Assembly: GCA_031287715.1 (NCBI GenBank) | Contig: JAITSN010000010.1 | Location: forward strand, 1-55,724 | Direction: 5' to 3' | Length of the DNA stretch: 55,724 nt | Source of the DNA: Mediterranea sp. (in: CFB group bacteria) | GTDB taxonomy: Bacteria > Bacteroidota > Bacteroidia > Bacteroidales > Bacteroidaceae | Shown here: in pieces, positions 1 to 55,724 of the stretch | How the letters are laid out: each line of letters begins with the position of its first letter | Numbering within the stretch: the stretch's first letter is position 1 | The notes under the pieces: model-generated | Told to the model about the DNA's origin: nothing | What the model saw: the letters and a program-made list of their open reading frames with translations, nothing else | Databases searched by the model: none | Made by a program: the position numbers and the translations under genes

Positions 1-300
1 GATACACTTGCGAAAGCCGTAGCCCGCGCAATTCCGATCAGAAAGTCTGCTAAAATATATTGAACGCGAAGATAACGGATTCTTCTTTCAAGCAGTAATA
101 AATGCTGGACGCAACGGACGGGAAAACTGTGGGCACGATAGCTGCCGCTCGTCGGGTTCACGACCGTTGAGTAGAAGCCCAGATAGTGGGCATTGGCGCC
201 TGTGACAACGCAACTCCACGCGTAACCGGAAACATCCGTGTTGATGAGCGCACCCGAAATTTGCTCACGGTAGCCCGCAGCAGGATAAAGAGTAACCACT
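1..300 (-). pseudogene. Silent variable-region cassette 1 (copy of the tip adhesin's hypervariable C-terminus)
   Basis: Read on the minus strand, bases about 290-95 encode YPAAGYR at one end and SFPVRCVQHLLLL at the other. They match the last ~65 codons of the tip adhesin gene (786-3437) at all framework positions but differ at most exposed ones. A short leader shared with cassette 2 contains an in-frame TGA directly before a GTG (TGAGTGGTTACT), so no N-terminal protein is attached. The frame then runs open to the window edge. Its 3' flank (1-125) is a diverged direct repeat of the 3' flank of the tip gene (697-825). Seen: homology, upstream stop, duplicated flank. Inferred: a silent donor copy or a remnant of a former target gene. 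Confidence 0.75.
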
Positions 301-307
301 CAATTAA

Positions 308-618
308 CTATAAGATTGTCCTTAACCTTAAATTTTCATCTGTCAAAGAACGCTATACTTAAACAGTAGCAAATACTGGACGCAACGGACGGCGAGACCA
401 TAGGCGCGACTGCTGCTGTACGCCGGATACACAACCGACGAATAGAAGGCCAAGTGGTAGGCAATAGCGCCTGAGACGGCACTACTCCACCAGTCTCCGT
501 CAGAACCTGTGCCGGTGAGTGCACCGGAAGTATGGTAACGGTAGCCCGAAGCAGGATAAAAAGTAACCACTCATTTAACTATAAAACCGACTGAAAAAAG
601 TTTCGGACAATCTTATAG
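308..618. repeat. 14-bp inverted repeat bracketing cassette 2
   Basis: CTATAAGATTGTCC at 308-321 and its exact reverse complement GGACAATCTTATAG at 605-618 enclose cassette 2 plus short flanks. The match stops on both sides after 14 bp. It could be a recombination or inversion site, or paired flanks left by the cassette duplication. No recombinase gene is in the window. Confidence 0.7.
343..570 (-). pseudogene. Silent variable-region cassette 2 (copy of the tip adhesin's hypervariable C-terminus)
   Basis: The minus strand from about 560 to 366 encodes YPASGYR, a variable core, and LAVRCVQYLLLF. This is a second stand-alone copy of the tip adhesin C-terminus. It shares TATCCTGCTTCGGGCTACC with the intact gene at its 5' end and GTCCGTTGCGTCCAG at its 3' end. 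A TGA lies immediately before the only possible start (GTG), so it is probably not translated as an adhesin. The cassette is bracketed by a perfect 14-bp inverted repeat (308-321 and 605-618). It could be a recombination donor, an extra DGR target, or debris from a deleted tandem gene. Confidence 0.75.
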
Positions 619-696
619 ATCACACTATAACTAACGGATACGCAGTAATAGCTCTGCGACCATATTACACCGTCAGTAGGTTACTGGATTTACTTT

Positions 697-825
697 GATA
701 CACTTGCGAGAGCCGTAGCCCGCACAATTCCGATCAATAAGTCTGCTTTAAGTAGATTTGAATGCGAAGATAACAGATTCTTCTTTTAAACAAGTAATAA
801 ATGCTGGACGCAACGGACGGGGAAG
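697..825. repeat. Diverged direct repeat of bases 1-125 (3' flank of the variable regions)
   Basis: Both stretches start GATACACTTGCG, carry GCCGTAGCCCGC and AATTCCGATCA at the same spacing, and run into the 3' end of a variable region (AATGCTGGACGCAACGGAC on the plus strand). The offset is about 696-700 bp. Cassette 1 and the intact gene therefore share a duplicated 3' flank that cassette 2 lacks. A short stem (GAAGA / TCTTC) is conserved just beyond the variable region in both copies. Confidence 0.8.
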
Positions 826-3437
826 CCTAAGGCACGATTGTGGCTGATCACCGGGCCAACGTCCTTAGAGTTGAAGCGCAGAGAGGAGGCATTGGTGCCT
901 GAGAGGGCGCAACTCCAATAGACACCAGCAGAACCCGTGGCGGTGAACACACCGGAAGTCTGCCCACGGTAGCCCGAAGCAGGATACCACGCTACATCAC
1001 CACCATACCAAGGAGTATCAATACCTGAGTAATAATTCTTACCAGCAGTAGGAGTCGGAAGAACATTATTCTTACCATACAAACGACCGGCAGTACCCGC
1101 CTGACCCGTTACCTGGGCAAACCATGGGAATGGGCCTATATCATTATTACCCCAAACAGTATCATAAGTTACATTCGCTGCACTACTAAACAAACCATTA
1201 CCAAAACCAGACCACGGATTATAAGCAGCCGTAGCACCACCGGCAGGAACACGCCAACCCGGAGGACAAGGATCAAAAGCTGTTTTCGCAGTCATACTCC
1301 ATAAACCATCATCCTGTTTCGTCCAATCATTACTAACCCCTGAATGGTAATAATTCATCGGATGACGAACAGCATCAACTACACGATTAGTAGCAACACT
1401 ACCATTAGTAACCTTAGGAAAACCATCAATGCTATTATTATTTACATCAGCAGTTATTGAATTACCATCCATATCGGTACCCGCTGCAGCACCGGAAGCA
1501 TATGAATACTTTGCACCATCCTTGTCATAAACAGGAGTTGCACTAGCCATAGTAGTTGTACCGTTATCAGAATTAGTAAACGGATCTTTACGTCCCCATT
1601 GATACATCAAACCATACCATTTTACAGCTTCAGCCGTAGTCTTAGGTTGCTCTTGTTCTACAGTACCATCAACATTGAAAATCGTAGCTCCCAAGTTACG
1701 GTCCATCATCCTCTTATCATAATACAAACCGGCAGTTGTAAACGCTTCACTAAAATATTTATGTGTCTGACCTTTCCTGTTAGCCACAACATCAGCAGTA
1801 GGATCATAATCCGTAAACCACAAATGCCATGACCACCAAACTTTACCGGAGTTGTCTTTTAAAACAATTACACAGTTATTACCAGCAGCAGTAGGAATAG
1901 CATTAGCGCCAGTAGGAAATGACAATGTTGCGTAATAAGTTTCACTAATATTATCTTCAGTAGTTATGCCATCAGCAACAGCACCTTCTACATTAGTCGA
2001 TCCATTACCTGATCCCCAAGTCCTCCACAAAGTTTCAATTTTCCAATCTTTTTTAGCAATCTCAGTATCAAAATCACTGGTATAATTCGCAGAAATACCA
2101 CCCGCCTTCAATACATTATCGATATAACGCCATCCATTACGAGCTTGCGTTAAAGGAATAGTAAAAATCGCAGAAGTACTACCCGGATTAATAATATAAG
2201 AATTTGCCATTGGCTGAATATCAAGATTCTTAGTGTTTGTTTTTATCCTAGGATCGCGTATACTGGTAACAGTAATACGGGTATCATGATTAGGAGTACC
2301 AACAGCAGCACCTTCACCATAGATATAAGTTGTAACATTGTATTGCGTATTGGCAAGCAAATTCATATCACCGGCATTATCACCACCCAGATAAATCTTA
2401 TATTTCACATTCATTATTGTACCTTCGGCAGTTTCATAATCCAGATCGACTAACAAATAAGTCCAACCTACAAGATTATTATCATCAGTTCCTTTATTTG
2501 CAGCACCTACCTTATTAGGAATCTTATCCTTATTGCTTGTTATTTCCAGGTAGGATCCACGGGCATTCTCAGGCATATAAGCCGTAAAAGAAGCGAGTTT
2601 ACTTCCGGTAGTCTGGTTGTGCTCTACATCAAGTATTACAAATTCAGAAGCATTATATCCACCATCGTTGGCAACAGCACCGGCCTTCGTAACAGCAGGA
2701 TAAGGCGTTTGGGTACTAGGCCACTCTCCAGGCTTACCATTGGTCGGTAAAGCCGGACGGTTCTTGGGAAAGAACGTGATTGTCTTCGGTACATTATGCA
2801 AGGAAATAGCCTTAACCGTAGTCACTACACTTTTACCTCCTATCTTAAAATTAGTAAGATTCAGTGTAAAATTAACCTTTGCCAACGAACGCCTCAACGT
2901 TACATTGATTTGGTTAGTAACACCTAATGTAATACCGCCATAGTAGAATCCGGTCATAGGCATATACTTCAAATCCGCTATTCCAGCGACATTCTTCAGA
3001 TCTAAAGTATAATTCAGAAAATCAGTATACGTTGATACTTTCTCAGTCAGTTTAACCGCTTCACCGGTAATAGTCCTGACATTAGCTATGAAAGCAATAA
3101 AAGATTCCGCACCATTCGACACAATCGCACCATCTTCACCAAGTGTGGTGGCAGGTATATCTTGCATATCTGTCAGTTCAACAGCTTGGGCGAACATTTT
3201 ATTGTCCAATGGTAGGCTTTTGACCAAAAGTCCATTTTTGAACTGCAATACAGTAATGTCTTTAATGGCAGATTCATCCGTTGCACGGGTACCCAACTGA
3301 ATAAAGTCAGGGGTTTCAAAAGCCACACGTACGACAGTAGTGTCGTTCTTGACAGGCTCATTCCGATCGTCCTGACAAGAAAACAATGTCAGGCTTGCAC
3401 ATAACAAAAAGCTGGTAAAATAAATTATCCTTTTCAT
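786..3437 (-). CDS. Type V pilus tip adhesin lipoprotein with FISUMP / C-type-lectin-like hypervariable C-terminus
   Basis: This 883-residue protein is the last gene of the pilus operon. It begins with a lipoprotein signal (MKRIIYFTSFLLCASLTLFSC, Cys about 21). Residues ~90-400 resemble fimbrillin-type beta domains. From ~480 it is a FISUMP-type (Fibrobacter major paralogous) domain with MMDRNLGA near 575, YQWGRKDPF, and FDPCPPGWRVP near 725. The last ~65 residues (plus 795-987) have the framework YPASGYR...TGSAG..YWS...SG..A..LRF......P.....RALGFPVRCVQ. This is the pattern of DGR-diversified C-type-lectin proteins in Bacteroidales. Family knowledge: such tips sit at the distal pilus end and bind ligands. 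The gap to the next upstream gene is 27 bp, so it is cotranscribed. The ligand is unknown. Confidence 0.85.
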   Translation of the reverse strand: MKRIIYFTSFLLCASLTLFSCQDDRNEPVKNDTTVVRVAFETPDFIQLGTRATDESAIKDITVLQFKNGLLVKSLPLDNKMFAQAVELTDMQDIPATTLGEDGAIVSNGAESFIAFIANVRTITGEAVKLTEKVSTYTDFLNYTLDLKNVAGIADLKYMPMTGFYYGGITLGVTNQINVTLRRSLAKVNFTLNLTNFKIGGKSVVTTVKAISLHNVPKTITFFPKNRPALPTNGKPGEWPSTQTPYPAVTKAGAVANDGGYNASEFVILDVEHNQTTGSKLASFTAYMPENARGSYLEITSNKDKIPNKVGAANKGTDDNNLVGWTYLLVDLDYETAEGTIMNVKYKIYLGGDNAGDMNLLANTQYNVTTYIYGEGAAVGTPNHDTRITVTSIRDPRIKTNTKNLDIQPMANSYIINPGSTSAIFTIPLTQARNGWRYIDNVLKAGGISANYTSDFDTEIAKKDWKIETLWRTWGSGNGSTNVEGAVADGITTEDNISETYYATLSFPTGANAIPTAAGNNCVIVLKDNSGKVWWSWHLWFTDYDPTADVVANRKGQTHKYFSEAFTTAGLYYDKRMMDRNLGATIFNVDGTVEQEQPKTTAEAVKWYGLMYQWGRKDPFTNSDNGTTTMASATPVYDKDGAKYSYASGAAAGTDMDGNSITADVNNNSIDGFPKVTNGSVATNRVVDAVRHPMNYYHSGVSNDWTKQDDGLWSMTAKTAFDPCPPGWRVPAGGATAAYNPWSGFGNGLFSSAANVTYDTVWGNNDIGPFPWFAQVTGQAGTAGRLYGKNNVLPTPTAGKNYYSGIDTPWYGGDVAWYPASGYRGQTSGVFTATGSAGVYWSCALSGTNASSLRFNSKDVGPVISHNRALGFPVRCVQHLLLV
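795..987 (-). other. Variable region (VR) of the tip adhesin gene, DGR-type
   Basis: Against the two cassettes, codons fall into two classes. Framework codons are invariant (for example TGGAGT, and GTCCGTTGCGTCCAG at the 3' end). Variable codons keep the third base but change the first two: GCC/GGC/AAC, GTC/GAC/TAC, TCC/TAC/CAC, CGC/GCC/GGC, ATC/TAC/AGC, CAC/AGC/AGC. All of these derive from AAC by changing adenines only. Some other codons also differ at third positions, so ordinary drift is superimposed. The invariant 3' block is where the homing-initiation element lies in known DGRs. Confidence 0.7.
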
Positions 3438-3464
3438 CTATATTGAATTTTTAAGTTTTTAAGA

Positions 3465-4676
3465 TCAATCTCCCATTTGGGAAGCCCACGTAGCACTGTT
3501 CCAACCGGAAGCAGAAACGAGAAACATATTATTATTATCACTACCTCCCATACCTGTTTGCCAGGAAACAGAAGACCAACTACCCAAAGAAAATATCGTG
3601 GGATTCTGCGTATCAGTCTCTCCCATTCCGCTTTGCCAAGCTATAGAAGACCAAGGCTCTCTGGAAAGATAAAGATTAATTTTATCAGACAAGCCGTCTA
3701 ATTCGACTATAAAACGATACCGATAGCCCGGCTCAAAAGGCGGTGCCTGCACATTTTGAGCTTCAAGTGTGGTTTCACCATCATTAACACGCAAACGGAA
3801 ATCCAGATTCAACGTATTATAGATTCTACCCACTGAATAAGGTAAAATAATACCATCATCAGACGTGGCTTTGTCATCTTTATCATCCACCTCAACCTCC
3901 GTACCCGAAAATGAAACTGAATAAGAAGTGGTATAACCGGATCCTATTACGTTCAATGCGATAGGATCACCTGAGAATGGAAGACTTGCCCTCCTTGGCA
4001 AGCAGCTTTTAAAGTCCATACCGGCAACTGCATACTTAAACGATGTTGCCGTTGCCGGCTTAGTGATAAATTCTTTAAAGAAATCTTCAGTAATACGGGC
4101 TTCGACACAAACAGCGCTACAAAGATGTGGCAGTTCGCCGGCAACAGCACCGAATTTATTGAATTCGACGTTTATTGTAGGATTACCCGACGCCTCCGCT
4201 CCTTCCACTTTCCCCGCCAATATATCGGTTCCATGTGTGAATCCGGTAAGAGCACCGGAACTAAAACTAAAAGTACCAAAGTCTTTAGCTGTTGGAGTGG
4301 CATTAACCACAGCTACAAAATCGTATTTGTAACCGTACCGAACCATTAAAATACCATCCGTTAATACAGTACCATTCTCAAGTTTCTCAAGAACAACATT
4401 CTTTTCGGAAGTCTTCCCTATAACAATCCTATGGGGAGTAACCGAAAAATCAGGAGCTGAGGCTATCGCCCGACGAAAAACATAAATCTTAAGCGGCGTA
4501 TCTTCCGGAAAATCGGCACGCGTCAAATGTCCTACCGAAAAGGTCACAGCAACCTCCTCCGGATCTTCTTCAATAGGAATCGGAGAATCGCCCGGGTCGG
4601 AAGAGCATCCCCAAAGCAATAACACAAGAATAAGATACCTATGTCTGAACAATGTGTGTAAACAGTTATTAAACAT
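3465..4676 (-). CDS. Fimbrillin-family pilus lipoprotein with triplicated C-terminal motif
   Basis: This 403-residue exported protein has a lipoprotein-like N-terminus (LVLLLWGCSS, Cys about 24) and beta-rich sequence typical of FimA/Mfa-like subunits. It lies between the tip gene and another fimbrillin, so it is probably the tip-adapter or a minor subunit. The C-terminus is odd. The motif W(S/N)S..W(Q/A)..MG(E/G/D) occurs three times: WSSIAWQSGMGETD, WSSVSWQTGMGGSD and WNSATWASQMGD (residues ~347-403, plus ~3468-3640). In type V pili the C-terminal strand is often the donor that completes the next subunit. Repeats there could give alternative donor strands, but that is inference. Confidence 0.75.
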   Translation of the reverse strand: MFNNCLHTLFRHRYLILVLLLWGCSSDPGDSPIPIEEDPEEVAVTFSVGHLTRADFPEDTPLKIYVFRRAIASAPDFSVTPHRIVIGKTSEKNVVLEKLENGTVLTDGILMVRYGYKYDFVAVVNATPTAKDFGTFSFSSGALTGFTHGTDILAGKVEGAEASGNPTINVEFNKFGAVAGELPHLCSAVCVEARITEDFFKEFITKPATATSFKYAVAGMDFKSCLPRRASLPFSGDPIALNVIGSGYTTSYSVSFSGTEVEVDDKDDKATSDDGIILPYSVGRIYNTLNLDFRLRVNDGETTLEAQNVQAPPFEPGYRYRFIVELDGLSDKINLYLSREPWSSIAWQSGMGETDTQNPTIFSLGSWSSVSWQTGMGGSDNNNMFLVSASGWNSATWASQMGD

Positions 4677-4728
4677 ATATAGTGTTTTTTGAATTTATTA
4701 TTCACTTCAATGGCATAGCCCTTGGCGC

Positions 4729-5832
4729 TTAAGGTTTGGGCTGTGTCAAATCAATGTCATCAGCCGGATCATAGCCCCAATTTTTAGCGCCTAAAGAAAT
4801 CGACACTTCACTCTGAATCAAGTCAATATCATCGTCATTATTGATCCAATCCTTCCCACCCAACTGAATCTTAATCTCGGAAAGATCAACAACGATACTT
4901 ACAAGGCGGTATTTACCGGATGTGGATGTTTTAAACCCTGCCCAAGTGCCGGGTGTAGTAAAATTCTCACCGTTCACCTTAAAACTCAATGAGGTAATAG
5001 CGGATTCGGGTAATAAGAGGATCTGTTCAAATACCTCGGTAGCCAAAGTTTCATCCTTGCCCAATGATGGAATAACTTTACCATTCGGAAGATCGGTAGT
5101 AATAAAAGAAGCTGTATAGCTGGTTGATCCTCCAGCTACTTCTGTTGTTTTGCCTGTGGAAATGTCAAATTTAAACTTCTGAGAAGTTGAAGTACCTATC
5201 GTAATACTTTCCATCCGAAGTTCAGGATTTACTTCATGCTTGGCTACGGCAATCTTAATCATAGACATCAAATGCGAATATTCAAACTTCACCGGATCGC
5301 CGGACGCTGTGACATCAATCTGCCCGTCCCACAGCCAATCAATCTGTGTCTTGTCTGATGCCAAGTCGGAGAACAGATCGTTTTCGATTTCTTTATTTGC
5401 AGCAGTAACTGAACTTTGGTAGGGATAATAGCTATAAAACGCATGTTTATATGTTCTCACTGCAAAATACTTCTCAGGACCAGCTACCGTTACTTCCTGT
5501 ACTACATCTTTAGTAGTTGGCACAGCACCTACAGTAGTTGGCACAGCACCTACAGTACCTTCTTTATTATCGAAAAGGTCTGGGCTGGACTGCCAATCCG
5601 ATGATGCAGAGGCAAGATAACTGTAAGCAAATATACCTATAGATTTACCTGCAGGTAAGTATTTGTCATTCACTATCGCACGAGATTCTCCGTCGATATG
5701 AACAGCAGGAGAAACAGCAAACCGAATGGGCTGTAAACCTGAATACAACGTTTCGTTGTTTTCCGAAGAACAAGCTGCCCACAAAAGCAAAATGCCTCCT
5801 GCTAACGCCCAATTGCATAGATTTCGTTTCAT
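4729..5832 (-). CDS. Fimbrillin-family pilus lipoprotein with duplicated C-terminal motif
   Basis: This 367-residue fimbrillin-like subunit has a lipobox (LLLWAACSS, Cys about 21). The N-terminal domain includes IGIFAYSYLAS and YSYYPYQS, and the SHLMSMIKIAV segment matches the conserved SH.M..I.I core of FimA-like proteins. Two internal repeats are visible. VGAVPTT occurs twice in tandem (21-bp unit, plus ~5514-5555). At the C-terminus, LGGKDWINNDDDIDL and LGAKNWGYDPADDIDL repeat one another. The gene starts 7 bp after the neighbouring upstream stop, so translation is probably coupled. Likely a shaft subunit. Confidence 0.78.
   Translation of the reverse strand: MKRNLCNWALAGGILLLWAACSSENNETLYSGLQPIRFAVSPAVHIDGESRAIVNDKYLPAGKSIGIFAYSYLASASSDWQSSPDLFDNKEGTVGAVPTTVGAVPTTKDVVQEVTVAGPEKYFAVRTYKHAFYSYYPYQSSVTAANKEIENDLFSDLASDKTQIDWLWDGQIDVTASGDPVKFEYSHLMSMIKIAVAKHEVNPELRMESITIGTSTSQKFKFDISTGKTTEVAGGSTSYTASFITTDLPNGKVIPSLGKDETLATEVFEQILLLPESAITSLSFKVNGENFTTPGTWAGFKTSTSGKYRLVSIVVDLSEIKIQLGGKDWINNDDDIDLIQSEVSISLGAKNWGYDPADDIDLTQPKP
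4732..4870 (-). repeat. Duplicated C-terminal coding motif in a fimbrillin
   Basis: The last ~46 codons hold two copies of a ~22-residue motif of form I.LG.K.W...DDIDL.Q. Both lie exactly where the donor strand of a type V pilin would be expected. The analogous position in the next gene (3465-4676) carries an unrelated triplicated motif. Confidence 0.7.
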
Positions 5833-5839
5833 CTTTCTA

Positions 5840-6967
5840 TTAATTGTATGTTTTATCTATTTCAACATTACCATCATCGACCCAAGTCTTGATAACAATA
5901 CCCAGCTTAATATCTGTCCTAAATTCCAAGTCGAGCGTGTATGATTTACCGGCAGCAAAACCACCGGTAGGAGCTGCAATAGATACTGTATAAGTAGTAG
6001 TACTTCCCTTTTCTGTTTCAACAACAAGATCTACTTTATTTGTTTCGGGAACCACCTTTGTTTCGGGAGCCACCATGGCATAACCGGCCAAAGCAGAATC
6101 AGTGACCTTTTGACCGGACTCATAATACAGAACAGGCAATACTCCATTATTGTATTCAATCACAGAATTACTAACCGGATTTCTGCGAATAATAGGCAGA
6201 TTATCGTTTCCATTAAAAACCACTATAGCTTTATCGCTTGTTGTAGCGTCAGGAAGCGTTGCAACACATGTTTGCTTCTTACCTGTAAGGGATATGGATT
6301 TCACCCCGCCATACAGCCCTGCCACATCGGGGTCATAAGTATACACACGCACACGGAAGCGGGTTAGCAAGTGATCAAAAGTCATTGTAGTAGTAGTAGT
6401 AGGATTTGGTGGTGGCTGGCTTACCTCTACCAAATCCAGGTTGGACATTATAATATCCGTATCTCCATTAACATCGAAACTAACAGTCGCCGTACCAGAA
6501 GCATCAACACTCCATGTTGAACCATTACCAACGGTAGGATACCAACCTATAAGTTTAGTTTTATCGTGGAGCGGATGAGATAGATAGTACTCTATACCAA
6601 CAAAACTCATAAGTATATCCAAATTATTTCTCCTCAGACGTCCCTTACGGGGAGCCTGCCCCACTCCATCGACATTGGTTGCCGTATAAGAGGATGGATA
6701 AGAACCGTCTGTTTCGTTCTGATCTAAACGAACAATGGATAATGGTAATTCCTGACCTCCAGCAAGAATATGTTCTTTGTAAATACTTCCTTCGCCACGA
6801 GTTTCTACATCGAAAACGGAATCGAAGTTAGTAGAGACTGCAATCTCACCTGATTTCGAATCGGAAATACTTTCATCGTCACCTGAACAGGCTGAAAATG
6901 CGACTGCAAACAAGCTATAGATTACAGACACGTATAGGGTATATTGGATTCTCTTGGATAACATCAT
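5840..6967 (-). CDS. Fimbrillin-family pilus lipoprotein
   Basis: 375 residues. The signal and lipobox are FAVAFSACSGD (Cys about 26). VETRGEGS near residue 55 offers an Arg-containing site of the kind cleaved during type V pilin maturation in Porphyromonas; whether that happens here is unknown. FDHLLTRFRVRVY is the FimA-like H(L)L(T)R.RV core that follows the N-terminal domain. The C-terminus ends in IKTWVDDGNVEIDKTYN, a typical single final strand with no repeats, unlike the two downstream subunits. Likely a shaft subunit. The start could be either of two adjacent Met codons. Confidence 0.8.
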   Translation of the reverse strand: MMLSKRIQYTLYVSVIYSLFAVAFSACSGDDESISDSKSGEIAVSTNFDSVFDVETRGEGSIYKEHILAGGQELPLSIVRLDQNETDGSYPSSYTATNVDGVGQAPRKGRLRRNNLDILMSFVGIEYYLSHPLHDKTKLIGWYPTVGNGSTWSVDASGTATVSFDVNGDTDIIMSNLDLVEVSQPPPNPTTTTTMTFDHLLTRFRVRVYTYDPDVAGLYGGVKSISLTGKKQTCVATLPDATTSDKAIVVFNGNDNLPIIRRNPVSNSVIEYNNGVLPVLYYESGQKVTDSALAGYAMVAPETKVVPETNKVDLVVETEKGSTTTYTVSIAAPTGGFAAGKSYTLDLEFRTDIKLGIVIKTWVDDGNVEIDKTYN

Positions 6968-7053
6968 GAACAGGATTCGTATAACAAATAAACTTTCAAT
7001 TATAGCAGGGTATATAGGAAAGCCTGACGGCCTCCCTATACCCTAAAAATGAT

Positions 7054-8076
7054 TTAATCGGCAATCTCACCCTGGAATTCGCCTTGCTCATCCCAATCAT
7101 CAACCGTAACATCAACCATAATGTCATTATTTGACTTAAAGTGGATCGAGATCAAGAATGAATGACCGGCAGTGTTACCAGTGAAATCAGATCCACCAAC
7201 AGCTTTCAGATCAATACCGATATACTTAATGCCCTTATTAGCAGTAGTGATCGCCAGAAAATATTCGTTAGCGGCGGCGGTAGCATTTACAGGAGCTACC
7301 ATACTGTAGCCTACGTAGTCTCTTATCGTCGTTAAGGTATAATCGGAAACAGCTACATCAGTATATAGTTTGTTATCATCAAGGACATCAAGACTAAGGC
7401 CGTAAAAATCTAAAGAAGCAGTGGTGCCTTTGGAAGCTACAACCAACGGATCTGTATAGGCAGACGAGTTATTCGCCACTTCTATTTGGTTAGTTACATT
7501 ACCTCCTCCGGAAATATTACCTACCAGCTTAATAGCCTTTATATTTCCAAATAGATTAATTGCAGCTGCGGAAGCAAACAATTTCACTTCCAATTTGGTT
7601 AGCAAGTGCTGGAAATCCAACGTCTTGTAGTTACTACTTTCCACATCAGTTCTTCTTGTCTCAATTCTGTTGGTAGCCATTACATCTTCTTTACCAGTAA
7701 AAGTAAAATTAGCTTTACCGTCATTTAAATAAGTCCAACCTTCAGGATACAAACCAAACAAATATACAGGAGACGCACCACTAAAATATGTGGTACCGTC
7801 TGTTGTTTCGATATCATAACTTACCGCATCAATGCTATTAAAAGTCATGGTTCCATTAGCAGTAGACTCACCGACAAAGTTCTGCATATTGTCGGCAATA
7901 ACACGAGCCTTTAATTGATTAGCTATGCTAATAGTACCTTCAAAAGGAGCACGAGTAGCTATCTCCGAGGCATTAACTGCAATTTTCACGTTATCGCTAT
8001 CTACAATCGTAATTTCACTCTTTGAGCAGCCAACTAAAGCTGTTGCCGCTAAAACTATTAAATAACTTTTTCTCAT
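7054..8076 (-). CDS. Fimbrillin-family pilus lipoprotein (probable major shaft subunit)
   Basis: 340 residues with a short lipoprotein signal (MRKSYLIVLAATALVGCSKSE, Cys 17). IATRAPFEG near residue 43 resembles the Arg-processing segment of FimA/Mfa1. DFQHLLTKLEVKLF at ~150 is the family core, and the protein ends in VTVDDWDEQGEFQGEIAD. It is the first fimbrillin after the anchor gene. That position and its compact size fit a main structural subunit, though the sequence alone cannot rank it against the 5840-6967 product. Confidence 0.8.
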   Translation of the reverse strand: MRKSYLIVLAATALVGCSKSEITIVDSDNVKIAVNASEIATRAPFEGTISIANQLKARVIADNMQNFVGESTANGTMTFNSIDAVSYDIETTDGTTYFSGASPVYLFGLYPEGWTYLNDGKANFTFTGKEDVMATNRIETRRTDVESSNYKTLDFQHLLTKLEVKLFASAAAINLFGNIKAIKLVGNISGGGNVTNQIEVANNSSAYTDPLVVASKGTTASLDFYGLSLDVLDDNKLYTDVAVSDYTLTTIRDYVGYSMVAPVNATAAANEYFLAITTANKGIKYIGIDLKAVGGSDFTGNTAGHSFLISIHFKSNNDIMVDVTVDDWDEQGEFQGEIAD

Positions 8077-8152
8077 CTTTCTTTGTTTTTAATAAATGAA
8101 ATATTAATACTTACATAGAAATTGCTTCCAGTTTACTTTCTTCTCCATCAAC

Positions 8153-9091
8153 TCAACCCTCACGAATTCCTTCCGGTTCACTTTCCTCTTCCTCAATCCA
8201 ATCTTCCACATTCACAGCAGCCTTGATGATACCATCATCCGTAATCGTCACATCAACTGATATGGAAAGCTTTGATGGAATAGTTCCTTCATTTATTGCA
8301 TCCGAAAGAGCTTTGGTTAAATCCAGCGTTGTTTTGGAAGAGGTTCCGTCATTCATCGTCAGATTGAGTTCCAGACTATTCGTGTAATCGGGATCGTTAT
8401 GCACACCAAAAAGGGAAATATGTGCCTCACGTTTATCTCCTTTTACAACCGTCTCAAAATTGACAGCCATCTGCGGACTTTGATCTATTCCCGCTCCAGC
8501 ACGGGTATAAAGACGAACAGCAGGATAAATACCGGGCAAAACACCTGTCATAGAAACAACTTTAGTATCCAATCCATCCTGCATTGTGAATACCAATTCC
8601 AAATGCTTAGTCAGCAAAACAGGCACAGGTTCCTGGCGAACGGTATCACCTTCCGTGACCACCAAATTTTCGACAATAACGGAATAAACACTGTCGGGCT
8701 GCAAAAGCATGGTATAATCAGCGGAAGTATTCGGAGACAGTCCTGCCTTTACAATAGCTGTTTCATAACTGTCCATCTCATCAAATAGCACATGGGAGGC
8801 AGACGTATTCGTAGCTATCACACGATAAGTACCTGTAAGTAAGGTTCCCTCGAAGTTACCGTTATTATCGCTATCCAACTGAAAGTACTCGGTCTTGCCA
8901 TCTGTATTATAGAAATGATATTGCACTACAGGAAGTATATGTTCTGATGTAGGATAGATCTCTACCCTACCTTTAGGCGACTCAATATATACAACATCTG
9001 CACGGGTACAGGCGTAATTAGCGATTAACAAATAACAAATAACCATGAACCATACGGAACATTTCCTAATATGTGTATAAGGTTGTCTCAT
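8153..9091 (-). CDS. FimB/Mfa2-like pilus anchor lipoprotein (DUF5119-type)
   Basis: 312 residues. The N-terminus is hydrophobic with ANYACTR as probable lipobox (Cys about 28), followed by GRVEIYPTSEHILP and a second beta domain. It ends with WIEEEESEPEGIREG. Proteins of this family in Bacteroidales sit immediately before the fimbrillins and anchor the pilus base in the outer membrane while limiting its length. The start overlaps the previous stop (ATGA, 9088-9091), indicating translational coupling with the DUF3575-like protein. Confidence 0.72.
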   Translation of the reverse strand: MRQPYTHIRKCSVWFMVICYLLIANYACTRADVVYIESPKGRVEIYPTSEHILPVVQYHFYNTDGKTEYFQLDSDNNGNFEGTLLTGTYRVIATNTSASHVLFDEMDSYETAIVKAGLSPNTSADYTMLLQPDSVYSVIVENLVVTEGDTVRQEPVPVLLTKHLELVFTMQDGLDTKVVSMTGVLPGIYPAVRLYTRAGAGIDQSPQMAVNFETVVKGDKREAHISLFGVHNDPDYTNSLELNLTMNDGTSSKTTLDLTKALSDAINEGTIPSKLSISVDVTITDDGIIKAAVNVEDWIEEEESEPEGIREG

Positions 9092-10458
9092 CTGAATATA
9101 TAAATTAAGTTGATATTCAAATCGGTCACTTTAATCTTATCATATGGTTGCCGACTCTTAAACCAATTATACTTTCCTTCACGCGTATACAAAATGGAGT
9201 TGGTTGTCAGATAACCCATACGGGCGCCAACTTCAACGGCCCATCCTCTACCCAATTTGAAAGTAAGTCCGGCAGATAATCCTGCATCCCAGTAATTGCC
9301 GGTATAATTGGTACTTTTTTCTTGTTTCAAACCGGTTTCAGGATCAGATTCTATCCGGTTTATATCATAATCTCCTACCCTGCCGTAAAGCCCCAAGTAA
9401 AGCTCCAGCCAATCGTCGGAAAGACTGAAATGATAATGAGGTTCCAACCTATATCCGGAAATCCCCTGAAACTCTTGATCATGATTGTAATGCCAATAGC
9501 TGTAAGCTGCGCCTAACTCTACCGACCAGTTGGGAGTGACAAAATACTCTAACGCTACATTAGCCAAAGGAGTAGTATATTTAAAATCCGGCAGTACACC
9601 GATCCATGACAACAAATTGGTTTTAATTGCAAATAAGGGTTTACCTGTTTCACCCCTGTTTTCTTTATATTTAAAGATGGGTTCAACATCTTCCTTTTCC
9701 ATTGAAGGAGGCGGAGGTGAGGGTGGTAATTGGGTTGCATCCGCTTTCGGGGTTTCGTTCACTTCTTTGGGAACATTTTTTGAAACATCAGATTCTTTTT
9801 TTTCCAATACATTATAGATCAACGGATCATTTTCTTTGAAAGGCGCTAAAGACTGACGGGTATCATACTCGATCTCGATCTCTACCCTACGCAACTGATC
9901 AAAGAGATAGCGTTCCATATACCAAAAGGCACGACCACCATTCAATTTTACAAGCAGGGATTCACGGGTATCAGAAGACCGTATCTTACAAATAATTTCG
10001 AGCACTTCTTTTTTCTCGGGCAATTCGGAATTACGGAGCAAATGTGAAAGACCATCCCAATCTTCGGGAACCCAAATTATATCCACCGGATAACGATAAA
10101 GATCAGGATAGTTTGTGTTAAGGTAATCGCGGATATTGCAGACACGCCCGTAAGCCAGACGCTCGTTGGCCAAATAAGAACCTTCAATAGAAGAATAACC
10201 AGCCAAGCGAATACGACGAATACGCATACGGGAATTGGTTACCGCTGAACGAATAAAAGAATCGAGCTGAGATAATGCCTCTGCATTATTTCCCAAATTC
10301 GAATGAATTTCAGCGCTACCCAGCGGATAAACAAAACGGCAAACATGCTTTGCTACACCCTCACCTTCATCAACTCTCTCCTTGAATTGAGGAGCGAATA
10401 AAGCATATCCGGGTATAAAATACACCAACAAAATGAATTGTAACGATAATCTCTTCAT
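9088..10458 (-). CDS. OmpA-like / DUF3575 outer-membrane protein heading the pilus operon
   Basis: 456 residues with signal peptide (FILLVYFIPGYALF). The N-terminal half resembles an OmpA-like fold (IRLAGYSSIEGSYLANERLA near residue 85). A Pro-rich linker (PPSPPPPSMEKED) spans about 245-260. The C-terminal ~180 residues are a DUF3575 beta-barrel, starting LFAIKTNLLSWIG and ending in INLIYIFR with a terminal aromatic-rich strand. Its position as first gene of type V pilus operons is recurrent in Bacteroides. A role as outer-membrane assembly partner or cell-wall link is inferred from context. Confidence 0.8.
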   Translation of the reverse strand: MKRLSLQFILLVYFIPGYALFAPQFKERVDEGEGVAKHVCRFVYPLGSAEIHSNLGNNAEALSQLDSFIRSAVTNSRMRIRRIRLAGYSSIEGSYLANERLAYGRVCNIRDYLNTNYPDLYRYPVDIIWVPEDWDGLSHLLRNSELPEKKEVLEIICKIRSSDTRESLLVKLNGGRAFWYMERYLFDQLRRVEIEIEYDTRQSLAPFKENDPLIYNVLEKKESDVSKNVPKEVNETPKADATQLPPSPPPPSMEKEDVEPIFKYKENRGETGKPLFAIKTNLLSWIGVLPDFKYTTPLANVALEYFVTPNWSVELGAAYSYWHYNHDQEFQGISGYRLEPHYHFSLSDDWLELYLGLYGRVGDYDINRIESDPETGLKQEKSTNYTGNYWDAGLSAGLTFKLGRGWAVEVGARMGYLTTNSILYTREGKYNWFKSRQPYDKIKVTDLNINLIYIFR

Positions 10459-10586
10459 ATTAAATCACGAAGAGCTGGGATCTCAGACAAGTATATACAC
10501 CTATCCCAAAAAAAGATTAGAAACACTTGCCTCTCAATAAATAGACTCCACTCTTACTCTTTAGTTCTTTACTAAGCCTTGTTGTT

Positions 10587-10628
10587 ACGTCATTAAAGTT
10601 TGTTCTTGCATATAACAAACACTGACGT
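10587..10628 (-). promoter_or_regulatory. Nested inverted repeat at the 5' end of the pilus-operon transcript
   Basis: ACGTCA (10587-10592) and TGACGT (10623-10628) frame GTTTGTT (10598-10604) and AACAAAC (10614-10620). The structure begins at about the predicted transcription start of the pilus operon. It would be either an RNA hairpin at the very 5' end of the message or a dyad operator overlapping the start site. Confidence 0.5.
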
Positions 10629-10630
10629 TG

Positions 10631-10662
10631 CAAATGTAGAAACTTAGTTTTATATGCGCAAA
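10631..10662 (-). promoter_or_regulatory. Promoter of the pilus operon (Bacteroidetes type)
   Basis: On the minus strand a TTTG -33 element (10662-10659) is followed after 20 nt by TACATTTG (10638-10631), a full match to TAnnTTTG. Transcription would start near 10624, giving a leader of about 165 nt before the first start codon at 10458. Confidence 0.75.
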
Positions 10663-11084
10663 CTTTTTTTTCTTTTTTTTTCGCTCATCCCCATTTACGC
10701 CACTCCAACAATGGATGATTTATGTCTAAACTTTTAATTATCAAGAATTTATTTTCATTCAAATAGTTCGAAGTCCGGTAGCAGAAATATTTTTGGCTAT
10801 AATTATTCCTTGTATCATCCAATAAATAGTTTGTAAATCCGCAGCTTAAGCCATACTTTTTTAACAAGCAGGATCTCCGGCCTTTTGTTTCCACGAAACA
10901 AATTTGGAGTTTAAAGATCTTAATCTCTACGAGCGGTTTCGGTAAATATTGACCGATATTCATCAAATGAAACGGAAACCATTTCTATATACAAACCAAA
11001 CAAGCAGGTCATTATCTTCATTCTTGCCCATGTTTTTTATGCCATATAGCCTGAGCATAACGAGAAATAAAGGAACGGGCAACA
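10663..11084. other. Intergenic region without a recognised gene
   Basis: AT-rich spacer between divergent promoters, starting with homopolymeric T runs (10663-10682). A 93-codon minus-strand frame at 10685-10966 shows no recognisable family and no matching promoter. It may be a decayed gene fragment or chance. Confidence 0.4.
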
Positions 11085-11115
11085 TTTAAATTCTCAATTT
11101 AGTTATCTATCTTTG
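11085..11115 (+). promoter_or_regulatory. Promoter of the DEAD-box helicase gene
   Basis: TATCTTTG at 11108-11115 fully matches the -7 consensus and follows a near-consensus -33 element (TTTA, 11085-11088) after 19 nt. It also decides the start codon: a TTG frame extension from 11113 would lie inside the promoter, so translation must begin at ATG 11137. Confidence 0.65.
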
Positions 11116-11136
11116 CGTACAAATTTAAACTATAGA

Positions 11137-12348
11137 ATGAAATTTTCTGACCTACAGTTACAAGATAGCGTATTGAATGCACTCGAAGCCATGCGATTCG
11201 ATGAATGTACGCCTATTCAGGAACAAGCTATACCTATCATATTAGAAGGACGGGATTTGATCGCGGTAGCGCAAACCGGAACCGGAAAAACGGCCGCGTT
11301 TCTGCTACCTATATTAGATAAACTCAGCACAGGCTGCTATCCGGAAGATGCAATCAATTGCGTCATAATGTCTCCTACCCGTGAGTTGGCCCAGCAAATC
11401 GATCAACAGATGGAAGGTTTTTCGTATTTCATGCCGGCATCCAGCGTGGCTGTATATGGTGGTAATGATGGGATTCTGTTTGAACAGCAAAAAAAAGGGC
11501 TGATGTTGGGAGCTGACGTCGTAATCGCCACCCCCGGACGATTGATCGCGCACCTCAGCTTAGGATACGTGAATCTATCAAAGGTCTCTTTCTTTGTACT
11601 TGACGAAGCAGACCGCATGTTAGATATGGGATTTTATGACGACATTATGCAGCTATTCAAGCATTTGCCTGCAACCAGCCAAGTGATCATGTTCTCCGCT
11701 ACCATGCCGGCGAAGATTCAACAGATGGCAAATACCATGCTGAAGAACCCGGTAGAAATTAAGCTCTCCGTATCCAAGCCTGCTGAAAAAATCATTCAGG
11801 CTGCTTATATATGCTACGAGAATCAAAAACTCGGCATCATACAGTCCTTGTTTACGAATGAGGTTCCGGAGCGCGCCCTCGTCTTTGCCTCCTCGAAGAT
11901 AAAGGTAAAGGAAGTGGCCCGCTCGTTAAAAATGATGAAACTGAACATAGGAGAGATACATTCGGATCTGGAACAATCCCAACGCGAATATATCATGCGC
12001 GAATTCAAGGCAGGCAGGATCAATATCCTGGTAGGCACAGATATTGTGTCCAGAGGTATTGATGTCGACGACATCCGGTTGGTCTTGAATTATGACGTAC
12101 CGCATGACAATGAAGATTATGTGCACCGTATCGGACGTACAGCGCGCGCCAACAATGATGGCGTTGCCATTACGTTTGTTAATGAAAAGGAACAAAGCCG
12201 TTTCAGGAGTATAGAAAAGTTTCTTGGGAAGAATATCTATAAGATCCTCGTTCCTGAAGAACTCGGAAAAACGCCGACATACAATCTTTCGGAAAACAAA
12301 TACAAGGGAAACGGCAATTTCCGCAGAGAAGCAAAAAAGAGAAAATAG
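11137..12348 (+). CDS. DEAD-box ATP-dependent RNA helicase, RhlE-like
   Basis: 403 residues with the complete helicase motif set: Q-motif (TPIQEQ near 25), motif I AQTGTGKT (45-52), PTRELAQQ, TPGRL, motif II DEAD near 152, SAT near 186, GTDIVSRGIDVDD and HRIGRTAR (motif VI). A short basic tail (NFRREAKKRK) follows the second RecA domain. Such enzymes unwind structured RNA during ribosome assembly and cold adaptation. The gene stands alone and is convergent with the next gene after 7 bp. ATG 11137 is chosen because the promoter occupies the longer frame. Confidence 0.92.
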   Translation: MKFSDLQLQDSVLNALEAMRFDECTPIQEQAIPIILEGRDLIAVAQTGTGKTAAFLLPILDKLSTGCYPEDAINCVIMSPTRELAQQIDQQMEGFSYFMPASSVAVYGGNDGILFEQQKKGLMLGADVVIATPGRLIAHLSLGYVNLSKVSFFVLDEADRMLDMGFYDDIMQLFKHLPATSQVIMFSATMPAKIQQMANTMLKNPVEIKLSVSKPAEKIIQAAYICYENQKLGIIQSLFTNEVPERALVFASSKIKVKEVARSLKMMKLNIGEIHSDLEQSQREYIMREFKAGRINILVGTDIVSRGIDVDDIRLVLNYDVPHDNEDYVHRIGRTARANNDGVAITFVNEKEQSRFRSIEKFLGKNIYKILVPEELGKTPTYNLSENKYKGNGNFRREAKKRK

Positions 12349-12355
12349 CCCTGCC

Positions 12356-12808
12356 TTATCTCAAGCGATCGGCCACTTTTACCAACACCTCATCACGCCA
12401 TATAGCGCGGATAACCAAATAATTCAGAACGATATCCACAAGCGGCAAACCTAATGCCCAATGGATACGGAACGAGGCTTCCGGATCTCCCTTCAATACC
12501 AGATAGAAAGCAAAAAACACAAGATAAAAGCCGATTAGCAACAAGGTGTTGAAGATTGTCATTCTGATCTGCACCACTCTATGCTTATAGAAAAAGATCG
12601 TAGCCAGCGCGACAATAGAGCTTAACAGCAAAATACAGAAAAGTCCCCAGGAAGATTGAAAAGCATCACCTGTACGAACCCCCAACGCAGTAAATGTGCT
12701 ACTACTCATCGAGCCGGCATTGATAAAATACCCCAAAGGCAAACACAAACTAACGATCAGCAGGCCCGTAACTATTAAAAGATAAACTGTTTGAATTCGC
12801 TGGATCAT
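12356..12808 (-). CDS. DUF4293 integral membrane protein
   Basis: 150 residues starting MIQRIQTVYLLIV, with four hydrophobic helices. It matches the DUF4293 family, which in Bacteroidetes characteristically follows the small omega-like RNA polymerase subunit and BamD, as here. ATG 12808 is preferred; it lies 1 bp beyond the omega gene's stop, indicating coupling. A longer frame to 12883 would overlap that gene. No function is established for the family. Confidence 0.85.
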   Translation of the reverse strand: MIQRIQTVYLLIVTGLLIVSLCLPLGYFINAGSMSSSTFTALGVRTGDAFQSSWGLFCILLLSSIVALATIFFYKHRVVQIRMTIFNTLLLIGFYLVFFAFYLVLKGDPEASFRIHWALGLPLVDIVLNYLVIRAIWRDEVLVKVADRLR

Positions 12809-12809
12809 T

Positions 12810-13145
12810 TTACTGTAGTTTATCTTTCTCCCTAGCCGGATTTCTATAGTAGATTTTCCCCTCCATATATTCCTGAGCGGCAATTAACGTTGGCTTAGGA
12901 AGTTTTTCGTAATAACGGGATATTTCGATCTGTTCCCTGTTTTCGAATGTTTCTTCCAGGTTATCGTTGTAAGAGGCAAATTCTTGAAGTTTCCTGAAAA
13001 GATCATTTTTCACTTCCATACTGATCTGGTTGGCACGTTTACCAATGATAGAAACTGTTTCATAAATATTGGCTGTGTCCGCACACAATTCCACTAAATC
13101 GCGGGTAACGGTATTGCTTGGCGCATTCGTTTTTCTGTAATCCAT
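12810..13145 (-). CDS. rpoZ: RNA polymerase omega subunit, Bacteroidetes Rpb6-like
   Basis: 111 residues. The central part (TANIYETVSIIGKRANQIS, residues ~28-46) has the omega/Rpb6 pattern of a helix with a conserved KRA.Q motif that clamps the beta' C-terminus. The rest is charged and helical, ending in YMEGKIYYRNPAREKDKLQ. Omega helps assemble and stabilise core RNA polymerase. It sits between BamD and DUF4293, the usual order in the phylum, so the three genes are probably one transcript. Confidence 0.85.
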   Translation of the reverse strand: MDYRKTNAPSNTVTRDLVELCADTANIYETVSIIGKRANQISMEVKNDLFRKLQEFASYNDNLEETFENREQIEISRYYEKLPKPTLIAAQEYMEGKIYYRNPAREKDKLQ

Positions 13146-13160
13146 TATGTTTATATTAAA

Positions 13161-13970
13161 TTATTCTTCTGTAGTTACTTTTTCTCTTGATCCTTTAAAT
13201 ATCTTTTCGGCTTCCTTCAAGTATTTGCTTTCCGGAAACTCGTTCTTAAAGGCGTAATATTCGTCGATCGTATCCCGATAACGCTCATCTTTTTTTTCTT
13301 CCACACTATTTATAGCCATTTCATATTTAGCGCGAAGGATCAGAATGGACAATTCTTCGCGATACACCGTATATGGATAATCTTTCAACGCATTTTGCGC
13401 CGTAATTACACAAGACAAATAGTTGTTTCCCATATAATTTCCCAGATTATAATATAACCTGGATGAGTAAAGCTCTTTACGAACCAGCTTGTCCTGCAAG
13501 GTAAAGATCATCTCCTGCGCTTCGGATTTCTTCATGCTCTGCGGAAAATACTCCGCAAACAGTTGAAGTTCGTGGATAGCCTGATAGGTACCGGATTGTT
13601 CCAAACGAGGTTCCGGACTGTCCAGATAAAGCGCTTTGCCGGAATAAAAACGGGAAAGCTCGGTATACAAGCCCCGCGGATATGTATTGTAGTACATCAT
13701 AAAGGTTTGCGCAGCAGTAGCATAATCCTTTTGATTATAATAACTCATACCTAACATATAAAGAGATTCTTCGGCCTTATCCGTGCCTTTAAGAATAGTG
13801 ATCAGCTCATTCAGCAGCGTCACGGCGCGTACATACCGGCCTTTGGCAAAATAGCTCTTGGCGGCTTCGTACTTGTATTCGTAATCCGCACTTTTCAGTA
13901 CTTTATTATATTCTCCGCACGAGAACAAAAGCAGCGCTGCCAATAAAATCACAAAAAGATGTTGCTTCAT
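13161..13970 (-). CDS. bamD: Outer-membrane protein assembly lipoprotein BamD
   Basis: 269 residues. Lipoprotein signal LLAALLLFSCGEYNK (Cys 18), then tetratricopeptide-type helix pairs (YEAAKSYFAKGRY, EESLYMLGMSYYNQKDY, FYSGKALYL, YYNLGNYMGNNYLS), as in BamD. It would be anchored in the inner leaflet of the outer membrane and work with BamA to insert beta-barrels. The gap to the omega gene is 15 bp. Length and architecture are normal for the family. Confidence 0.93.
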   Translation of the reverse strand: MKQHLFVILLAALLLFSCGEYNKVLKSADYEYKYEAAKSYFAKGRYVRAVTLLNELITILKGTDKAEESLYMLGMSYYNQKDYATAAQTFMMYYNTYPRGLYTELSRFYSGKALYLDSPEPRLEQSGTYQAIHELQLFAEYFPQSMKKSEAQEMIFTLQDKLVRKELYSSRLYYNLGNYMGNNYLSCVITAQNALKDYPYTVYREELSILILRAKYEMAINSVEEKKDERYRDTIDEYYAFKNEFPESKYLKEAEKIFKGSREKVTTEE

Positions 13971-14087
13971 ACCTTTAAAATAATTGCGCGAAGATACTTA
14001 TTCACATCGAATACGGCAAGCTGCCGCCACCGGTTTTTCTTTAAAACAACAATAATTTAACGGCAAGACTGCTGCTTTATCTTCTTT

Positions 14088-14513
14088 TCACAACCTGTAT
14101 AGATCGCTGGCGGCAAGCAATTCTACTTTTTTTTCCGTCAGGACTTCGATACATTTCTCCAAATTACTTGGACGGATGATCACATTGGCCGACTGATTAT
14201 TGGCAAATGAGTACATGTATTCAATAAACACGCCGGCTTCGGACAAATAGTTCAGTACTTTGGCCAACGCACCCGGAACATTGGGACAACTGATACCGAC
14301 CACATCAGTTAAGTTCACCGCAAAGTGATTTTCTTTCAGTACGTTATAGGCTTTATCCGGATCGGAAACGATACCGCGCAGAATACCGAAATCTACATTT
14401 TCGGCTATACAAAGAGCGGATAAGTTGATCCCTTCTTTGGCCAACACGCCGGTAACTTCAGTCAAACGGCCTGTATTATTTTCCAAAAAGATGGAAAGCT
14501 GCTTTGCTATCAT
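14088..14513 (-). CDS. Tandem ACT-domain regulatory protein
   Basis: 141 residues forming two ACT modules: MIAKQLSIFLENNTGRL at the start, with NLTDVVGISCPNVPGALAK opening the second half. No catalytic domain is attached. ACT pairs bind small ligands, usually amino acids. It lies 66 bp downstream of the phenylacetate-CoA-ligase-like gene, a pairing common in anaerobes, and may sense an amino or aryl acid connected with that enzyme. ATG 14513 is preferred over the 14-codon-longer frame because it aligns with the ACT start. Confidence 0.88.
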   Translation of the reverse strand: MIAKQLSIFLENNTGRLTEVTGVLAKEGINLSALCIAENVDFGILRGIVSDPDKAYNVLKENHFAVNLTDVVGISCPNVPGALAKVLNYLSEAGVFIEYMYSFANNQSANVIIRPSNLEKCIEVLTEKKVELLAASDLYRL

Positions 14514-14579
14514 AATTTCAGTTTTTAAGTTTATATTCAAATGGTATATTTCCATCTACATAGCGATCATGCCAACCTG

Positions 14580-15878
14580 TTATAGTTTTCTGTTGTCTAT
14601 GATTCGTTTAGCTTTTCCGGTACTGCGCTCGATGCTCCGCGGTTCAACCAGTTTTACATCTACGCCAAGTCCCAGCACGCTTTGTAAACGGGCGGTAAGT
14701 TTCTTTTTAAGCACCAGCATCTTACTGATCTCATCCGAGTAGAAACCGGGGCGCACTTCCACTTTCAGTTCCATCCGGTCCGTATTATTTATACGATCAA
14801 CGGTCAGAAGGTAATGTGGTTCGAACTCTTCCATTTCAAGGATAACGGATTCAAACTGGCTCGGGAATACATTTACGCCACGAATAATCAACATATCGTC
14901 GCTTCTGCCCAAGATACGGTCCATGCGTACCAATGTACGCCCACATTTACACGTATCATAACGCAAAGCGGTAAGGTCTTTCGTCCGGTAGCGCAACAAA
15001 GGCATTCCTTCTTTGGTGAGATGGGTAAATACAAGTTCGCCCGTCTGACCCTGTTTTACCGGCTGTAACGTGAGCGGATCTATGATTTCGGGAAAGAAAT
15101 GATCCTCATTGAGATGGGTGCCATCCTGACATTCACATTCGTAGCCAACGCCCGGCCCCGCAATTTCACTTAACCCATAAATATCATAAGCCTTAATTCC
15201 GAGTTTCTCTTCGATCTCTTTACGCATATTCTCCGTCCACGGTTCCGCACCGAATGCGCCGATCTTTAGCTTCAGTTCGTTGCGGGAAATGCCCGAATCC
15301 TTGATCGCATCGGCTATAAACAATGCGTAAGAAGGCGTACAGCAAAGTACGGTCGCACCAAAATCGTGCATCAGCGTGATCTGTTTTTCCGTATTACCGC
15401 TGGACATCGGGATAACAGAAGCTCCGATATTCTCTGCGCCGTAATGCGCTCCCAAGCCTCCGGTGAACAGGCCATAGCCATAAGCAACCTGGAAAAAATC
15501 CGAATTATCGGCACCATAAGCAGAAAAACAACGCGACAAACATTCCGTCCACCCCGACAGATCCTTACGGGTATATCCAACCACGGTAGGCTTGCCTGTT
15601 GTTCCGGAAGAAGCATGTATGCGCACGATCTGGCGCATCGGAACAGCACAAAGGCCGAAAGGATAGTTGTCGCGCAAGTCATATTTTGTGGTGAAAGGCA
15701 GCTTGACAATATCATCCATATCGTTGATGTCATCGGGCATAACACCCATTTCCTGCATTTTCTTACGATAGAATGGCGTATTATGATACACGCACTCTAC
15801 TACTTTCCGTAACCGGATACTTTGCATCCTGCGCAGGCTCTCCCGATCCATACACTCGATAGTTTCATTCCAGATCAT
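14580..15878 (-). CDS. paaK: Phenylacetate--CoA ligase family enzyme
   Basis: 432 residues from MIWNETIECMDRESL. Adenylate-forming signature ASSGTTGKPTVVGYT lies near residue 95, with YGLSEIAGPG and the C-terminal hinge (RILGRSDDMLIIRGVNVFP) typical of PaaK. The reaction is acid + ATP + CoA to acyl-CoA + AMP + PPi, on phenylacetate or related aryl/branched acids. The divergent 2-oxoacid:ferredoxin oxidoreductase could reductively carboxylate its product to a 2-oxo acid, as in anaerobic amino-acid synthesis from exogenous acids; that link is inference. The 75-codon extension upstream is the translated 40-bp repeat array, so ATG 15878 is used. Confidence 0.88.
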   Translation of the reverse strand: MIWNETIECMDRESLRRMQSIRLRKVVECVYHNTPFYRKKMQEMGVMPDDINDMDDIVKLPFTTKYDLRDNYPFGLCAVPMRQIVRIHASSGTTGKPTVVGYTRKDLSGWTECLSRCFSAYGADNSDFFQVAYGYGLFTGGLGAHYGAENIGASVIPMSSGNTEKQITLMHDFGATVLCCTPSYALFIADAIKDSGISRNELKLKIGAFGAEPWTENMRKEIEEKLGIKAYDIYGLSEIAGPGVGYECECQDGTHLNEDHFFPEIIDPLTLQPVKQGQTGELVFTHLTKEGMPLLRYRTKDLTALRYDTCKCGRTLVRMDRILGRSDDMLIIRGVNVFPSQFESVILEMEEFEPHYLLTVDRINNTDRMELKVEVRPGFYSDEISKMLVLKKKLTARLQSVLGLGVDVKLVEPRSIERSTGKAKRIIDNRKL

Positions 15879-16005
15879 CTTTTTTGCTTCATTTAAAGTG
15901 TAAGTTCCTATCTTTTGACGATAACGTGTTACAAAGTAAAGCATTTTTTTCAGTAGTTCGTTTCTTTTGCTCAAAAGCTGCCGTTTATATACAGTTTTTA
16001 GCGCT

Positions 16006-16107
16006 AATATTTTGTCGTAGCACTTTCTCGAAAAAAGATGATGCAAATATTTTGTCGTAGCACTTTCTCGAGAAAAGATGATGCAAATATTTTGTCGTAG
16101 CACTTTC
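16006..16107. repeat. 40-bp tandem repeat, two full copies plus a partial third
   Basis: The unit starts AATATTTTGTCGTAGC and continues ACTTTCTCGARAAAAGATG. Copies lie at 16006-16045, 16046-16085 and 16086 onward. The third copy runs into a 55-bp palindrome built from the same GTCGTAGCACTTTC core. Copies 1 and 2 differ at only one or two bases, so the array is young. Confidence 0.9.
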
Positions 16108-16159
16108 CCACCGAAAGAAAGTGCTACGACGCCGTCGCAGCACTTTCTTTCGGTGGGAA
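16105..16159. repeat. Near-perfect 55-bp palindrome
   Basis: Left arm TTCCCACCGAAAGAAAGTGC and its continuation pair with the right arm ending CTTTCTTTCGGTGGGAA about centre 16132. Only one of 27 pairs (16126/16138) is mismatched. The arms contain the GTCGTAGCACTTTC core of the adjacent tandem repeat in both orientations. It could extrude as a cruciform or form a very stable hairpin in paaK leader RNA. Confidence 0.9.
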
Positions 16160-16273
16160 TTAAAGGATAAAACGCGGATGAGCCGGTTGCTCGATGGTAA
16201 AATCTTTTTCATACTTTTTGAGGCTTGGGGAAATTTGTTCGACCAAGGTGGGATAGAATCGGTTGGTTAATGC

Positions 16274-16281
16274 TATATTTG
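16274..16281 (+). promoter_or_regulatory. -7 element of the ferredoxin oxidoreductase operon
   Basis: TATATTTG matches TAnnTTTG and lies 28 bp before the first start codon at 16310. No clear TTTG is found at the expected -33 distance, so only the -7 box is claimed. Confidence 0.5.
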
Positions 16282-16309
16282 CATTACATTTAATATATAG
16301 AAGAGAATA

Positions 16310-16594
16310 ATGGACAAGTTACAAAAGGTTAGAGAACTAATAAAAAAAGGTCAACTGAACGAGGCTTTACTCACTTTGGCCAATCATATTGTTTCTGCTA
16401 CAGTAACGGGCAGTGATAGATCCGAGCTGTATTACCTGATGGGTAACGCATACAGAAAGATGGGGCAGTTTGACTTGGCAATACATTATTATAACCTGGC
16501 GAAAAACGAAAACCCGGAAACGCCGGCGGTGGAAGCCTTAAAAATGTTGCAGAGAATCATGGCCTTCTACGATAAGAATATGTTTAGTCATTAA
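16310..16594 (+). CDS. Small tetratricopeptide-repeat protein
   Basis: 94 residues, cytoplasmic. One clear TPR-like helix pair (RSELYYLMGNAYRKMGQFDL, then AIHYYNLAKNENPETP) is preceded by a helical N-terminus. It is the first gene of the ferredoxin oxidoreductase operon, 13 bp before the ferredoxin gene. A scaffold or assembly role for the complex is a guess from position; the family is otherwise uncharacterised. Confidence 0.82.
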   Translation: MDKLQKVRELIKKGQLNEALLTLANHIVSATVTGSDRSELYYLMGNAYRKMGQFDLAIHYYNLAKNENPETPAVEALKMLQRIMAFYDKNMFSH

Positions 16595-16607
16595 AATACG
16601 GAAAATT

Positions 16608-16832
16608 ATGGCAAAAATTGAAGGAGCGATAGTCGTTGACACAGAGCGTTGCAAAGGTTGCAGGCTGTGTGTGGTGGCTTGTCCGCTTAAAGTAATTTCT
16701 TTGGCCAAAGAGGTGAACGTGAAAGGATATAATTACGCCAGGCAAACGTTGGAGGACACCTGTAACGGGTGCAGTTCGTGTGCGGTAGTTTGTCCCGACG
16801 GGTGTATCTCAGTGTACAAAGTAAAGGTATAA
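16608..16832 (+). CDS. 2x[4Fe-4S] ferredoxin subunit (delta) of 2-oxoacid:ferredoxin oxidoreductase
   Basis: 74 residues with two cluster motifs, CKGCRLCVVACP (residues ~16-27) and CNGCSSCAVVCPDGC (~49-63). Each gives three Cys of one cluster plus one of the other. As the delta subunit it would pass electrons from the TPP/CoA reaction centre in the beta subunit to free ferredoxin. The alpha, beta and gamma genes follow, so all parts of a four-subunit enzyme are present. Confidence 0.92.
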   Translation: MAKIEGAIVVDTERCKGCRLCVVACPLKVISLAKEVNVKGYNYARQTLEDTCNGCSSCAVVCPDGCISVYKVKV

Positions 16833-16889
16833 CCTCCTCCCCTCCCTTTCTTTTGGAGGTTGGAGCGGGGCCATTTAAAAAATCAAATC

Positions 16890-17963
16890 ATGGAAGAAGT
16901 TGTATTAATGAAGGGAAACGAAGCCATTGCCCATGCTGCGGTACGCTGCGGCGCCGATGGGTACTTCGGCTATCCTATCACTCCCCAATCGGAAATTTTG
17001 GAAACCCTGGCCGAGCTGAAGCCATGGGAAACAACCGGAATGGTCGTACTGCAAGCCGAGAGCGAAGTGGCCGCCATCAACATGGTCTACGGCGGCGCGG
17101 GCAGCGGCAAGATGGTTCTGACCTCATCATCCAGTCCGGGTATCAGTTTGAAACAGGAAGGTATTTCTTATCTGGCAGGAGCGGAGCTGCCTTGCCTCAT
17201 CGTAAACGTAATGCGTGGAGGGCCGGGGCTTGGAACGATCCAACCCAGCCAGGCCGATTATTTTCAGACCGTGAAGGGCGGCGGCCATGGCGACTACCGG
17301 TTGATAGCGCTGGCGCCTGCATCGGTACAGGAGATGGCGGATTTTGTGCAGCTGGGTTTCGATCTGGCGTTCAAATACCGCAATCCGGCGATCATTCTTG
17401 CCGACGGAGTGGTCGGGCAGATGATGGAAAAGGTTATTCTTCCGGCGCAAAAGCCGCGCCGCACGGAAGAGAAGTTGATTGCACAATGCCCGTGGGCCTG
17501 TACGGGAAGGACGAAGGGCCGCAAACCGAATATCATCACTTCGCTGGAACTTCAGCCGGATGCCATGGAGCTGAACAATCTGCGCTTCCAGGCCAAATAC
17601 AAACGGATCGAAGAGAACGAGGTCCGCTACGAAGAGATCAACTGCAACGATGCCGAATACCTTATCGTAGCTTTCGGCTCTATGGCGCGCATCGGGCAGA
17701 AGGCGATGGAGATTGCCCGCGAAAGCGGTATCAAAGTGGGCATCCTGCGGCCGATCACGCTGTGGCCGTTCCCGTCAAAAGTAATCGCCCGGTATGCAAG
17801 CCAGGTTAAAGGTATGCTGTCCCTCGAGCTGAATGCCGGACAAATGATTGAAGACATCCGCCTGGCTGTGAACGGGAAAATAAAGGTAGAACACTTCGGG
17901 CGCCTGGGCGGTATCGTACCCGATCCGGATGAAATCGTAACCGCCATCAAAAAACTGATGTAG
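16890..17963 (+). CDS. 2-oxoacid:ferredoxin oxidoreductase alpha subunit (VorB/KorA type)
   Basis: 357 residues from MEEVVLMKGNEAIAHAA. GYPITPQSE near residue 35 is the hallmark of the alpha pyrimidine-binding domain, followed by MRGGPGLGTIQPSQADYF and a C-terminal transketolase-like domain (GILRPITLWPFP). With beta and gamma it oxidatively decarboxylates a 2-oxo acid to acyl-CoA, or runs in reverse with reduced ferredoxin. Substrate (2-oxoisovalerate, 2-oxoglutarate or aryl pyruvate) cannot be set from sequence. ATG 16890 is chosen to match the family start. Confidence 0.9.
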   Translation: MEEVVLMKGNEAIAHAAVRCGADGYFGYPITPQSEILETLAELKPWETTGMVVLQAESEVAAINMVYGGAGSGKMVLTSSSSPGISLKQEGISYLAGAELPCLIVNVMRGGPGLGTIQPSQADYFQTVKGGGHGDYRLIALAPASVQEMADFVQLGFDLAFKYRNPAIILADGVVGQMMEKVILPAQKPRRTEEKLIAQCPWACTGRTKGRKPNIITSLELQPDAMELNNLRFQAKYKRIEENEVRYEEINCNDAEYLIVAFGSMARIGQKAMEIARESGIKVGILRPITLWPFPSKVIARYASQVKGMLSLELNAGQMIEDIRLAVNGKIKVEHFGRLGGIVPDPDEIVTAIKKLM

Positions 17964-18007
17964 GATAAAGTAATGCGCCGGCCGGCGCATTTATTCACGT
18001 TAATTTC

Positions 18008-18178
18008 ATGAATCCAGATAAAATAAGAAATATTCTGAATATACTTTTTATGATCGGAACGTTGGCGTCCATCATCGTCTACTTTGCTGCGGACGACAAA
18101 AAAGTATTCCTTTATGTATGCAGCGTTGCCCTTTTCGTGAAGCTGATGGAGTTTTTCATCCGTTTCACCCATCGGTGA
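18008..18178 (+). CDS. 56-aa two-helix membrane protein embedded in the ferredoxin oxidoreductase operon
   Basis: The ATG at 18008 opens a 57-codon frame ending in TGA at 18176-18178. The product begins MNPDKIRNILNILFMIGTLA and ends LFVKLMEFFIRFTHR. It has two hydrophobic helices (about 9-26 and 34-50) separated by a charged turn (ADDKK). It lies 44 bp after the alpha gene and 32 bp before the beta gene in the same orientation, filling the only large gap in the operon. No family is recognised. It might tether or regulate the enzyme at the membrane; that is speculation. Confidence 0.72.
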   Translation: MNPDKIRNILNILFMIGTLASIIVYFAADDKKVFLYVCSVALFVKLMEFFIRFTHR

Positions 18179-18210
18179 CCACTTATATAAACCAACATTT
18201 AACCAGACTT

Positions 18211-18975
18211 ATGACAAAAGAAGAAATAATCAAGCCGGAAAACTTAGTCTACCGGAAACCGGTTCTCATGAACGATAACTCCATGCACTACTGTCCGGGG
18301 TGCAGCCATGGGGTGGTGCACAAACTTCTGGCCGAAGTGATCGAAGAAATGGGCCTTGAGGAAAAGGCCATCGGTATTTCCCCGGTAGGATGTGCGGTGT
18401 TTATCTACAACTACTTAGACATTGATTGGCAAGAAGCCGCCCACGGGCGCGCGCCGGCTCTGGCCACCGCCATCAAACGCCTGTGGCCGGACAGGCTGGT
18501 GTTTACATATCAGGGCGACGGCGACCTGGCGTGCATCGGCACTGCAGAAACGATTCACGCCCTGAACCGCGGCGACAATATCACCATCATCTTCATCAAC
18601 AATGCAATCTATGGTATGACCGGCGGACAGATGGCCCCAACAACACTTGTCGGCATGAAAACATCAACCAGCCCGTACGGACGCGAAATCGGCCTCCACG
18701 GCTATCCGCTAAAGATCACCGAGATCGCAGCCCAATTGGAAGGCACGGCTTACGTAACCCGCCAATCCGTACAATCCGTCCCTGCCATACGCAAAGCCAA
18801 GAAAGCAATCCGCAAAGCATTTGAAAACTCAATGAGCGGCAAAGGCTCGAACTTGGTAGAAATCGTTTCGACTTGCAGCTCGGGCTGGAAGATGACTCCG
18901 GACGAGGCAAACAAATGGATGGAACAACATATGTTCCCCTTCTATCCGCTTGGTGATTTAAAAAACATAGAATGA
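18211..18975 (+). CDS. 2-oxoacid:ferredoxin oxidoreductase beta subunit (TPP-binding, KorB type)
   Basis: 254 residues from MTKEEIIKPENLVYRKP. YCPGCSHG near residue 28 and GISPVGCAVF supply conserved cysteines. GDGDLACIGTAET followed by NNAIYGMTGGQ is the TPP/Mg motif. The subunit holds thiamine diphosphate and probably a [4Fe-4S] cluster. The start at 18211 is preferred over a frame running back into the small membrane protein gene. Its stop overlaps the gamma start (ATGA). Confidence 0.93.
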   Translation: MTKEEIIKPENLVYRKPVLMNDNSMHYCPGCSHGVVHKLLAEVIEEMGLEEKAIGISPVGCAVFIYNYLDIDWQEAAHGRAPALATAIKRLWPDRLVFTYQGDGDLACIGTAETIHALNRGDNITIIFINNAIYGMTGGQMAPTTLVGMKTSTSPYGREIGLHGYPLKITEIAAQLEGTAYVTRQSVQSVPAIRKAKKAIRKAFENSMSGKGSNLVEIVSTCSSGWKMTPDEANKWMEQHMFPFYPLGDLKNIE

Positions 18976-19514
18976 AAGCAGAAATTATTATAGCAGGTTT
19001 CGGTGGACAGGGAGTGCTGTCCATGGGAAAGATCCTGGCCTATTCAGGCTTGATGGAAGATAAAGAAGTGAGCTGGATGCCCGCATACGGCCCGGAACAA
19101 CGGGGGGGAACAGCCAACGTTACCGTTATTGTGAGCGACGAAAGAATCTCTTCGCCGATCCTGAGCCGGTACGATGTGGCCGTTATCTTGAACCAGCCTT
19201 CGCTGGAAAAGTTCGAAAGCCGGGTCAAGCCCGGTGGGCTATTGATCTTCGACGGTTACGGCATCATCAATCCTCCGACACGCAAAGACATCAACGTCTA
19301 TCGTATAGATGCCATGGATGCAGCCAGCGAGATGAAGAATACCAAGGCATTCAACATGATCGTATTGGGCGGATTGCTTAAGTTGCTTCCGGTCGTTTCG
19401 ATAGACAGCGTGCTCAAAGGGTTGAAAAAAACACTGCCCGAACGCCATCATCACCTGATACCGATGAACGAAGCAGCCATCCGGAAAGGAATGGAACTGA
19501 TTGAACAGGCTTAG
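18972..19514 (+). CDS. 2-oxoacid:ferredoxin oxidoreductase gamma subunit
   Basis: 180 residues. IIIAGFGGQGVLSMGKILA at the N-terminus and MPAYGPEQRGGTANVTVIVS near residue 36 are diagnostic of the gamma (CoA-binding region) subunit. It is translationally coupled to the beta gene (4-bp overlap at 18972-18975). The porin gene follows after 54 bp and may be cotranscribed. Confidence 0.93.
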   Translation: MKAEIIIAGFGGQGVLSMGKILAYSGLMEDKEVSWMPAYGPEQRGGTANVTVIVSDERISSPILSRYDVAVILNQPSLEKFESRVKPGGLLIFDGYGIINPPTRKDINVYRIDAMDAASEMKNTKAFNMIVLGGLLKLLPVVSIDSVLKGLKKTLPERHHHLIPMNEAAIRKGMELIEQA

Positions 19515-19568
19515 CTGTTCTGCAATTATGCAACGGAGTTTAACTTGCCGGTACGGCACATTCGATTT

Positions 19569-21596
19569 ATGAGAAAGATTCAGATCCTATTTATACTGTC
19601 GCTCTTTTGCCGGCTCGGAACGGTTGCGCAAAACATACCGTCGCTCGATGACTTTGACCGTTTGGGCCAGCAAATCGACCCCGCCATGCGTACCGGAATG
19701 CAAGACAGTTCCAATGTGGAGGTGATCAGCCTGGATCCGAAGTTGTACATGTGGAAGATCAGCGAAGAGCTGGGCAACATCATTCCGGTTCCGGCGGATA
19801 CGATATTCCAACTGTTCCAGAACACGAACCTGATGGAAGGCATGAGAGGACACTATAACCATTTGGGAAACTTGGGGTCGCCCCGCCTTTCGCGTATATT
19901 TTTCGAGCGTCCGGCGGGTTCTTCCTCTCTGTTCCTGGATCCGTTCTCCATATTCTTCGCACAGCCTTGGGATCATTACTTTACAAACAGTAATATCCCG
20001 TATACCAACCTGACGTATCACACGAACTTCGACAAGCAGGACGGGGAAGACCGGTTCAAAGCCTACTTCTCCGTCAATGCCAACAAAAACCTGGCCTTCG
20101 GTTTCAATTTCGATTACCTGTACGGAAGAGGATACTATCAGAACCAATCGACCTCATTCATGAAAGGCGGATTGTTCGGCAGCTATACCGGCAACAAATA
20201 CCAGGCGCATTTCATCTACAACATGTTCAACATGAAGATGAAAGAGAACGGCGGCATCATAAATGACCGGTACATCACCGCACCGGAAGAAATGTCCGAA
20301 GGAAAGAAAGAGTACAGGACGGTTGAGATCCCGACCAACCTGAGCCAAACATGGAACCACAACAAGAACTTCTACGTACATTATACCCACCGCTACAACC
20401 TGGGATTCCATAAAGAAATGCCCGACCCGGAAAAGAAAGGCGATACGATAGAGTCGTTCATACCGGTGACCAGCTTCATTCATACCGTCAGGATAGAACG
20501 TTCAAGGCATAAATTCATTTCGAAAGACCAGATCGGATATGCCCATAAGTACATGGACAGGTCGGACGAAAAGAACTACCAGGCGTCTGATTCAACGACC
20601 TGCACAAGCATTAAAAACACGTTCGGAATAGCTCTTCTCGAAGGCTTCAACAAGTACGCCAAGGCCGGGCTGACAGCCTTTATCTCCCATAAGAACAGCC
20701 GGTATGCCTTGATGGACAGCATAAGCGGCGCCGGAAACGCAACGTACAAAGAAAATGAAGTATTCCTTGGCGCCGAGCTTTCCAAAAGAGAAGGCAACCT
20801 CCTGCACTATCGCGTGCTGGGCGAAGCCGGCATAGCCGGACAAGCCAGCGGGCAATTCCGTATCAATGGCGATATGGATCTGAATTTCCGGTTATTCAAT
20901 GATACGGTGAACTTCATAGCCCGTACTTCAATCACGCATACGCTCCCCGCTTTCTATATGCGCCGCTACCACTCGAAATATTTCTGGTGGGACAACGAAG
21001 GCTTGAGCAAAGAATTTCGCAGCCGCGTCGAAGGCGAACTGAATATCAACCGCTGGGGAACAAACCTGAAAGCCGGTGTGGAAAACATCAAGAACTACAC
21101 CTACTTTGACGGCATGGCGAATCCGGCACAATCGGGAAGCAATATCCAGGTGCTGTCTGCTGCGTTTGTCCAAAACTTCAAGGCCGGCATCTTCCGTTGG
21201 GACAATGAGGTGATTTGGCAGCAATCGAGCAAGGAAGAGATCCTTCCGCTGCCCGCTCTTTCCGTCTACAGTAACCTGTATATAGACACCAAACTTGCAA
21301 AGAAAGTATTAAGCCTTCAGCTGGGAGCCGACATACGTTATTTCACGAAGTATAAAGCTCCGACGTATACGCCGGCCATCCAACAGTTCCATTTGCAAGG
21401 CGGAGACCAGATAGACATCGGCGGCTTCCCCATCGTCAATATCTACGCCAACTTTCACCTGAAGCGTACCCGTTTCTTCGTGATGATGTCTCATGTAAAT
21501 TCAGGGATGGGTACTCCGAACTATTTCATGGTTCCGCACTATCCCATCAACCAGAGCCTGTTAAGATTCGGCCTGTCTTGGAACTTCTTTGATTAA
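19569..21596 (+). CDS. Putative outer-membrane porin (Bacteroidetes Porin_10-like)
   Basis: 675 residues from MRKIQILFILSLFCRLGTVAQ, a clear signal peptide. The mature part is beta-rich with many alternating aromatic strands (FGFNFDYLYGRGYY, HYTHRYNLGFHKEMP, FFVMMSHVNSGMG). It ends LLRFGLSWNFFD, a terminal aromatic strand suited to BAM recognition. Family members are predicted 14-18-strand barrels of unknown selectivity. ATG 19569 is used because the upstream eight codons precede the signal sequence. Confidence 0.82.
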   Translation: MRKIQILFILSLFCRLGTVAQNIPSLDDFDRLGQQIDPAMRTGMQDSSNVEVISLDPKLYMWKISEELGNIIPVPADTIFQLFQNTNLMEGMRGHYNHLGNLGSPRLSRIFFERPAGSSSLFLDPFSIFFAQPWDHYFTNSNIPYTNLTYHTNFDKQDGEDRFKAYFSVNANKNLAFGFNFDYLYGRGYYQNQSTSFMKGGLFGSYTGNKYQAHFIYNMFNMKMKENGGIINDRYITAPEEMSEGKKEYRTVEIPTNLSQTWNHNKNFYVHYTHRYNLGFHKEMPDPEKKGDTIESFIPVTSFIHTVRIERSRHKFISKDQIGYAHKYMDRSDEKNYQASDSTTCTSIKNTFGIALLEGFNKYAKAGLTAFISHKNSRYALMDSISGAGNATYKENEVFLGAELSKREGNLLHYRVLGEAGIAGQASGQFRINGDMDLNFRLFNDTVNFIARTSITHTLPAFYMRRYHSKYFWWDNEGLSKEFRSRVEGELNINRWGTNLKAGVENIKNYTYFDGMANPAQSGSNIQVLSAAFVQNFKAGIFRWDNEVIWQQSSKEEILPLPALSVYSNLYIDTKLAKKVLSLQLGADIRYFTKYKAPTYTPAIQQFHLQGGDQIDIGGFPIVNIYANFHLKRTRFFVMMSHVNSGMGTPNYFMVPHYPINQSLLRFGLSWNFFD

Positions 21597-21611
21597 TATC
21601 GGATTGAACGT

Positions 21612-22592
21612 ATGAAAACAATAAAATGGGGATTTATCGGATGCGGCGATGTGACGAAGCAAAAAAGCGGCCCCGCATTTCAAAAGATAGAAAATTCCGA
21701 GGTGGTGGCTGTGATGAGCCGCAATCCGGAAAAGGCCAGAACGTATGCCAAAGAAAGAGGCATCGGCAGATGGTATGACGACGCCCAGGAATTGGTGGAT
21801 GACCCGGACATCAATGCCGTGTACATTGCCACTCCGCCGTCCTCCCATGCCACCTACGCTATCCTGGCGATGAAAGCCGGAAAAGACGTGTATGTGGAAA
21901 AACCTATGGCGGTGACCTACGAAGAATGTACGCGCATCAACCGCATAGCCCGGGAAACGGGCCGTAAGTGTTTCGTGGCCTACTACCGCAGATATATCCC
22001 CTACTTCCTGAAAGTAAAGGAATTGGCATCCGACGGAACCATCGGCAACGTGATCAACGTGCAGGTACGTTTTGCCCAACCGCCCCGCGAGCTGGACTAC
22101 AACCGCGACAACCTTCCGTGGCGCGTGCAGCCCGACATTGCCGGCGGAGGATATTTCTACGACCTTGCCCCGCACCAGATAGACCTGTTGCAAGATATGT
22201 TCGGCTATATCCTGGAAGCAAAAGGGTACAAAAGCAATCGCGGGGGACTTTATGAAGCTGAAGATACACTGAGCGCCTGCTTCCGGTTCGACAGCGGGTT
22301 GGTCGGCTCAGGCTCCTGGTGTTTCGTGGCGCACGACTCCGCCAAAGAAGACCGCATCGAGATCATCGGTGACAAAGGCCTGATCAGCTTTTCCACATTT
22401 ACCTACGAACCCATTGTTGTGCACACCGGAAAAGGCAGGGAAGAGATCATCATCGACCCTCCCAAGCACGCACAACAGCCCCTCATCCAAGCTGTTGTGG
22501 ACGACCTTCTGGGGAGATCCGCCTGTGCCTGCGACGGCGAAAGCGCCACTGCCACCAACTGGGTCATGGACAAGATCCTGGGAAAGATCTAA
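21612..22592 (+). CDS. Gfo/Idh/MocA-family NAD(P)-dependent oxidoreductase
   Basis: 326 residues. WGFIGCGDVTKQKSGPAF is the N-terminal Rossmann motif, AVYIATPPSSHATYA the second dinucleotide motif, and VEKPMAVT the family EKP signature. APHQIDLLQDMFG carries the conserved His of the C-terminal domain. Substrate is likely a sugar or inositol derivative but is not predictable. It follows the porin gene by 15 bp and converges on the next gene. Confidence 0.9.
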   Translation: MKTIKWGFIGCGDVTKQKSGPAFQKIENSEVVAVMSRNPEKARTYAKERGIGRWYDDAQELVDDPDINAVYIATPPSSHATYAILAMKAGKDVYVEKPMAVTYEECTRINRIARETGRKCFVAYYRRYIPYFLKVKELASDGTIGNVINVQVRFAQPPRELDYNRDNLPWRVQPDIAGGGYFYDLAPHQIDLLQDMFGYILEAKGYKSNRGGLYEAEDTLSACFRFDSGLVGSGSWCFVAHDSAKEDRIEIIGDKGLISFSTFTYEPIVVHTGKGREEIIIDPPKHAQQPLIQAVVDDLLGRSACACDGESATATNWVMDKILGKI

Positions 22593-22629
22593 TCTCTCCT
22601 CCCCTGCCCTCTCAACTGTTCATTGGGAA

Positions 22630-23409
22630 TTATTTGTCCGGCCCGACGTCAAACCGGTCGGCGTCCATCCATACCGGAAACTTCTTGCGGAGATCTCTCA
22701 GCTCATCCAAGCCAAGTTCCGCCGTGATGATGCTATCTTCATTGTCAGGCGCTGCGGCAAGCCGTTCTCCTTTGGGAGAATAGATGGCGCTGCCGCCGCT
22801 GTATGACAATTTGTTGCCGTCTGTGCCTGTCCGGTTGGCTCCGCATACGTAACTCATGTTCTCCATGGCGCGGGCGGCCAACAGCGTATCCCATACGCGG
22901 CGGCGCGGATCAGGCCAGTTGGCTACATAAACCAGCAGGTCGTATTCATTATCGACGTTTCTGCTCCAGACCGGAAAGCGTAAGTCGTAGCAAACAAGCA
23001 TACAGATGTTCCACCCGCGATAAGGGACAATGACCTTGTTCTTTCCGGCAGAGAAATAAGCCGTCTCGTTTCCCATCCGGAACAGGTGTTTTTTGTCGTA
23101 ATAGAAGGCCCTGTCATCCGGCGTAATAAAAAAAGCGCGGTTATAACAATCCCCGCGCTCGAAAGCGATATAACTTCCCAGCAAAGCCATCCGGTACATT
23201 CCGGCCCAGCTGCGTAATGTTGTAATTGTATTTCCGTCCGCCGGTTCGGCCAGCTGCCGGCTATTCATAGAGAATCCCGTTGAGAACATCTCCGGCATGA
23301 CAACCAGGTCTGTCTTGCCGCTAAGTTCTTCCAGCCTGTTGCGAAGATGCTGCATGTTTTCCCGCTTATCTTCCCAGGCAATATCGGTTTGCAGAATAGA
23401 CACCCTCAT
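22630..23409 (-). CDS. Carbon-nitrogen hydrolase, omega-amidase (YafV/Nit2)-like
   Basis: 259 residues from MRVSILQTDIAWEDKRENM. The catalytic triad is visible: Glu in VVMPEMFSTGFSM, Lys in YYDKKHLFRMG, Cys in MLVCYDLRFPVW. It resembles enzymes that hydrolyse alpha-ketoglutaramate and ketosuccinamate, clearing products of glutamine transaminase (metabolite repair). The start was moved 5 codons in to the family Met at 23409. It forms a same-strand pair with the acyltransferase downstream of 24033, with a 63-bp gap. Confidence 0.88.
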   Translation of the reverse strand: MRVSILQTDIAWEDKRENMQHLRNRLEELSGKTDLVVMPEMFSTGFSMNSRQLAEPADGNTITTLRSWAGMYRMALLGSYIAFERGDCYNRAFFITPDDRAFYYDKKHLFRMGNETAYFSAGKNKVIVPYRGWNICMLVCYDLRFPVWSRNVDNEYDLLVYVANWPDPRRRVWDTLLAARAMENMSYVCGANRTGTDGNKLSYSGGSAIYSPKGERLAAAPDNEDSIITAELGLDELRDLRKKFPVWMDADRFDVGPDK

Positions 23410-23472
23410 ACGGTTTGCGGGCAAGATAGTTTGTTGGGTTGATTCCGGGTTGATCTTGGGGTGGTCATTGGG

Positions 23473-24033
23473 TTAAATATCTCCTGTAACAAAATATTCC
23501 GGATGCCGGCCCTTGAAGTTTTTGTAGTGGAGCTTGATCTCCCTCATATCTTTGTCGATATCTCCCGAAGGGAAGATAGATTTTCCGGCAGAAATAGTTT
23601 TCTTTTCATAGTCAATGCCTACCAGAACGATAGGCACCTGCGCTTTGACTGCGATGTGGTAAAAGCCTTTCTTCCAATTCGGATTCGCCTTCCGGGTGCC
23701 TTCGGGAGTAATGGCCAGGTGGAACTTCTTCTTCTCTTTAAATACGGCAACCATCTGATCGACCAGCGACGACTTTCGCCCGCGATTGACAGGGATTCCG
23801 CCGGCCGCTTTAAAGAGAAGGCCCAAGGGGAAGAAGAACCACTCTTTTTTCATCATGAAACTTGTCTTCCCGCCGATTGTCCCATAAAAAAGTTTCCCGA
23901 TAAAAAGGTCTAAGTTTGAGGTATGGGGAGCAGCGCAGACCACACATTTATCATAACCCGGTATGGAAACAACAGCTTTCCATCCCAGTATCTTACAGTA
24001 TATAAAACTGTATATGGCTTGTTTTATCTTCAA
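23473..24033 (-). CDS. 1-acyl-sn-glycerol-3-phosphate acyltransferase-like protein
   Basis: 186 residues. The acyltransferase blocks are present: HTSNLD (HX4D, near residue 37), GGIPVNRG (block II) and PEGTRKANPNWKKGF (block III). No clear transmembrane anchor beyond the N-terminal hydrophobic segment. It is shorter than PlsC (about 240) and resembles the compact lysophospholipid/ornithine-lipid type enzymes of Bacteroidetes. Its ATG overlaps the stop of the preceding 91-aa gene by 4 bp. Confidence 0.85.
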   Translation of the reverse strand: MKIKQAIYSFIYCKILGWKAVVSIPGYDKCVVCAAPHTSNLDLFIGKLFYGTIGGKTSFMMKKEWFFFPLGLLFKAAGGIPVNRGRKSSLVDQMVAVFKEKKKFHLAITPEGTRKANPNWKKGFYHIAVKAQVPIVLVGIDYEKKTISAGKSIFPSGDIDKDMREIKLHYKNFKGRHPEYFVTGDI

Positions 24034-24305
24034 TTTCCAGGATTTAATGCCGCGATGGCGTCAATAATTTCTTTCTGTCTAGCATTGAAATCGCTATAGA
24101 ATTGCTTGTAGAACTCCTTCGTGTTTTCAGTATCCGGATGATTAAGGCGGGTAGTGAACTCTTCTTGCATAATAAATATTCGAACGATGATTTTCTCCAT
24201 CTCATCTTTATTCACCGCTTCACGCGTGATGTTTAGCAGGCATTTCGCACACAGTCCGCCTGCGATATAGTCTACATTCCTTTTAAGTTTTTTTCTGCTT
24301 GCCAT
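24030..24305 (-). CDS. Conserved small hypothetical protein
   Basis: 91 residues, soluble and helical. It starts MASRKKLKRNVDYIAGGLCAK and contains a CAKCLLN motif (two Cys near 19-22), then charged helices. It is translationally coupled to the acyltransferase gene. No function is recognised; the paired cysteines might bind metal. Confidence 0.75.
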   Translation of the reverse strand: MASRKKLKRNVDYIAGGLCAKCLLNITREAVNKDEMEKIIVRIFIMQEEFTTRLNHPDTENTKEFYKQFYSDFNARQKEIIDAIAALNPGN

Positions 24306-24658
24306 AATTATTTGTTTTTAAACGATTAAATGATGTATATATCTGGTTACATAAGGCTAATGCGCCTTTTGAACAACCGTAATTCGGGGATAAAGATACA
24401 AGTTTCGGGCAATGGATACATCATAACCGTAGAAAATTTTATTGATTGTGGTCTGTAGAGAATATCCGGCGGATGGCGTTTGATCTTTTTGCGGGCGCAC
24501 CTTCCGCGGCAGGCATGAAGGCTCTACTTTCGGATAAAAGCTTCTGGTGGGGCCTTAAAAAGGCTTCATTTTCGGATAAAATTATTTGGCGGAGAGTACG
24601 TGTGCCTGTGTGGTCGGCTTTATTCTTCCTGCGGTATGTGTTTTGCATGAAAAATTCT
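24306..24658. other. Divergent spacer with a short direct repeat
   Basis: The region between the 91-aa gene and the hybrid regulator holds no gene. TTTCGGATAAAA occurs twice about 45 bp apart (near 24528 and 24570), each preceded by AAGGCT. A frame open from 24446 is in phase with the regulator but lies upstream of its promoter element. Confidence 0.55.
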
Positions 24659-24666
24659 TATCTTTG
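24659..24666 (+). promoter_or_regulatory. -7 element of the hybrid two-component regulator gene
   Basis: TATCTTTG matches the TAnnTTTG consensus and places transcription start near 24673, 28 bp before ATG 24701. This excludes the longer open frame beginning at 24446. No convincing -33 TTTG is seen. Confidence 0.5.
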
Positions 24667-24700
24667 TACAAATACTATACCCGACACACTTTTAATATCC

Positions 24701-27700
24701 ATGAAAAGACCATCATTTACCGCCACACTATGGGTTATTCTGCTTTCCTGCTTTCAGCAGGCCGGCGCCCAGATCGGAAAGTTCTATTCCACCGACCGCG
24801 AGCTGTCCAGCAGTCTTATCAATCACGTCTACCAGGACAGGAGAGGCTTCATCTGGGTATCGACCGAAGACGGGCTGAACAAGTTTGACGGAAACAAGTT
24901 CACCATTTACAGGCAAAACCCGAACGACACAGCAAGTTTGGCGGTGAACTACATCAAATCCGTATTCGAGGACAGCCACAACCGCTTTTGGGTGTTGGGC
25001 CTGGATGTGGTGCAGCTGTACGAGCGGGATACGGATTCGTTCCGGATGATTCCCTTCCGGCTCAATGGAGGAGTTGCCCCCCACACCATGGCCATCATCG
25101 AACGGAAGAACAAGGAGATCTGGATCGGAACGCTGGGGCAGGGAGTTATGAAACTTGAAAACGAGCGGTTCGTTCCCGTTGAAGAAGTAAACCGGATCAT
25201 CGAGACGCGCTCCGTCGAAATGATCTACGAAGACGAACAGCAACAGGTCTGGATCAATACAAAGGACAAAGGTCTTTTCCTGTATTCGCCCGCCACACGG
25301 AAGGTCCGCCGGTTCACCGCCCGGGACCAGCTGACCTCGGAGACGATCTCCTCGTTCACCGAAAATAAAAAGGGGCAGCTGTTTGCCGGCACGCTCAACG
25401 GCGGACTGATGCGCCTGAACAGAAGCACGATGGCCTTCGAGCCGGTTCCTTATCAGAACAAAACGGACCTGAACATCAAAACACTGATGACCGACAGCAG
25501 GAATAATCTCTATATCGGGACGGACGGCAACGGGATCAAGCAGATAGACAGCGACAACAACCGGATCGTGGACTGCAACATCAACATCGGGGTTTTCGAC
25601 CTCAGTTCCTCCAAAGTACATTCCATCCTGGAAGACAACGGGGGGAACTTCTGGCTGGGAATCTTCCAGAAAGGACTGGTCTTTGTGCCGTCCATGCAGA
25701 ACAAATTCAATTATTACGGATATAAGTCGTTCAACAAGAACAGCATCGGATCGGCCTGCGTCATGTCGATCCGGCAAGACAGGAAGGGCGTGATCTGGGT
25801 GGGCACGGACAACGACGGCCTCTACGCCATTGACGACGACGGCAACCGCCTGGCGCATTTCAAGGAGAAAGACGGCAGCAATCCGGACGGCTCCGCCCCG
25901 CTGAGCATCATGTGCATCCTCGAAGATTCGCAGGGCAGGCTGTGGGTCGGCTCGTACTTCAACGGGCTGGCTTTGATCGACAAAACCACCGGAAGGAGCC
26001 GCTACATCCGGCTATTATCCGGCAAAGACAGCCAAGGGAACAACGAAAGGATCTTCTGCCTGACCGAAGACAGCGACCGGAATATCTGGGTGGGAACGTA
26101 CGGCTCGGGAGTTTACAAAATGTCTCTCTCCCAACAGATTCTGGCGCAGTACAAGTCCGACAGGGCCAGCGGCGGCAACAGTGACGGCAACCGGCTCTGC
26201 AACGACTATATCAACTGCATCATCCGCGACAAGGACGGCCTGCTCTGGATCGGCACCTGCAACGGCCTCAGCTGCCTGAACCCGGAAACGGAAACGTTCA
26301 TGGACTTCTCCGAAGAAGAAAGCCCGCTCACCAGAGCCTTTGTCCACACGATGCTGGAAGACGGCAACGGCATCCTCTGGATAGGCACCTCCGAAGGGCT
26401 ATACCGCTTCGACAAAAAAAGAAGGCAGCTAACTTCCTATCACGTCGATAAAGGGCTGCCAAGCAACGTCATCTGCGGCATTGTTGAAGACAACGACGGC
26501 AATCTGTGGATCAGCACGCACCAGGGAATATCCAAACTGATCGTGAGCACCGGCACCTTCGTCAATTACTACGCCTCGGACGGACTGTACGGCAACGAGT
26601 TCACCCGCGGAGCCTACTACCGGAATAAGCAAGGCAAGATCTACTTTGGAGGCACAAGCGGGATCTCCAGCTTCTTCCCGCACGAAATAACAACGCAGAA
26701 AAGGAAGCTCAACGTGGAGATCACCGACTTCATGCTGGCCAACCGCTCCATCCGGAAGGGCGACCGCTGCGGCGGAAACATCATCACAGATACCTTGGTG
26801 ATGGACGCCACCCGGTTTACCCTCGCCCACGACCATAATTCGTTCAGCCTCGAATTTTCCACGATGGACTTCTCCACTCCTGAGAAGACCGTCTATCAAT
26901 ACAAGCTCGAAGGGCTGAACAACGATTGGCTGAGCACAAACCCCGGAACGAACCGCGTAACATACACCAATCTCCCGCCGGGGAAATACACCTTCTCCGT
27001 GCGGGCCAAGGAAGACGAGAACCTGTCGGACATCCGCCGGGCAACGATCATCATCACACCGCCCTGGCACCGGACAGGATGGGCCAAACTTCTGTGGGCC
27101 ACACTCCTGGGAGCCATCATTTACAGCATCATCATGTATTTAATTGCGCGCATCAGGCATAAAAACGAGCTGCTCAAAGTCCTCCACCAGGAAGAGATCA
27201 ACGAAGCCAAGCTGCAATTCTTCATCAACATATCGCACGAGATACGCACGCCCCTGACCCTGATCATCAGTCCATTGGAGAAGCTGATCGCCGAAGCCGG
27301 AAGCGAGATCCAACCCACCTACCGGATGATCTACCGCAATGCACAGCGCATCCTGCGCCTGATCAACCAACTGATGGACATCAGAAAGATCGACAAGGGC
27401 CAGATGAAACTCAAGTTCAGGCAAACAGACCTGACCGGCTTTGTGGACGACTTAGTGCGGACGTTCGACTACCAGGCGCGCAAGAAGAACATCAAATTCT
27501 CCTTCGAGCATGAAGGCAACGCGTTGAAAGCATGGATAGACCTGAACAACTTCGACAAGGTACTGATGAACGTACTCTCAAACGCCTTCAAGTACACGCC
27601 GGACAACGGCGAGATCACCGTACGCATAGCAGAGGGCACGGACAACAGCGTTCGCGGGCCGCTGAGAACATACATCGAGATCACCGTGACAGACACCGGA

Positions 27701-28846
27701 ACCGGAATCAACAAAGACGAAATGGAACGCATCTTTGAGCGCTTCTACCAAGCGGGCGGCCAACCGGGCAGATCAGCTTCGGGGACGGGGATCGGGCTGC
27801 ACCTCTCCCGCTCGCTGGTTGAATTGCACCACGGCACGATAAAAGCCGAGAACAGGGAAGACCGTGCCGGAGCACGCTTCATCATACGTCTGCCCGCCGG
27901 AGCCGGGCATCTGTCAATCGAAGAGCTGGAAGACAAGGAAAACGCCATGGGCATCAAACTATCGGAAAAAAGCGACGCGCAGATCTTTGCCGCAGCAGAC
28001 GACGGGTACCCCAAAAGCCGGAAAAACCGGAGGAAAACCCGGTACAGGGTGCTTATCGCCGAAGACGACGACGAGATCCGCCAATACATCTGCCGCGAAC
28101 TCGGTGCAGAGTTCCACGTTAACGGATGCAGCAACGGCAAAGAAGCCTTGGACACCATCATGCGCGAAGAGATCGACCTGATCGTCTGCGACATCATGAT
28201 GCCGGAACTGGATGGGATCACCCTCTGCAAGAAAATGAAGCAGAACATCAACGTCAACCACATCCCTGTGATCATGCTGACCGCAAAGTCGAAGACCGAA
28301 GACCGGATAGAAGGGCTGGAGGTCGGCGCCGACGCCTACATCGTCAAACCCTTTAACATGGAAGTGTTGCGCACGACAGTCTTCAACCTGATCAACAACC
28401 GCGAACGGCTGAAGGGGCAACGCTCCAGCAAACTCATCATCGAAGAAAGAGTGGACAAGATCGAACGGAAGTCGAACAACGAGCTACTGATGAACCGGAT
28501 CCTGAAGATCATCAACGAACGCATCTCCGACCCTGAGCTGAACGTAGAAGCGCTGGCCGCCGGCGTCGGCCTGAGCCGCGTACACATGCACCGCAAGCTA
28601 AAAGAGCTGACCAACCAGTCCACCAAGAACTTCATACGGAATATCCGCCTCAAGCAAGCCGCAACCCTGCTGATCGAGAACGGGATCACCGTCTCGGAAG
28701 TCGCCTACGCCACAGGTTTTATCAGCGTCTCCCATTTCTCAAATGCTTTTAAGGATTTTTATGGCGTGTCAGCCACCGAATACAGAGAGATCAATTCAAC
28801 AAAGAAGCCTGCTCATCAGAATGATCCGGAGGAATATGGAAAATAA
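24701..28846 (+). CDS. Hybrid two-component system sensor/regulator (HTCS) with periplasmic propeller
   Basis: 1381 residues. Order: signal peptide (1-23); repeated Reg_prop motifs of two beta-propellers (DRRGFIWVSTEDGLNKFDG, RKGVIWVGTDNDGLYAID and others, ~25-690); Y_Y_Y domain (~700-780); one membrane helix (~793-817); HisKA with ISHEIRTP (His ~845); HATPase N-box NVLSNAFKYTP (~956); receiver VCDIMMPELDG (Asp ~1164) and VKPFN; AraC-type helix-turn-helix (~1275-1375). In Bacteroides these proteins sense glycan fragments in the periplasm and activate nearby SusC/SusD loci. No SusC/SusD or glycan enzymes are adjacent here, so the target is unknown. Confidence 0.95.
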   Translation: MKRPSFTATLWVILLSCFQQAGAQIGKFYSTDRELSSSLINHVYQDRRGFIWVSTEDGLNKFDGNKFTIYRQNPNDTASLAVNYIKSVFEDSHNRFWVLGLDVVQLYERDTDSFRMIPFRLNGGVAPHTMAIIERKNKEIWIGTLGQGVMKLENERFVPVEEVNRIIETRSVEMIYEDEQQQVWINTKDKGLFLYSPATRKVRRFTARDQLTSETISSFTENKKGQLFAGTLNGGLMRLNRSTMAFEPVPYQNKTDLNIKTLMTDSRNNLYIGTDGNGIKQIDSDNNRIVDCNINIGVFDLSSSKVHSILEDNGGNFWLGIFQKGLVFVPSMQNKFNYYGYKSFNKNSIGSACVMSIRQDRKGVIWVGTDNDGLYAIDDDGNRLAHFKEKDGSNPDGSAPLSIMCILEDSQGRLWVGSYFNGLALIDKTTGRSRYIRLLSGKDSQGNNERIFCLTEDSDRNIWVGTYGSGVYKMSLSQQILAQYKSDRASGGNSDGNRLCNDYINCIIRDKDGLLWIGTCNGLSCLNPETETFMDFSEEESPLTRAFVHTMLEDGNGILWIGTSEGLYRFDKKRRQLTSYHVDKGLPSNVICGIVEDNDGNLWISTHQGISKLIVSTGTFVNYYASDGLYGNEFTRGAYYRNKQGKIYFGGTSGISSFFPHEITTQKRKLNVEITDFMLANRSIRKGDRCGGNIITDTLVMDATRFTLAHDHNSFSLEFSTMDFSTPEKTVYQYKLEGLNNDWLSTNPGTNRVTYTNLPPGKYTFSVRAKEDENLSDIRRATIIITPPWHRTGWAKLLWATLLGAIIYSIIMYLIARIRHKNELLKVLHQEEINEAKLQFFINISHEIRTPLTLIISPLEKLIAEAGSEIQPTYRMIYRNAQRILRLINQLMDIRKIDKGQMKLKFRQTDLTGFVDDLVRTFDYQARKKNIKFSFEHEGNALKAWIDLNNFDKVLMNVLSNAFKYTPDNGEITVRIAEGTDNSVRGPLRTYIEITVTDTGTGINKDEMERIFERFYQAGGQPGRSASGTGIGLHLSRSLVELHHGTIKAENREDRAGARFIIRLPAGAGHLSIEELEDKENAMGIKLSEKSDAQIFAAADDGYPKSRKNRRKTRYRVLIAEDDDEIRQYICRELGAEFHVNGCSNGKEALDTIMREEIDLIVCDIMMPELDGITLCKKMKQNINVNHIPVIMLTAKSKTEDRIEGLEVGADAYIVKPFNMEVLRTTVFNLINNRERLKGQRSSKLIIEERVDKIERKSNNELLMNRILKIINERISDPELNVEALAAGVGLSRVHMHRKLKELTNQSTKNFIRNIRLKQAATLLIENGITVSEVAYATGFISVSHFSNAFKDFYGVSATEYREINSTKKPAHQNDPEEYGK

Positions 28847-28852
28847 ACGGCG

Positions 28853-28888
28853 GAAGGGGGGTACTACGCTTAGGCCCCCTTCTTTTCT
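28853..28888. terminator. Bidirectional terminator between converging genes
   Basis: GAAGGGGG (28853-28860) and CCCCCTTC (28875-28882) form an 8-bp GC-rich stem followed by TTTTCTT. It also contains the stop codon of the minus-strand membrane gene ending at 28870. Confidence 0.75.
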
Positions 28889-29208
28889 TCCTTCGGGATA
28901 CGGAAGGCCGTATATAATTGAACGAGCGACCCGATTGTCAGGGCAACTATCCATTCATTGTTGTGCATAAAGAGCATCAGCGCACCGGCCGCCACCAAGA
29001 ACAAGGCGCCCAGGATCTGCTGCCGCCGCAGCCGCTTTATATTCCCATTGGCAGTGCCGGCGGGCGAATTAATCTGTGCCAACGCAAACAAGCATGCGCC
29101 AATGGTGTACACATACGGAGCCGGCGCCCATCCGCTAATATAGGCGACCAAGCCGCCCAATAACGTGATACCGCCGACAACGCATAGTGTATATATGATC
29201 TTGTTCAT
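28870..29208 (-). CDS. Small polytopic membrane protein
   Basis: 112 residues with four predicted membrane helices (IIYTLCVVGGITLLGGLVAYI; APYVYTIGACLFALAQI; ILGALFLVAAGALMLFM; EWIVALTIGSLVQLYTAF) and a Lys/Glu-rich end. It resembles a conserved Bacteroidetes membrane family without known function. Its ATG overlaps the stop of the repeat ORF by one base (TGATG at 29210-29206), so its translation may depend on that ORF. Confidence 0.78.
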   Translation of the reverse strand: MNKIIYTLCVVGGITLLGGLVAYISGWAPAPYVYTIGACLFALAQINSPAGTANGNIKRLRRQQILGALFLVAAGALMLFMHNNEWIVALTIGSLVQLYTAFRIPKEEKKGA

Positions 29209-29432
29209 CAGTTCTCAACCATATAATCGTACAGGTACGATTTATTCTTTTGGTGCATAAGTATATACTCGTGCAGGTACAATCTGTTTCCCTGGTTGGT
29301 AAGTATATAGTCGTGCAGATATAATCTGTTTCCCTGGCCTTCATACATATACAGGTACAGGCATAATTTTATTTCCTGGCCTTCGTATACGGATAAATAC
29401 AGGTATAATTTATTTTTTTGGTTCTCAGTCAT
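29208..29432 (-). CDS. 74-aa ORF made of 14-residue repeats
   Basis: After MT, the product is five 14-residue units beginning ENQKNKLYLYLSVY, EGQEIKLCLYLYMY, EGQGNRLYLHDYIL, TNQGNRLYLHEYIL and MHQKNKSYLYDYMV, then EN and a stop. The underlying DNA is a 42-bp tandem repeat. The frame is intact in all five copies and its stop overlaps the next gene's start, which favours a translated leader. However, no homologue is recognised and a 42-bp period keeps any frame open by arithmetic. Coding status is uncertain. Confidence 0.4.
   Translation of the reverse strand: MTENQKNKLYLYLSVYEGQEIKLCLYLYMYEGQGNRLYLHDYILTNQGNRLYLHEYILMHQKNKSYLYDYMVEN
29211..29426. repeat. 42-bp tandem repeat array, five copies
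   Basis: Aligned landmarks are spaced 42 bp: CTGTTTCCCTGG ends at 29295 and 29337, TTTCCTGG ends at 29379, and TTTTTTTGG ends at 29421. Copies have diverged by roughly 20-40 percent, so this array is older than the one at 38.7 kb. The unit's GAGAACCAA resembles the end of the neighbouring divIC-like gene (GAGAACCAAGAATAA), suggesting the repeat was seeded from that 3' end. Confidence 0.85.
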
Positions 29433-29462
29433 CTGATCGTGCTGCTATGATTTTATATTTCT

Positions 29463-29489
29463 GCCTTCCTATATATAATATAGGAAGGC
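29463..29489 (-). terminator. Hairpin after the DivIC-like gene
   Basis: GCCTTCCTATAT (29463-29474) and ATATAGGAAGGC (29478-29489) form a perfect 12-bp stem with a 3-nt loop, 6 bp beyond the divIC stop. There is no run of T on the minus strand, so it may attenuate or protect the 3' end rather than fully terminate. Confidence 0.6.
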
Positions 29490-29495
29490 GTAATT

Positions 29496-29798
29496 TTATT
29501 CTTGGTTCTCAAATACGTAAATATCTTCGTCCGGCTTCTTCATCCGGTACTTCTCACGGGCGATCCGTTCGATCGCCCCAGGGTTTGCCACCAGTTCATG
29601 GAGGCGTTTGGTGCTCTGTTCATACTCCTTGCGGTACTGCTCGATCTCCTGATTGAGCAGATAGATCTCCCGTGTGTATTGCGTACGGCGGAGAATACTG
29701 TTCTCATCCAGGAAACCGATAACAACACCGAAGAAAAGCACCGTAATCAAATACTTGTGCCTGCTTATAAAAGACCAAATGCCTAACAGTCTATCCAT
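29496..29798 (-). CDS. DivIC/FtsB-like septum formation initiator
   Basis: 100 residues: short cytoplasmic start, one membrane helix (YLITVLFFGVVIGFL, ~16-30), then a coiled coil (IYLLNQEIEQYRKEYEQS) and the conserved NPGAIERIAREKYRMKKPDE end (~70-90), typical of FtsB/DivIC. It would act with FtsL and FtsQ in the divisome. Length and architecture are normal. Confidence 0.9.
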   Translation of the reverse strand: MDRLLGIWSFISRHKYLITVLFFGVVIGFLDENSILRRTQYTREIYLLNQEIEQYRKEYEQSTKRLHELVANPGAIERIAREKYRMKKPDEDIYVFENQE

Positions 29799-29826
29799 GG
29801 CTTTTCCCCACTTGAGATTAGTACTG

Positions 29827-29834
29827 CAAAACTA
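29827..29834 (-). promoter_or_regulatory. -7 element of the DivIC-like gene
   Basis: Minus-strand TAGTTTTG matches TAnnTTTG and lies about 29 bp before the start codon at 29798. No consensus TTTG is seen at -33. Confidence 0.45.
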
Positions 29835-30024
29835 ACTAAAATTTTGGAAAACCAGCTATCATTTACCAATTACCAATTACCATTTATACCATACCGTTCT
29901 TGTGTGAATACGGCGGATCCTGATTTCAAATTAGTTGATAAATTGCAGATTGGCATACCGGGTCCGTCCGGCTGATTTGGTACTTAAAATACGATTTGAA
30001 ATAAAATAAAATATTGAGCAACAT

Positions 30025-31596
30025 TCATTGTTCCTCTATTTTATAAACGCTTTTCGTCGTATGTATCCGGTTAAAGCGGTCTTTAGCCCGGATCTCGATC
30101 CGATGTTCGCCGGCAGGCAGGCCGGTTGGTATCCGGGCTTTCCACAGATGACTGCAAACGACCGGATTGGACGGGCGGCGACCAAGCGGCAAATGTTCCA
30201 GGTAATCCCAGTCCTGTACGTAACGGTAATAAGCAGGGTCAAACTCCTCGCTCCACTGCATCTTCATCCATGCGCCGTTGTCGACCCGACATTCCACCGT
30301 GTCTTCCCGGCTTCCCATGAGGAAGTCGGCATAAATGAAAGCGCTGGTCGGACGCCGGAAAGTAACTGTTTTCGGATGATAAAGCGCTATCTGATGATCG
30401 TCCGATTTTCCAAGCACCTTATAATCCAATACGTAGCGGTTTCCATCGATTCGCAGGAAAGCATAGCCTGCGGGCGTTCCGTCGCGCATAGTGGATATGG
30501 GAAGCCCCTGTTCATTCAATATACCCGAAAACCAGTCGCCGCAAGCCGTCCCTACATTGTATTCGTGAATCGGGTTTTCGCGGTCGACGCCCTGCGCTTT
30601 CCCAATGCGGTGTTGCATCTGGATATGCGTATGGGCGGAAAGGAAGAGAACGTCCGGGAAATCTTTCAACAGTTCGTACAAAGCCTGCCGGTCGGCATCG
30701 CGAAAAGCCCCTTCTTCTTCCGAATCAATCAGCGGGATGTGCATCGAAACAACTATCAAGCGGTCATGCGGAACATGAGTGAGGTTGTTTTTGACAAAAG
30801 CAAGTTGATCATCCCGCAAACCGCCCCAATAGCCTTTTCCGGTCAGCGGATGCGGATACAAGACATCGTCTAAGACGATGAAGTGCGCTTTCCCGTAATT
30901 GAACGCATAATTGTTCGGGCCAAAACAGGCTTCGAACGATTCGTCCGAAAGACGATCTTCTTTTGCATCGTAGTTCATATCGTGGTTGCCCATTACGTTA
31001 TACCAGGGAATGTCTGTCTGCTTGATTGCCTGTTTGTAAGGTAAATGGAGATCTAAGCGGTCGCCGACTAAGTCGCCGAGTGTTATTCCGAAACTGATTC
31101 CCTCTATGTTTTGGACTTCGGCAATAACTCCGCGTTTCAGGTACTCCACTTCCTGTTCGTTATAAGGTTGGGTATCCCCGAAAAGCAAAGCGGTGAACGC
31201 CTCCGGTTCATCGTATTTATACAGGGCGAAGTCTACCGAAGCGGGGAGCTTTCCTGTCGGCGCCACGCCTTTGTAGAAACTGTCGGGTGATCCGGCCGGC
31301 TTGTGCCGGTAATACGATCGAGGCAGATTAAACTCGTCCAAAGCCGCCTTGTAACTTGTTGGTTTGATGACGAAGACAATGAAGTCGTCGCTTGCCGGCA
31401 GGCGGTATTTTCCCGACGCATCGGTCAACGATACGTCTGTCCCGTTCGAGACGGCTACTCCGGCAATACCCTTTTCTTTCCCGTCCCGTCGCCCGTTCAG
31501 ATTGAGGTCTTCATAAACAACTCCCGTAACGAACGATTGGGCGGATACGACGGACACCATCAAACAGGCAATCCCTGTATAGATAAGTTTTCTCAT
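30025..31596 (-). CDS. Secreted calcineurin-like metallophosphoesterase
   Basis: 523 residues with signal peptide (LIYTGIACLMVSVVSAQS). N-terminal SdrD/CNA-like beta domain (VYEDLNLNGRRDGKEKGIAGVAVSN, ~28-50). The metallophosphoesterase core follows with GDTQPY, GDLVGDRLD, NVMGNHDMNY, VSMHIPL and LSAHTHIQM, giving all metal ligands. A C-terminal beta domain starts near 400. It would act in the periplasm or at the surface on a phosphoester of unknown kind. Its ATG overlaps the previous stop (ATGA, 31593-31596), so it is coupled to the small secreted protein and TonB receptor. Confidence 0.88.
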   Translation of the reverse strand: MRKLIYTGIACLMVSVVSAQSFVTGVVYEDLNLNGRRDGKEKGIAGVAVSNGTDVSLTDASGKYRLPASDDFIVFVIKPTSYKAALDEFNLPRSYYRHKPAGSPDSFYKGVAPTGKLPASVDFALYKYDEPEAFTALLFGDTQPYNEQEVEYLKRGVIAEVQNIEGISFGITLGDLVGDRLDLHLPYKQAIKQTDIPWYNVMGNHDMNYDAKEDRLSDESFEACFGPNNYAFNYGKAHFIVLDDVLYPHPLTGKGYWGGLRDDQLAFVKNNLTHVPHDRLIVVSMHIPLIDSEEEGAFRDADRQALYELLKDFPDVLFLSAHTHIQMQHRIGKAQGVDRENPIHEYNVGTACGDWFSGILNEQGLPISTMRDGTPAGYAFLRIDGNRYVLDYKVLGKSDDHQIALYHPKTVTFRRPTSAFIYADFLMGSREDTVECRVDNGAWMKMQWSEEFDPAYYRYVQDWDYLEHLPLGRRPSNPVVCSHLWKARIPTGLPAGEHRIEIRAKDRFNRIHTTKSVYKIEEQ

Positions 31597-31931
31597 TGTT
31601 TCCGTGCTTTTAGTTCTTTTAGTTCTATTGCAGCAATGGAAATTTTGCAGGCGATAATTTGCTGTTTGTCATCACGCTCAAAAACAACAACTCCTCCATA
31701 TTGAGGAAATGCAAAGCAGTCTTTTTCAACAAGAGTCAATGCGACTTCTCCCATTGAAGAGAAAACCGTGAGCGTTGAATCGCTTTGCAGGGTGATCTCC
31801 ATCGTTTCTTCCGAATCTTCTATGGAGAAAATATAGCGGCCGGTGTATTCCTGCCAATCCGGTTTACCACTTGCCTGAGCGGCAATAAGGATCATACAGA
31901 TGCATATTGCCGATAATAATACTTTTTTCAT
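31593..31931 (-). CDS. Small secreted hypothetical protein
   Basis: 112 residues with signal peptide (LLSAICICMILIAAQASG). The mature part (WQEYTGRYIFSIEDSEETME, ...MGEVALTLVEKDCFAFPQYGG) looks like a compact beta-barrel or lipocalin-like fold, but no family is recognised. It lies 17 bp after the TonB receptor stop and is coupled to the phosphoesterase, so the three likely act on one substrate. Confidence 0.72.
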   Translation of the reverse strand: MKKVLLSAICICMILIAAQASGKPDWQEYTGRYIFSIEDSEETMEITLQSDSTLTVFSSMGEVALTLVEKDCFAFPQYGGVVVFERDDKQQIIACKISIAAIELKELKARKQ

Positions 31932-31948
31932 TTTGTCTGAATTTAATG

Positions 31949-34423
31949 TTAGAAACCAATTCGTATTTGTCCACCGAATACAGCCGGGTTTCCGGCGATA
32001 AAAGTGGGAAAACCGATGGCGTTCCCGCTGTTTCCGGCGTCGATAATGTACTTCTCGTTCAGTATGTTTTTGCCGTACGCGCCGATTTCCATGTACATTT
32101 TCCCGTTCTTCAAAGATTTGAAGCGAAAGCCTGCCGTACAGTTAAGTAAGCCGTAACCTTTCTGTGTTAATCGTTCGTCGTTATCGTCCTCGAAATAAAC
32201 TTTTGATTTCCAGGAATACGCCGGACGCAGATAAAGCAACTGTCCTTTTCGCAAAGCATAACTGAGATCAGTTCCCAGCGAGAACGAATGTTCCGGGGTA
32301 AGGCGGAAACGATGCCCGGCATATTGCTGTTCATGTCCGTCTCCGTCCTTATCATTGAATTTCCCGTCGATATAGGCGTATGTCCCAAAGACATTCAAAT
32401 ACGGCAGCAGCGCGTACCGCAAGCTGGCTTCAACTCCGAGGCTGTGTGCTTTTCCGGCGTCGTCCGGCACATATTCGGCCACCAAAGCACCTTCCTGCAA
32501 GCGGAGCGAAGCGCTTTGAAAGTGCGACCAATCGTAATAATAGGCGGCCAGGTCATAGTTCAGTTTGCCGTTGAGCAATATGCCTTTCACGCCGGCTTCA
32601 TAACTCCAGATGATCTCGGGCGAAAGAAAAGTAGTTCCTTCGGGAAGGACAAAGACCACTCCCGGACGCCGTCCGCGGGAAACGCTCGCATAAAGGTTAT
32701 TCCGCCCGATCAGGTAGTTCATGGCGGTACGCATGACGACGGAGTAGTATCTTTTTGAGTCCGCTATTTCCCCGTTGGAGACAGCAGACAACAAATTGGG
32801 CGAGCCGCTGCTCAGTATCCCCAGAATGCTGGGCTGCTTCGACGGCGCCGCCTCATACGTTCCCCGTTGATGTTCATAACTCAGGCGGACACCTGCTGTA
32901 AGCCCAAGTTGCCGGGTGATCTGCCAGGTCCCATCGGCAAAAACTTCAGCGGCATGGTTGGTCGCCGTATTCTTGTAAGTCTCTTCGTGCAGTGCGTTGA
33001 TTGCGTGATTGGAGAGCAAATCGATCGTCCCTATCAGTTGTTGCCGTTGCTCTGCAGGCAAGGAAGCGAAGATCTGTTCCAAGGTCAACGTCATGCCCAA
33101 CTGTTGGCTGTATATCTGTTCCAGTCGTCCCCGTATGTCCGGGATATTTGCCACGGAATTGAATTTGCCGCCGCTAAGCGCAGGAATATCCGGGAACAGC
33201 GCATTGGCAATGTCCGGAGAGAACAGCGAAGCAAACATGCCGTTGAGCAACTTGGAAGAATACGCCGTATAAAGCGCCTGCTCATTGATGCGCAAAGGCA
33301 CTTCCTGCGAACTGTTTTCGTAGAAGTAACTCGCACCGGCAAAACCGTTGAAATTGCGGTTGTTGGTATAGTTGAAGCGAAGCTCCTGGCTGAACTGTTT
33401 TCCTTCTTCTATCTCGGAGATCCACATCAGCGGGGAAGCCGTACCGTCGGCGTCGAACGATTCGTCCGAATTAAATGCCCGGAGGCCGGAAATGGAGTTG
33501 AATTTCCAGGCACGGTTGATATCATAGGAGACGAACAGTCCGCCGCCACCCAGGTTCCTCTTTATATACAGGTTCTTGCCTTGCTCCAGATCCGCCATGG
33601 TATTCGGACTGGTGTCGCCGCCCGCCGGTGCATACTGCTTGTTCTTGAACGATGTTCCGGGATAATTGTCCCGTTGATAATCCAAGACAAGGTCTATCAT
33701 CGTTTTTTCGCCGGCAAACAAGCGCGTCGAGTTGCGCAGGGCGAAGGTACTTTTGCCGTTAAGATCGCCTCCGGAAAGATTTTTGATAAAGCCGTCCCTG
33801 TCTTCAAAGGCGAAGGCAAAACGATTAAGGAGTTTATCCTTCAGGACAGGCGTGTTGAAAAATCCGTCGGCTAATTTACGGTTATAAGAACCGTAGCCCA
33901 AACCTATTTCCGCGCTCAGTGCGTTGACAGGCTTCTTGCGGATAATATGAAGCGCCCCGATCTCGGCACCCCGTCCGAAGAGTGTTCCCTGCGGCCCCTT
34001 GACCACTTCAATCCGGTCTAAGTCAAACAATTCCACGGCCGAAGCCCGCGAACGGGAAATGGATATCCCGTCCTGAAAGATGGAAACCCGCGCTTGCGAA
34101 CGGGAGTCACCGTCGTCGGAGGTCACGCCCCTGATAACATAGCCCGGATTGTTCGGACTTTGCAACTGCATTTGCATCCCGGGAATGTACTCCGAAAGTT
34201 CGTCAAACTGACGTACATCCAACTTAATCAGATCCGCTCCCGACAATGCATTTACAGACACGGGAACTTCCAGGCTGCTCTGGTTGCGCTTTTGAACGCT
34301 CACCACAACTTCTTCCAATACTACTTCTTTTTCTCTTTGCGAATGAACGATCGAATCCGGCACCTGAGCCAAGACCTGCAACGTCATTACTGCTCCGACT
34401 AATACGAAAATACTTTTTTTCAT
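31949..34423 (-). CDS. TonB-dependent outer-membrane receptor (non-SusC type)
   Basis: 824 residues: signal peptide (VLVGAVMTLQVLA), a TonB-box-like stretch (EKEVVLEEVVVSVQKR), plug domain (SVNALSGADLIKL ... GYVIRGVTSDD ... IEVVKGPQGTLFGRGAEIG) and a 22-strand-type barrel ending FGGQIRIGF. It lacks the N-terminal carboxypeptidase-like domain of SusC proteins. Such receptors import siderophores, cobalamin, heme or similar scarce ligands. The downstream phosphoesterase hints at a phosphorylated ligand, but that is inference. Confidence 0.9.
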   Translation of the reverse strand: MKKSIFVLVGAVMTLQVLAQVPDSIVHSQREKEVVLEEVVVSVQKRNQSSLEVPVSVNALSGADLIKLDVRQFDELSEYIPGMQMQLQSPNNPGYVIRGVTSDDGDSRSQARVSIFQDGISISRSRASAVELFDLDRIEVVKGPQGTLFGRGAEIGALHIIRKKPVNALSAEIGLGYGSYNRKLADGFFNTPVLKDKLLNRFAFAFEDRDGFIKNLSGGDLNGKSTFALRNSTRLFAGEKTMIDLVLDYQRDNYPGTSFKNKQYAPAGGDTSPNTMADLEQGKNLYIKRNLGGGGLFVSYDINRAWKFNSISGLRAFNSDESFDADGTASPLMWISEIEEGKQFSQELRFNYTNNRNFNGFAGASYFYENSSQEVPLRINEQALYTAYSSKLLNGMFASLFSPDIANALFPDIPALSGGKFNSVANIPDIRGRLEQIYSQQLGMTLTLEQIFASLPAEQRQQLIGTIDLLSNHAINALHEETYKNTATNHAAEVFADGTWQITRQLGLTAGVRLSYEHQRGTYEAAPSKQPSILGILSSGSPNLLSAVSNGEIADSKRYYSVVMRTAMNYLIGRNNLYASVSRGRRPGVVFVLPEGTTFLSPEIIWSYEAGVKGILLNGKLNYDLAAYYYDWSHFQSASLRLQEGALVAEYVPDDAGKAHSLGVEASLRYALLPYLNVFGTYAYIDGKFNDKDGDGHEQQYAGHRFRLTPEHSFSLGTDLSYALRKGQLLYLRPAYSWKSKVYFEDDNDERLTQKGYGLLNCTAGFRFKSLKNGKMYMEIGAYGKNILNEKYIIDAGNSGNAIGFPTFIAGNPAVFGGQIRIGF

Positions 34424-34640
34424 AACTTAAATAATTACGGTTCAGGTGCAAAATTCTATTTTCAATACTATAAGAGAATGACAAAGCCAAAAATAAAATA
34501 AAACATATTGGTTACAGGAAAGCCCAAACACATTGACAATTTACCCTTGACCATTGGCCATTTGTCATGTCCAATAAACAAATGGGATAGAATACAAAGA
34601 AATCATTGTCAATTGTCAATGGTAAATTGCAAATGAGTAT
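34424..34640. other. Divergent spacer with micro-repeat inverted pair
   Basis: CATTGACAATT (34531-34541) and AATTGTCAATG (34611-34621) are exact reverse complements, 69 bp apart, between the TonB receptor and aroC. This places the micro-repeat family in a promoter-containing region, not only at gene ends. Confidence 0.7.
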
Positions 34641-34648
34641 TATATTTG
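34641..34648 (+). promoter_or_regulatory. -7 element of aroC
   Basis: TATATTTG matches the consensus 29 bp before ATG 34678. The expected -33 position falls in the micro-repeat (TTGTCAATG) and has no exact TTTG. Confidence 0.5.
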
Positions 34649-34677
34649 CAGCTATTACAAACTTATAGTATACAACT

Positions 34678-35766
34678 ATGTTCAATTCTTTTGGAAATTT
34701 ATTAAGGCTCACCACATTTGGTGAGTCGCATGGACAGGCAATAGGCGGGGTGATCGACGGATACCCCTCCGGAGTAAAGATTGATGTCGATTTCGTTCAG
34801 GAAGAGCTTAACCGCCGCCGTCCCGGACAATCTGCCATCACAACCTCCCGCAATGAAGGCGACAAAGTAAACTTTCTTTCGGGAATATTTGAAGGAAGGT
34901 CTACCGGAGCACCCATCGGCTTCGTCGTGTCGAACGAAGACCAGCGTTCGGATGACTATAGCGCGATGAAGTACGTCCACCGCCCGTCGCACGCCGACTT
35001 CGTCTACCGGAGCAAGTACGGCATCTACGACCATCGCGGAGGCGGAAGGGCATCAGCCCGCGAGACCGTCGCGCGCGTGGTCGGCGGAGCCTTAGCCAAG
35101 ATCGCACTCAGTAAGATCAACATCTCTATCCACGCCTATACCTCGCAGATAGGCAACATCAGCATGGAGGGCCACTACAAAGACTACGATCTTGAAGACG
35201 CGGAATGTAATGCCGTACGTTGCCCCGACCCCAAAAAGGCCGCGGAAATGGAACGCTACATCGCACAGGTCCAAAAAGAAGGCGATACGATCGGCGGAAT
35301 CGTCGGCTGCGTCATCAAAGGAAGCCCCATCGGCCTCGGGCAACCTGTCTTCGGCAAGCTGCACGCCCAACTCGGAGCGGCCATGCTAAGCATCAACGCC
35401 GCCAAAGGCTTCGAGTATGGCAGCGGCTTTAGATCGGTGGACAAAAAAGGCTCGGAACTGAACGACCTGTTCTTCAAGGACAAAGGAAGCATCCGGACGC
35501 ACACCAACCACTCAGGAGGCATACAGGGCGGCATCAGCAACGGACAGGACATCTTCTTCCGCGTAGCCTTCAAGCCCGTAGCCACCATCGGGCTGGAACA
35601 AGAAACAGTGACCGTCGACGGGAAAAAAACCACCATAAAAGGCCACGGCCGGCACGACCCCTGCGTGGTTCCCCGCGCAGTGCCCATCGTAGAAGCCATG
35701 GCAGCCATGACCATACTGGACTTTCACATGTACGAGTTTGCACGCGAGTTGTTTTTTGATCGTTAA
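34678..35766 (+). CDS. aroC: Chorismate synthase
   Basis: 362 residues. [21 protein letters not shown] at the N-terminus, [23 protein letters not shown] and the C-terminal [19 protein letters not shown] are the family signatures. It converts 5-enolpyruvylshikimate 3-phosphate to chorismate with reduced FMN, the last common step of aromatic biosynthesis. It stands alone, separated by repeats from the following peptidase gene. Full length. Confidence 0.97.
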
Positions 35767-35782
35767 CAACAGATCAACGGAC

Positions 35783-35856
35783 AATTGACAATGGACAATT
35801 GGCAATGAACAATGGACAATGAACAATGGGCAATGAATAATTGTCCATTGTCAATT
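35783..35856. repeat. 18-bp perfect inverted repeat of the CAATTGTC family
   Basis: AATTGACAATGGACAATT (35783-35800) pairs exactly with AATTGTCCATTGTCAATT (35839-35856). The 38-nt loop is filled with more CAATG-type units. It lies in the 119-bp gap between aroC and the M20 peptidase and could act as a terminator-like hairpin. Confidence 0.85.
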
Positions 35857-35885
35857 AACAACGTATATATATATAGGAAGACAAT

Positions 35886-37271
35886 ATGGAAAAGAATCGA
35901 AGCAACGACATGAAAAACGATCCCATCCGCAATTACATTGCAGAAAACGAGGCCGCCATGATGGACGACCTCTTTGGCCTCCTGCGCATACCCAGCATCA
36001 GCGCGCAGCCCGAACATAAGAACGACCTGATCGCCTGCGCCGAACGCTGGCGGGAGCTTCTCCTCGAAGCCGGCGCCGACCGGGCCGAAGTCGTGCCCAC
36101 AGCCGGAAACCCGGTCGTGCTTGCACAAAAGACCGTAGACCCGTCAGCTAAAACAGTGCTGGTCTACGCGCACTACGACGTGATGCCCGTCGAGCCGCTC
36201 GAGCGCTGGCAAAGCCCACCCTTTGAACCACAGATACGCGAAGGGCGGATCTGGGCGCGCGGCGCCGATGACGACAAAGGGCAAGCCTTCATACAAGTCA
36301 AAGCCTTCGAGTACCTGGTACGGAACGGCCTGCTGAAGAACAACATAAAGTTCATCTTTGAAGGTGAAGAAGAGATCGGATCCCCCAGCTTGGAAAACTT
36401 CTGCCGCGAACACAAAGAACAGCTGAAGGCGGACATCATCCTGGTGAGCGACACCAGCATGTTGGGTGCCGACCTGCCCTCACTGACCACCGGCCTGCGT
36501 GGGCTGGCTTATTGGGAGATCGAAGTGACAGGCCCCAACCGCGACCTCCACTCCGGGCACTTCGGCGGAGCCGTGGCCAACCCCATCCAAGTGCTCTGCG
36601 GAATGATCGACAAGGTGATCGACAGCCGCGGACGCATCACCATCCCCGGCTTCTACGACCGTGTGGAAGCGCTCACCGCTGCCGAACGCGACATGATCGC
36701 CGGAATACCCTTCGACGAAGAGGGTTACAAAAAAGCCATCGGTGTGAAGGCCCTCCAAGGCGAAGAAGGCTACTCCACGCTGGAGCGGAACAGCTGCCGG
36801 CCATCGTTTGACGTCTGCGGCATATGGGGAGGCTACACCGGCGAAGGTTCCAAAACCGTGCTGCCGGCAAAAGCCTGCGCCAAAGTATCCTGCCGCCTCG
36901 TTCCGCACCAGGATCACCACGTCATCTCCGCCCTGTTTGCCGACTATATGGCGGCCATCGCCCCGCCGGCGGTAACGGTCAACGTAACGCCCATGCACGG
37001 CGGCGCCGGATACGTTTGCCCCATCACGCTGCCCGCCTACAAAGCCGCCGAAAAAGGTTTTGAGATAGCCTTCGGCAAAAAACCGCTGGCCGTACGCCGC
37101 GGAGGAAGCATCCCCATCATCGCCACCTTCGAGCAAACACTCGGCATCAAGACCATACTGATGGGGTTCGGTCTGGAATCGGATGCGATCCACTCACCCA
37201 ACGAAAACTTCAGCCTCGACATCTTCCGCAAAGGGATCGAAGCCGTAGTCGAGTTCCATCTGGCCTATTGA
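35886..37271 (+). CDS. M20-family metallopeptidase (dipeptidase)
   Basis: 461 residues, no signal peptide. Metal and catalytic positions are visible: YAHYDVMPVE (His/Asp), ARGADDDKG (bridging Asp), FEGEEEIGS (catalytic Glu pair), DTSMLGAD, RDLHSGHFGG in the dimerisation lid domain, and the late His in SDAIHSPNENF. Most like cytosolic di-/tripeptidases acting on short peptides. A purine-rich AGGAAG precedes ATG 35886. Confidence 0.9.
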   Translation: MEKNRSNDMKNDPIRNYIAENEAAMMDDLFGLLRIPSISAQPEHKNDLIACAERWRELLLEAGADRAEVVPTAGNPVVLAQKTVDPSAKTVLVYAHYDVMPVEPLERWQSPPFEPQIREGRIWARGADDDKGQAFIQVKAFEYLVRNGLLKNNIKFIFEGEEEIGSPSLENFCREHKEQLKADIILVSDTSMLGADLPSLTTGLRGLAYWEIEVTGPNRDLHSGHFGGAVANPIQVLCGMIDKVIDSRGRITIPGFYDRVEALTAAERDMIAGIPFDEEGYKKAIGVKALQGEEGYSTLERNSCRPSFDVCGIWGGYTGEGSKTVLPAKACAKVSCRLVPHQDHHVISALFADYMAAIAPPAVTVNVTPMHGGAGYVCPITLPAYKAAEKGFEIAFGKKPLAVRRGGSIPIIATFEQTLGIKTILMGFGLESDAIHSPNENFSLDIFRKGIEAVVEFHLAY

Positions 37272-37305
37272 AAAAGCCAACCCATTTACAATTTACCATT
37301 TACCA

Positions 37306-37477
37306 TTTACCATTTAATACCCTTTACCATTTATCGTTTACATCTTATCGTTTGACGATCTATAAAAACAAACCCCCTGAATGTTTTAAACGATTCAGGG
37401 GGTTTTAAAATTGTCAATTATCAACTATCCATCATTCATTACCAAATTGTAAATGGTAAATGGTATTAAATGGTAAA
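37306..37477. repeat. Outer inverted pair of the ATTTACC micro-repeat around a terminator
   Basis: TTTACCATTTAATACC (37306-37321) is the exact reverse complement of GGTATTAAATGGTAAA (37462-37477). Each sits in a longer run of TTTACCA or TGGTAAA units (about 37284-37322 and 37446-37500). The intrinsic terminator at 37371-37404 lies inside. The M20 and DUF6261 genes converge here. Confidence 0.85.
37371..37404. terminator. Bidirectional intrinsic terminator
   Basis: AACCCCCTGAAT (37371-37382) pairs with ATTCAGGGGGTT (37393-37404). It is flanked by A-rich sequence on the left and TTTTAAAA on the right, serving both converging genes. Confidence 0.92.
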
Positions 37478-37502
37478 TTGTAAATGGTAAATGGTAAATG
37501 GT

Positions 37503-38366
37503 TCAGGCGTCCGGATCTTCCCATTCCGGAGGAGGGACAACGTCTTCGTCCCCGTCGTCTTCTTCATCGGGTTCATCGGGAGTATCCGGGTTGTCGGGAG
37601 TATCGGGACGGGTGTCTTCATCGTCTATTCCGCCGCCTTCGTTTCCGCCGCCGCTGATAAGGTGCCGGAAGATGTCCAACGTGGCGTTGGCGTGGTTGAC
37701 CAATTCAACTATTTTGGCCTTCACTGTGGCGTCGTTGGAAAGCAGGTAGATGCTCGGGATGATGGTTGCAAAGATCAGGCGGTACTGCTTCTGGAGCACG
37801 GTGCGGGCTTTGGTGGCCGAGCCGAGACGGCGGCGGTACTCTTTCTCTTCCCCGCGGATGTCTAAAAGCTTGTTACACTGCGTCACCAACTCTTTAATGC
37901 CGGTTACTTGTGCGGTAAGGCCGAGCTGCTCTACTTTTCCTGCATTGGCAGTTTCCTGAAGGGCTGCGCACATATCACCCGCGTCGCCCAGCAAAGCCAG
38001 CATGGTTGAGCTGTGCCTTGTTTTGAGATAGGGCGCGGCGATGCTGCGTATCGACTTCCAGGCTTCGACCGAGGAGAGTCCGTTAACTAATCCGGCCACT
38101 TGAAGGCTTTTGTTGAAAGCCCCCAGCAAGGTTCGTACCCTATATACTTCTGCGGACAGTGATTCTGTCTCGATAAGCGTCGGATTACGTTTGAGGATGC
38201 CGGCGTATTTGTCGTGCGCCTCAATAAGATCATCAAAAGGTTTTCCCAGCCCTATGGCTTTTGCCATAGTGGTGGTAAACACGTTTTCGGTTAGCAAAGT
38301 TGAGCACTCCAAAAGTTCGGAGATGTTCAATTCTTCAAATCTAAGAGATCGAATAAGCGGTTTCAT
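37503..38366 (-). CDS. DUF6261-family protein with acidic Pro-rich tail
   Basis: 287 residues, cytoplasmic. It is mostly helical, starting MKPLIRSLRFEELNISELLE. The end (from ~245) is strikingly low-complexity: Gly-rich GGGNEGGGIDDED, then TPDNPDTPDEPDEEDDGDED and VPPPEWEDPDA. The helical part resembles the DUF6261 family, which is multicopy in Parabacteroides and Bacteroides and has no known function. It is a single-gene unit with its own consensus promoter. Confidence 0.8.
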   Translation of the reverse strand: MKPLIRSLRFEELNISELLECSTLLTENVFTTTMAKAIGLGKPFDDLIEAHDKYAGILKRNPTLIETESLSAEVYRVRTLLGAFNKSLQVAGLVNGLSSVEAWKSIRSIAAPYLKTRHSSTMLALLGDAGDMCAALQETANAGKVEQLGLTAQVTGIKELVTQCNKLLDIRGEEKEYRRRLGSATKARTVLQKQYRLIFATIIPSIYLLSNDATVKAKIVELVNHANATLDIFRHLISGGGNEGGGIDDEDTRPDTPDNPDTPDEPDEEDDGDEDVVPPPEWEDPDA

Positions 38367-38510
38367 GTGAAATTGTTTATTAAAGGATTAACTCTACGTT
38401 TTTTTATCTGTAACATACGTTATATAGTAGACAACTAACAATTTGCAATGGTTAATTAATAATGAATATATATGCTTTCTAAATCTGTTGTTAACAGTTG
38501 CTTTGTTTAG
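38367..38510. other. Leader of the DUF6261 gene
   Basis: About 145 nt of AT-rich sequence separate the predicted transcription start (~38511) from the start codon. No hairpin or coding frame stands out. Confidence 0.5.
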
Positions 38511-38517
38511 CGACACA

Positions 38518-38548
38518 CAAAAATATTTATTTTATCCGGTAACACAAA
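38518..38548 (-). promoter_or_regulatory. Promoter of the DUF6261 gene
   Basis: On the minus strand TTTG (38548-38545) and TATTTTTG (38525-38518) are separated by exactly 19 nt, a full Bacteroidetes consensus. Confidence 0.75.
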
Positions 38549-38724
38549 TTATAGCGCAACTTATTTTTATTTTAATCCGTCTTGCTTTCGGTTTTCCTTG
38601 TCTCTGTTTTCAATGCCTTTACTAATTCATCCTTATGGCTTGAAAATGAAAGGGCATAAGCTACCGCATACATTTAATATGACCGGCTAAACAGTCGGGA
38701 CGCCAACTTATTCATAAATTAACC

Positions 38725-39118
38725 CGCCGCAAAACGGTGGGAAGGCGTTTTGTAAAGCAGTTTTTACGCCGCAAAACGGTGGGAAGGCGTTTTGTAAAGC
38801 AGTTTTTACGCCGCAAAACGGTGGGAAGGCGTTTTGTAAAGCAGTTTTTATGCCACAAAACGGTGGGAAGGCGTTTTGTAAAGCAGTTTTTATGCCGCAA
38901 AACGGTGGGAAGGCGTTTTGTAAAGCAGTTTTTATGCCGCAAAACGGTGGGAAGGCGTTTTGTAAAGCAGTTTTTACGTCACCGTTTGGTGCGGCACCAT
39001 TTTGTAAAGCAGTTTTTACGTCACCGTTTGGTGTGGCAACATTTTGTAAAGCAGTTTTTACGTCACCGTTTGGTGTGGCAACATTTTGTAAAGCAGTTTT
39101 TACGTCACCGTTTGGTGA
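38725..39118. repeat. 42-bp tandem array with two unit types, nine cores
   Basis: Nine TTTTGTAAAGCAGTTTTTA cores are spaced exactly 42 bp (first at 38748). The first six units carry AACGGTGGGAAGGCG between cores (type A). The last three carry CGTTTGGTGYGGCAMCA (type B). Type A contains CAAAACG/CGTTTTG, able to form a 7-bp stem; type B contains CACCGTTTGGTG. Within a type, units are almost identical. All three frames on both strands are nearly open because 42 is divisible by 3. No protein is supported; there are no spacers as in CRISPR. Confidence 0.92.
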
Positions 39119-39168
39119 GACCTTAATTACTTGATAATTCACCTTCTCCAATTTTGTTGGGACGCAAA

Positions 39169-39207
39169 AAAGGCCGTTTTGTGAGTTAAAACTCCAAAAC
39201 GGCCTTT
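39169..39207 (-). terminator. Intrinsic terminator of the glycogen operon
   Basis: AAAGGCCGTTTTG (39169-39181) pairs with CAAAACGGCCTTT (39195-39207). On the minus strand the stem is followed by TTTTTTGCG. It lies about 85 bp past the phosphorylase stop, with four AATTGNCAATT-type micro-repeats in between (39218-39249). Confidence 0.88.
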
Positions 39208-39290
39208 CGATTTCTCCAATTGTCAATTATCAATTGTCAATTGTCAATTCGATTATGCTGTCTGCCGGGTCAATAAAAACCGGCGGATCA

Positions 39291-41855
39291 TCAATAGAAC
39301 CAGCGGACGTAGCAAAAGTCCTGGCGGTGGGGCAGATCTGCGTTCTTGGGGAACATCCGGTACGCCACTTTGAAGCTACCTGCGTTCGAGATGCTGTGCC
39401 GCACCTGGAAAGTATACAGATTTCCTTCTTTTTTGATGACCTGGAACGGTTCGACGGAGTAAACATGCTGCTGACCGTTGGGAGAGACGTGGGTGGTGAC
39501 AAGTTCCATGCCGACGGCGTCGTTCAGCCCTTTTTCGTCAATCACGTAGGTGATGGTGTACTCTTTCCCGCTTTCGATGGAGCCGTTGGACAGCTCTTCG
39601 ATCTTCTCCGAGGAAACGACTTCAATGGAATCCCACGTGTTGACGACTTGCTCCTTCCATGCGGCGATCTCCTTTGCCTTGGCGTTGTTGTCCGCCGACA
39701 GGATTTTGAAGCGTTTGGCCAGCTTGGTGTAGAACTTGCTGTAGTAGTCGTCCAGCTGTCGCTTCATGGTGAAGTGCGGAGCGATCTGGGCGATGGAGTT
39801 TTTGACCACCTTTACCCATCCTTCGGAAAATGCCTTCTTGTTGCGGGCGTAGTACAGCGGCAAAATTTCTATTTCGAGGATGCTGTATATCGTTGCTGCG
39901 TCCAGCTGATCCTGGTGCTCCTGGTTTTGGTAGGTGCGCCGGTCGGTCAAGGCCCATCCGGCGTTTTCGCGGTAGCCTTCGAGCCACCAACCGTCCAGCA
40001 CGGAGAAGTTCAACACGCCGTTCATCAGCGCTTTTTCTCCCGAGGTGCCGGATGCTTCAAGGGGCCGGGTGGGCGTGTTCAGCCAGATGTCAACTCCGGT
40101 GACTAACCGGCGCGCCAACTGCATGTCGTAGTTTTCCAGGAAGATGATCTTGCCCAGAAACTCCGGCCGGCGGGAAACTTCGATGACCTTTTTGATCAGG
40201 CCCTGTCCGGCACCGTCGTGCGGGTGTGCTTTTCCGGTGAAAAGGAACTGCACGGGGTAGTTGGGGTTGTTGACGATGGCGGCCAGGCGGTCCAGGTCGG
40301 TGAACAGCAGGTGGGCGCGCTTGTAGGTGGCAAAGCGGCGGCCGAAACCGATCAGGAGTGCGTTCGGATTGATCTTGTCCATCAGCGAAACGATACGGGA
40401 AGGGTCGCCCTGGTTCTTCAGCCAGGTTTCGCGGAACTGTTTACGGATGTAGTCCACCAATTTGTTCTTCATGGCCTGGCGTGTCTTCCATATTTCTTCG
40501 TCGGACACGTCGTAGATGGCTTCCCATATATTGGGATTGGATTGGTCGGCCATGAAGTTTTCGTTGAAGTACTTGCCGTAGAGTTGTTTCCACTCGGTAG
40601 CGCTCCAGGTGGGGAAGTGCACGCCGTTGGTGACGTATCCCACGTGGCTTTCTTCGGGGAAATAGCCTTTCCAGATGGCGGCGAACATGTCTTGCGACAC
40701 CAGGCCGTGCAGTTGGCTCACGCCGTTGACCTCCTGTGAGGTGTTGCAGGCGAAGGTGGACATGCAGAAGCGTTCGTTCTTGTCCTCGGGGTCTGTGCGG
40801 CCCAGACCCATGAGGTCATCCCAGGTGATGCCCATTTTTTGGGGGTATCCGCCCATGTATTTTCCGAAGAGCGATTCGTCGAAGTAGTCGTGCCCTGCGG
40901 GGACGGGCGTGTGCACGGTGTAGAGGGAGGAGGCGCGGACGAGTTCGATGGCCTCGTTGAAGGTCATGCCCGCGGCCACATAGTCGCATAAGCGCTGCAC
41001 GTTGATCAGCGCGGCGTGGCCTTCGTTGCAATGGTATACGTCTTTTGTGATGCCCAATTCCCGGAGGGTGAGTATGCCGCCGATGCCCAGCAGGATCTCT
41101 TGCTTGAGGCGGTTCTCCCAGTCGCCGCCGTAGAGCTGGTAGGTGATGGGGCGGTCGAACTCGCTGTTCAGTTCGTTGTCCGTATCTAAGAGGTAGAGGG
41201 TGATGCGCCCTACATTGACCTTCCAGATATAGGCATAGACGAAGTAGTCCAGGTATGGAACCTCGATAGCCAATTGCTGGCCGTCGGCGCCCATGACCTT
41301 GTCTATGGGAAGTTGGCCGAAGTTTTGCGCCTCGTAATTGGCGATCTGCTGGCCGTCGATAGAGAGTGACTGGGTGAAATATCCGTAGCGGTAGAGGAAT
41401 CCGACTGCGCAGAGGTCTACGTTGCTGTCGGACGCTTCTTTGAGGTAATCTCCGGCCAGTACGCCCAGGCCGCCCGAATAGATTTTCAATACGTTGGTCA
41501 AACCGTATTCCATGCTGAAGTAGGCTACCGATGGACGGGCGGCGTCGGGTTTCACGTCCATGTAGTTTCTGAACTTGGCGTACACATCATTCATCCGCTT
41601 GAGGATCGTTTTGTTCTCCGAGAGCGTCTCGAGCTTTTCGTAGCTCATGCGTTCAAGGAGCAGCACCGGATTATGGCCCGACTCTTTCCACAGCTCGGGG
41701 TCGAGGTCGTTGAACAGTTCGGTGGCTTCGTAGTTCCACGACCACCAGATGTTGCGCGATATTTCGACCAGTTTTTCCAGCTCTGCCGGCACGGTCGATC
41801 TGACGGTGACATCTTTCCAGTTCGGCATATTCGCATTACTTACTCTAATCTTCAT
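39291..41855 (-). CDS. glgP: Alpha-glucan (glycogen/maltodextrin) phosphorylase, GT35
   Basis: 854 residues. The N-terminal ~110 residues are a DUF3417-like domain ([19 protein letters not shown]). The core includes [30 protein letters not shown] and HCNEGHAA. The PLP-lysine region is [17 protein letters not shown] followed by [10 protein letters not shown]. It releases glucose 1-phosphate from alpha-1,4-glucan. This is the short phosphorylase type common in Bacteroidetes and thermophiles. Its start lies 2 bp after the glycogen synthase stop, so both are one transcript and likely balance storage and breakdown. Confidence 0.94.
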
Positions 41856-41857
41856 AA

Positions 41858-43543
41858 CTAACTCCGTTTCCTTTTATAATTAATACCTAATTGATTCAAA
41901 CGTTTCTCTGCATGACGCAGCGCAATATCGTAAGCCTGATAATAATGCGCGATGAAGTGCTCCCAAAGTGCTTGTTTGGCTACTTTGCTGGCGCGTCTGC
42001 GCATTTTACTCACTTCTTCGTCGGTTGAGGCGGCGTAGAAGGATATGGTGTCTTTGATTTCATCGGCCACCTGGAGGTAGTTGCCGTCCGTCCGGTGTAA
42101 TACCTCCACTCCGTCTCTGATGCCGTGGCACCGGTCGAGGTTTTTCACCCATGATCCGAAACCTGTCAGGTCGGTGGTTATGGTGGGCACGCGGAACGCC
42201 AGGCTTTCCAGCGGAGTGTATCCCCACGGCTCGTAGTACGACGGGTAAACCGACAGGTCTTGTCCGGTCAGCAGGTCGTAGTAGTCTTTGTTGAAGATGC
42301 CGTCTTTGCCGTCCAGATAACAGGGTACGAAAATGACCTTGACTTTTTCGTCCGGCCGGCTGTTAAAGCCCAGTGAGCGCATCCGGTTGAGGATCTGGTC
42401 GCGGCCTTCGTCCTTGAGGTTGTGCGTCATGAGCGGCAGGTTCAACGATACGGGGAATTGTTCTTTGCTTTTCAGGCGGGCCTTCAGGTCTCCGCGTGGT
42501 CCGTTGATCCAGGCCGGCACGTAGATGAAGGCTAATACGTTTCTGTTCAGATTTTCCGTCCGCAGGCGGCTCAAGGCTTCGAGGAAGATGTCGATGCCTT
42601 TGTTTTTAAATTCGTACCGGCCGCTCGTTGCCACGATCAGTGTGTCGTCGCCCCAATCTGTTCCGAGCAGGTTGTTGGCGACTTGCAGCATGATGGTGCG
42701 CGCGCGTTTCCGCTTCCCGCCGAAGGCGTAGTTCCCGGGCACGAAACCGTCTTCAAAGCCGTTGATCAGGATGGCGTCGGCAGCCTTGCCCAGCAGTTGC
42801 CTGCATTCTTTTTGGGTGATCTCGCTCACGGTGGTGAAGCAGTCCACATGATGCGCGGTCTGTTTTTCGATGGAATGTTTGGATTGCATGTTAAGCTCCA
42901 CGGCCATCTGGTCTCCGTTATAGACGAAAAGATAGTCGTACAGCGGTTTGTTGTTGCCTGCTATGGATCGCCCGATCGAGGTGGCGTGCGTGGTGAATAT
43001 GGTTGCGATCTCGGGAACGTTGATCTGGAGGTAAAGCGCGCCCAGCCCCGTCATCCACTCGTGGGCGTGGTATATCACTTTGTCGTTCCGGCTCAGGTTG
43101 TAGAGGTAGAAGCTCTTCACGACCTTGCCTGCGGCGTAGGAGAACATGGAGGCCTCGTCGTAGTCGCCGTAAGCGTGCAGGGAATCCACCTGGTAGTGTT
43201 CCCAGGCCTGGACGTAGATCTTGTTTTTGATCTCGAAGAAAGGCCGGAAGTCGACCAGGATCACAATGGGATTGCCGGGGATGTTCCATCGCCCGATCCT
43301 GACGCGAAGGTTTGATTTGGCCAGCGCATGTTCGCGCCACTCGGCGTACAGGCTGTCCGATTCGGTAAACAGGTGATCCTGCTTCTCCTGCCGGTCCGGT
43401 CCGATGAAGAATACTCTGTCGCGAAACCGTGTTTGTAACGTGTTTGCCCGGGTAGACAAAACGGTGTATATCCCTCCCACTTTATTACACACTTCCCAAC
43501 TTGTTTCAAAGATGTAGTCGGGAATCAGCTGTTCGTTAGTCAT
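41858..43543 (-). CDS. Glycogen synthase, GT3 (eukaryotic-like) type
   Basis: 561 residues from [37 protein letters not shown] is the N-terminal donor motif, [14 protein letters not shown] and [13 protein letters not shown] belong to the Rossmann halves. [18 protein letters not shown] holds the catalytic Glu pair region (E-x7-E). GT3 enzymes, like fungal and animal Gys, use UDP-glucose; bacterial members are typical of Bacteroidetes. The start at 43543 is preferred; the upstream 33 codons overlap the promoter region. Confidence 0.92.
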
Positions 43544-43571
43544 ATTGTATTTCAAGACTTTTGATGAGGGG

Positions 43572-43579
43572 CAAAAATA
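43572..43579 (-). promoter_or_regulatory. -7 element of the glycogen synthase-phosphorylase operon
   Basis: Minus-strand TATTTTTG matches the consensus 29 bp before ATG 43543, with a near-consensus TTTC upstream (43600-43597, 17-nt spacer). Confidence 0.55.
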
Positions 43580-43631
43580 GGGATTATTTGTTGAATGAAA
43601 ACATACCGGTGGGAAAAAACATATACGAAGC

Positions 43632-43663
43632 CTTGTCCGCAAAGCCTATAATCCGTAGCTTTG
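43632..43663 (+). promoter_or_regulatory. Promoter of the ABC transporter/DUF4857 operon
   Basis: TAGCTTTG (43656-43663) matches the -7 consensus; CTTG at 43632-43635 is a one-mismatch -33 element with a 20-nt spacer. It is divergent from the glycogen promoter 50 bp away, so one intergenic region controls both operons. Confidence 0.6.
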
Positions 43664-43694
43664 CGTATCGTAAATCAATTATATTTATATGTAA

Positions 43695-44570
43695 ATGGAT
43701 ACTATCATTCAATGTGATAACATTACCCATTATTATGGGAAGAAGCTGATCTACCGCGATCTGAACTTTGAAGTGAAGCGGGGGCGGATCCTGGGCCTCT
43801 TAGGCAAGAACGGCACCGGCAAGACGACCATTATCAATATACTTAATGGTTATCTGAAACCCCGCTCGGGTGTTTGCCGTATTTTCGGGGAAGATATGGA
43901 ACATCTTTCTCCGCCTACTAAAGCGCGTATCGGTTTGTTGCTCGAAGGGCACATTCAACATACGTATTTTAATATGGAACAGATCGAGCGCTTCTACAGC
44001 CGGTTCTTTACGCACTGGAAACGGGATGCGTACTACGAACTTCTTCAAAAGTTACAGGTCACCCGGACGCAAAAGATCAATACCATGTCGTGCGGCCAGC
44101 GGTCGCAGATCGCTTTGGGGCTGTTGTTTGCCCAGGATCCTGAGCTGCTCATCCTCGACGACTTTTCAATGGGGCTGGACCCGGGCTACCGCCGTCTGTT
44201 CGTCGAATACCTCAAAGAATACGCCACCGCCGAGAACAAAACGGTGTTTCTCACTTCGCATATCATCCAGGATATGGAAATGCTCATCGATGATTGTATC
44301 ATTATGGACTACGGCCGGCTGCTGCTGCACAAACCTACGCAGGAGATCCTGGACCGCTTCAAGCGGTACCGCTTCACCACAGACAGTACGGACATCGAAC
44401 AACATTCCGGACTGTGGAATATCGAAAAGATAGGAAGCCAATGGGAGACTTATTCGTTTCTTCCCAAAGAAGAGGTGGCCGGCCTGCTGGCGCCTTACCG
44501 CATATCCGGCCTGCGGGAAGAAAATATTTCCCTGGAAGACGCCTTCATCGGCCTGACGGGAAAATACTGA
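43695..44570 (+). CDS. ABC transporter ATP-binding protein
   Basis: 291 residues. Walker A LLGKNGTGKTTII (~35-47), a degenerate signature (NTMSCGQRSQIALGLLF, with SCGQ in place of LSGGQ), Walker B ELLILDDFSMGLDPG, and the H-loop FLTSHIIQDME. It resembles ATPases of ABC-2 exporters of the CcmA/NatA type with a C-terminal extension. The signature substitution and the Asp-Asp Walker B (usual second residue Glu) are noteworthy and could slow hydrolysis. Partner permease follows 44 bp downstream. Confidence 0.9.
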   Translation: MDTIIQCDNITHYYGKKLIYRDLNFEVKRGRILGLLGKNGTGKTTIINILNGYLKPRSGVCRIFGEDMEHLSPPTKARIGLLLEGHIQHTYFNMEQIERFYSRFFTHWKRDAYYELLQKLQVTRTQKINTMSCGQRSQIALGLLFAQDPELLILDDFSMGLDPGYRRLFVEYLKEYATAENKTVFLTSHIIQDMEMLIDDCIIMDYGRLLLHKPTQEILDRFKRYRFTTDSTDIEQHSGLWNIEKIGSQWETYSFLPKEEVAGLLAPYRISGLREENISLEDAFIGLTGKY

Positions 44571-44614
44571 TCGTGGAGATCGCTCAATCATGAAAACGTT
44601 TTAAAATTTATCTC

Positions 44615-45289
44615 ATGTTGCAAGCCTTATTTTATAAAGAATGGATAAAGACCCGGCGCATCATCCTGCTGTTGCTGTGCTTGATGGCCGCCCTGCTGGT
44701 CTACGCGTTTATCAATACCGGACAAGCCTTCCGTATGGGAGGGGCCGTTCAGGTGTGGGGTAATGTTATACTGAAAGATATGTCGATCCTGCCTTCCTTT
44801 ATCCAGTGGTTCCCCCTGCTGGCCGGCAGCCTGCTGGGATGGACGCAGTTCATCCCCGAAATGACGGACAAACGGCTGAAGCTGACGTTGCATCTGCCGC
44901 TACCCGAATCGAAGATCCTGTCGGCGATGCTGCTCTACGGCACGGTCGTCTGGCTGGGGCTGTTCGCGTGCATGTATCTCGTGCTGGCCGCCGGTCTGCA
45001 ACCTTACTATGCCGGTGAAATGATCACCGCCATGACCTGGACGATGGCCCCGTGGCTGCTCGGCGGCATACTCGGCTATTACTTCACTTGCTGGATATGC
45101 CTCGAACCGGTATGGCGCCGGCGGGTGCTGAATACGCTCTGTGCCATCGGCGGACTGTCTGCGTACTACCTGAGCGCCAAGTCGGGCGGCTATTCTTCTT
45201 TCCTGCCCTACCTGCTGCTGCTGGCCGTCGCCGGATTTTTCTTCCCGTTCTATTCAACGGCCCGCTTTAAAGAAGGCACCCAATCCTGA
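44615..45289 (+). CDS. ABC-2-type membrane permease subunit
   Basis: 224 residues with about six hydrophobic helices (IILLLLCLMAALLVYAFI; FIQWFPLLAGSLLGWTQF; SAMLLYGTVVWLGLFACMYLV; TMAPWLLGGILGYYFTC; TLCAIGGLSAYYLSA; LLLLAVAGFFFPFYS). MTDKRLKLTLHLPLPESKILS is a cytoplasmic segment like those of ABC-2 permeases. With the ATPase it would form a homodimeric exporter or a mechanotransmission complex. Substrate unknown. Confidence 0.82.
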   Translation: MLQALFYKEWIKTRRIILLLLCLMAALLVYAFINTGQAFRMGGAVQVWGNVILKDMSILPSFIQWFPLLAGSLLGWTQFIPEMTDKRLKLTLHLPLPESKILSAMLLYGTVVWLGLFACMYLVLAAGLQPYYAGEMITAMTWTMAPWLLGGILGYYFTCWICLEPVWRRRVLNTLCAIGGLSAYYLSAKSGGYSSFLPYLLLLAVAGFFFPFYSTARFKEGTQS

Positions 45290-45322
45290 ACATTCACCGT
45301 ATATGCTAACGACAGACAGACA

Positions 45323-46555
45323 ATGAAATATAAAAAACAGATCTTTTATCTTATCCTGGTATTCATTTCCATACTTGGATCGTGGCTCATACCTTCATTG
45401 GTGAAAAAAGCCACGCACTCGCCGGACAACTACCCTTTTGTGTACTACAGCTCCATGATGAAGGAACTTGGCCTTGTGGATTACAAGAACAAACAGTTCC
45501 CGCTGGCCGACCTGAGAGGGAAACGCTATTCCACCGCGCAGTTCGACTCGCTGATGCCCCTGCTCAATTACCGCCAACTGATGGTGGACGGAAGACTGCC
45601 CGACAGCATCGACGGGAAGGAAATCACCCCGCAGATCGTCCGCTCGAAAGCGGTCACCTACCGCTACACGCCCGAACTGATGCAAACACCCCGGATGGGC
45701 CTGCATATTTTGTTTGAAACAATGCCCAAACGCGTCGGGCTGGAAATGCCTGACGATGTGTTCCGCATGAAAGACCGCATCGAATTTATCGACGCGGAAA
45801 CAAACCGGATCAACGCCGCCAAGAGCGAACTGTTCCAAAAAGCGCTGGATAAAGCGGAATACCGCTTCCCGCCCCAATGGCTGTCAGGCAACCCCAATCC
45901 GCGCAAGGCATACGATGAGGGCTACTTTTCCTTAGACGCTAACGGGGATCTTTACCATATCAAGATGGTGAACGGCAGGCCGTACGTGCGCAACACCAAC
46001 GTTGCCGGCGAAATAAAGCCCGCCTGGTTCTCCATGCTCGAAGTCAGCGACAAACGGTTCTACGGTTTTCTGTTCGACAACAAAGGAGATATATATATAA
46101 TAGAAGGCAACGATGGGAAATATGCTCCGCTGAAGCTGGACATCCCGCCGATAGACCTCACGCGAGACCAGCTGACGATCATGGGCAACCTGCTCTACTG
46201 GACCGTATCGGTGACCACCCCGGAAGGGCGCCGGTACTACGGGCTGGAAACGGAAACGCTCAAGCAAGTGGCCGCCTACAGCGTGGAACGTTCACAAACC
46301 ATGTGGGACAAGGTAGCCAAATACGTCTTCCCGTATTACATCACCTTTGAACAGGAACATAACGACTTCCTCATCCCGTGCGTACACTACACCGCCTGGT
46401 ACGGCTTCGGGCTGAACGCATTGCTGGCCGTGACCGGCTTCTTCCTCCTTGGGAACCGCAAACGGAGCAGGCTGGCCGCCGGATATGTTTTGCTGACCGG
46501 CGTCGCCGGATTCATCGCACTATGGATATTACCCGATTTTAAAATAAATGAATAG
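45323..46555 (+). CDS. DUF4857 membrane-anchored protein
   Basis: 410 residues. An N-terminal helix (IFYLILVFISILGSWLIPSLV) is followed by a long extracytoplasmic part that looks beta-rich (LYHIKMVNGRPYVRNTNVAG, IYIIEGNDGKYAPLKLDIP). Three C-terminal helices follow from ~355 (YGFGLNALLAVTGFFLL, LAAGYVLLTGVAGFIALWIL). It is a DUF4857-type protein, a family found beside ABC-2 genes in Bacteroidetes. It may be the periplasmic partner of the transporter. Confidence 0.75.
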   Translation: MKYKKQIFYLILVFISILGSWLIPSLVKKATHSPDNYPFVYYSSMMKELGLVDYKNKQFPLADLRGKRYSTAQFDSLMPLLNYRQLMVDGRLPDSIDGKEITPQIVRSKAVTYRYTPELMQTPRMGLHILFETMPKRVGLEMPDDVFRMKDRIEFIDAETNRINAAKSELFQKALDKAEYRFPPQWLSGNPNPRKAYDEGYFSLDANGDLYHIKMVNGRPYVRNTNVAGEIKPAWFSMLEVSDKRFYGFLFDNKGDIYIIEGNDGKYAPLKLDIPPIDLTRDQLTIMGNLLYWTVSVTTPEGRRYYGLETETLKQVAAYSVERSQTMWDKVAKYVFPYYITFEQEHNDFLIPCVHYTAWYGFGLNALLAVTGFFLLGNRKRSRLAAGYVLLTGVAGFIALWILPDFKINE

Positions 46556-46561
46556 AGAAAA

Positions 46562-47104
46562 ATGAAAAAGTTATTAGTACTTACATTCGTATGGGCTGCT
46601 CTGGCTTCTTGTGGCAACAAGAAAGCCCAACCCGAGGTTGCAACAGAAGTAGAGATCGAAGCAACCGCCGGTGCCGGAACCTATAAACTGGATGAACTGC
46701 TGGCCGATGCGGAGCAGTTGGTGAACAAAACGGTTACAGTCAAGGGCTTCGTAACCCATACCTGCAAACACTCGGGGAAGCGCTGCTTCATCGTGGGTGA
46801 CGACCAGAAGACCACCCTCAGGGTAGAGGCCAAAGGAGAGATCGGCGGCTTTAACCGCGAGTTGATCGGCTCCGAGCTGGCCATCACCGGAGTGGTGAAG
46901 GAACGCCGCATCTCAAAGGAATACCTCGACCAGTACGAAAAGGAGGTGAACGAGCAGAAAGCCAAAGAAGACGGCTCGGCCGAACAATGCGAACACGAGC
47001 TGAGCAACATCAAAGGCATACGCGAATGGATGAAAGACCATGGCAAAGATCACTACTCAACCTACTACATGGACGGCGAACGCTATGACATTGTTGAAAA
47101 GTGA
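46562..47104 (+). CDS. OB-fold lipoprotein with a Cys-His motif
   Basis: 180 residues. Lipobox WAALASCGNKK (Cys 17). Residues ~40-125 look like an OB-fold (VNKTVTVKGFVTHTCKHSGKRCFIVGDD...LIGSELAITGVVKE). THTCKHSGKRC places two Cys and two His within ten residues, a plausible metal or heme site. The acidic tail contains EQCEHELSNIKGIREWM. It starts 6 bp after the DUF4857 stop. Role unknown; metal handling is an inference from the motif and the PepSY-like neighbour. Confidence 0.72.
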   Translation: MKKLLVLTFVWAALASCGNKKAQPEVATEVEIEATAGAGTYKLDELLADAEQLVNKTVTVKGFVTHTCKHSGKRCFIVGDDQKTTLRVEAKGEIGGFNRELIGSELAITGVVKERRISKEYLDQYEKEVNEQKAKEDGSAEQCEHELSNIKGIREWMKDHGKDHYSTYYMDGERYDIVEK

Positions 47105-47648
47105 CAAAGCGAATAAATTACTGATCCGCGCCTTGCGCACTGTTCATCGTGACCTGGGATTCCTGATGGCCGGCTTGTGCCTGGTCTATGGGATCTCAGG
47201 TTTCCTGCTCAACCACATGGATGGGAAAGACCCGGCCTTCAAGACCACCGAGCACACGCTCCGGCTCGACAAACGCCTGACCGCCGAAGAGCTAACCGCC
47301 ATATGGGCCGACAAACAACTCCCCCAACTGAAACGAATCATGACCATCGACGACGATCACTCCCGATTGATGCTTCAGGGAGGCATTGGCGTATACAACT
47401 CCGCCACGGGCGCAGTGGACTATGAACTCCATTCCAGGAACAATTTTGTTTATTGGATAAACAAACTGCACTACAACAAGATCAAAGGATGGAGCATCAT
47501 GGGCGATCTCTTTGCCGCCTCGCTCGTCTTCTTTGCCGTCTCCGGCTTGTTCATGGTCAGAGGCAAGCACGGCGTCTTCCGCAGGGGAAAATGGTACCTG
47601 ATAGGTGGAATACTCATTCCTGTACTCTACCTTGTGCTGGCGCCATAA
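47085..47648 (+). CDS. PepSY-associated transmembrane protein
   Basis: 187 residues from MTLLKSDKANKLLIRALRTVHRDL. The first helix region HRDLGFLMAGLCLVYGISGFLLNH has the histidine and G.SG.LLN pattern of PepSY-associated TM proteins. A periplasmic PepSY-like part follows (RIMTIDDDHSRLMLQGGIGVY), then two helices near the end (LFAASLVFFAVSGLFMV, YLIGGILIPVLYLVL). HRDLG...NKLHYNK supplies conserved His found in heme- or iron-linked ferric reductase relatives. The chosen ATG overlaps the previous gene by 20 bp. Confidence 0.75.
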   Translation: MTLLKSDKANKLLIRALRTVHRDLGFLMAGLCLVYGISGFLLNHMDGKDPAFKTTEHTLRLDKRLTAEELTAIWADKQLPQLKRIMTIDDDHSRLMLQGGIGVYNSATGAVDYELHSRNNFVYWINKLHYNKIKGWSIMGDLFAASLVFFAVSGLFMVRGKHGVFRRGKWYLIGGILIPVLYLVLAP

Positions 47649-48014
47649 TTTCATTTACCATTTACCGTTTACAATTTACAATTTATCGCTTGCTGTTTAG
47701 CGTTTGCTGTTCACCATTTACAATTTATCGCTTGCTGTTTAGCGTTCATATTGAACACGAAATGGTAAATGGTAAATTGTAAATGGTAAATGATAAAGGG
47801 CTTTCATTTTATCGTTCTTATTTTGATTTGTGAAGCAAACTATAGAATAAGTAGTGGAATAAACAAACAACCTGAAAACCCGACTGCGCTTCAAGCCTTT
47901 TCCTATCAATATCTTGGCTATTAGAGCAAAAGATTAGGCAATAATAGCAACCCGTATCCCTTCTCACCATTTACATTTCTTTGCATGTTTGAAAACATTT
48001 TAATCAAATTTAAT
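47649..48014. other. Intergenic region with micro-repeats, a 42-bp duplication and the SusC promoter
   Basis: TTTACCATTTACC (47654-47666) is the reverse complement of GGTAAATGGTAAA (47764-47776). Inside, a 26-bp block starting CAATTTATCGCTTGC occurs twice with a 42-bp period (47679 and 47721). A weak -7-like TTTCTTTG lies at 47976-47983 before the SusC gene. No gene is seen. Confidence 0.75.
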
Positions 48015-51000
48015 ATGAACAGGAACATTTCTCTCTCCCGCTTCAAACGGATGGGTTGTTGTGCAGCGTTGCTTCTTGCAAGCGTATGCATGGCAGCCAA
48101 TCCGAATGGAAGTGATGAATTGGGTGCAGCATCGGTAAGCGCCGTTGCTCAAACCGGAAGAACAGTTACCGGAACGGTAACTGATGGAACAGAGCCTATC
48201 ATTGGCGCCAGTGTAGTGGTGAAAGGCGCAGCCGGAATCGGAACAGTGACCGATCTTGACGGCAAATTTACACTGAACAACGTGCCGGCGGACGCCGTTC
48301 TGCAAGTATCTTATATAGGATACTTAACGCAGAACGTCTCTGTGAGCGGCAAGACCACATTCAACATTACGTTGAAAGAAGATTCCAAACAGCTGGACGA
48401 AGTGGTCGTAGTGGGATTCGGTACACAAAAGAAGGTGAACCTCACCGGAGCGGTTGCCTCCGTGTCGAGCGATGCCTTTGAGAACCGTCCGGTAGCAAAC
48501 ATCGGACAAGCGATCCAGGGCATTGTGCCAAACCTGAATGTGACGATCGGAACCGGCTCGCCCGATGCCGTACCGTCTTTCAACATCCGTGGCGGCACTT
48601 CCATGACCTACAACCAATCAAGCAAGTTGTATGAAGTATCGAGTGCCGAGCCGCTGATCCTTATTGATGGTGTGGAAACCACCGGAACATTGCTCAATCA
48701 GCTCAACCCCGAAGACATCGCCTCGATGAGCGTGGTGAAAGACGCTTCGGCAGCTGCCATCTACGGAACCAAAGCAGCGTTCGGTGTGATCCTGATCACC
48801 ACCAAGAACGGCAAGTTCAACCAGAAAGGCAAGATCTCGTACAGCTTCGACATTTCGTGGGACACACCCTCGGCCATGCCCGACGGAATGAGTTCTTACC
48901 TGATCCAGAAAGCTATCCTGGAGAGGAAAGAGTGGATTGCCGGTAACTACGTGCCGGACAGTTGGACGACGAGCGACAAGCGCGTGCTGGATGCCATGGA
49001 GAAATACCTGAAAGACCCGAGTCCCGAAAACGCCTACATCAAGAACGCCGACGCAAGCCGCACATGGGTCTCTTCGGTAGACGCTTTCGGCGAGCTGGTG
49101 CGCACATGGACGCCCGTGCAGAAGCACAACCTCAACATCTCCGGCGGCGGCGACAAGGTGTCGTACTACATCTCGCTGGGCTACATGAGCCAGGAAGGGA
49201 TGTACAAGGTGAACACCGACCAGTTCAACCGCTATAACGCCATGTTCACCACCACAGCGCAAGTGACCGACTGGTTCAAGACCACGGCGCGGCTGAGCTT
49301 CAACAAGACCACCTACGAAGCACCTTTCGTACCTACCTCCATGCTTGCGGGCAGCGACCTGAGCAAGGAGATCTGGACGTTCATGGCCAATAACGACAAC
49401 GCCCGCCTGCAAATGCCGATCCGGCTGGCAGACAACGACCCCGACTATCCGGGGATGCCCACGGCGAACATCATCTCCTGGATAGGCAACGGCGCGCACC
49501 GCACCACAACCACCACCTCCACGATGATGACCCTCTCGCCGGAGTTCACCCTCATCAAGAACACGCTGAACCTGAAGGCCGACCTGACCTACTATCCGCA
49601 GTCGAGCAATCTGGAACGCTACGCTCCCAAATTCACCTATATCGATTGGGGAGGCGCCCAAGTGAGCCAGCACGCCGAAAGCAACAAAGGCATGATCTAC
49701 AAGGATAATACGGACAACTATACCATCAACGCCTACGCGGACTTCAACAAGACCTTTGCCAAGCAGCACAGCGTAGCCGCAGTGCTGGGCTTCAACCAGG
49801 AAGAGACCACGTACAGCTACCTGGATGTGAACATGGAGAAGCTATTCTCGCCCGACATCCTCAACCCCGTAGCGTCGGAAGACATCGCGCTGCAAACACC
49901 GGCCACCAAGGCATGGACACGTACCGGACGCGCCGTCTTCGGCAGGGTGAACTACAACTTCGCCGGCAAATACCTGCTGGAGTTCAACGGCCGCTACGAC
50001 GGCTCGTCACGCTTCACCCCCGATGAACGCTTCCTCTTCTTCCCATCCTTCTCGGCAGGCTGGCGCATCTCGGAAGAGAAGTTCATGAACAGCACCAAGA
50101 CCTGGCTCGACAATCTGAAAGTGCGCGGCTCGTACGGAACGCTGGGCAACCAACCCACATCGAACTACCCATACCAGGCACAGATGTCTTCCGCAACAGC
50201 GGGCTATCTGATCGGCGGACAATTCGTAAGCACCGTGAACGCACCCAACCTGATCTCCCCTACGCTGACCTGGGAGAAAGCTACGACCATCGACCTCGGT
50301 CTGGACGCCACCCTGCTGGGCAACCGCCTCGACTTCTCGTTCGACTGGTACCAACGCACCACCTCAAACATTCTGACCGACGGCAGCGTGGCCTATCCGG
50401 CCGTGCTCGGAGCGACGGCGCCTACCCAGAACTCCGGCAAGCTGCAAGCCCGCGGCTGGGAACTCTCCGTGAAGTGGAACGACCGGCTGGCAGGAGGACA
50501 AGTGCGCTACGACGTGGGACTGGTGCTCTCGGATGCGCGCACCAAGGTGCTGACCTACGCCGCCAACCCCGAAAAGTTCATCAGCAAGCTCTACGACGGA
50601 CAGTACGTGGGCGAGATCTGGGGCTACGAGAGCGGAGGCATCGTGCAGGAATCCGACGGCGAGTGGTACATGGACGGCACAGCCAAGAAATGGAAACTCA
50701 CCAACGCGGACATCCATCCGTTCAACAATTCGGAAACCCTCTATCCGGGCTACGCCTGGCGTAAAGACATCAGCGGACCCGACGGTGTGCCCGACGGCAA
50801 ACTGGACGACGGCAACCAGAAGATCGGCGACTCGGGCGACCGGAAGATACTCGGCAACAGCACACCGCGTTATCGCTTCGGCATCACCACCAACTGGTTC
50901 TACAAGAACTTCGACCTCAACCTCTTCCTGCAAGGCGTGGCCAAACGCGACTACTGGATCGGCTCCACCAGCTACTGGGGAGGAGCAGGCGCCGGAGCGA

Positions 51001-51311
51001 ACTGGATGTACGAACACTCTTGGCGCCCCGACCGCACCGACGCGGCGTTCCCCATGTACGGCGCCGTACCGGCCGTGCAAAGCGCATACATCGTCAATGC
51101 GGCCTACCTGCGCCTCAAACAACTGACGCTGGGCTACACCGTTCCGCAAGAACTGCTCGCCAAGATCAAGATAGACAAGGTGCGCATCTACCTGGCAGGC
51201 TACAACCTGTTTGATATTACGGAGATACCCGATGCTTTCGATCCCGACCAGATGTCGGTGGCCTATCCGGTCAAACGCACGCTGGCCCTTGGGGTGCAAA
51301 TCGGTTTTTAA
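48015..51311 (+). CDS. SusC/RagA-family TonB-linked outer-membrane transporter
   Basis: 1098 residues from MNRNISLSRFKRMGCCAALL. After the signal peptide comes the carboxypeptidase-D-like regulatory domain (TVTGTVTDGTEPIIGASVVV ... IGTVTDLDGKFTL), TonB-box-like DEVVVVGFGTQKK, plug (EPLILIDGVETTGTL ... VVKDASAAAIYGTKAAFGVILITTK) and a C-terminal barrel ending RTLALGVQIGF. No STN domain, so no anti-sigma coupling is expected. It forms the transport barrel under the SusD lid encoded 22 bp downstream. ATG 48015 is preferred because the longer frame (47985) abuts the putative -7 box. Confidence 0.93.
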   Translation: MNRNISLSRFKRMGCCAALLLASVCMAANPNGSDELGAASVSAVAQTGRTVTGTVTDGTEPIIGASVVVKGAAGIGTVTDLDGKFTLNNVPADAVLQVSYIGYLTQNVSVSGKTTFNITLKEDSKQLDEVVVVGFGTQKKVNLTGAVASVSSDAFENRPVANIGQAIQGIVPNLNVTIGTGSPDAVPSFNIRGGTSMTYNQSSKLYEVSSAEPLILIDGVETTGTLLNQLNPEDIASMSVVKDASAAAIYGTKAAFGVILITTKNGKFNQKGKISYSFDISWDTPSAMPDGMSSYLIQKAILERKEWIAGNYVPDSWTTSDKRVLDAMEKYLKDPSPENAYIKNADASRTWVSSVDAFGELVRTWTPVQKHNLNISGGGDKVSYYISLGYMSQEGMYKVNTDQFNRYNAMFTTTAQVTDWFKTTARLSFNKTTYEAPFVPTSMLAGSDLSKEIWTFMANNDNARLQMPIRLADNDPDYPGMPTANIISWIGNGAHRTTTTTSTMMTLSPEFTLIKNTLNLKADLTYYPQSSNLERYAPKFTYIDWGGAQVSQHAESNKGMIYKDNTDNYTINAYADFNKTFAKQHSVAAVLGFNQEETTYSYLDVNMEKLFSPDILNPVASEDIALQTPATKAWTRTGRAVFGRVNYNFAGKYLLEFNGRYDGSSRFTPDERFLFFPSFSAGWRISEEKFMNSTKTWLDNLKVRGSYGTLGNQPTSNYPYQAQMSSATAGYLIGGQFVSTVNAPNLISPTLTWEKATTIDLGLDATLLGNRLDFSFDWYQRTTSNILTDGSVAYPAVLGATAPTQNSGKLQARGWELSVKWNDRLAGGQVRYDVGLVLSDARTKVLTYAANPEKFISKLYDGQYVGEIWGYESGGIVQESDGEWYMDGTAKKWKLTNADIHPFNNSETLYPGYAWRKDISGPDGVPDGKLDDGNQKIGDSGDRKILGNSTPRYRFGITTNWFYKNFDLNLFLQGVAKRDYWIGSTSYWGGAGAGANWMYEHSWRPDRTDAAFPMYGAVPAVQSAYIVNAAYLRLKQLTLGYTVPQELLAKIKIDKVRIYLAGYNLFDITEIPDAFDPDQMSVAYPVKRTLALGVQIGF

Positions 51312-51333
51312 CTTAAGTGAGAGAATAAAGATT

Positions 51334-53325
51334 ATGAAGAACTTTAGAGTAATCATAGCATGGAGCGCGGCCGTCCTGATGGGAGCCGTGGCTCTGACGG
51401 GGTGCAACGATGCGTTCATGCAACAAGACCCCACGCAGGAAATGGCCGAAGGCGTATTCCTCAAGAACGAGAGTGACCTGCCGCTCTATCTAAACCAGTT
51501 TTACGCCAAATTCGTCGAAGGACTGCAATCCGGATATGCAGAAAGCACTACCCTGGCCAACGCACCCTTTGGCGAAGCGATACGTATGCCCCGCCTTATC
51601 GGATGGGACAAGATGACCGACAACGCCCTGCTGAGCGGCACACAACTGAGTGCCAACAACACCGGTGTGGCCGACCCGCGATTGAACGGCACCTTCGTCA
51701 TACCGCAAACCGGAACAACCACCGGTTGGGACTGGACGCAGACACGCTCGCTCAACTACTTCCTGCGCAACTACACGCAGGCGGCCAAAGGGGGCGACGT
51801 AGCCAAGCTGGACAAGTACAAGGCCGAAGCACTCTTCTTCAAGGCCTGGGACTACTATAACAAGGTGCTGATCTTCGGCGAAGTGCCCTGGTTCTCCTCC
51901 GACCTCAACGTAGACTCGCCCGAACTCTATGCCCCGCGCACGCCGCGTGTGGCGCTGATGGACAGCGTGCTCAACATCATCAACTTTGCCGTGGCGCACC
52001 TGCCCGAAGGCAAGGCCCCCGACGGCCGCATCAACAAGGATATGGCCAACTTCCTCAAGATGCGCATCTGCCTCTTCGAAGGCACCTTCCGCAAGTATCA
52101 CAGCAACCTCAACCTGCCCGATGCAGGTAAGTTCCTCGACGAATGTGCAACGGCGGCGCAGGCTATTATGAATACCGGCCACTATCAGCTCTATACCGGC
52201 GCGGGCGCGAAGAGCTACTACAAAATGTTCACCTTCCTGAAGACCCCGCAGACCGACGGCAACACCGAAGCCATCCTGGCACGCACGTACGACGGCACCA
52301 ACGTGGGCAACGCCACCTTCCGCTACTTTGACCAAAACCAGACCAAGAAGTACGGATGCTTCGGAGCCAGCAAAGGCATGTTGGACGAGTATCTCTCCAT
52401 CGACGGCAAAACCATCGAGAACAGCGATCTCTTTCAGGGCTACGACGGCCTGTGGCTGGAGCTGGAGAACCGCGACCCGCGTCTGGCGCAAACCGTTTGC
52501 CGCCCGGGCGAATATTGGACCATCTGGCGCAACTCTGGCCCGACCAAAGGCGTTATTGATGTAAAAGTGCACGGCATCACCCTTCCCCTCATCGGCAGCG
52601 CTAATGCCTCCACCGTGGGAGGCTATCGCGTTATCAAGCACTGGGTGGGCGATATTGCCGAATACGAAGCCACGACCAACGGCACGCAAACAGGTGTGGA
52701 ATTCCGCTACGGCGAAGTGCTGCTGGCGCTTGCCGAAGCCAAAGCCGAACGCGGAACCCTCACGCAAACCGACATAGACAACACCATCAACGCACTGCGC
52801 ACGCGTGCAGGCTTCGACTTCACCACCTATCCGGACAGCAAGTTTACGCTTGGCAACTACCCCACCGACACGCGGTTGGACAACATCTACCGCGACTACG
52901 TGGGCTATGTTCCCTCGTCGCTCATCCGCGAAATACGCCGCGAACGCCGGGTGGAAATGGCGTGGGAAGGCCTGCGCTACGCAGACCTCATCCGCTGGAA
53001 AGCCGGCAAACTGATGACCGTGCCCCTGCGTGGCATGAAGATGACGCAGGAAAAGCAGGATCTTTATAAAGTACAGCGCGATCTCGACGCGAGCAAAACC
53101 GATCACAGCAACGAATACGTCGTATCGATCACCTTTGTCAAACTCAAAGACAAAGACTACTTCTTGGACACCGACGGCTTCATCATCTGCTATCCCAAGG
53201 ATCCGAACATCAGTAACGGCGAGCTGCCTTGGGACGACAAACGCTACTACTGGCCCATACCCAAACAGGAAATCGAACTGAACGATAAGCTGACGCAAAG
53301 CTCTTACGACGGCCATTCCTGGTAA
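51334..53325 (+). CDS. SusD/RagB-family surface nutrient-binding lipoprotein
   Basis: 663 residues from MKNFRVIIAWSAAVLMGAVA. Lipobox VALTGCNDAF (Cys 24). TPR-like SusD helices include YKAEALFFKAWDYYNKVLIFGEVPW, MANFLKMRICLFEGTF and FRYGEVLLALAEAKAE. It ends with the family motif LIREIRRERRVEMAWEGLRYADLIRW and YYWPIPKQEIELN. At 663 residues it is longer than most SusD proteins (500-600), close to RagB-type peptide binders or DUF4843-associated forms. No polysaccharide enzymes are encoded nearby. Confidence 0.93.
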   Translation: MKNFRVIIAWSAAVLMGAVALTGCNDAFMQQDPTQEMAEGVFLKNESDLPLYLNQFYAKFVEGLQSGYAESTTLANAPFGEAIRMPRLIGWDKMTDNALLSGTQLSANNTGVADPRLNGTFVIPQTGTTTGWDWTQTRSLNYFLRNYTQAAKGGDVAKLDKYKAEALFFKAWDYYNKVLIFGEVPWFSSDLNVDSPELYAPRTPRVALMDSVLNIINFAVAHLPEGKAPDGRINKDMANFLKMRICLFEGTFRKYHSNLNLPDAGKFLDECATAAQAIMNTGHYQLYTGAGAKSYYKMFTFLKTPQTDGNTEAILARTYDGTNVGNATFRYFDQNQTKKYGCFGASKGMLDEYLSIDGKTIENSDLFQGYDGLWLELENRDPRLAQTVCRPGEYWTIWRNSGPTKGVIDVKVHGITLPLIGSANASTVGGYRVIKHWVGDIAEYEATTNGTQTGVEFRYGEVLLALAEAKAERGTLTQTDIDNTINALRTRAGFDFTTYPDSKFTLGNYPTDTRLDNIYRDYVGYVPSSLIREIRRERRVEMAWEGLRYADLIRWKAGKLMTVPLRGMKMTQEKQDLYKVQRDLDASKTDHSNEYVVSITFVKLKDKDYFLDTDGFIICYPKDPNISNGELPWDDKRYYWPIPKQEIELNDKLTQSSYDGHSW

Positions 53326-53328
53326 ATG

Positions 53329-53422
53329 GACAATTGACAATGCTAAATCAAGTAGGCCCCCTGAACATTAACGTTCAGGGGGCCTTTTATTGTCCATTGC
53401 TCATTGCTCATTGTCAATTGTC
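53329..53422. repeat. Outer inverted pair of the CAATTGTC micro-repeat around a terminator
   Basis: GACAATTGACAATG (53329-53342) is the exact reverse complement of CATTGTCAATTGTC (53409-53422). The terminator at 53354-53385 lies between. The right arm extends into the stop codon of the metalloprotease gene. Confidence 0.85.
53354..53385. terminator. Intrinsic terminator between converging SusD and metalloprotease genes
   Basis: AGGCCCCCTGAAC (53354-53366) pairs with GTTCAGGGGGCCT (53373-53385), then TTTT. The CCCCCTGAA/TTCAGGGGG core is identical to that of the terminator at 37371-37404. Confidence 0.93.
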
Positions 53423-55544
53423 AATTCTTCAGCCCCAGCTCGGCAAATTGCATGGTGCTTCCCTGGCTATCGTCCCACCGGTCGAAAGTCATCTTCAGGT
53501 AGCGGCATTTGGCCTTTGTTTCCAGGACGATGATGTTCTCTTTCGGGTCGGGAAGTTCTACGTTTACTTTGACGGGCGTGAAGGTTTTGCCGTCATTGCT
53601 GCCGTAGAAGGAGACGGCCTTTGCGTTGAGGTATTCCTGGAAGTTGCGGTTGGTCAGGATGATTTGGCTGAATTCGGTTTCTGCCTTGAAGTCTATGATG
53701 GCCCATACATTTGCGCTGGATTCGACGGAGATACCGCCGTAGGTCTTGCCCGGCTTGACCATCGAGAGGCAGGTGGACAGGTCGCCGTCTACCAAGCTGC
53801 CCGGCGCGTTGGATATGGCGGCGTCTTCGGGTAGCGGGTGTGAGGTTTCGACTGTCCAGTCGCCGTTGTTCACCAGGTCGTCGCTTTCAAGGGTGTATCC
53901 GTTGTTGTTCACCAAACTGTAGGTGTAGGGCAGGGATGCGCTTTTGGCTGTTCCGTTGTTCATCAGGATGGTAACGCCTATGTGGTAGTTGGTGTAGCTG
54001 TTCACCCGCAATTCTTCGATGGGCGCGTTGGTAAGTTCAAAGGTGTTGCCGGCCGGCTTGACCACGAAGGCTATGCTGGTGTAGCCGTGCCCGCCTCCCA
54101 GGAATTGTTCGTCGGCGTTGTAGAAGCGTACGATGACGTCGGTCACATCGGTGGTGGCGGTGAAGTTTCCTTTCACGGTGCAGCGGTTGCCCTGGATGGC
54201 GACGCTGGAAATCTTCAGTTGCGCGCTGATTGTTTCGTAGAATGTTTTTTCTGTCTTGGAGGCTATCTGGCAGTTGTTCAAGGTAGCCGCGCTGGCGTGG
54301 TGGAAGAAGGTGGGCGCCTTGCCCCACGTTTGGTTGCCCGACCCCATGAGTGCTATGCCGAAGGCGGGGTCGTACCGCTGGCTGTATCCGGCTCCTACGT
54401 GCGGTTGGTTCAGCGCGTGGCCCAGCTCGTGGAGCATGCCTCCTATGGAGTTGTTGGTGATGCCCGCGCCGCCTTTGATGGTGCTGCCGGTGATGGGGTC
54501 TATCTGCATATTTTCGTAGGCCATTTCGGGGTAGTCGTAGGCATAACAGGTTTTGCCGGTGCCAAAGAAGGGTACATCAACGCTTCCTCCCGGTGTTGCG
54601 GTGATGACGAGGGTGTGCTCGCTGTGGCGGGCCAGGTTGTTGGTGGTGTACCAGCTGTCTATTTCGGGCCTCATCTTTCCGGCGCCGTCGGCATAGGTGT
54701 AGGCCGACAGGGGTTCACGCCCGTTCACGGCAACGATGTTGATCATGCCGTTTTCATCAAGCGGGAGGCCGAATGATTTTTCTTCGTATCCCCAATGTTT
54801 CATCCATTTGCAGGTAAAGAGCTGGTGCTTGAGCAGGATTGTGCTGATGCGCTTGCGGTAGCCCGGGTTGGGTTGCCTGTCGGATGGAACGAAGTAGACG
54901 ACGTTCAGCTTGTAGGGGTAGAGGCTGTTGTTGGGGTCGCCTTTTACGTTATAGAGCACGTCGGGGTTGACGACGGAGACTAAGGTGGTGGCGTTGGACT
55001 TGATGTTTTTGTCCGGCGCGTCGCCGTAGAAGATGCTCTGAAACGTGAGGCCGCTGTAGTTCAGTCCGGAGAGTTCGTCTTCCGTGATGCCGGCTTTCAG
55101 TTTGGCCTTTAGGGTTACGGCGATTGTCTTTGCCTTTAGATAGTCGTAGGAGCCGTTGGTTTTGACCAGGGCGACTTTGAGCGTGTTGTTTTCTGTTGTG
55201 ATCTCTACAGACGTGAGGGCTGTTCCCTCCGAGGTCACGATTATGTTTTCCCGTTCGATGGGCAGCAGGTTGCTTATGGTGAGTTCCAGCGCGGGGCTGC
55301 TCCAGTTTATTTTCTTTTCGTTGAAACTCAGCGTGGAGGTGAGCGTGAGTTCTTCGTCGAGGGTGGCCAGCTGGTGGGCTTGCTGCCCGTTCAGGGTCTG
55401 GCTCAGGCTGACGTCGGTCAGTTGGGCAACCGGTTGTTCGGGTTCTTCGCCTCCCGCCGGCGCGTCGTCACCGCACGAAAAGAAACAGAAAGAAAGCAAA
55501 AGGAACAGGATGGGAAGACAGGGCTTGAATTTCTTGTTTGCCAT
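53421..55544 (-). CDS. Zinc-dependent metalloprotease lipoprotein with F5/8 type C domain
   Basis: 707 residues. Lipobox FLLLSFCFFSCGDD (Cys 24). An N-terminal beta region (~40-200, SLSQTLNGQQAHQLATLDEE) resembles domains of surface lipoproteins. The catalytic region contains GGMLHELGHALNQPHVG (~375-391), a full HExxHxxxxxH zincin motif. ALMGSGNQTWGK ~25 residues later may be the Met-turn, making it metzincin-like. The last ~145 residues (SLVDGDLSTCLSM ... CRYLKMTFDRWDDSQGSTM) form an F5/8-type carbohydrate- or surface-binding domain. Likely surface-exposed; facing a SusC/SusD pair it may feed peptides or degrade glycoprotein. Confidence 0.85.
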   Translation of the reverse strand: MANKKFKPCLPILFLLLSFCFFSCGDDAPAGGEEPEQPVAQLTDVSLSQTLNGQQAHQLATLDEELTLTSTLSFNEKKINWSSPALELTISNLLPIERENIIVTSEGTALTSVEITTENNTLKVALVKTNGSYDYLKAKTIAVTLKAKLKAGITEDELSGLNYSGLTFQSIFYGDAPDKNIKSNATTLVSVVNPDVLYNVKGDPNNSLYPYKLNVVYFVPSDRQPNPGYRKRISTILLKHQLFTCKWMKHWGYEEKSFGLPLDENGMINIVAVNGREPLSAYTYADGAGKMRPEIDSWYTTNNLARHSEHTLVITATPGGSVDVPFFGTGKTCYAYDYPEMAYENMQIDPITGSTIKGGAGITNNSIGGMLHELGHALNQPHVGAGYSQRYDPAFGIALMGSGNQTWGKAPTFFHHASAATLNNCQIASKTEKTFYETISAQLKISSVAIQGNRCTVKGNFTATTDVTDVIVRFYNADEQFLGGGHGYTSIAFVVKPAGNTFELTNAPIEELRVNSYTNYHIGVTILMNNGTAKSASLPYTYSLVNNNGYTLESDDLVNNGDWTVETSHPLPEDAAISNAPGSLVDGDLSTCLSMVKPGKTYGGISVESSANVWAIIDFKAETEFSQIILTNRNFQEYLNAKAVSFYGSNDGKTFTPVKVNVELPDPKENIIVLETKAKCRYLKMTFDRWDDSQGSTMQFAELGLKN

Positions 55545-55580
55545 AGTGGTATGGTTTGAGTAGTTTTTTAAGGATTAATT

Positions 55581-55724
55581 GATTACAATGCGCCCGCGCA
55601 GAAGCAACAAATTTCTTTTTTGATTACAATGCGCCCGCGCAGAAGCAACAAATTTCTTTTTTGATTCCAATGCGCCCGCGCAGAAGCAAAAAAATTCTTT
55701 TTTGAATCCAATGCGCCCGCGCAG
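55581..55724. repeat. 41-bp tandem repeat array, at least 3.5 copies, cut by window end
   Basis: Units start GATTACAATGCGCCCG and end ATTTCTTTTTT, at 55581, 55622, 55663 and 55704. Each holds the imperfect palindrome TGCGCCCGCGCA. Copies 1 and 2 are identical; copies 3 and 4 carry a few substitutions. The array lies in the upstream region of the metalloprotease gene, within its leader or promoter zone. Confidence 0.92.

Follow-up and report, generated by a model that had tools for sequence, protein, structure and literature searches.

A pilus-tip locus of Mediterranea sp. as a probable outpost of a genome-wide diversity-generating retroelement

Main finding

On balance, we favour the reading that the pilus-tip locus described here is one outpost of a genome-wide diversity-generating retroelement (DGR), and that the orphan copies of its variable repeat are likely former template units, now predicted targets that are written in trans. 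The locus lies at the start of the window, the whole stretch of 55,724 nucleotides that was analysed (contig JAITSN010000010.1), and base 1 of the window is the contig end. The orphans are likely template-derived because each retains a template leader, whole or reduced to its 3' end, which the tip gene does not have.

Organization of the tip locus

All features lie on the reverse strand. The predicted pilus-tip gene (positions 786-3437; 883 aa, DUF4906) ends in a C-terminal variable repeat (VR, 789-989), which falls at the C-terminus of a predicted ligand-binding tip protein; a variable C-terminus is also seen in the tip homologues listed. The rest of the pilus operon comprises six ORFs (3465-10458), in which Pfam finds Mfa_like_1 twice (once below its cut-off), DUF5119 and DUF3575, and two ORFs have no Pfam match. 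A fimbrillin fold within a pilin operon is what marks a type V pilus tip, and the assignment made by the first-pass annotation is borne out by the Pfam content of the operon and by fold matches. Fold matches of the whole tip barely test its C-terminal domain; thus, we claim no fold for the variable region. A single-sequence fold of the C-terminal third reached a pLDDT of 32 and was set aside.

Directly 3' of the tip gene lies an RT-7-like structured RNA (556-734; Rfam RF03028 match and RNAalifold), followed by the orphan copy c2 (364-570; tblastn), a short spacer of 64 nt (300-363), the orphan copy c1 (90-299; repeat search and tblastn) and the start of a second RT-7-like RNA (1-38), cut by the contig end. 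The end of the short spacer resembles RT-7 (GGACAATCTTATAG...GTGGTTACT), as read from the 5' flanks of 21 copies. An arm of the last RT-7 hairpin (597-618, inverted repeat I1) is 86% complementary to positions 308-329 within this spacer, and hairpin arms matching this pair were read from the flanks in the relative G062. Window positions 1-74, read as the reverse complement, are identical to the opening 74 nt of contig C38, which has an RT-7 match at 37-227. The three in-register copies that the annotation had described are real: they span 224 nt each, with 75% and 69% identity, in one frame throughout (tblastn), and c2 and c1 are preceded by a stop, as it had noted: an in-frame TGA stands immediately before the GTG of both. 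They do not lie directly side by side, however, since the RT-7-like spacer (734-556), which the annotation had overlooked, parts the tip repeat from c2 and the 64-nt spacer parts c2 from c1.

The draft genome holds 14 full copies of the repeat, namely the tip gene's own and 13 orphans (c1, c2 and eleven elsewhere), all matching at E <= 1e-14, far beyond chance, and the array of the tip locus is one of several such arrays in the genome. In several tests, the orphan set was 20 copies from three genomes, including these 13. Not one stop codon occurs in the 20 orphans, against a null mean of 9.3 and a minimum of 1 in 300 trials, and synonymous change is in excess among them (OR 2.7, p 4e-5). No match was found in viral contigs, phages or plasmids.

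The RT-7-like RNA leads template repeats

The spacer 3' of the tip gene matches RF03028 over the full model (1-191) with 107.2 bits and an E value of 6.7e-26. This lies below the gathering score of 116.8, and we therefore name the element RT-7-like; among 158 genomes of the same genus just one reaches the gathering score, and among 393 genomes across the order none does. Across 13 array copies, RNAalifold gave 25 pairs in two stems, 4 of them with both sides changed. Weak Rfam matches to microRNA, snoRNA and leader families were judged to be chance. The Rfam entry line for RF03028 gives only a name and 'sRNA', and the link to DGR templates is drawn in this analysis. Our literature searches found no publication that deals with RT-7 RNA or describes arrays of DGR templates. 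RT-7 likely comes from work by Weinberg in 2017.

At 25 of 30 loci surveyed outside the clade, RT-7 is followed immediately on its 3' side by a template-type repeat rich in Asn codons. This survey drew on the 34 RT-7 matches listed outside the clade, omitting three weak matches in G006 and one array member in G516 whose repeat was read separately; five further RT-7 units of G516, all 5' of orphans, were found afterwards. In RT-7-led pairs, mismatches fall at template A in 12/12, 25/26 and 19/21 cases. The exceptions are G036, which has the order target-RT-7-template repeat (TR), yet 28/76 mismatches at A; G108, with 16/27 at A, tail included; and L147, whose truncated template has 2/5 at A. 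No repeat was found behind RT-7 at L184 and L186. Since RT-7 stands directly 5' of the template repeat in relatives, the spacer of the tip gene marks a DGR template-RNA unit, and the RT-7-like RNA directly 5' of c2 places c2 in template position. The exact template position, in which the RNA ends 14 nt inside the repeat start, is held by 9 of the 20 orphans in the three genomes; the other 11 retain only the end of RT-7.

Adenine-centred variation

When an independent template from G077 was mapped to 168 columns of the 14 own copies, entropy averaged 1.03 at template-A columns versus 0.49 elsewhere (p 2e-7), which upholds the earlier proposal of DGR-type, adenine-centred variation. The AAC-type codon pattern that had also been proposed holds statistically, not at every codon: pyrimidines occupy the third position in 155 of 168 cells at the 12 codons that read Asn in a relative's A-rich copy, compared with 285 of 434 cells at the remaining variable codons. 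A control of 22 same-fold repeats in the same genome has a similar, weaker A excess among variable columns (p 0.009 vs 0.001), so it is no clean negative; these control repeats may be DGR targets too.

No A-rich template was found in the draft by DNA, Asn-rich protein or AAC-pattern search, and none of the draft's orphans is A-rich. An exact match to the AAC pattern on contig C60 proved to lie inside a longer ordinary reading frame. In G062, an A-rich copy with AAC runs (38 A) lies in an array beside a reverse transcriptase (RT); codon 63 is CGT in this copy and NAT in all 20 others. In DGRs across clades, according to PMC8144416, template A accounts for at least 75% of the mismatches between TR and VR. 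From c2 to the tip repeat, 13 of 55 mismatches fall at template A, short of this share; thus, c2 and the tip gene do not work together as TR and VR.

Reverse transcriptases and Avd at a distance

DGR-type reverse transcriptases occur at three places in the genome, one of them cut by a contig start; the window itself has no RT match. The best PDB match of the RT is 8ub7 (8e-30; the next match is at 3e-5), which we take to be the BPP-1 DGR enzyme. The RT also matches PHROG 1423 at 6e-91, and homologous RTs adjoin adenine-biased TR/VR pairs. The single Avd gene lies directly before the RT of contig C55 and matches PHROG 3206, 'Avd protein of DGR', at 2e-17; its matches to NF033474 (1.7e-10) and PF22296 (9e-10, 39.4 bits against a cut-off of 40) both stay below their cut-offs. 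The RT and Avd sit at alaS, apart from the targets. The order alaS-avd-RT recurs in two Mediterranea MAGs, in which no repeat was found in the 15.6 and 16.2 kb covered. Values of dN/dS for RT and Avd are 0.05-0.13 (no value could be obtained for 3 of the 15 RT pairs), and YxDD is intact in 6 of 6 RTs. The template beside the C22 RT is only a fragment, and beside the G062 RT only the 3' end of a template remains. Of the three components that the first-pass annotation had proposed to search for, the RTs and Avd are present; the AAC-rich template was not found in this draft, which is 83.6% complete and whose contigs break at repeat arrays.

An independent family

Another family, in G516, offers an independent case. 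It holds four tandem RT-7-led templates, seven orphans (7/7 RT-7-led) and one gene-borne target. The repeat's 3' end is of template type in 5 of 5 templates and of target type (GCAGAA) in 6 of 7 orphans; three of these six are identical, hence 4 of 5 distinct sequences. Seven of the 12 RT-7 units of G516 carry target-type repeats, which means that RT-7 alone does not make a template.

The gene-borne target of G516 fits a mosaic of arr4 and arr3, two templates of the remote array (P = 0.005), from which it differs at 13 of 43 A and 9 of 148 other sites. Altogether, a mosaic of templates fits 4 of the 6 distinct variable sequences (P 0.0025-0.005), including one orphan (P 0.0025). No such fit was found for C26_200 (P 0.60) or for the sequence common to C33_90598, C14_4739 and C30_11228 (P 0.41-0.43). 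In these tests, costs and switch penalty were fixed once, P values are uncorrected for several tests, and the donors were only the A-rich template-type units.

Do the orphans feed the tip gene?

The orphans could act as silent donors that feed the tip gene by gene conversion, as pilS does for pilE, and the first-pass annotation had suggested such recombination cassettes. The spacer shared on the 3' side of the copies would suit this. So would the orphan pair C100_c/C25_a, a mosaic whose members differ at 13 sites within codons 1-19 and at 2 within codons 20-64; retrohoming was rejected for this pair because 0 of 22 A in codons 20-64 of C25_a are changed. Likewise, for 7 of the genome's 13 orphans a mosaic built from the other orphans gives a better fit than for shuffled sequences (P < 0.03, four at the floor of 0.005), some without A bias (c1 is changed at 2 of 31 A and 14 of 161 other sites), and exchange or shared descent among orphans is thus likely. 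In the intact gene, however, no donor tract was found: the longest run that it shares with another copy is 27 nt of the conserved end. A permutation test that compared own copies in 91 pairs lacks global significance (codon-wise P 0.43, site-wise P 0.05), with 4 pairs at P < 0.01 by sites where 0.9 are expected. Conversion into the tip gene, as suggested, thus finds no support, and we regard the cassette reading as quite improbable. To an equal degree we doubt that the copies are relics, tandem and dispersed remains of an old DGR unit with no function today. That no A-rich template is assembled, and that the templates beside the C22 and G062 RTs are reduced to a fragment and a 3' end, would fit decay; the open frames and synonymous excess of the orphans and the purifying selection on RT and Avd speak against it.

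A template bank would keep more of the DGR: the RT-7-led orphans would be stored, already diversified templates, pieces of several of which RT-Avd copies into the tip gene. The template anatomy of 9 of the 20 orphans, the conservation of frames and RT-7 core, and the G516 target and orphan that fit mosaics drawn from more than one RT-7-led template, including members of the array, all agree with it. Nonetheless, the orphans are A-poor, and each of the 20 differs from the tip gene by 35-56 non-A mismatches, which rejects them as its templates. Nor does any own orphan or orphan mosaic account for the tip repeat, whose mosaic fit versus shuffled sequences gives P 0.12 with own orphans, 0.06 with relatives' copies added and 0.44 with only the six RT-7-led ones, and the G516 donors tested were only of template type. 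We therefore consider a template bank unlikely, if less so than the cassettes or the relics.

We return to the reading of former templates that became targets. The orphan repeats would have begun as template-RNA units, and loss of the template-type 3' end would have turned them into targets; this order, 'template became target', is inferred from the end types in a few copies. Templates at other genomic sites would then overwrite both the orphans and the tip repeat through adenine-mutagenic reverse transcription, with A-rich templates presumably lying in the unassembled part of the genome. More tentatively, and with less confidence than in the outpost itself, we envisage a combinatorial, trans-acting DGR: RT and Avd may serve scattered units led by RT-7 as recognition leader, variable repeats may be stitched from several templates, and a change of the 3' end may switch a template into a target, yielding an evolving library of pilus-tip binding surfaces.

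Significance and comparison with known systems

RT-7 hereby gains a computed role in Bacteroidales, that of leading DGR template RNAs at their 5' end. In two families, DGR units are multiplied and dispersed, away from the enzyme, and the G516 evidence suggests that one target draws on several remote templates. If this is true, it becomes testable how a DGR spares its template from mutation, and what follows when this fails. Such systems would likely escape DGR finders that require one A-rich TR close to the RT.

In Neisseria, the silent pilS cassettes donate to pilE by gene conversion. The present locus is alike in having one intact copy and many partial ones; unlike in pilE, no donor tracts were found in the intact gene, and RT, Avd and a template leader are found instead. 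The RT-7 RNA of Rfam RF03028 is matched at full length and with conserved stems, although below its gathering score. Bacteroides DGRs diversify type V tip pilins (Macadangdang et al. 2024, via the review PMC12632263), and their target is likewise a tip pilin with a variable C-terminal binding domain; here, however, RT-Avd sits at alaS, at a distance from the targets, and the RT-7-led orphans are scattered, and the accessible part of the review is silent on template position. The BPP-1 DGR shares RT, Avd, template and variable repeats, and an end difference of the IMH/IMH* kind, but its structured RNA forms a spacer that follows the template on the 3' side, whereas the RT-7 element lies 5' of the template; the accessible text of this source (PMC12875486) does not mention orphan repeats. 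Finally, DGRs with several VRs or two TRs also have more than one repeat per system; as far as the accessible text of PMC6642488 describes them, their VRs lie in ORFs of target genes, whereas most copies here are orphans in alternating arrays, with a complete template-RNA leader or just the end of one.

Results

Within this 2.5-Mb draft genome of 121 contigs (completeness 83.6%), the window is one among several sites of the repeat. Full copies at E ≤ 1e-14 number 14: that of the predicted type V pilus-tip gene (786..3437, tip repeat 789..989, both minus strand) and 13 orphans, copies outside a gene, distributed over C43, C100, C38, C35, C25 and C22. A copy or its spacer lies within about 200 nt of a contig end on all six contigs. 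Base 1 of the window is such an end, and its exact 74-nt overlap with the start of C38 means that the array, with orphans c2 (364..570) and c1 (90..299, both minus), likely continues there. A HigB-like toxin gene and an HTH antitoxin-like gene lie between two orphans inside the C38 array (L019:607-1264). Repeat matches at E ≤ 1e-14 occur in only 5 of the 158 genomes of the genus: this one, two MAGs titled Mediterranea (G062 and G061, same copy family) and a further two whose repeats are more distant. The same fold (YYWSAS...SVRCVQE) recurs in more hypervariable repeats, at C73:6000-24261 (L126) and in 14 other stretches (L127-L140). Of these repeats, 22 were aligned, and nine places are listed for C73; they may be targets of a diversity-generating retroelement (DGR) too.

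The adenine-centred variation claimed in the first-pass annotation is borne out statistically, if not at each codon. Mapped to 168 columns and independent of column choice, the G077 template gives a mean entropy over the 14 own copies of 1.03 at its A positions, against 0.49 at the remaining ones (p 2e-7). When the G062 copy serves as template, 20/38 A columns exceed 1 bit against 23/154 others. At the 12 Asn codons of the G062 copy, 155/168 cells have a pyrimidine (C or T) as third base, compared with 285/434 at other variable codons (p 1e-12). This result outweighs the entropy, since in any such fold the exposed positions might be the most variable ones. Many non-adenine columns are variable as well; thus, either ordinary divergence or the use of several templates adds to the adenine-centred variation. 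The 22 same-fold repeats of this genome, taken as a control, gave a similar but weaker pattern.

The orphans are unlikely to be dead copies. None of the 20 orphans in the three genomes contains a stop codon, where an equal amount of random change outside adenine-type positions gives a mean of 9.3 (minimum 1 in 300 trials), and their distinct changes outside these positions are 50 synonymous to 61 nonsynonymous, against 117 to 282 possible for the same sites (OR 2.7, p 4e-5).

The spacer between the tip repeat and c2 (556..734, minus) matches all 191 positions of the Rfam RT-7 RNA (E 6.7e-26), scoring 107.2 bits, below the gathering score of 116.8; two stems with compensated changes are common to 13 spacer copies from arrays of three genomes. 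Elsewhere, RT-7 sits directly 5' of a DGR template: of 30 loci outside the clade (19 genomes), 25 are followed within 230 nt by a repeat that has 11 or more Asn codons, 2 by a variable-type repeat, 1 by a truncated repeat and 2 by no repeat. Mismatches between RT-7-led template and target fall at template A in 12/12 (G077), 25/26 (G161), 19/21 (G029), 16/27 (G108, counting a tail beyond the repeat), 2/5 (G069, template truncated) and 28/76 (G036); a DGR without an RT-7 match (G155) gave 17/17. At the G036 locus (L141, C3), a target gene stands together with RT-7 RNA and an Asn-rich template; its repeats have diverged, and the 3.2-kb stretch examined there gave no reverse transcriptase (RT) match. 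G446 is another multi-template case, with three mutually different RT-7-led Asn-rich templates (L192, L193; C5, C15).

In 9/20 orphans (six of this genome, c2 included, and three of relatives), RT-7 ends at a constant offset, 14 nt into the first codons; in the remaining 11, the spacer is shorter and keeps only the RT-7 3' end. The tip gene is without this leader; thus, the orphans appear to derive from template units rather than tip genes.

A second case is G516, a 99% complete genome of another family, with a DGR on C33 (target, Avd, RT-7, template, RT), four tandem RT-7-led templates on C36 (arr1-arr4) and seven orphans, each RT-7-led. Its five templates have 38-45 A and end in GCATTT (one GCATTC); its orphans have 24-37 A and the target-type end GCAGAA in 6/7, or 4/5 distinct ones, as three are identical. 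The gene-borne target beside the C33 DGR differs from a mosaic of the remote arr4 and arr3 at 13/43 A and 9/148 other sites, five end columns set aside, and from its neighbour template more, at 16/43 A and 30/153 others; the mosaic beats column-shuffled templates (P 0.005). For orphan C14_45, the fit is to arr2 plus the C33 template, the final part coming from arr1 (P 0.0025). Better-than-shuffle fits were also obtained for C30_4002 and C37_13417 (P 0.0025 each), with more mismatches outside A, but not for C26_200 or the three identical copies (P 0.41-0.60). Such mosaics could come from recombination between already written copies, but writing from the array better accounts for the mismatch bias to template A. 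The three identical repeats stand at separate places (L201-L203; C14, C30, C33), 96-98% identical over about 540 nt, repeat and leader included, as would be expected from a recent move of the RT-7-led unit.

Discussion

Our reading is that a dispersed DGR has its tip-gene outpost in the window, and that the spare copies are best taken as template-RNA units turned into targets. It is possible that the orphans are stored templates instead. The first-pass annotation had suggested that the two spare copies could act as recombination donors for the tip gene, and segments are indeed shared among orphans, seven of which match a mosaic of the remaining ones (P < 0.03), which counts slightly for such a role; however, neither gene conversion nor an orphan mosaic (P 0.12) explains the tip repeat, and we consider this role improbable. 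c2 was rejected as the template of the tip repeat, with only 13/55 mismatches at A.

Of the DGR parts, RT and Avd are present as anticipated. The expected AAC-rich template was not found in this 83.6%-complete assembly, in which no copy is adenine-rich: of 192 bases, 21-35 are A in the 13 orphans, whereas the G062 copy has 38. Since only a fragment of the RT-side template is left both at C22 and in G062, any template still in use would lie in the unassembled part. A GC-rich motif, CCTTCTGTTGGGGG, near the C22 RT (L017, near 4467, minus) and again at the C55 contig end (L024, near 6568, plus), may be a small repeat element at which the assembly broke off.

RTs occur at three places in this genome. 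That on C105 is truncated by the contig start; on C55, an Avd gene directly precedes the RT and adjoins alaS, an order identical in both Mediterranea MAGs, where no repeat was found around it in the stretch examined. RT and Avd have a dN/dS of 0.05-0.13, and among solved structures the RT best matches 8ub7 (8e-30, next 3e-5), which we take to be the BPP-1 DGR RT.
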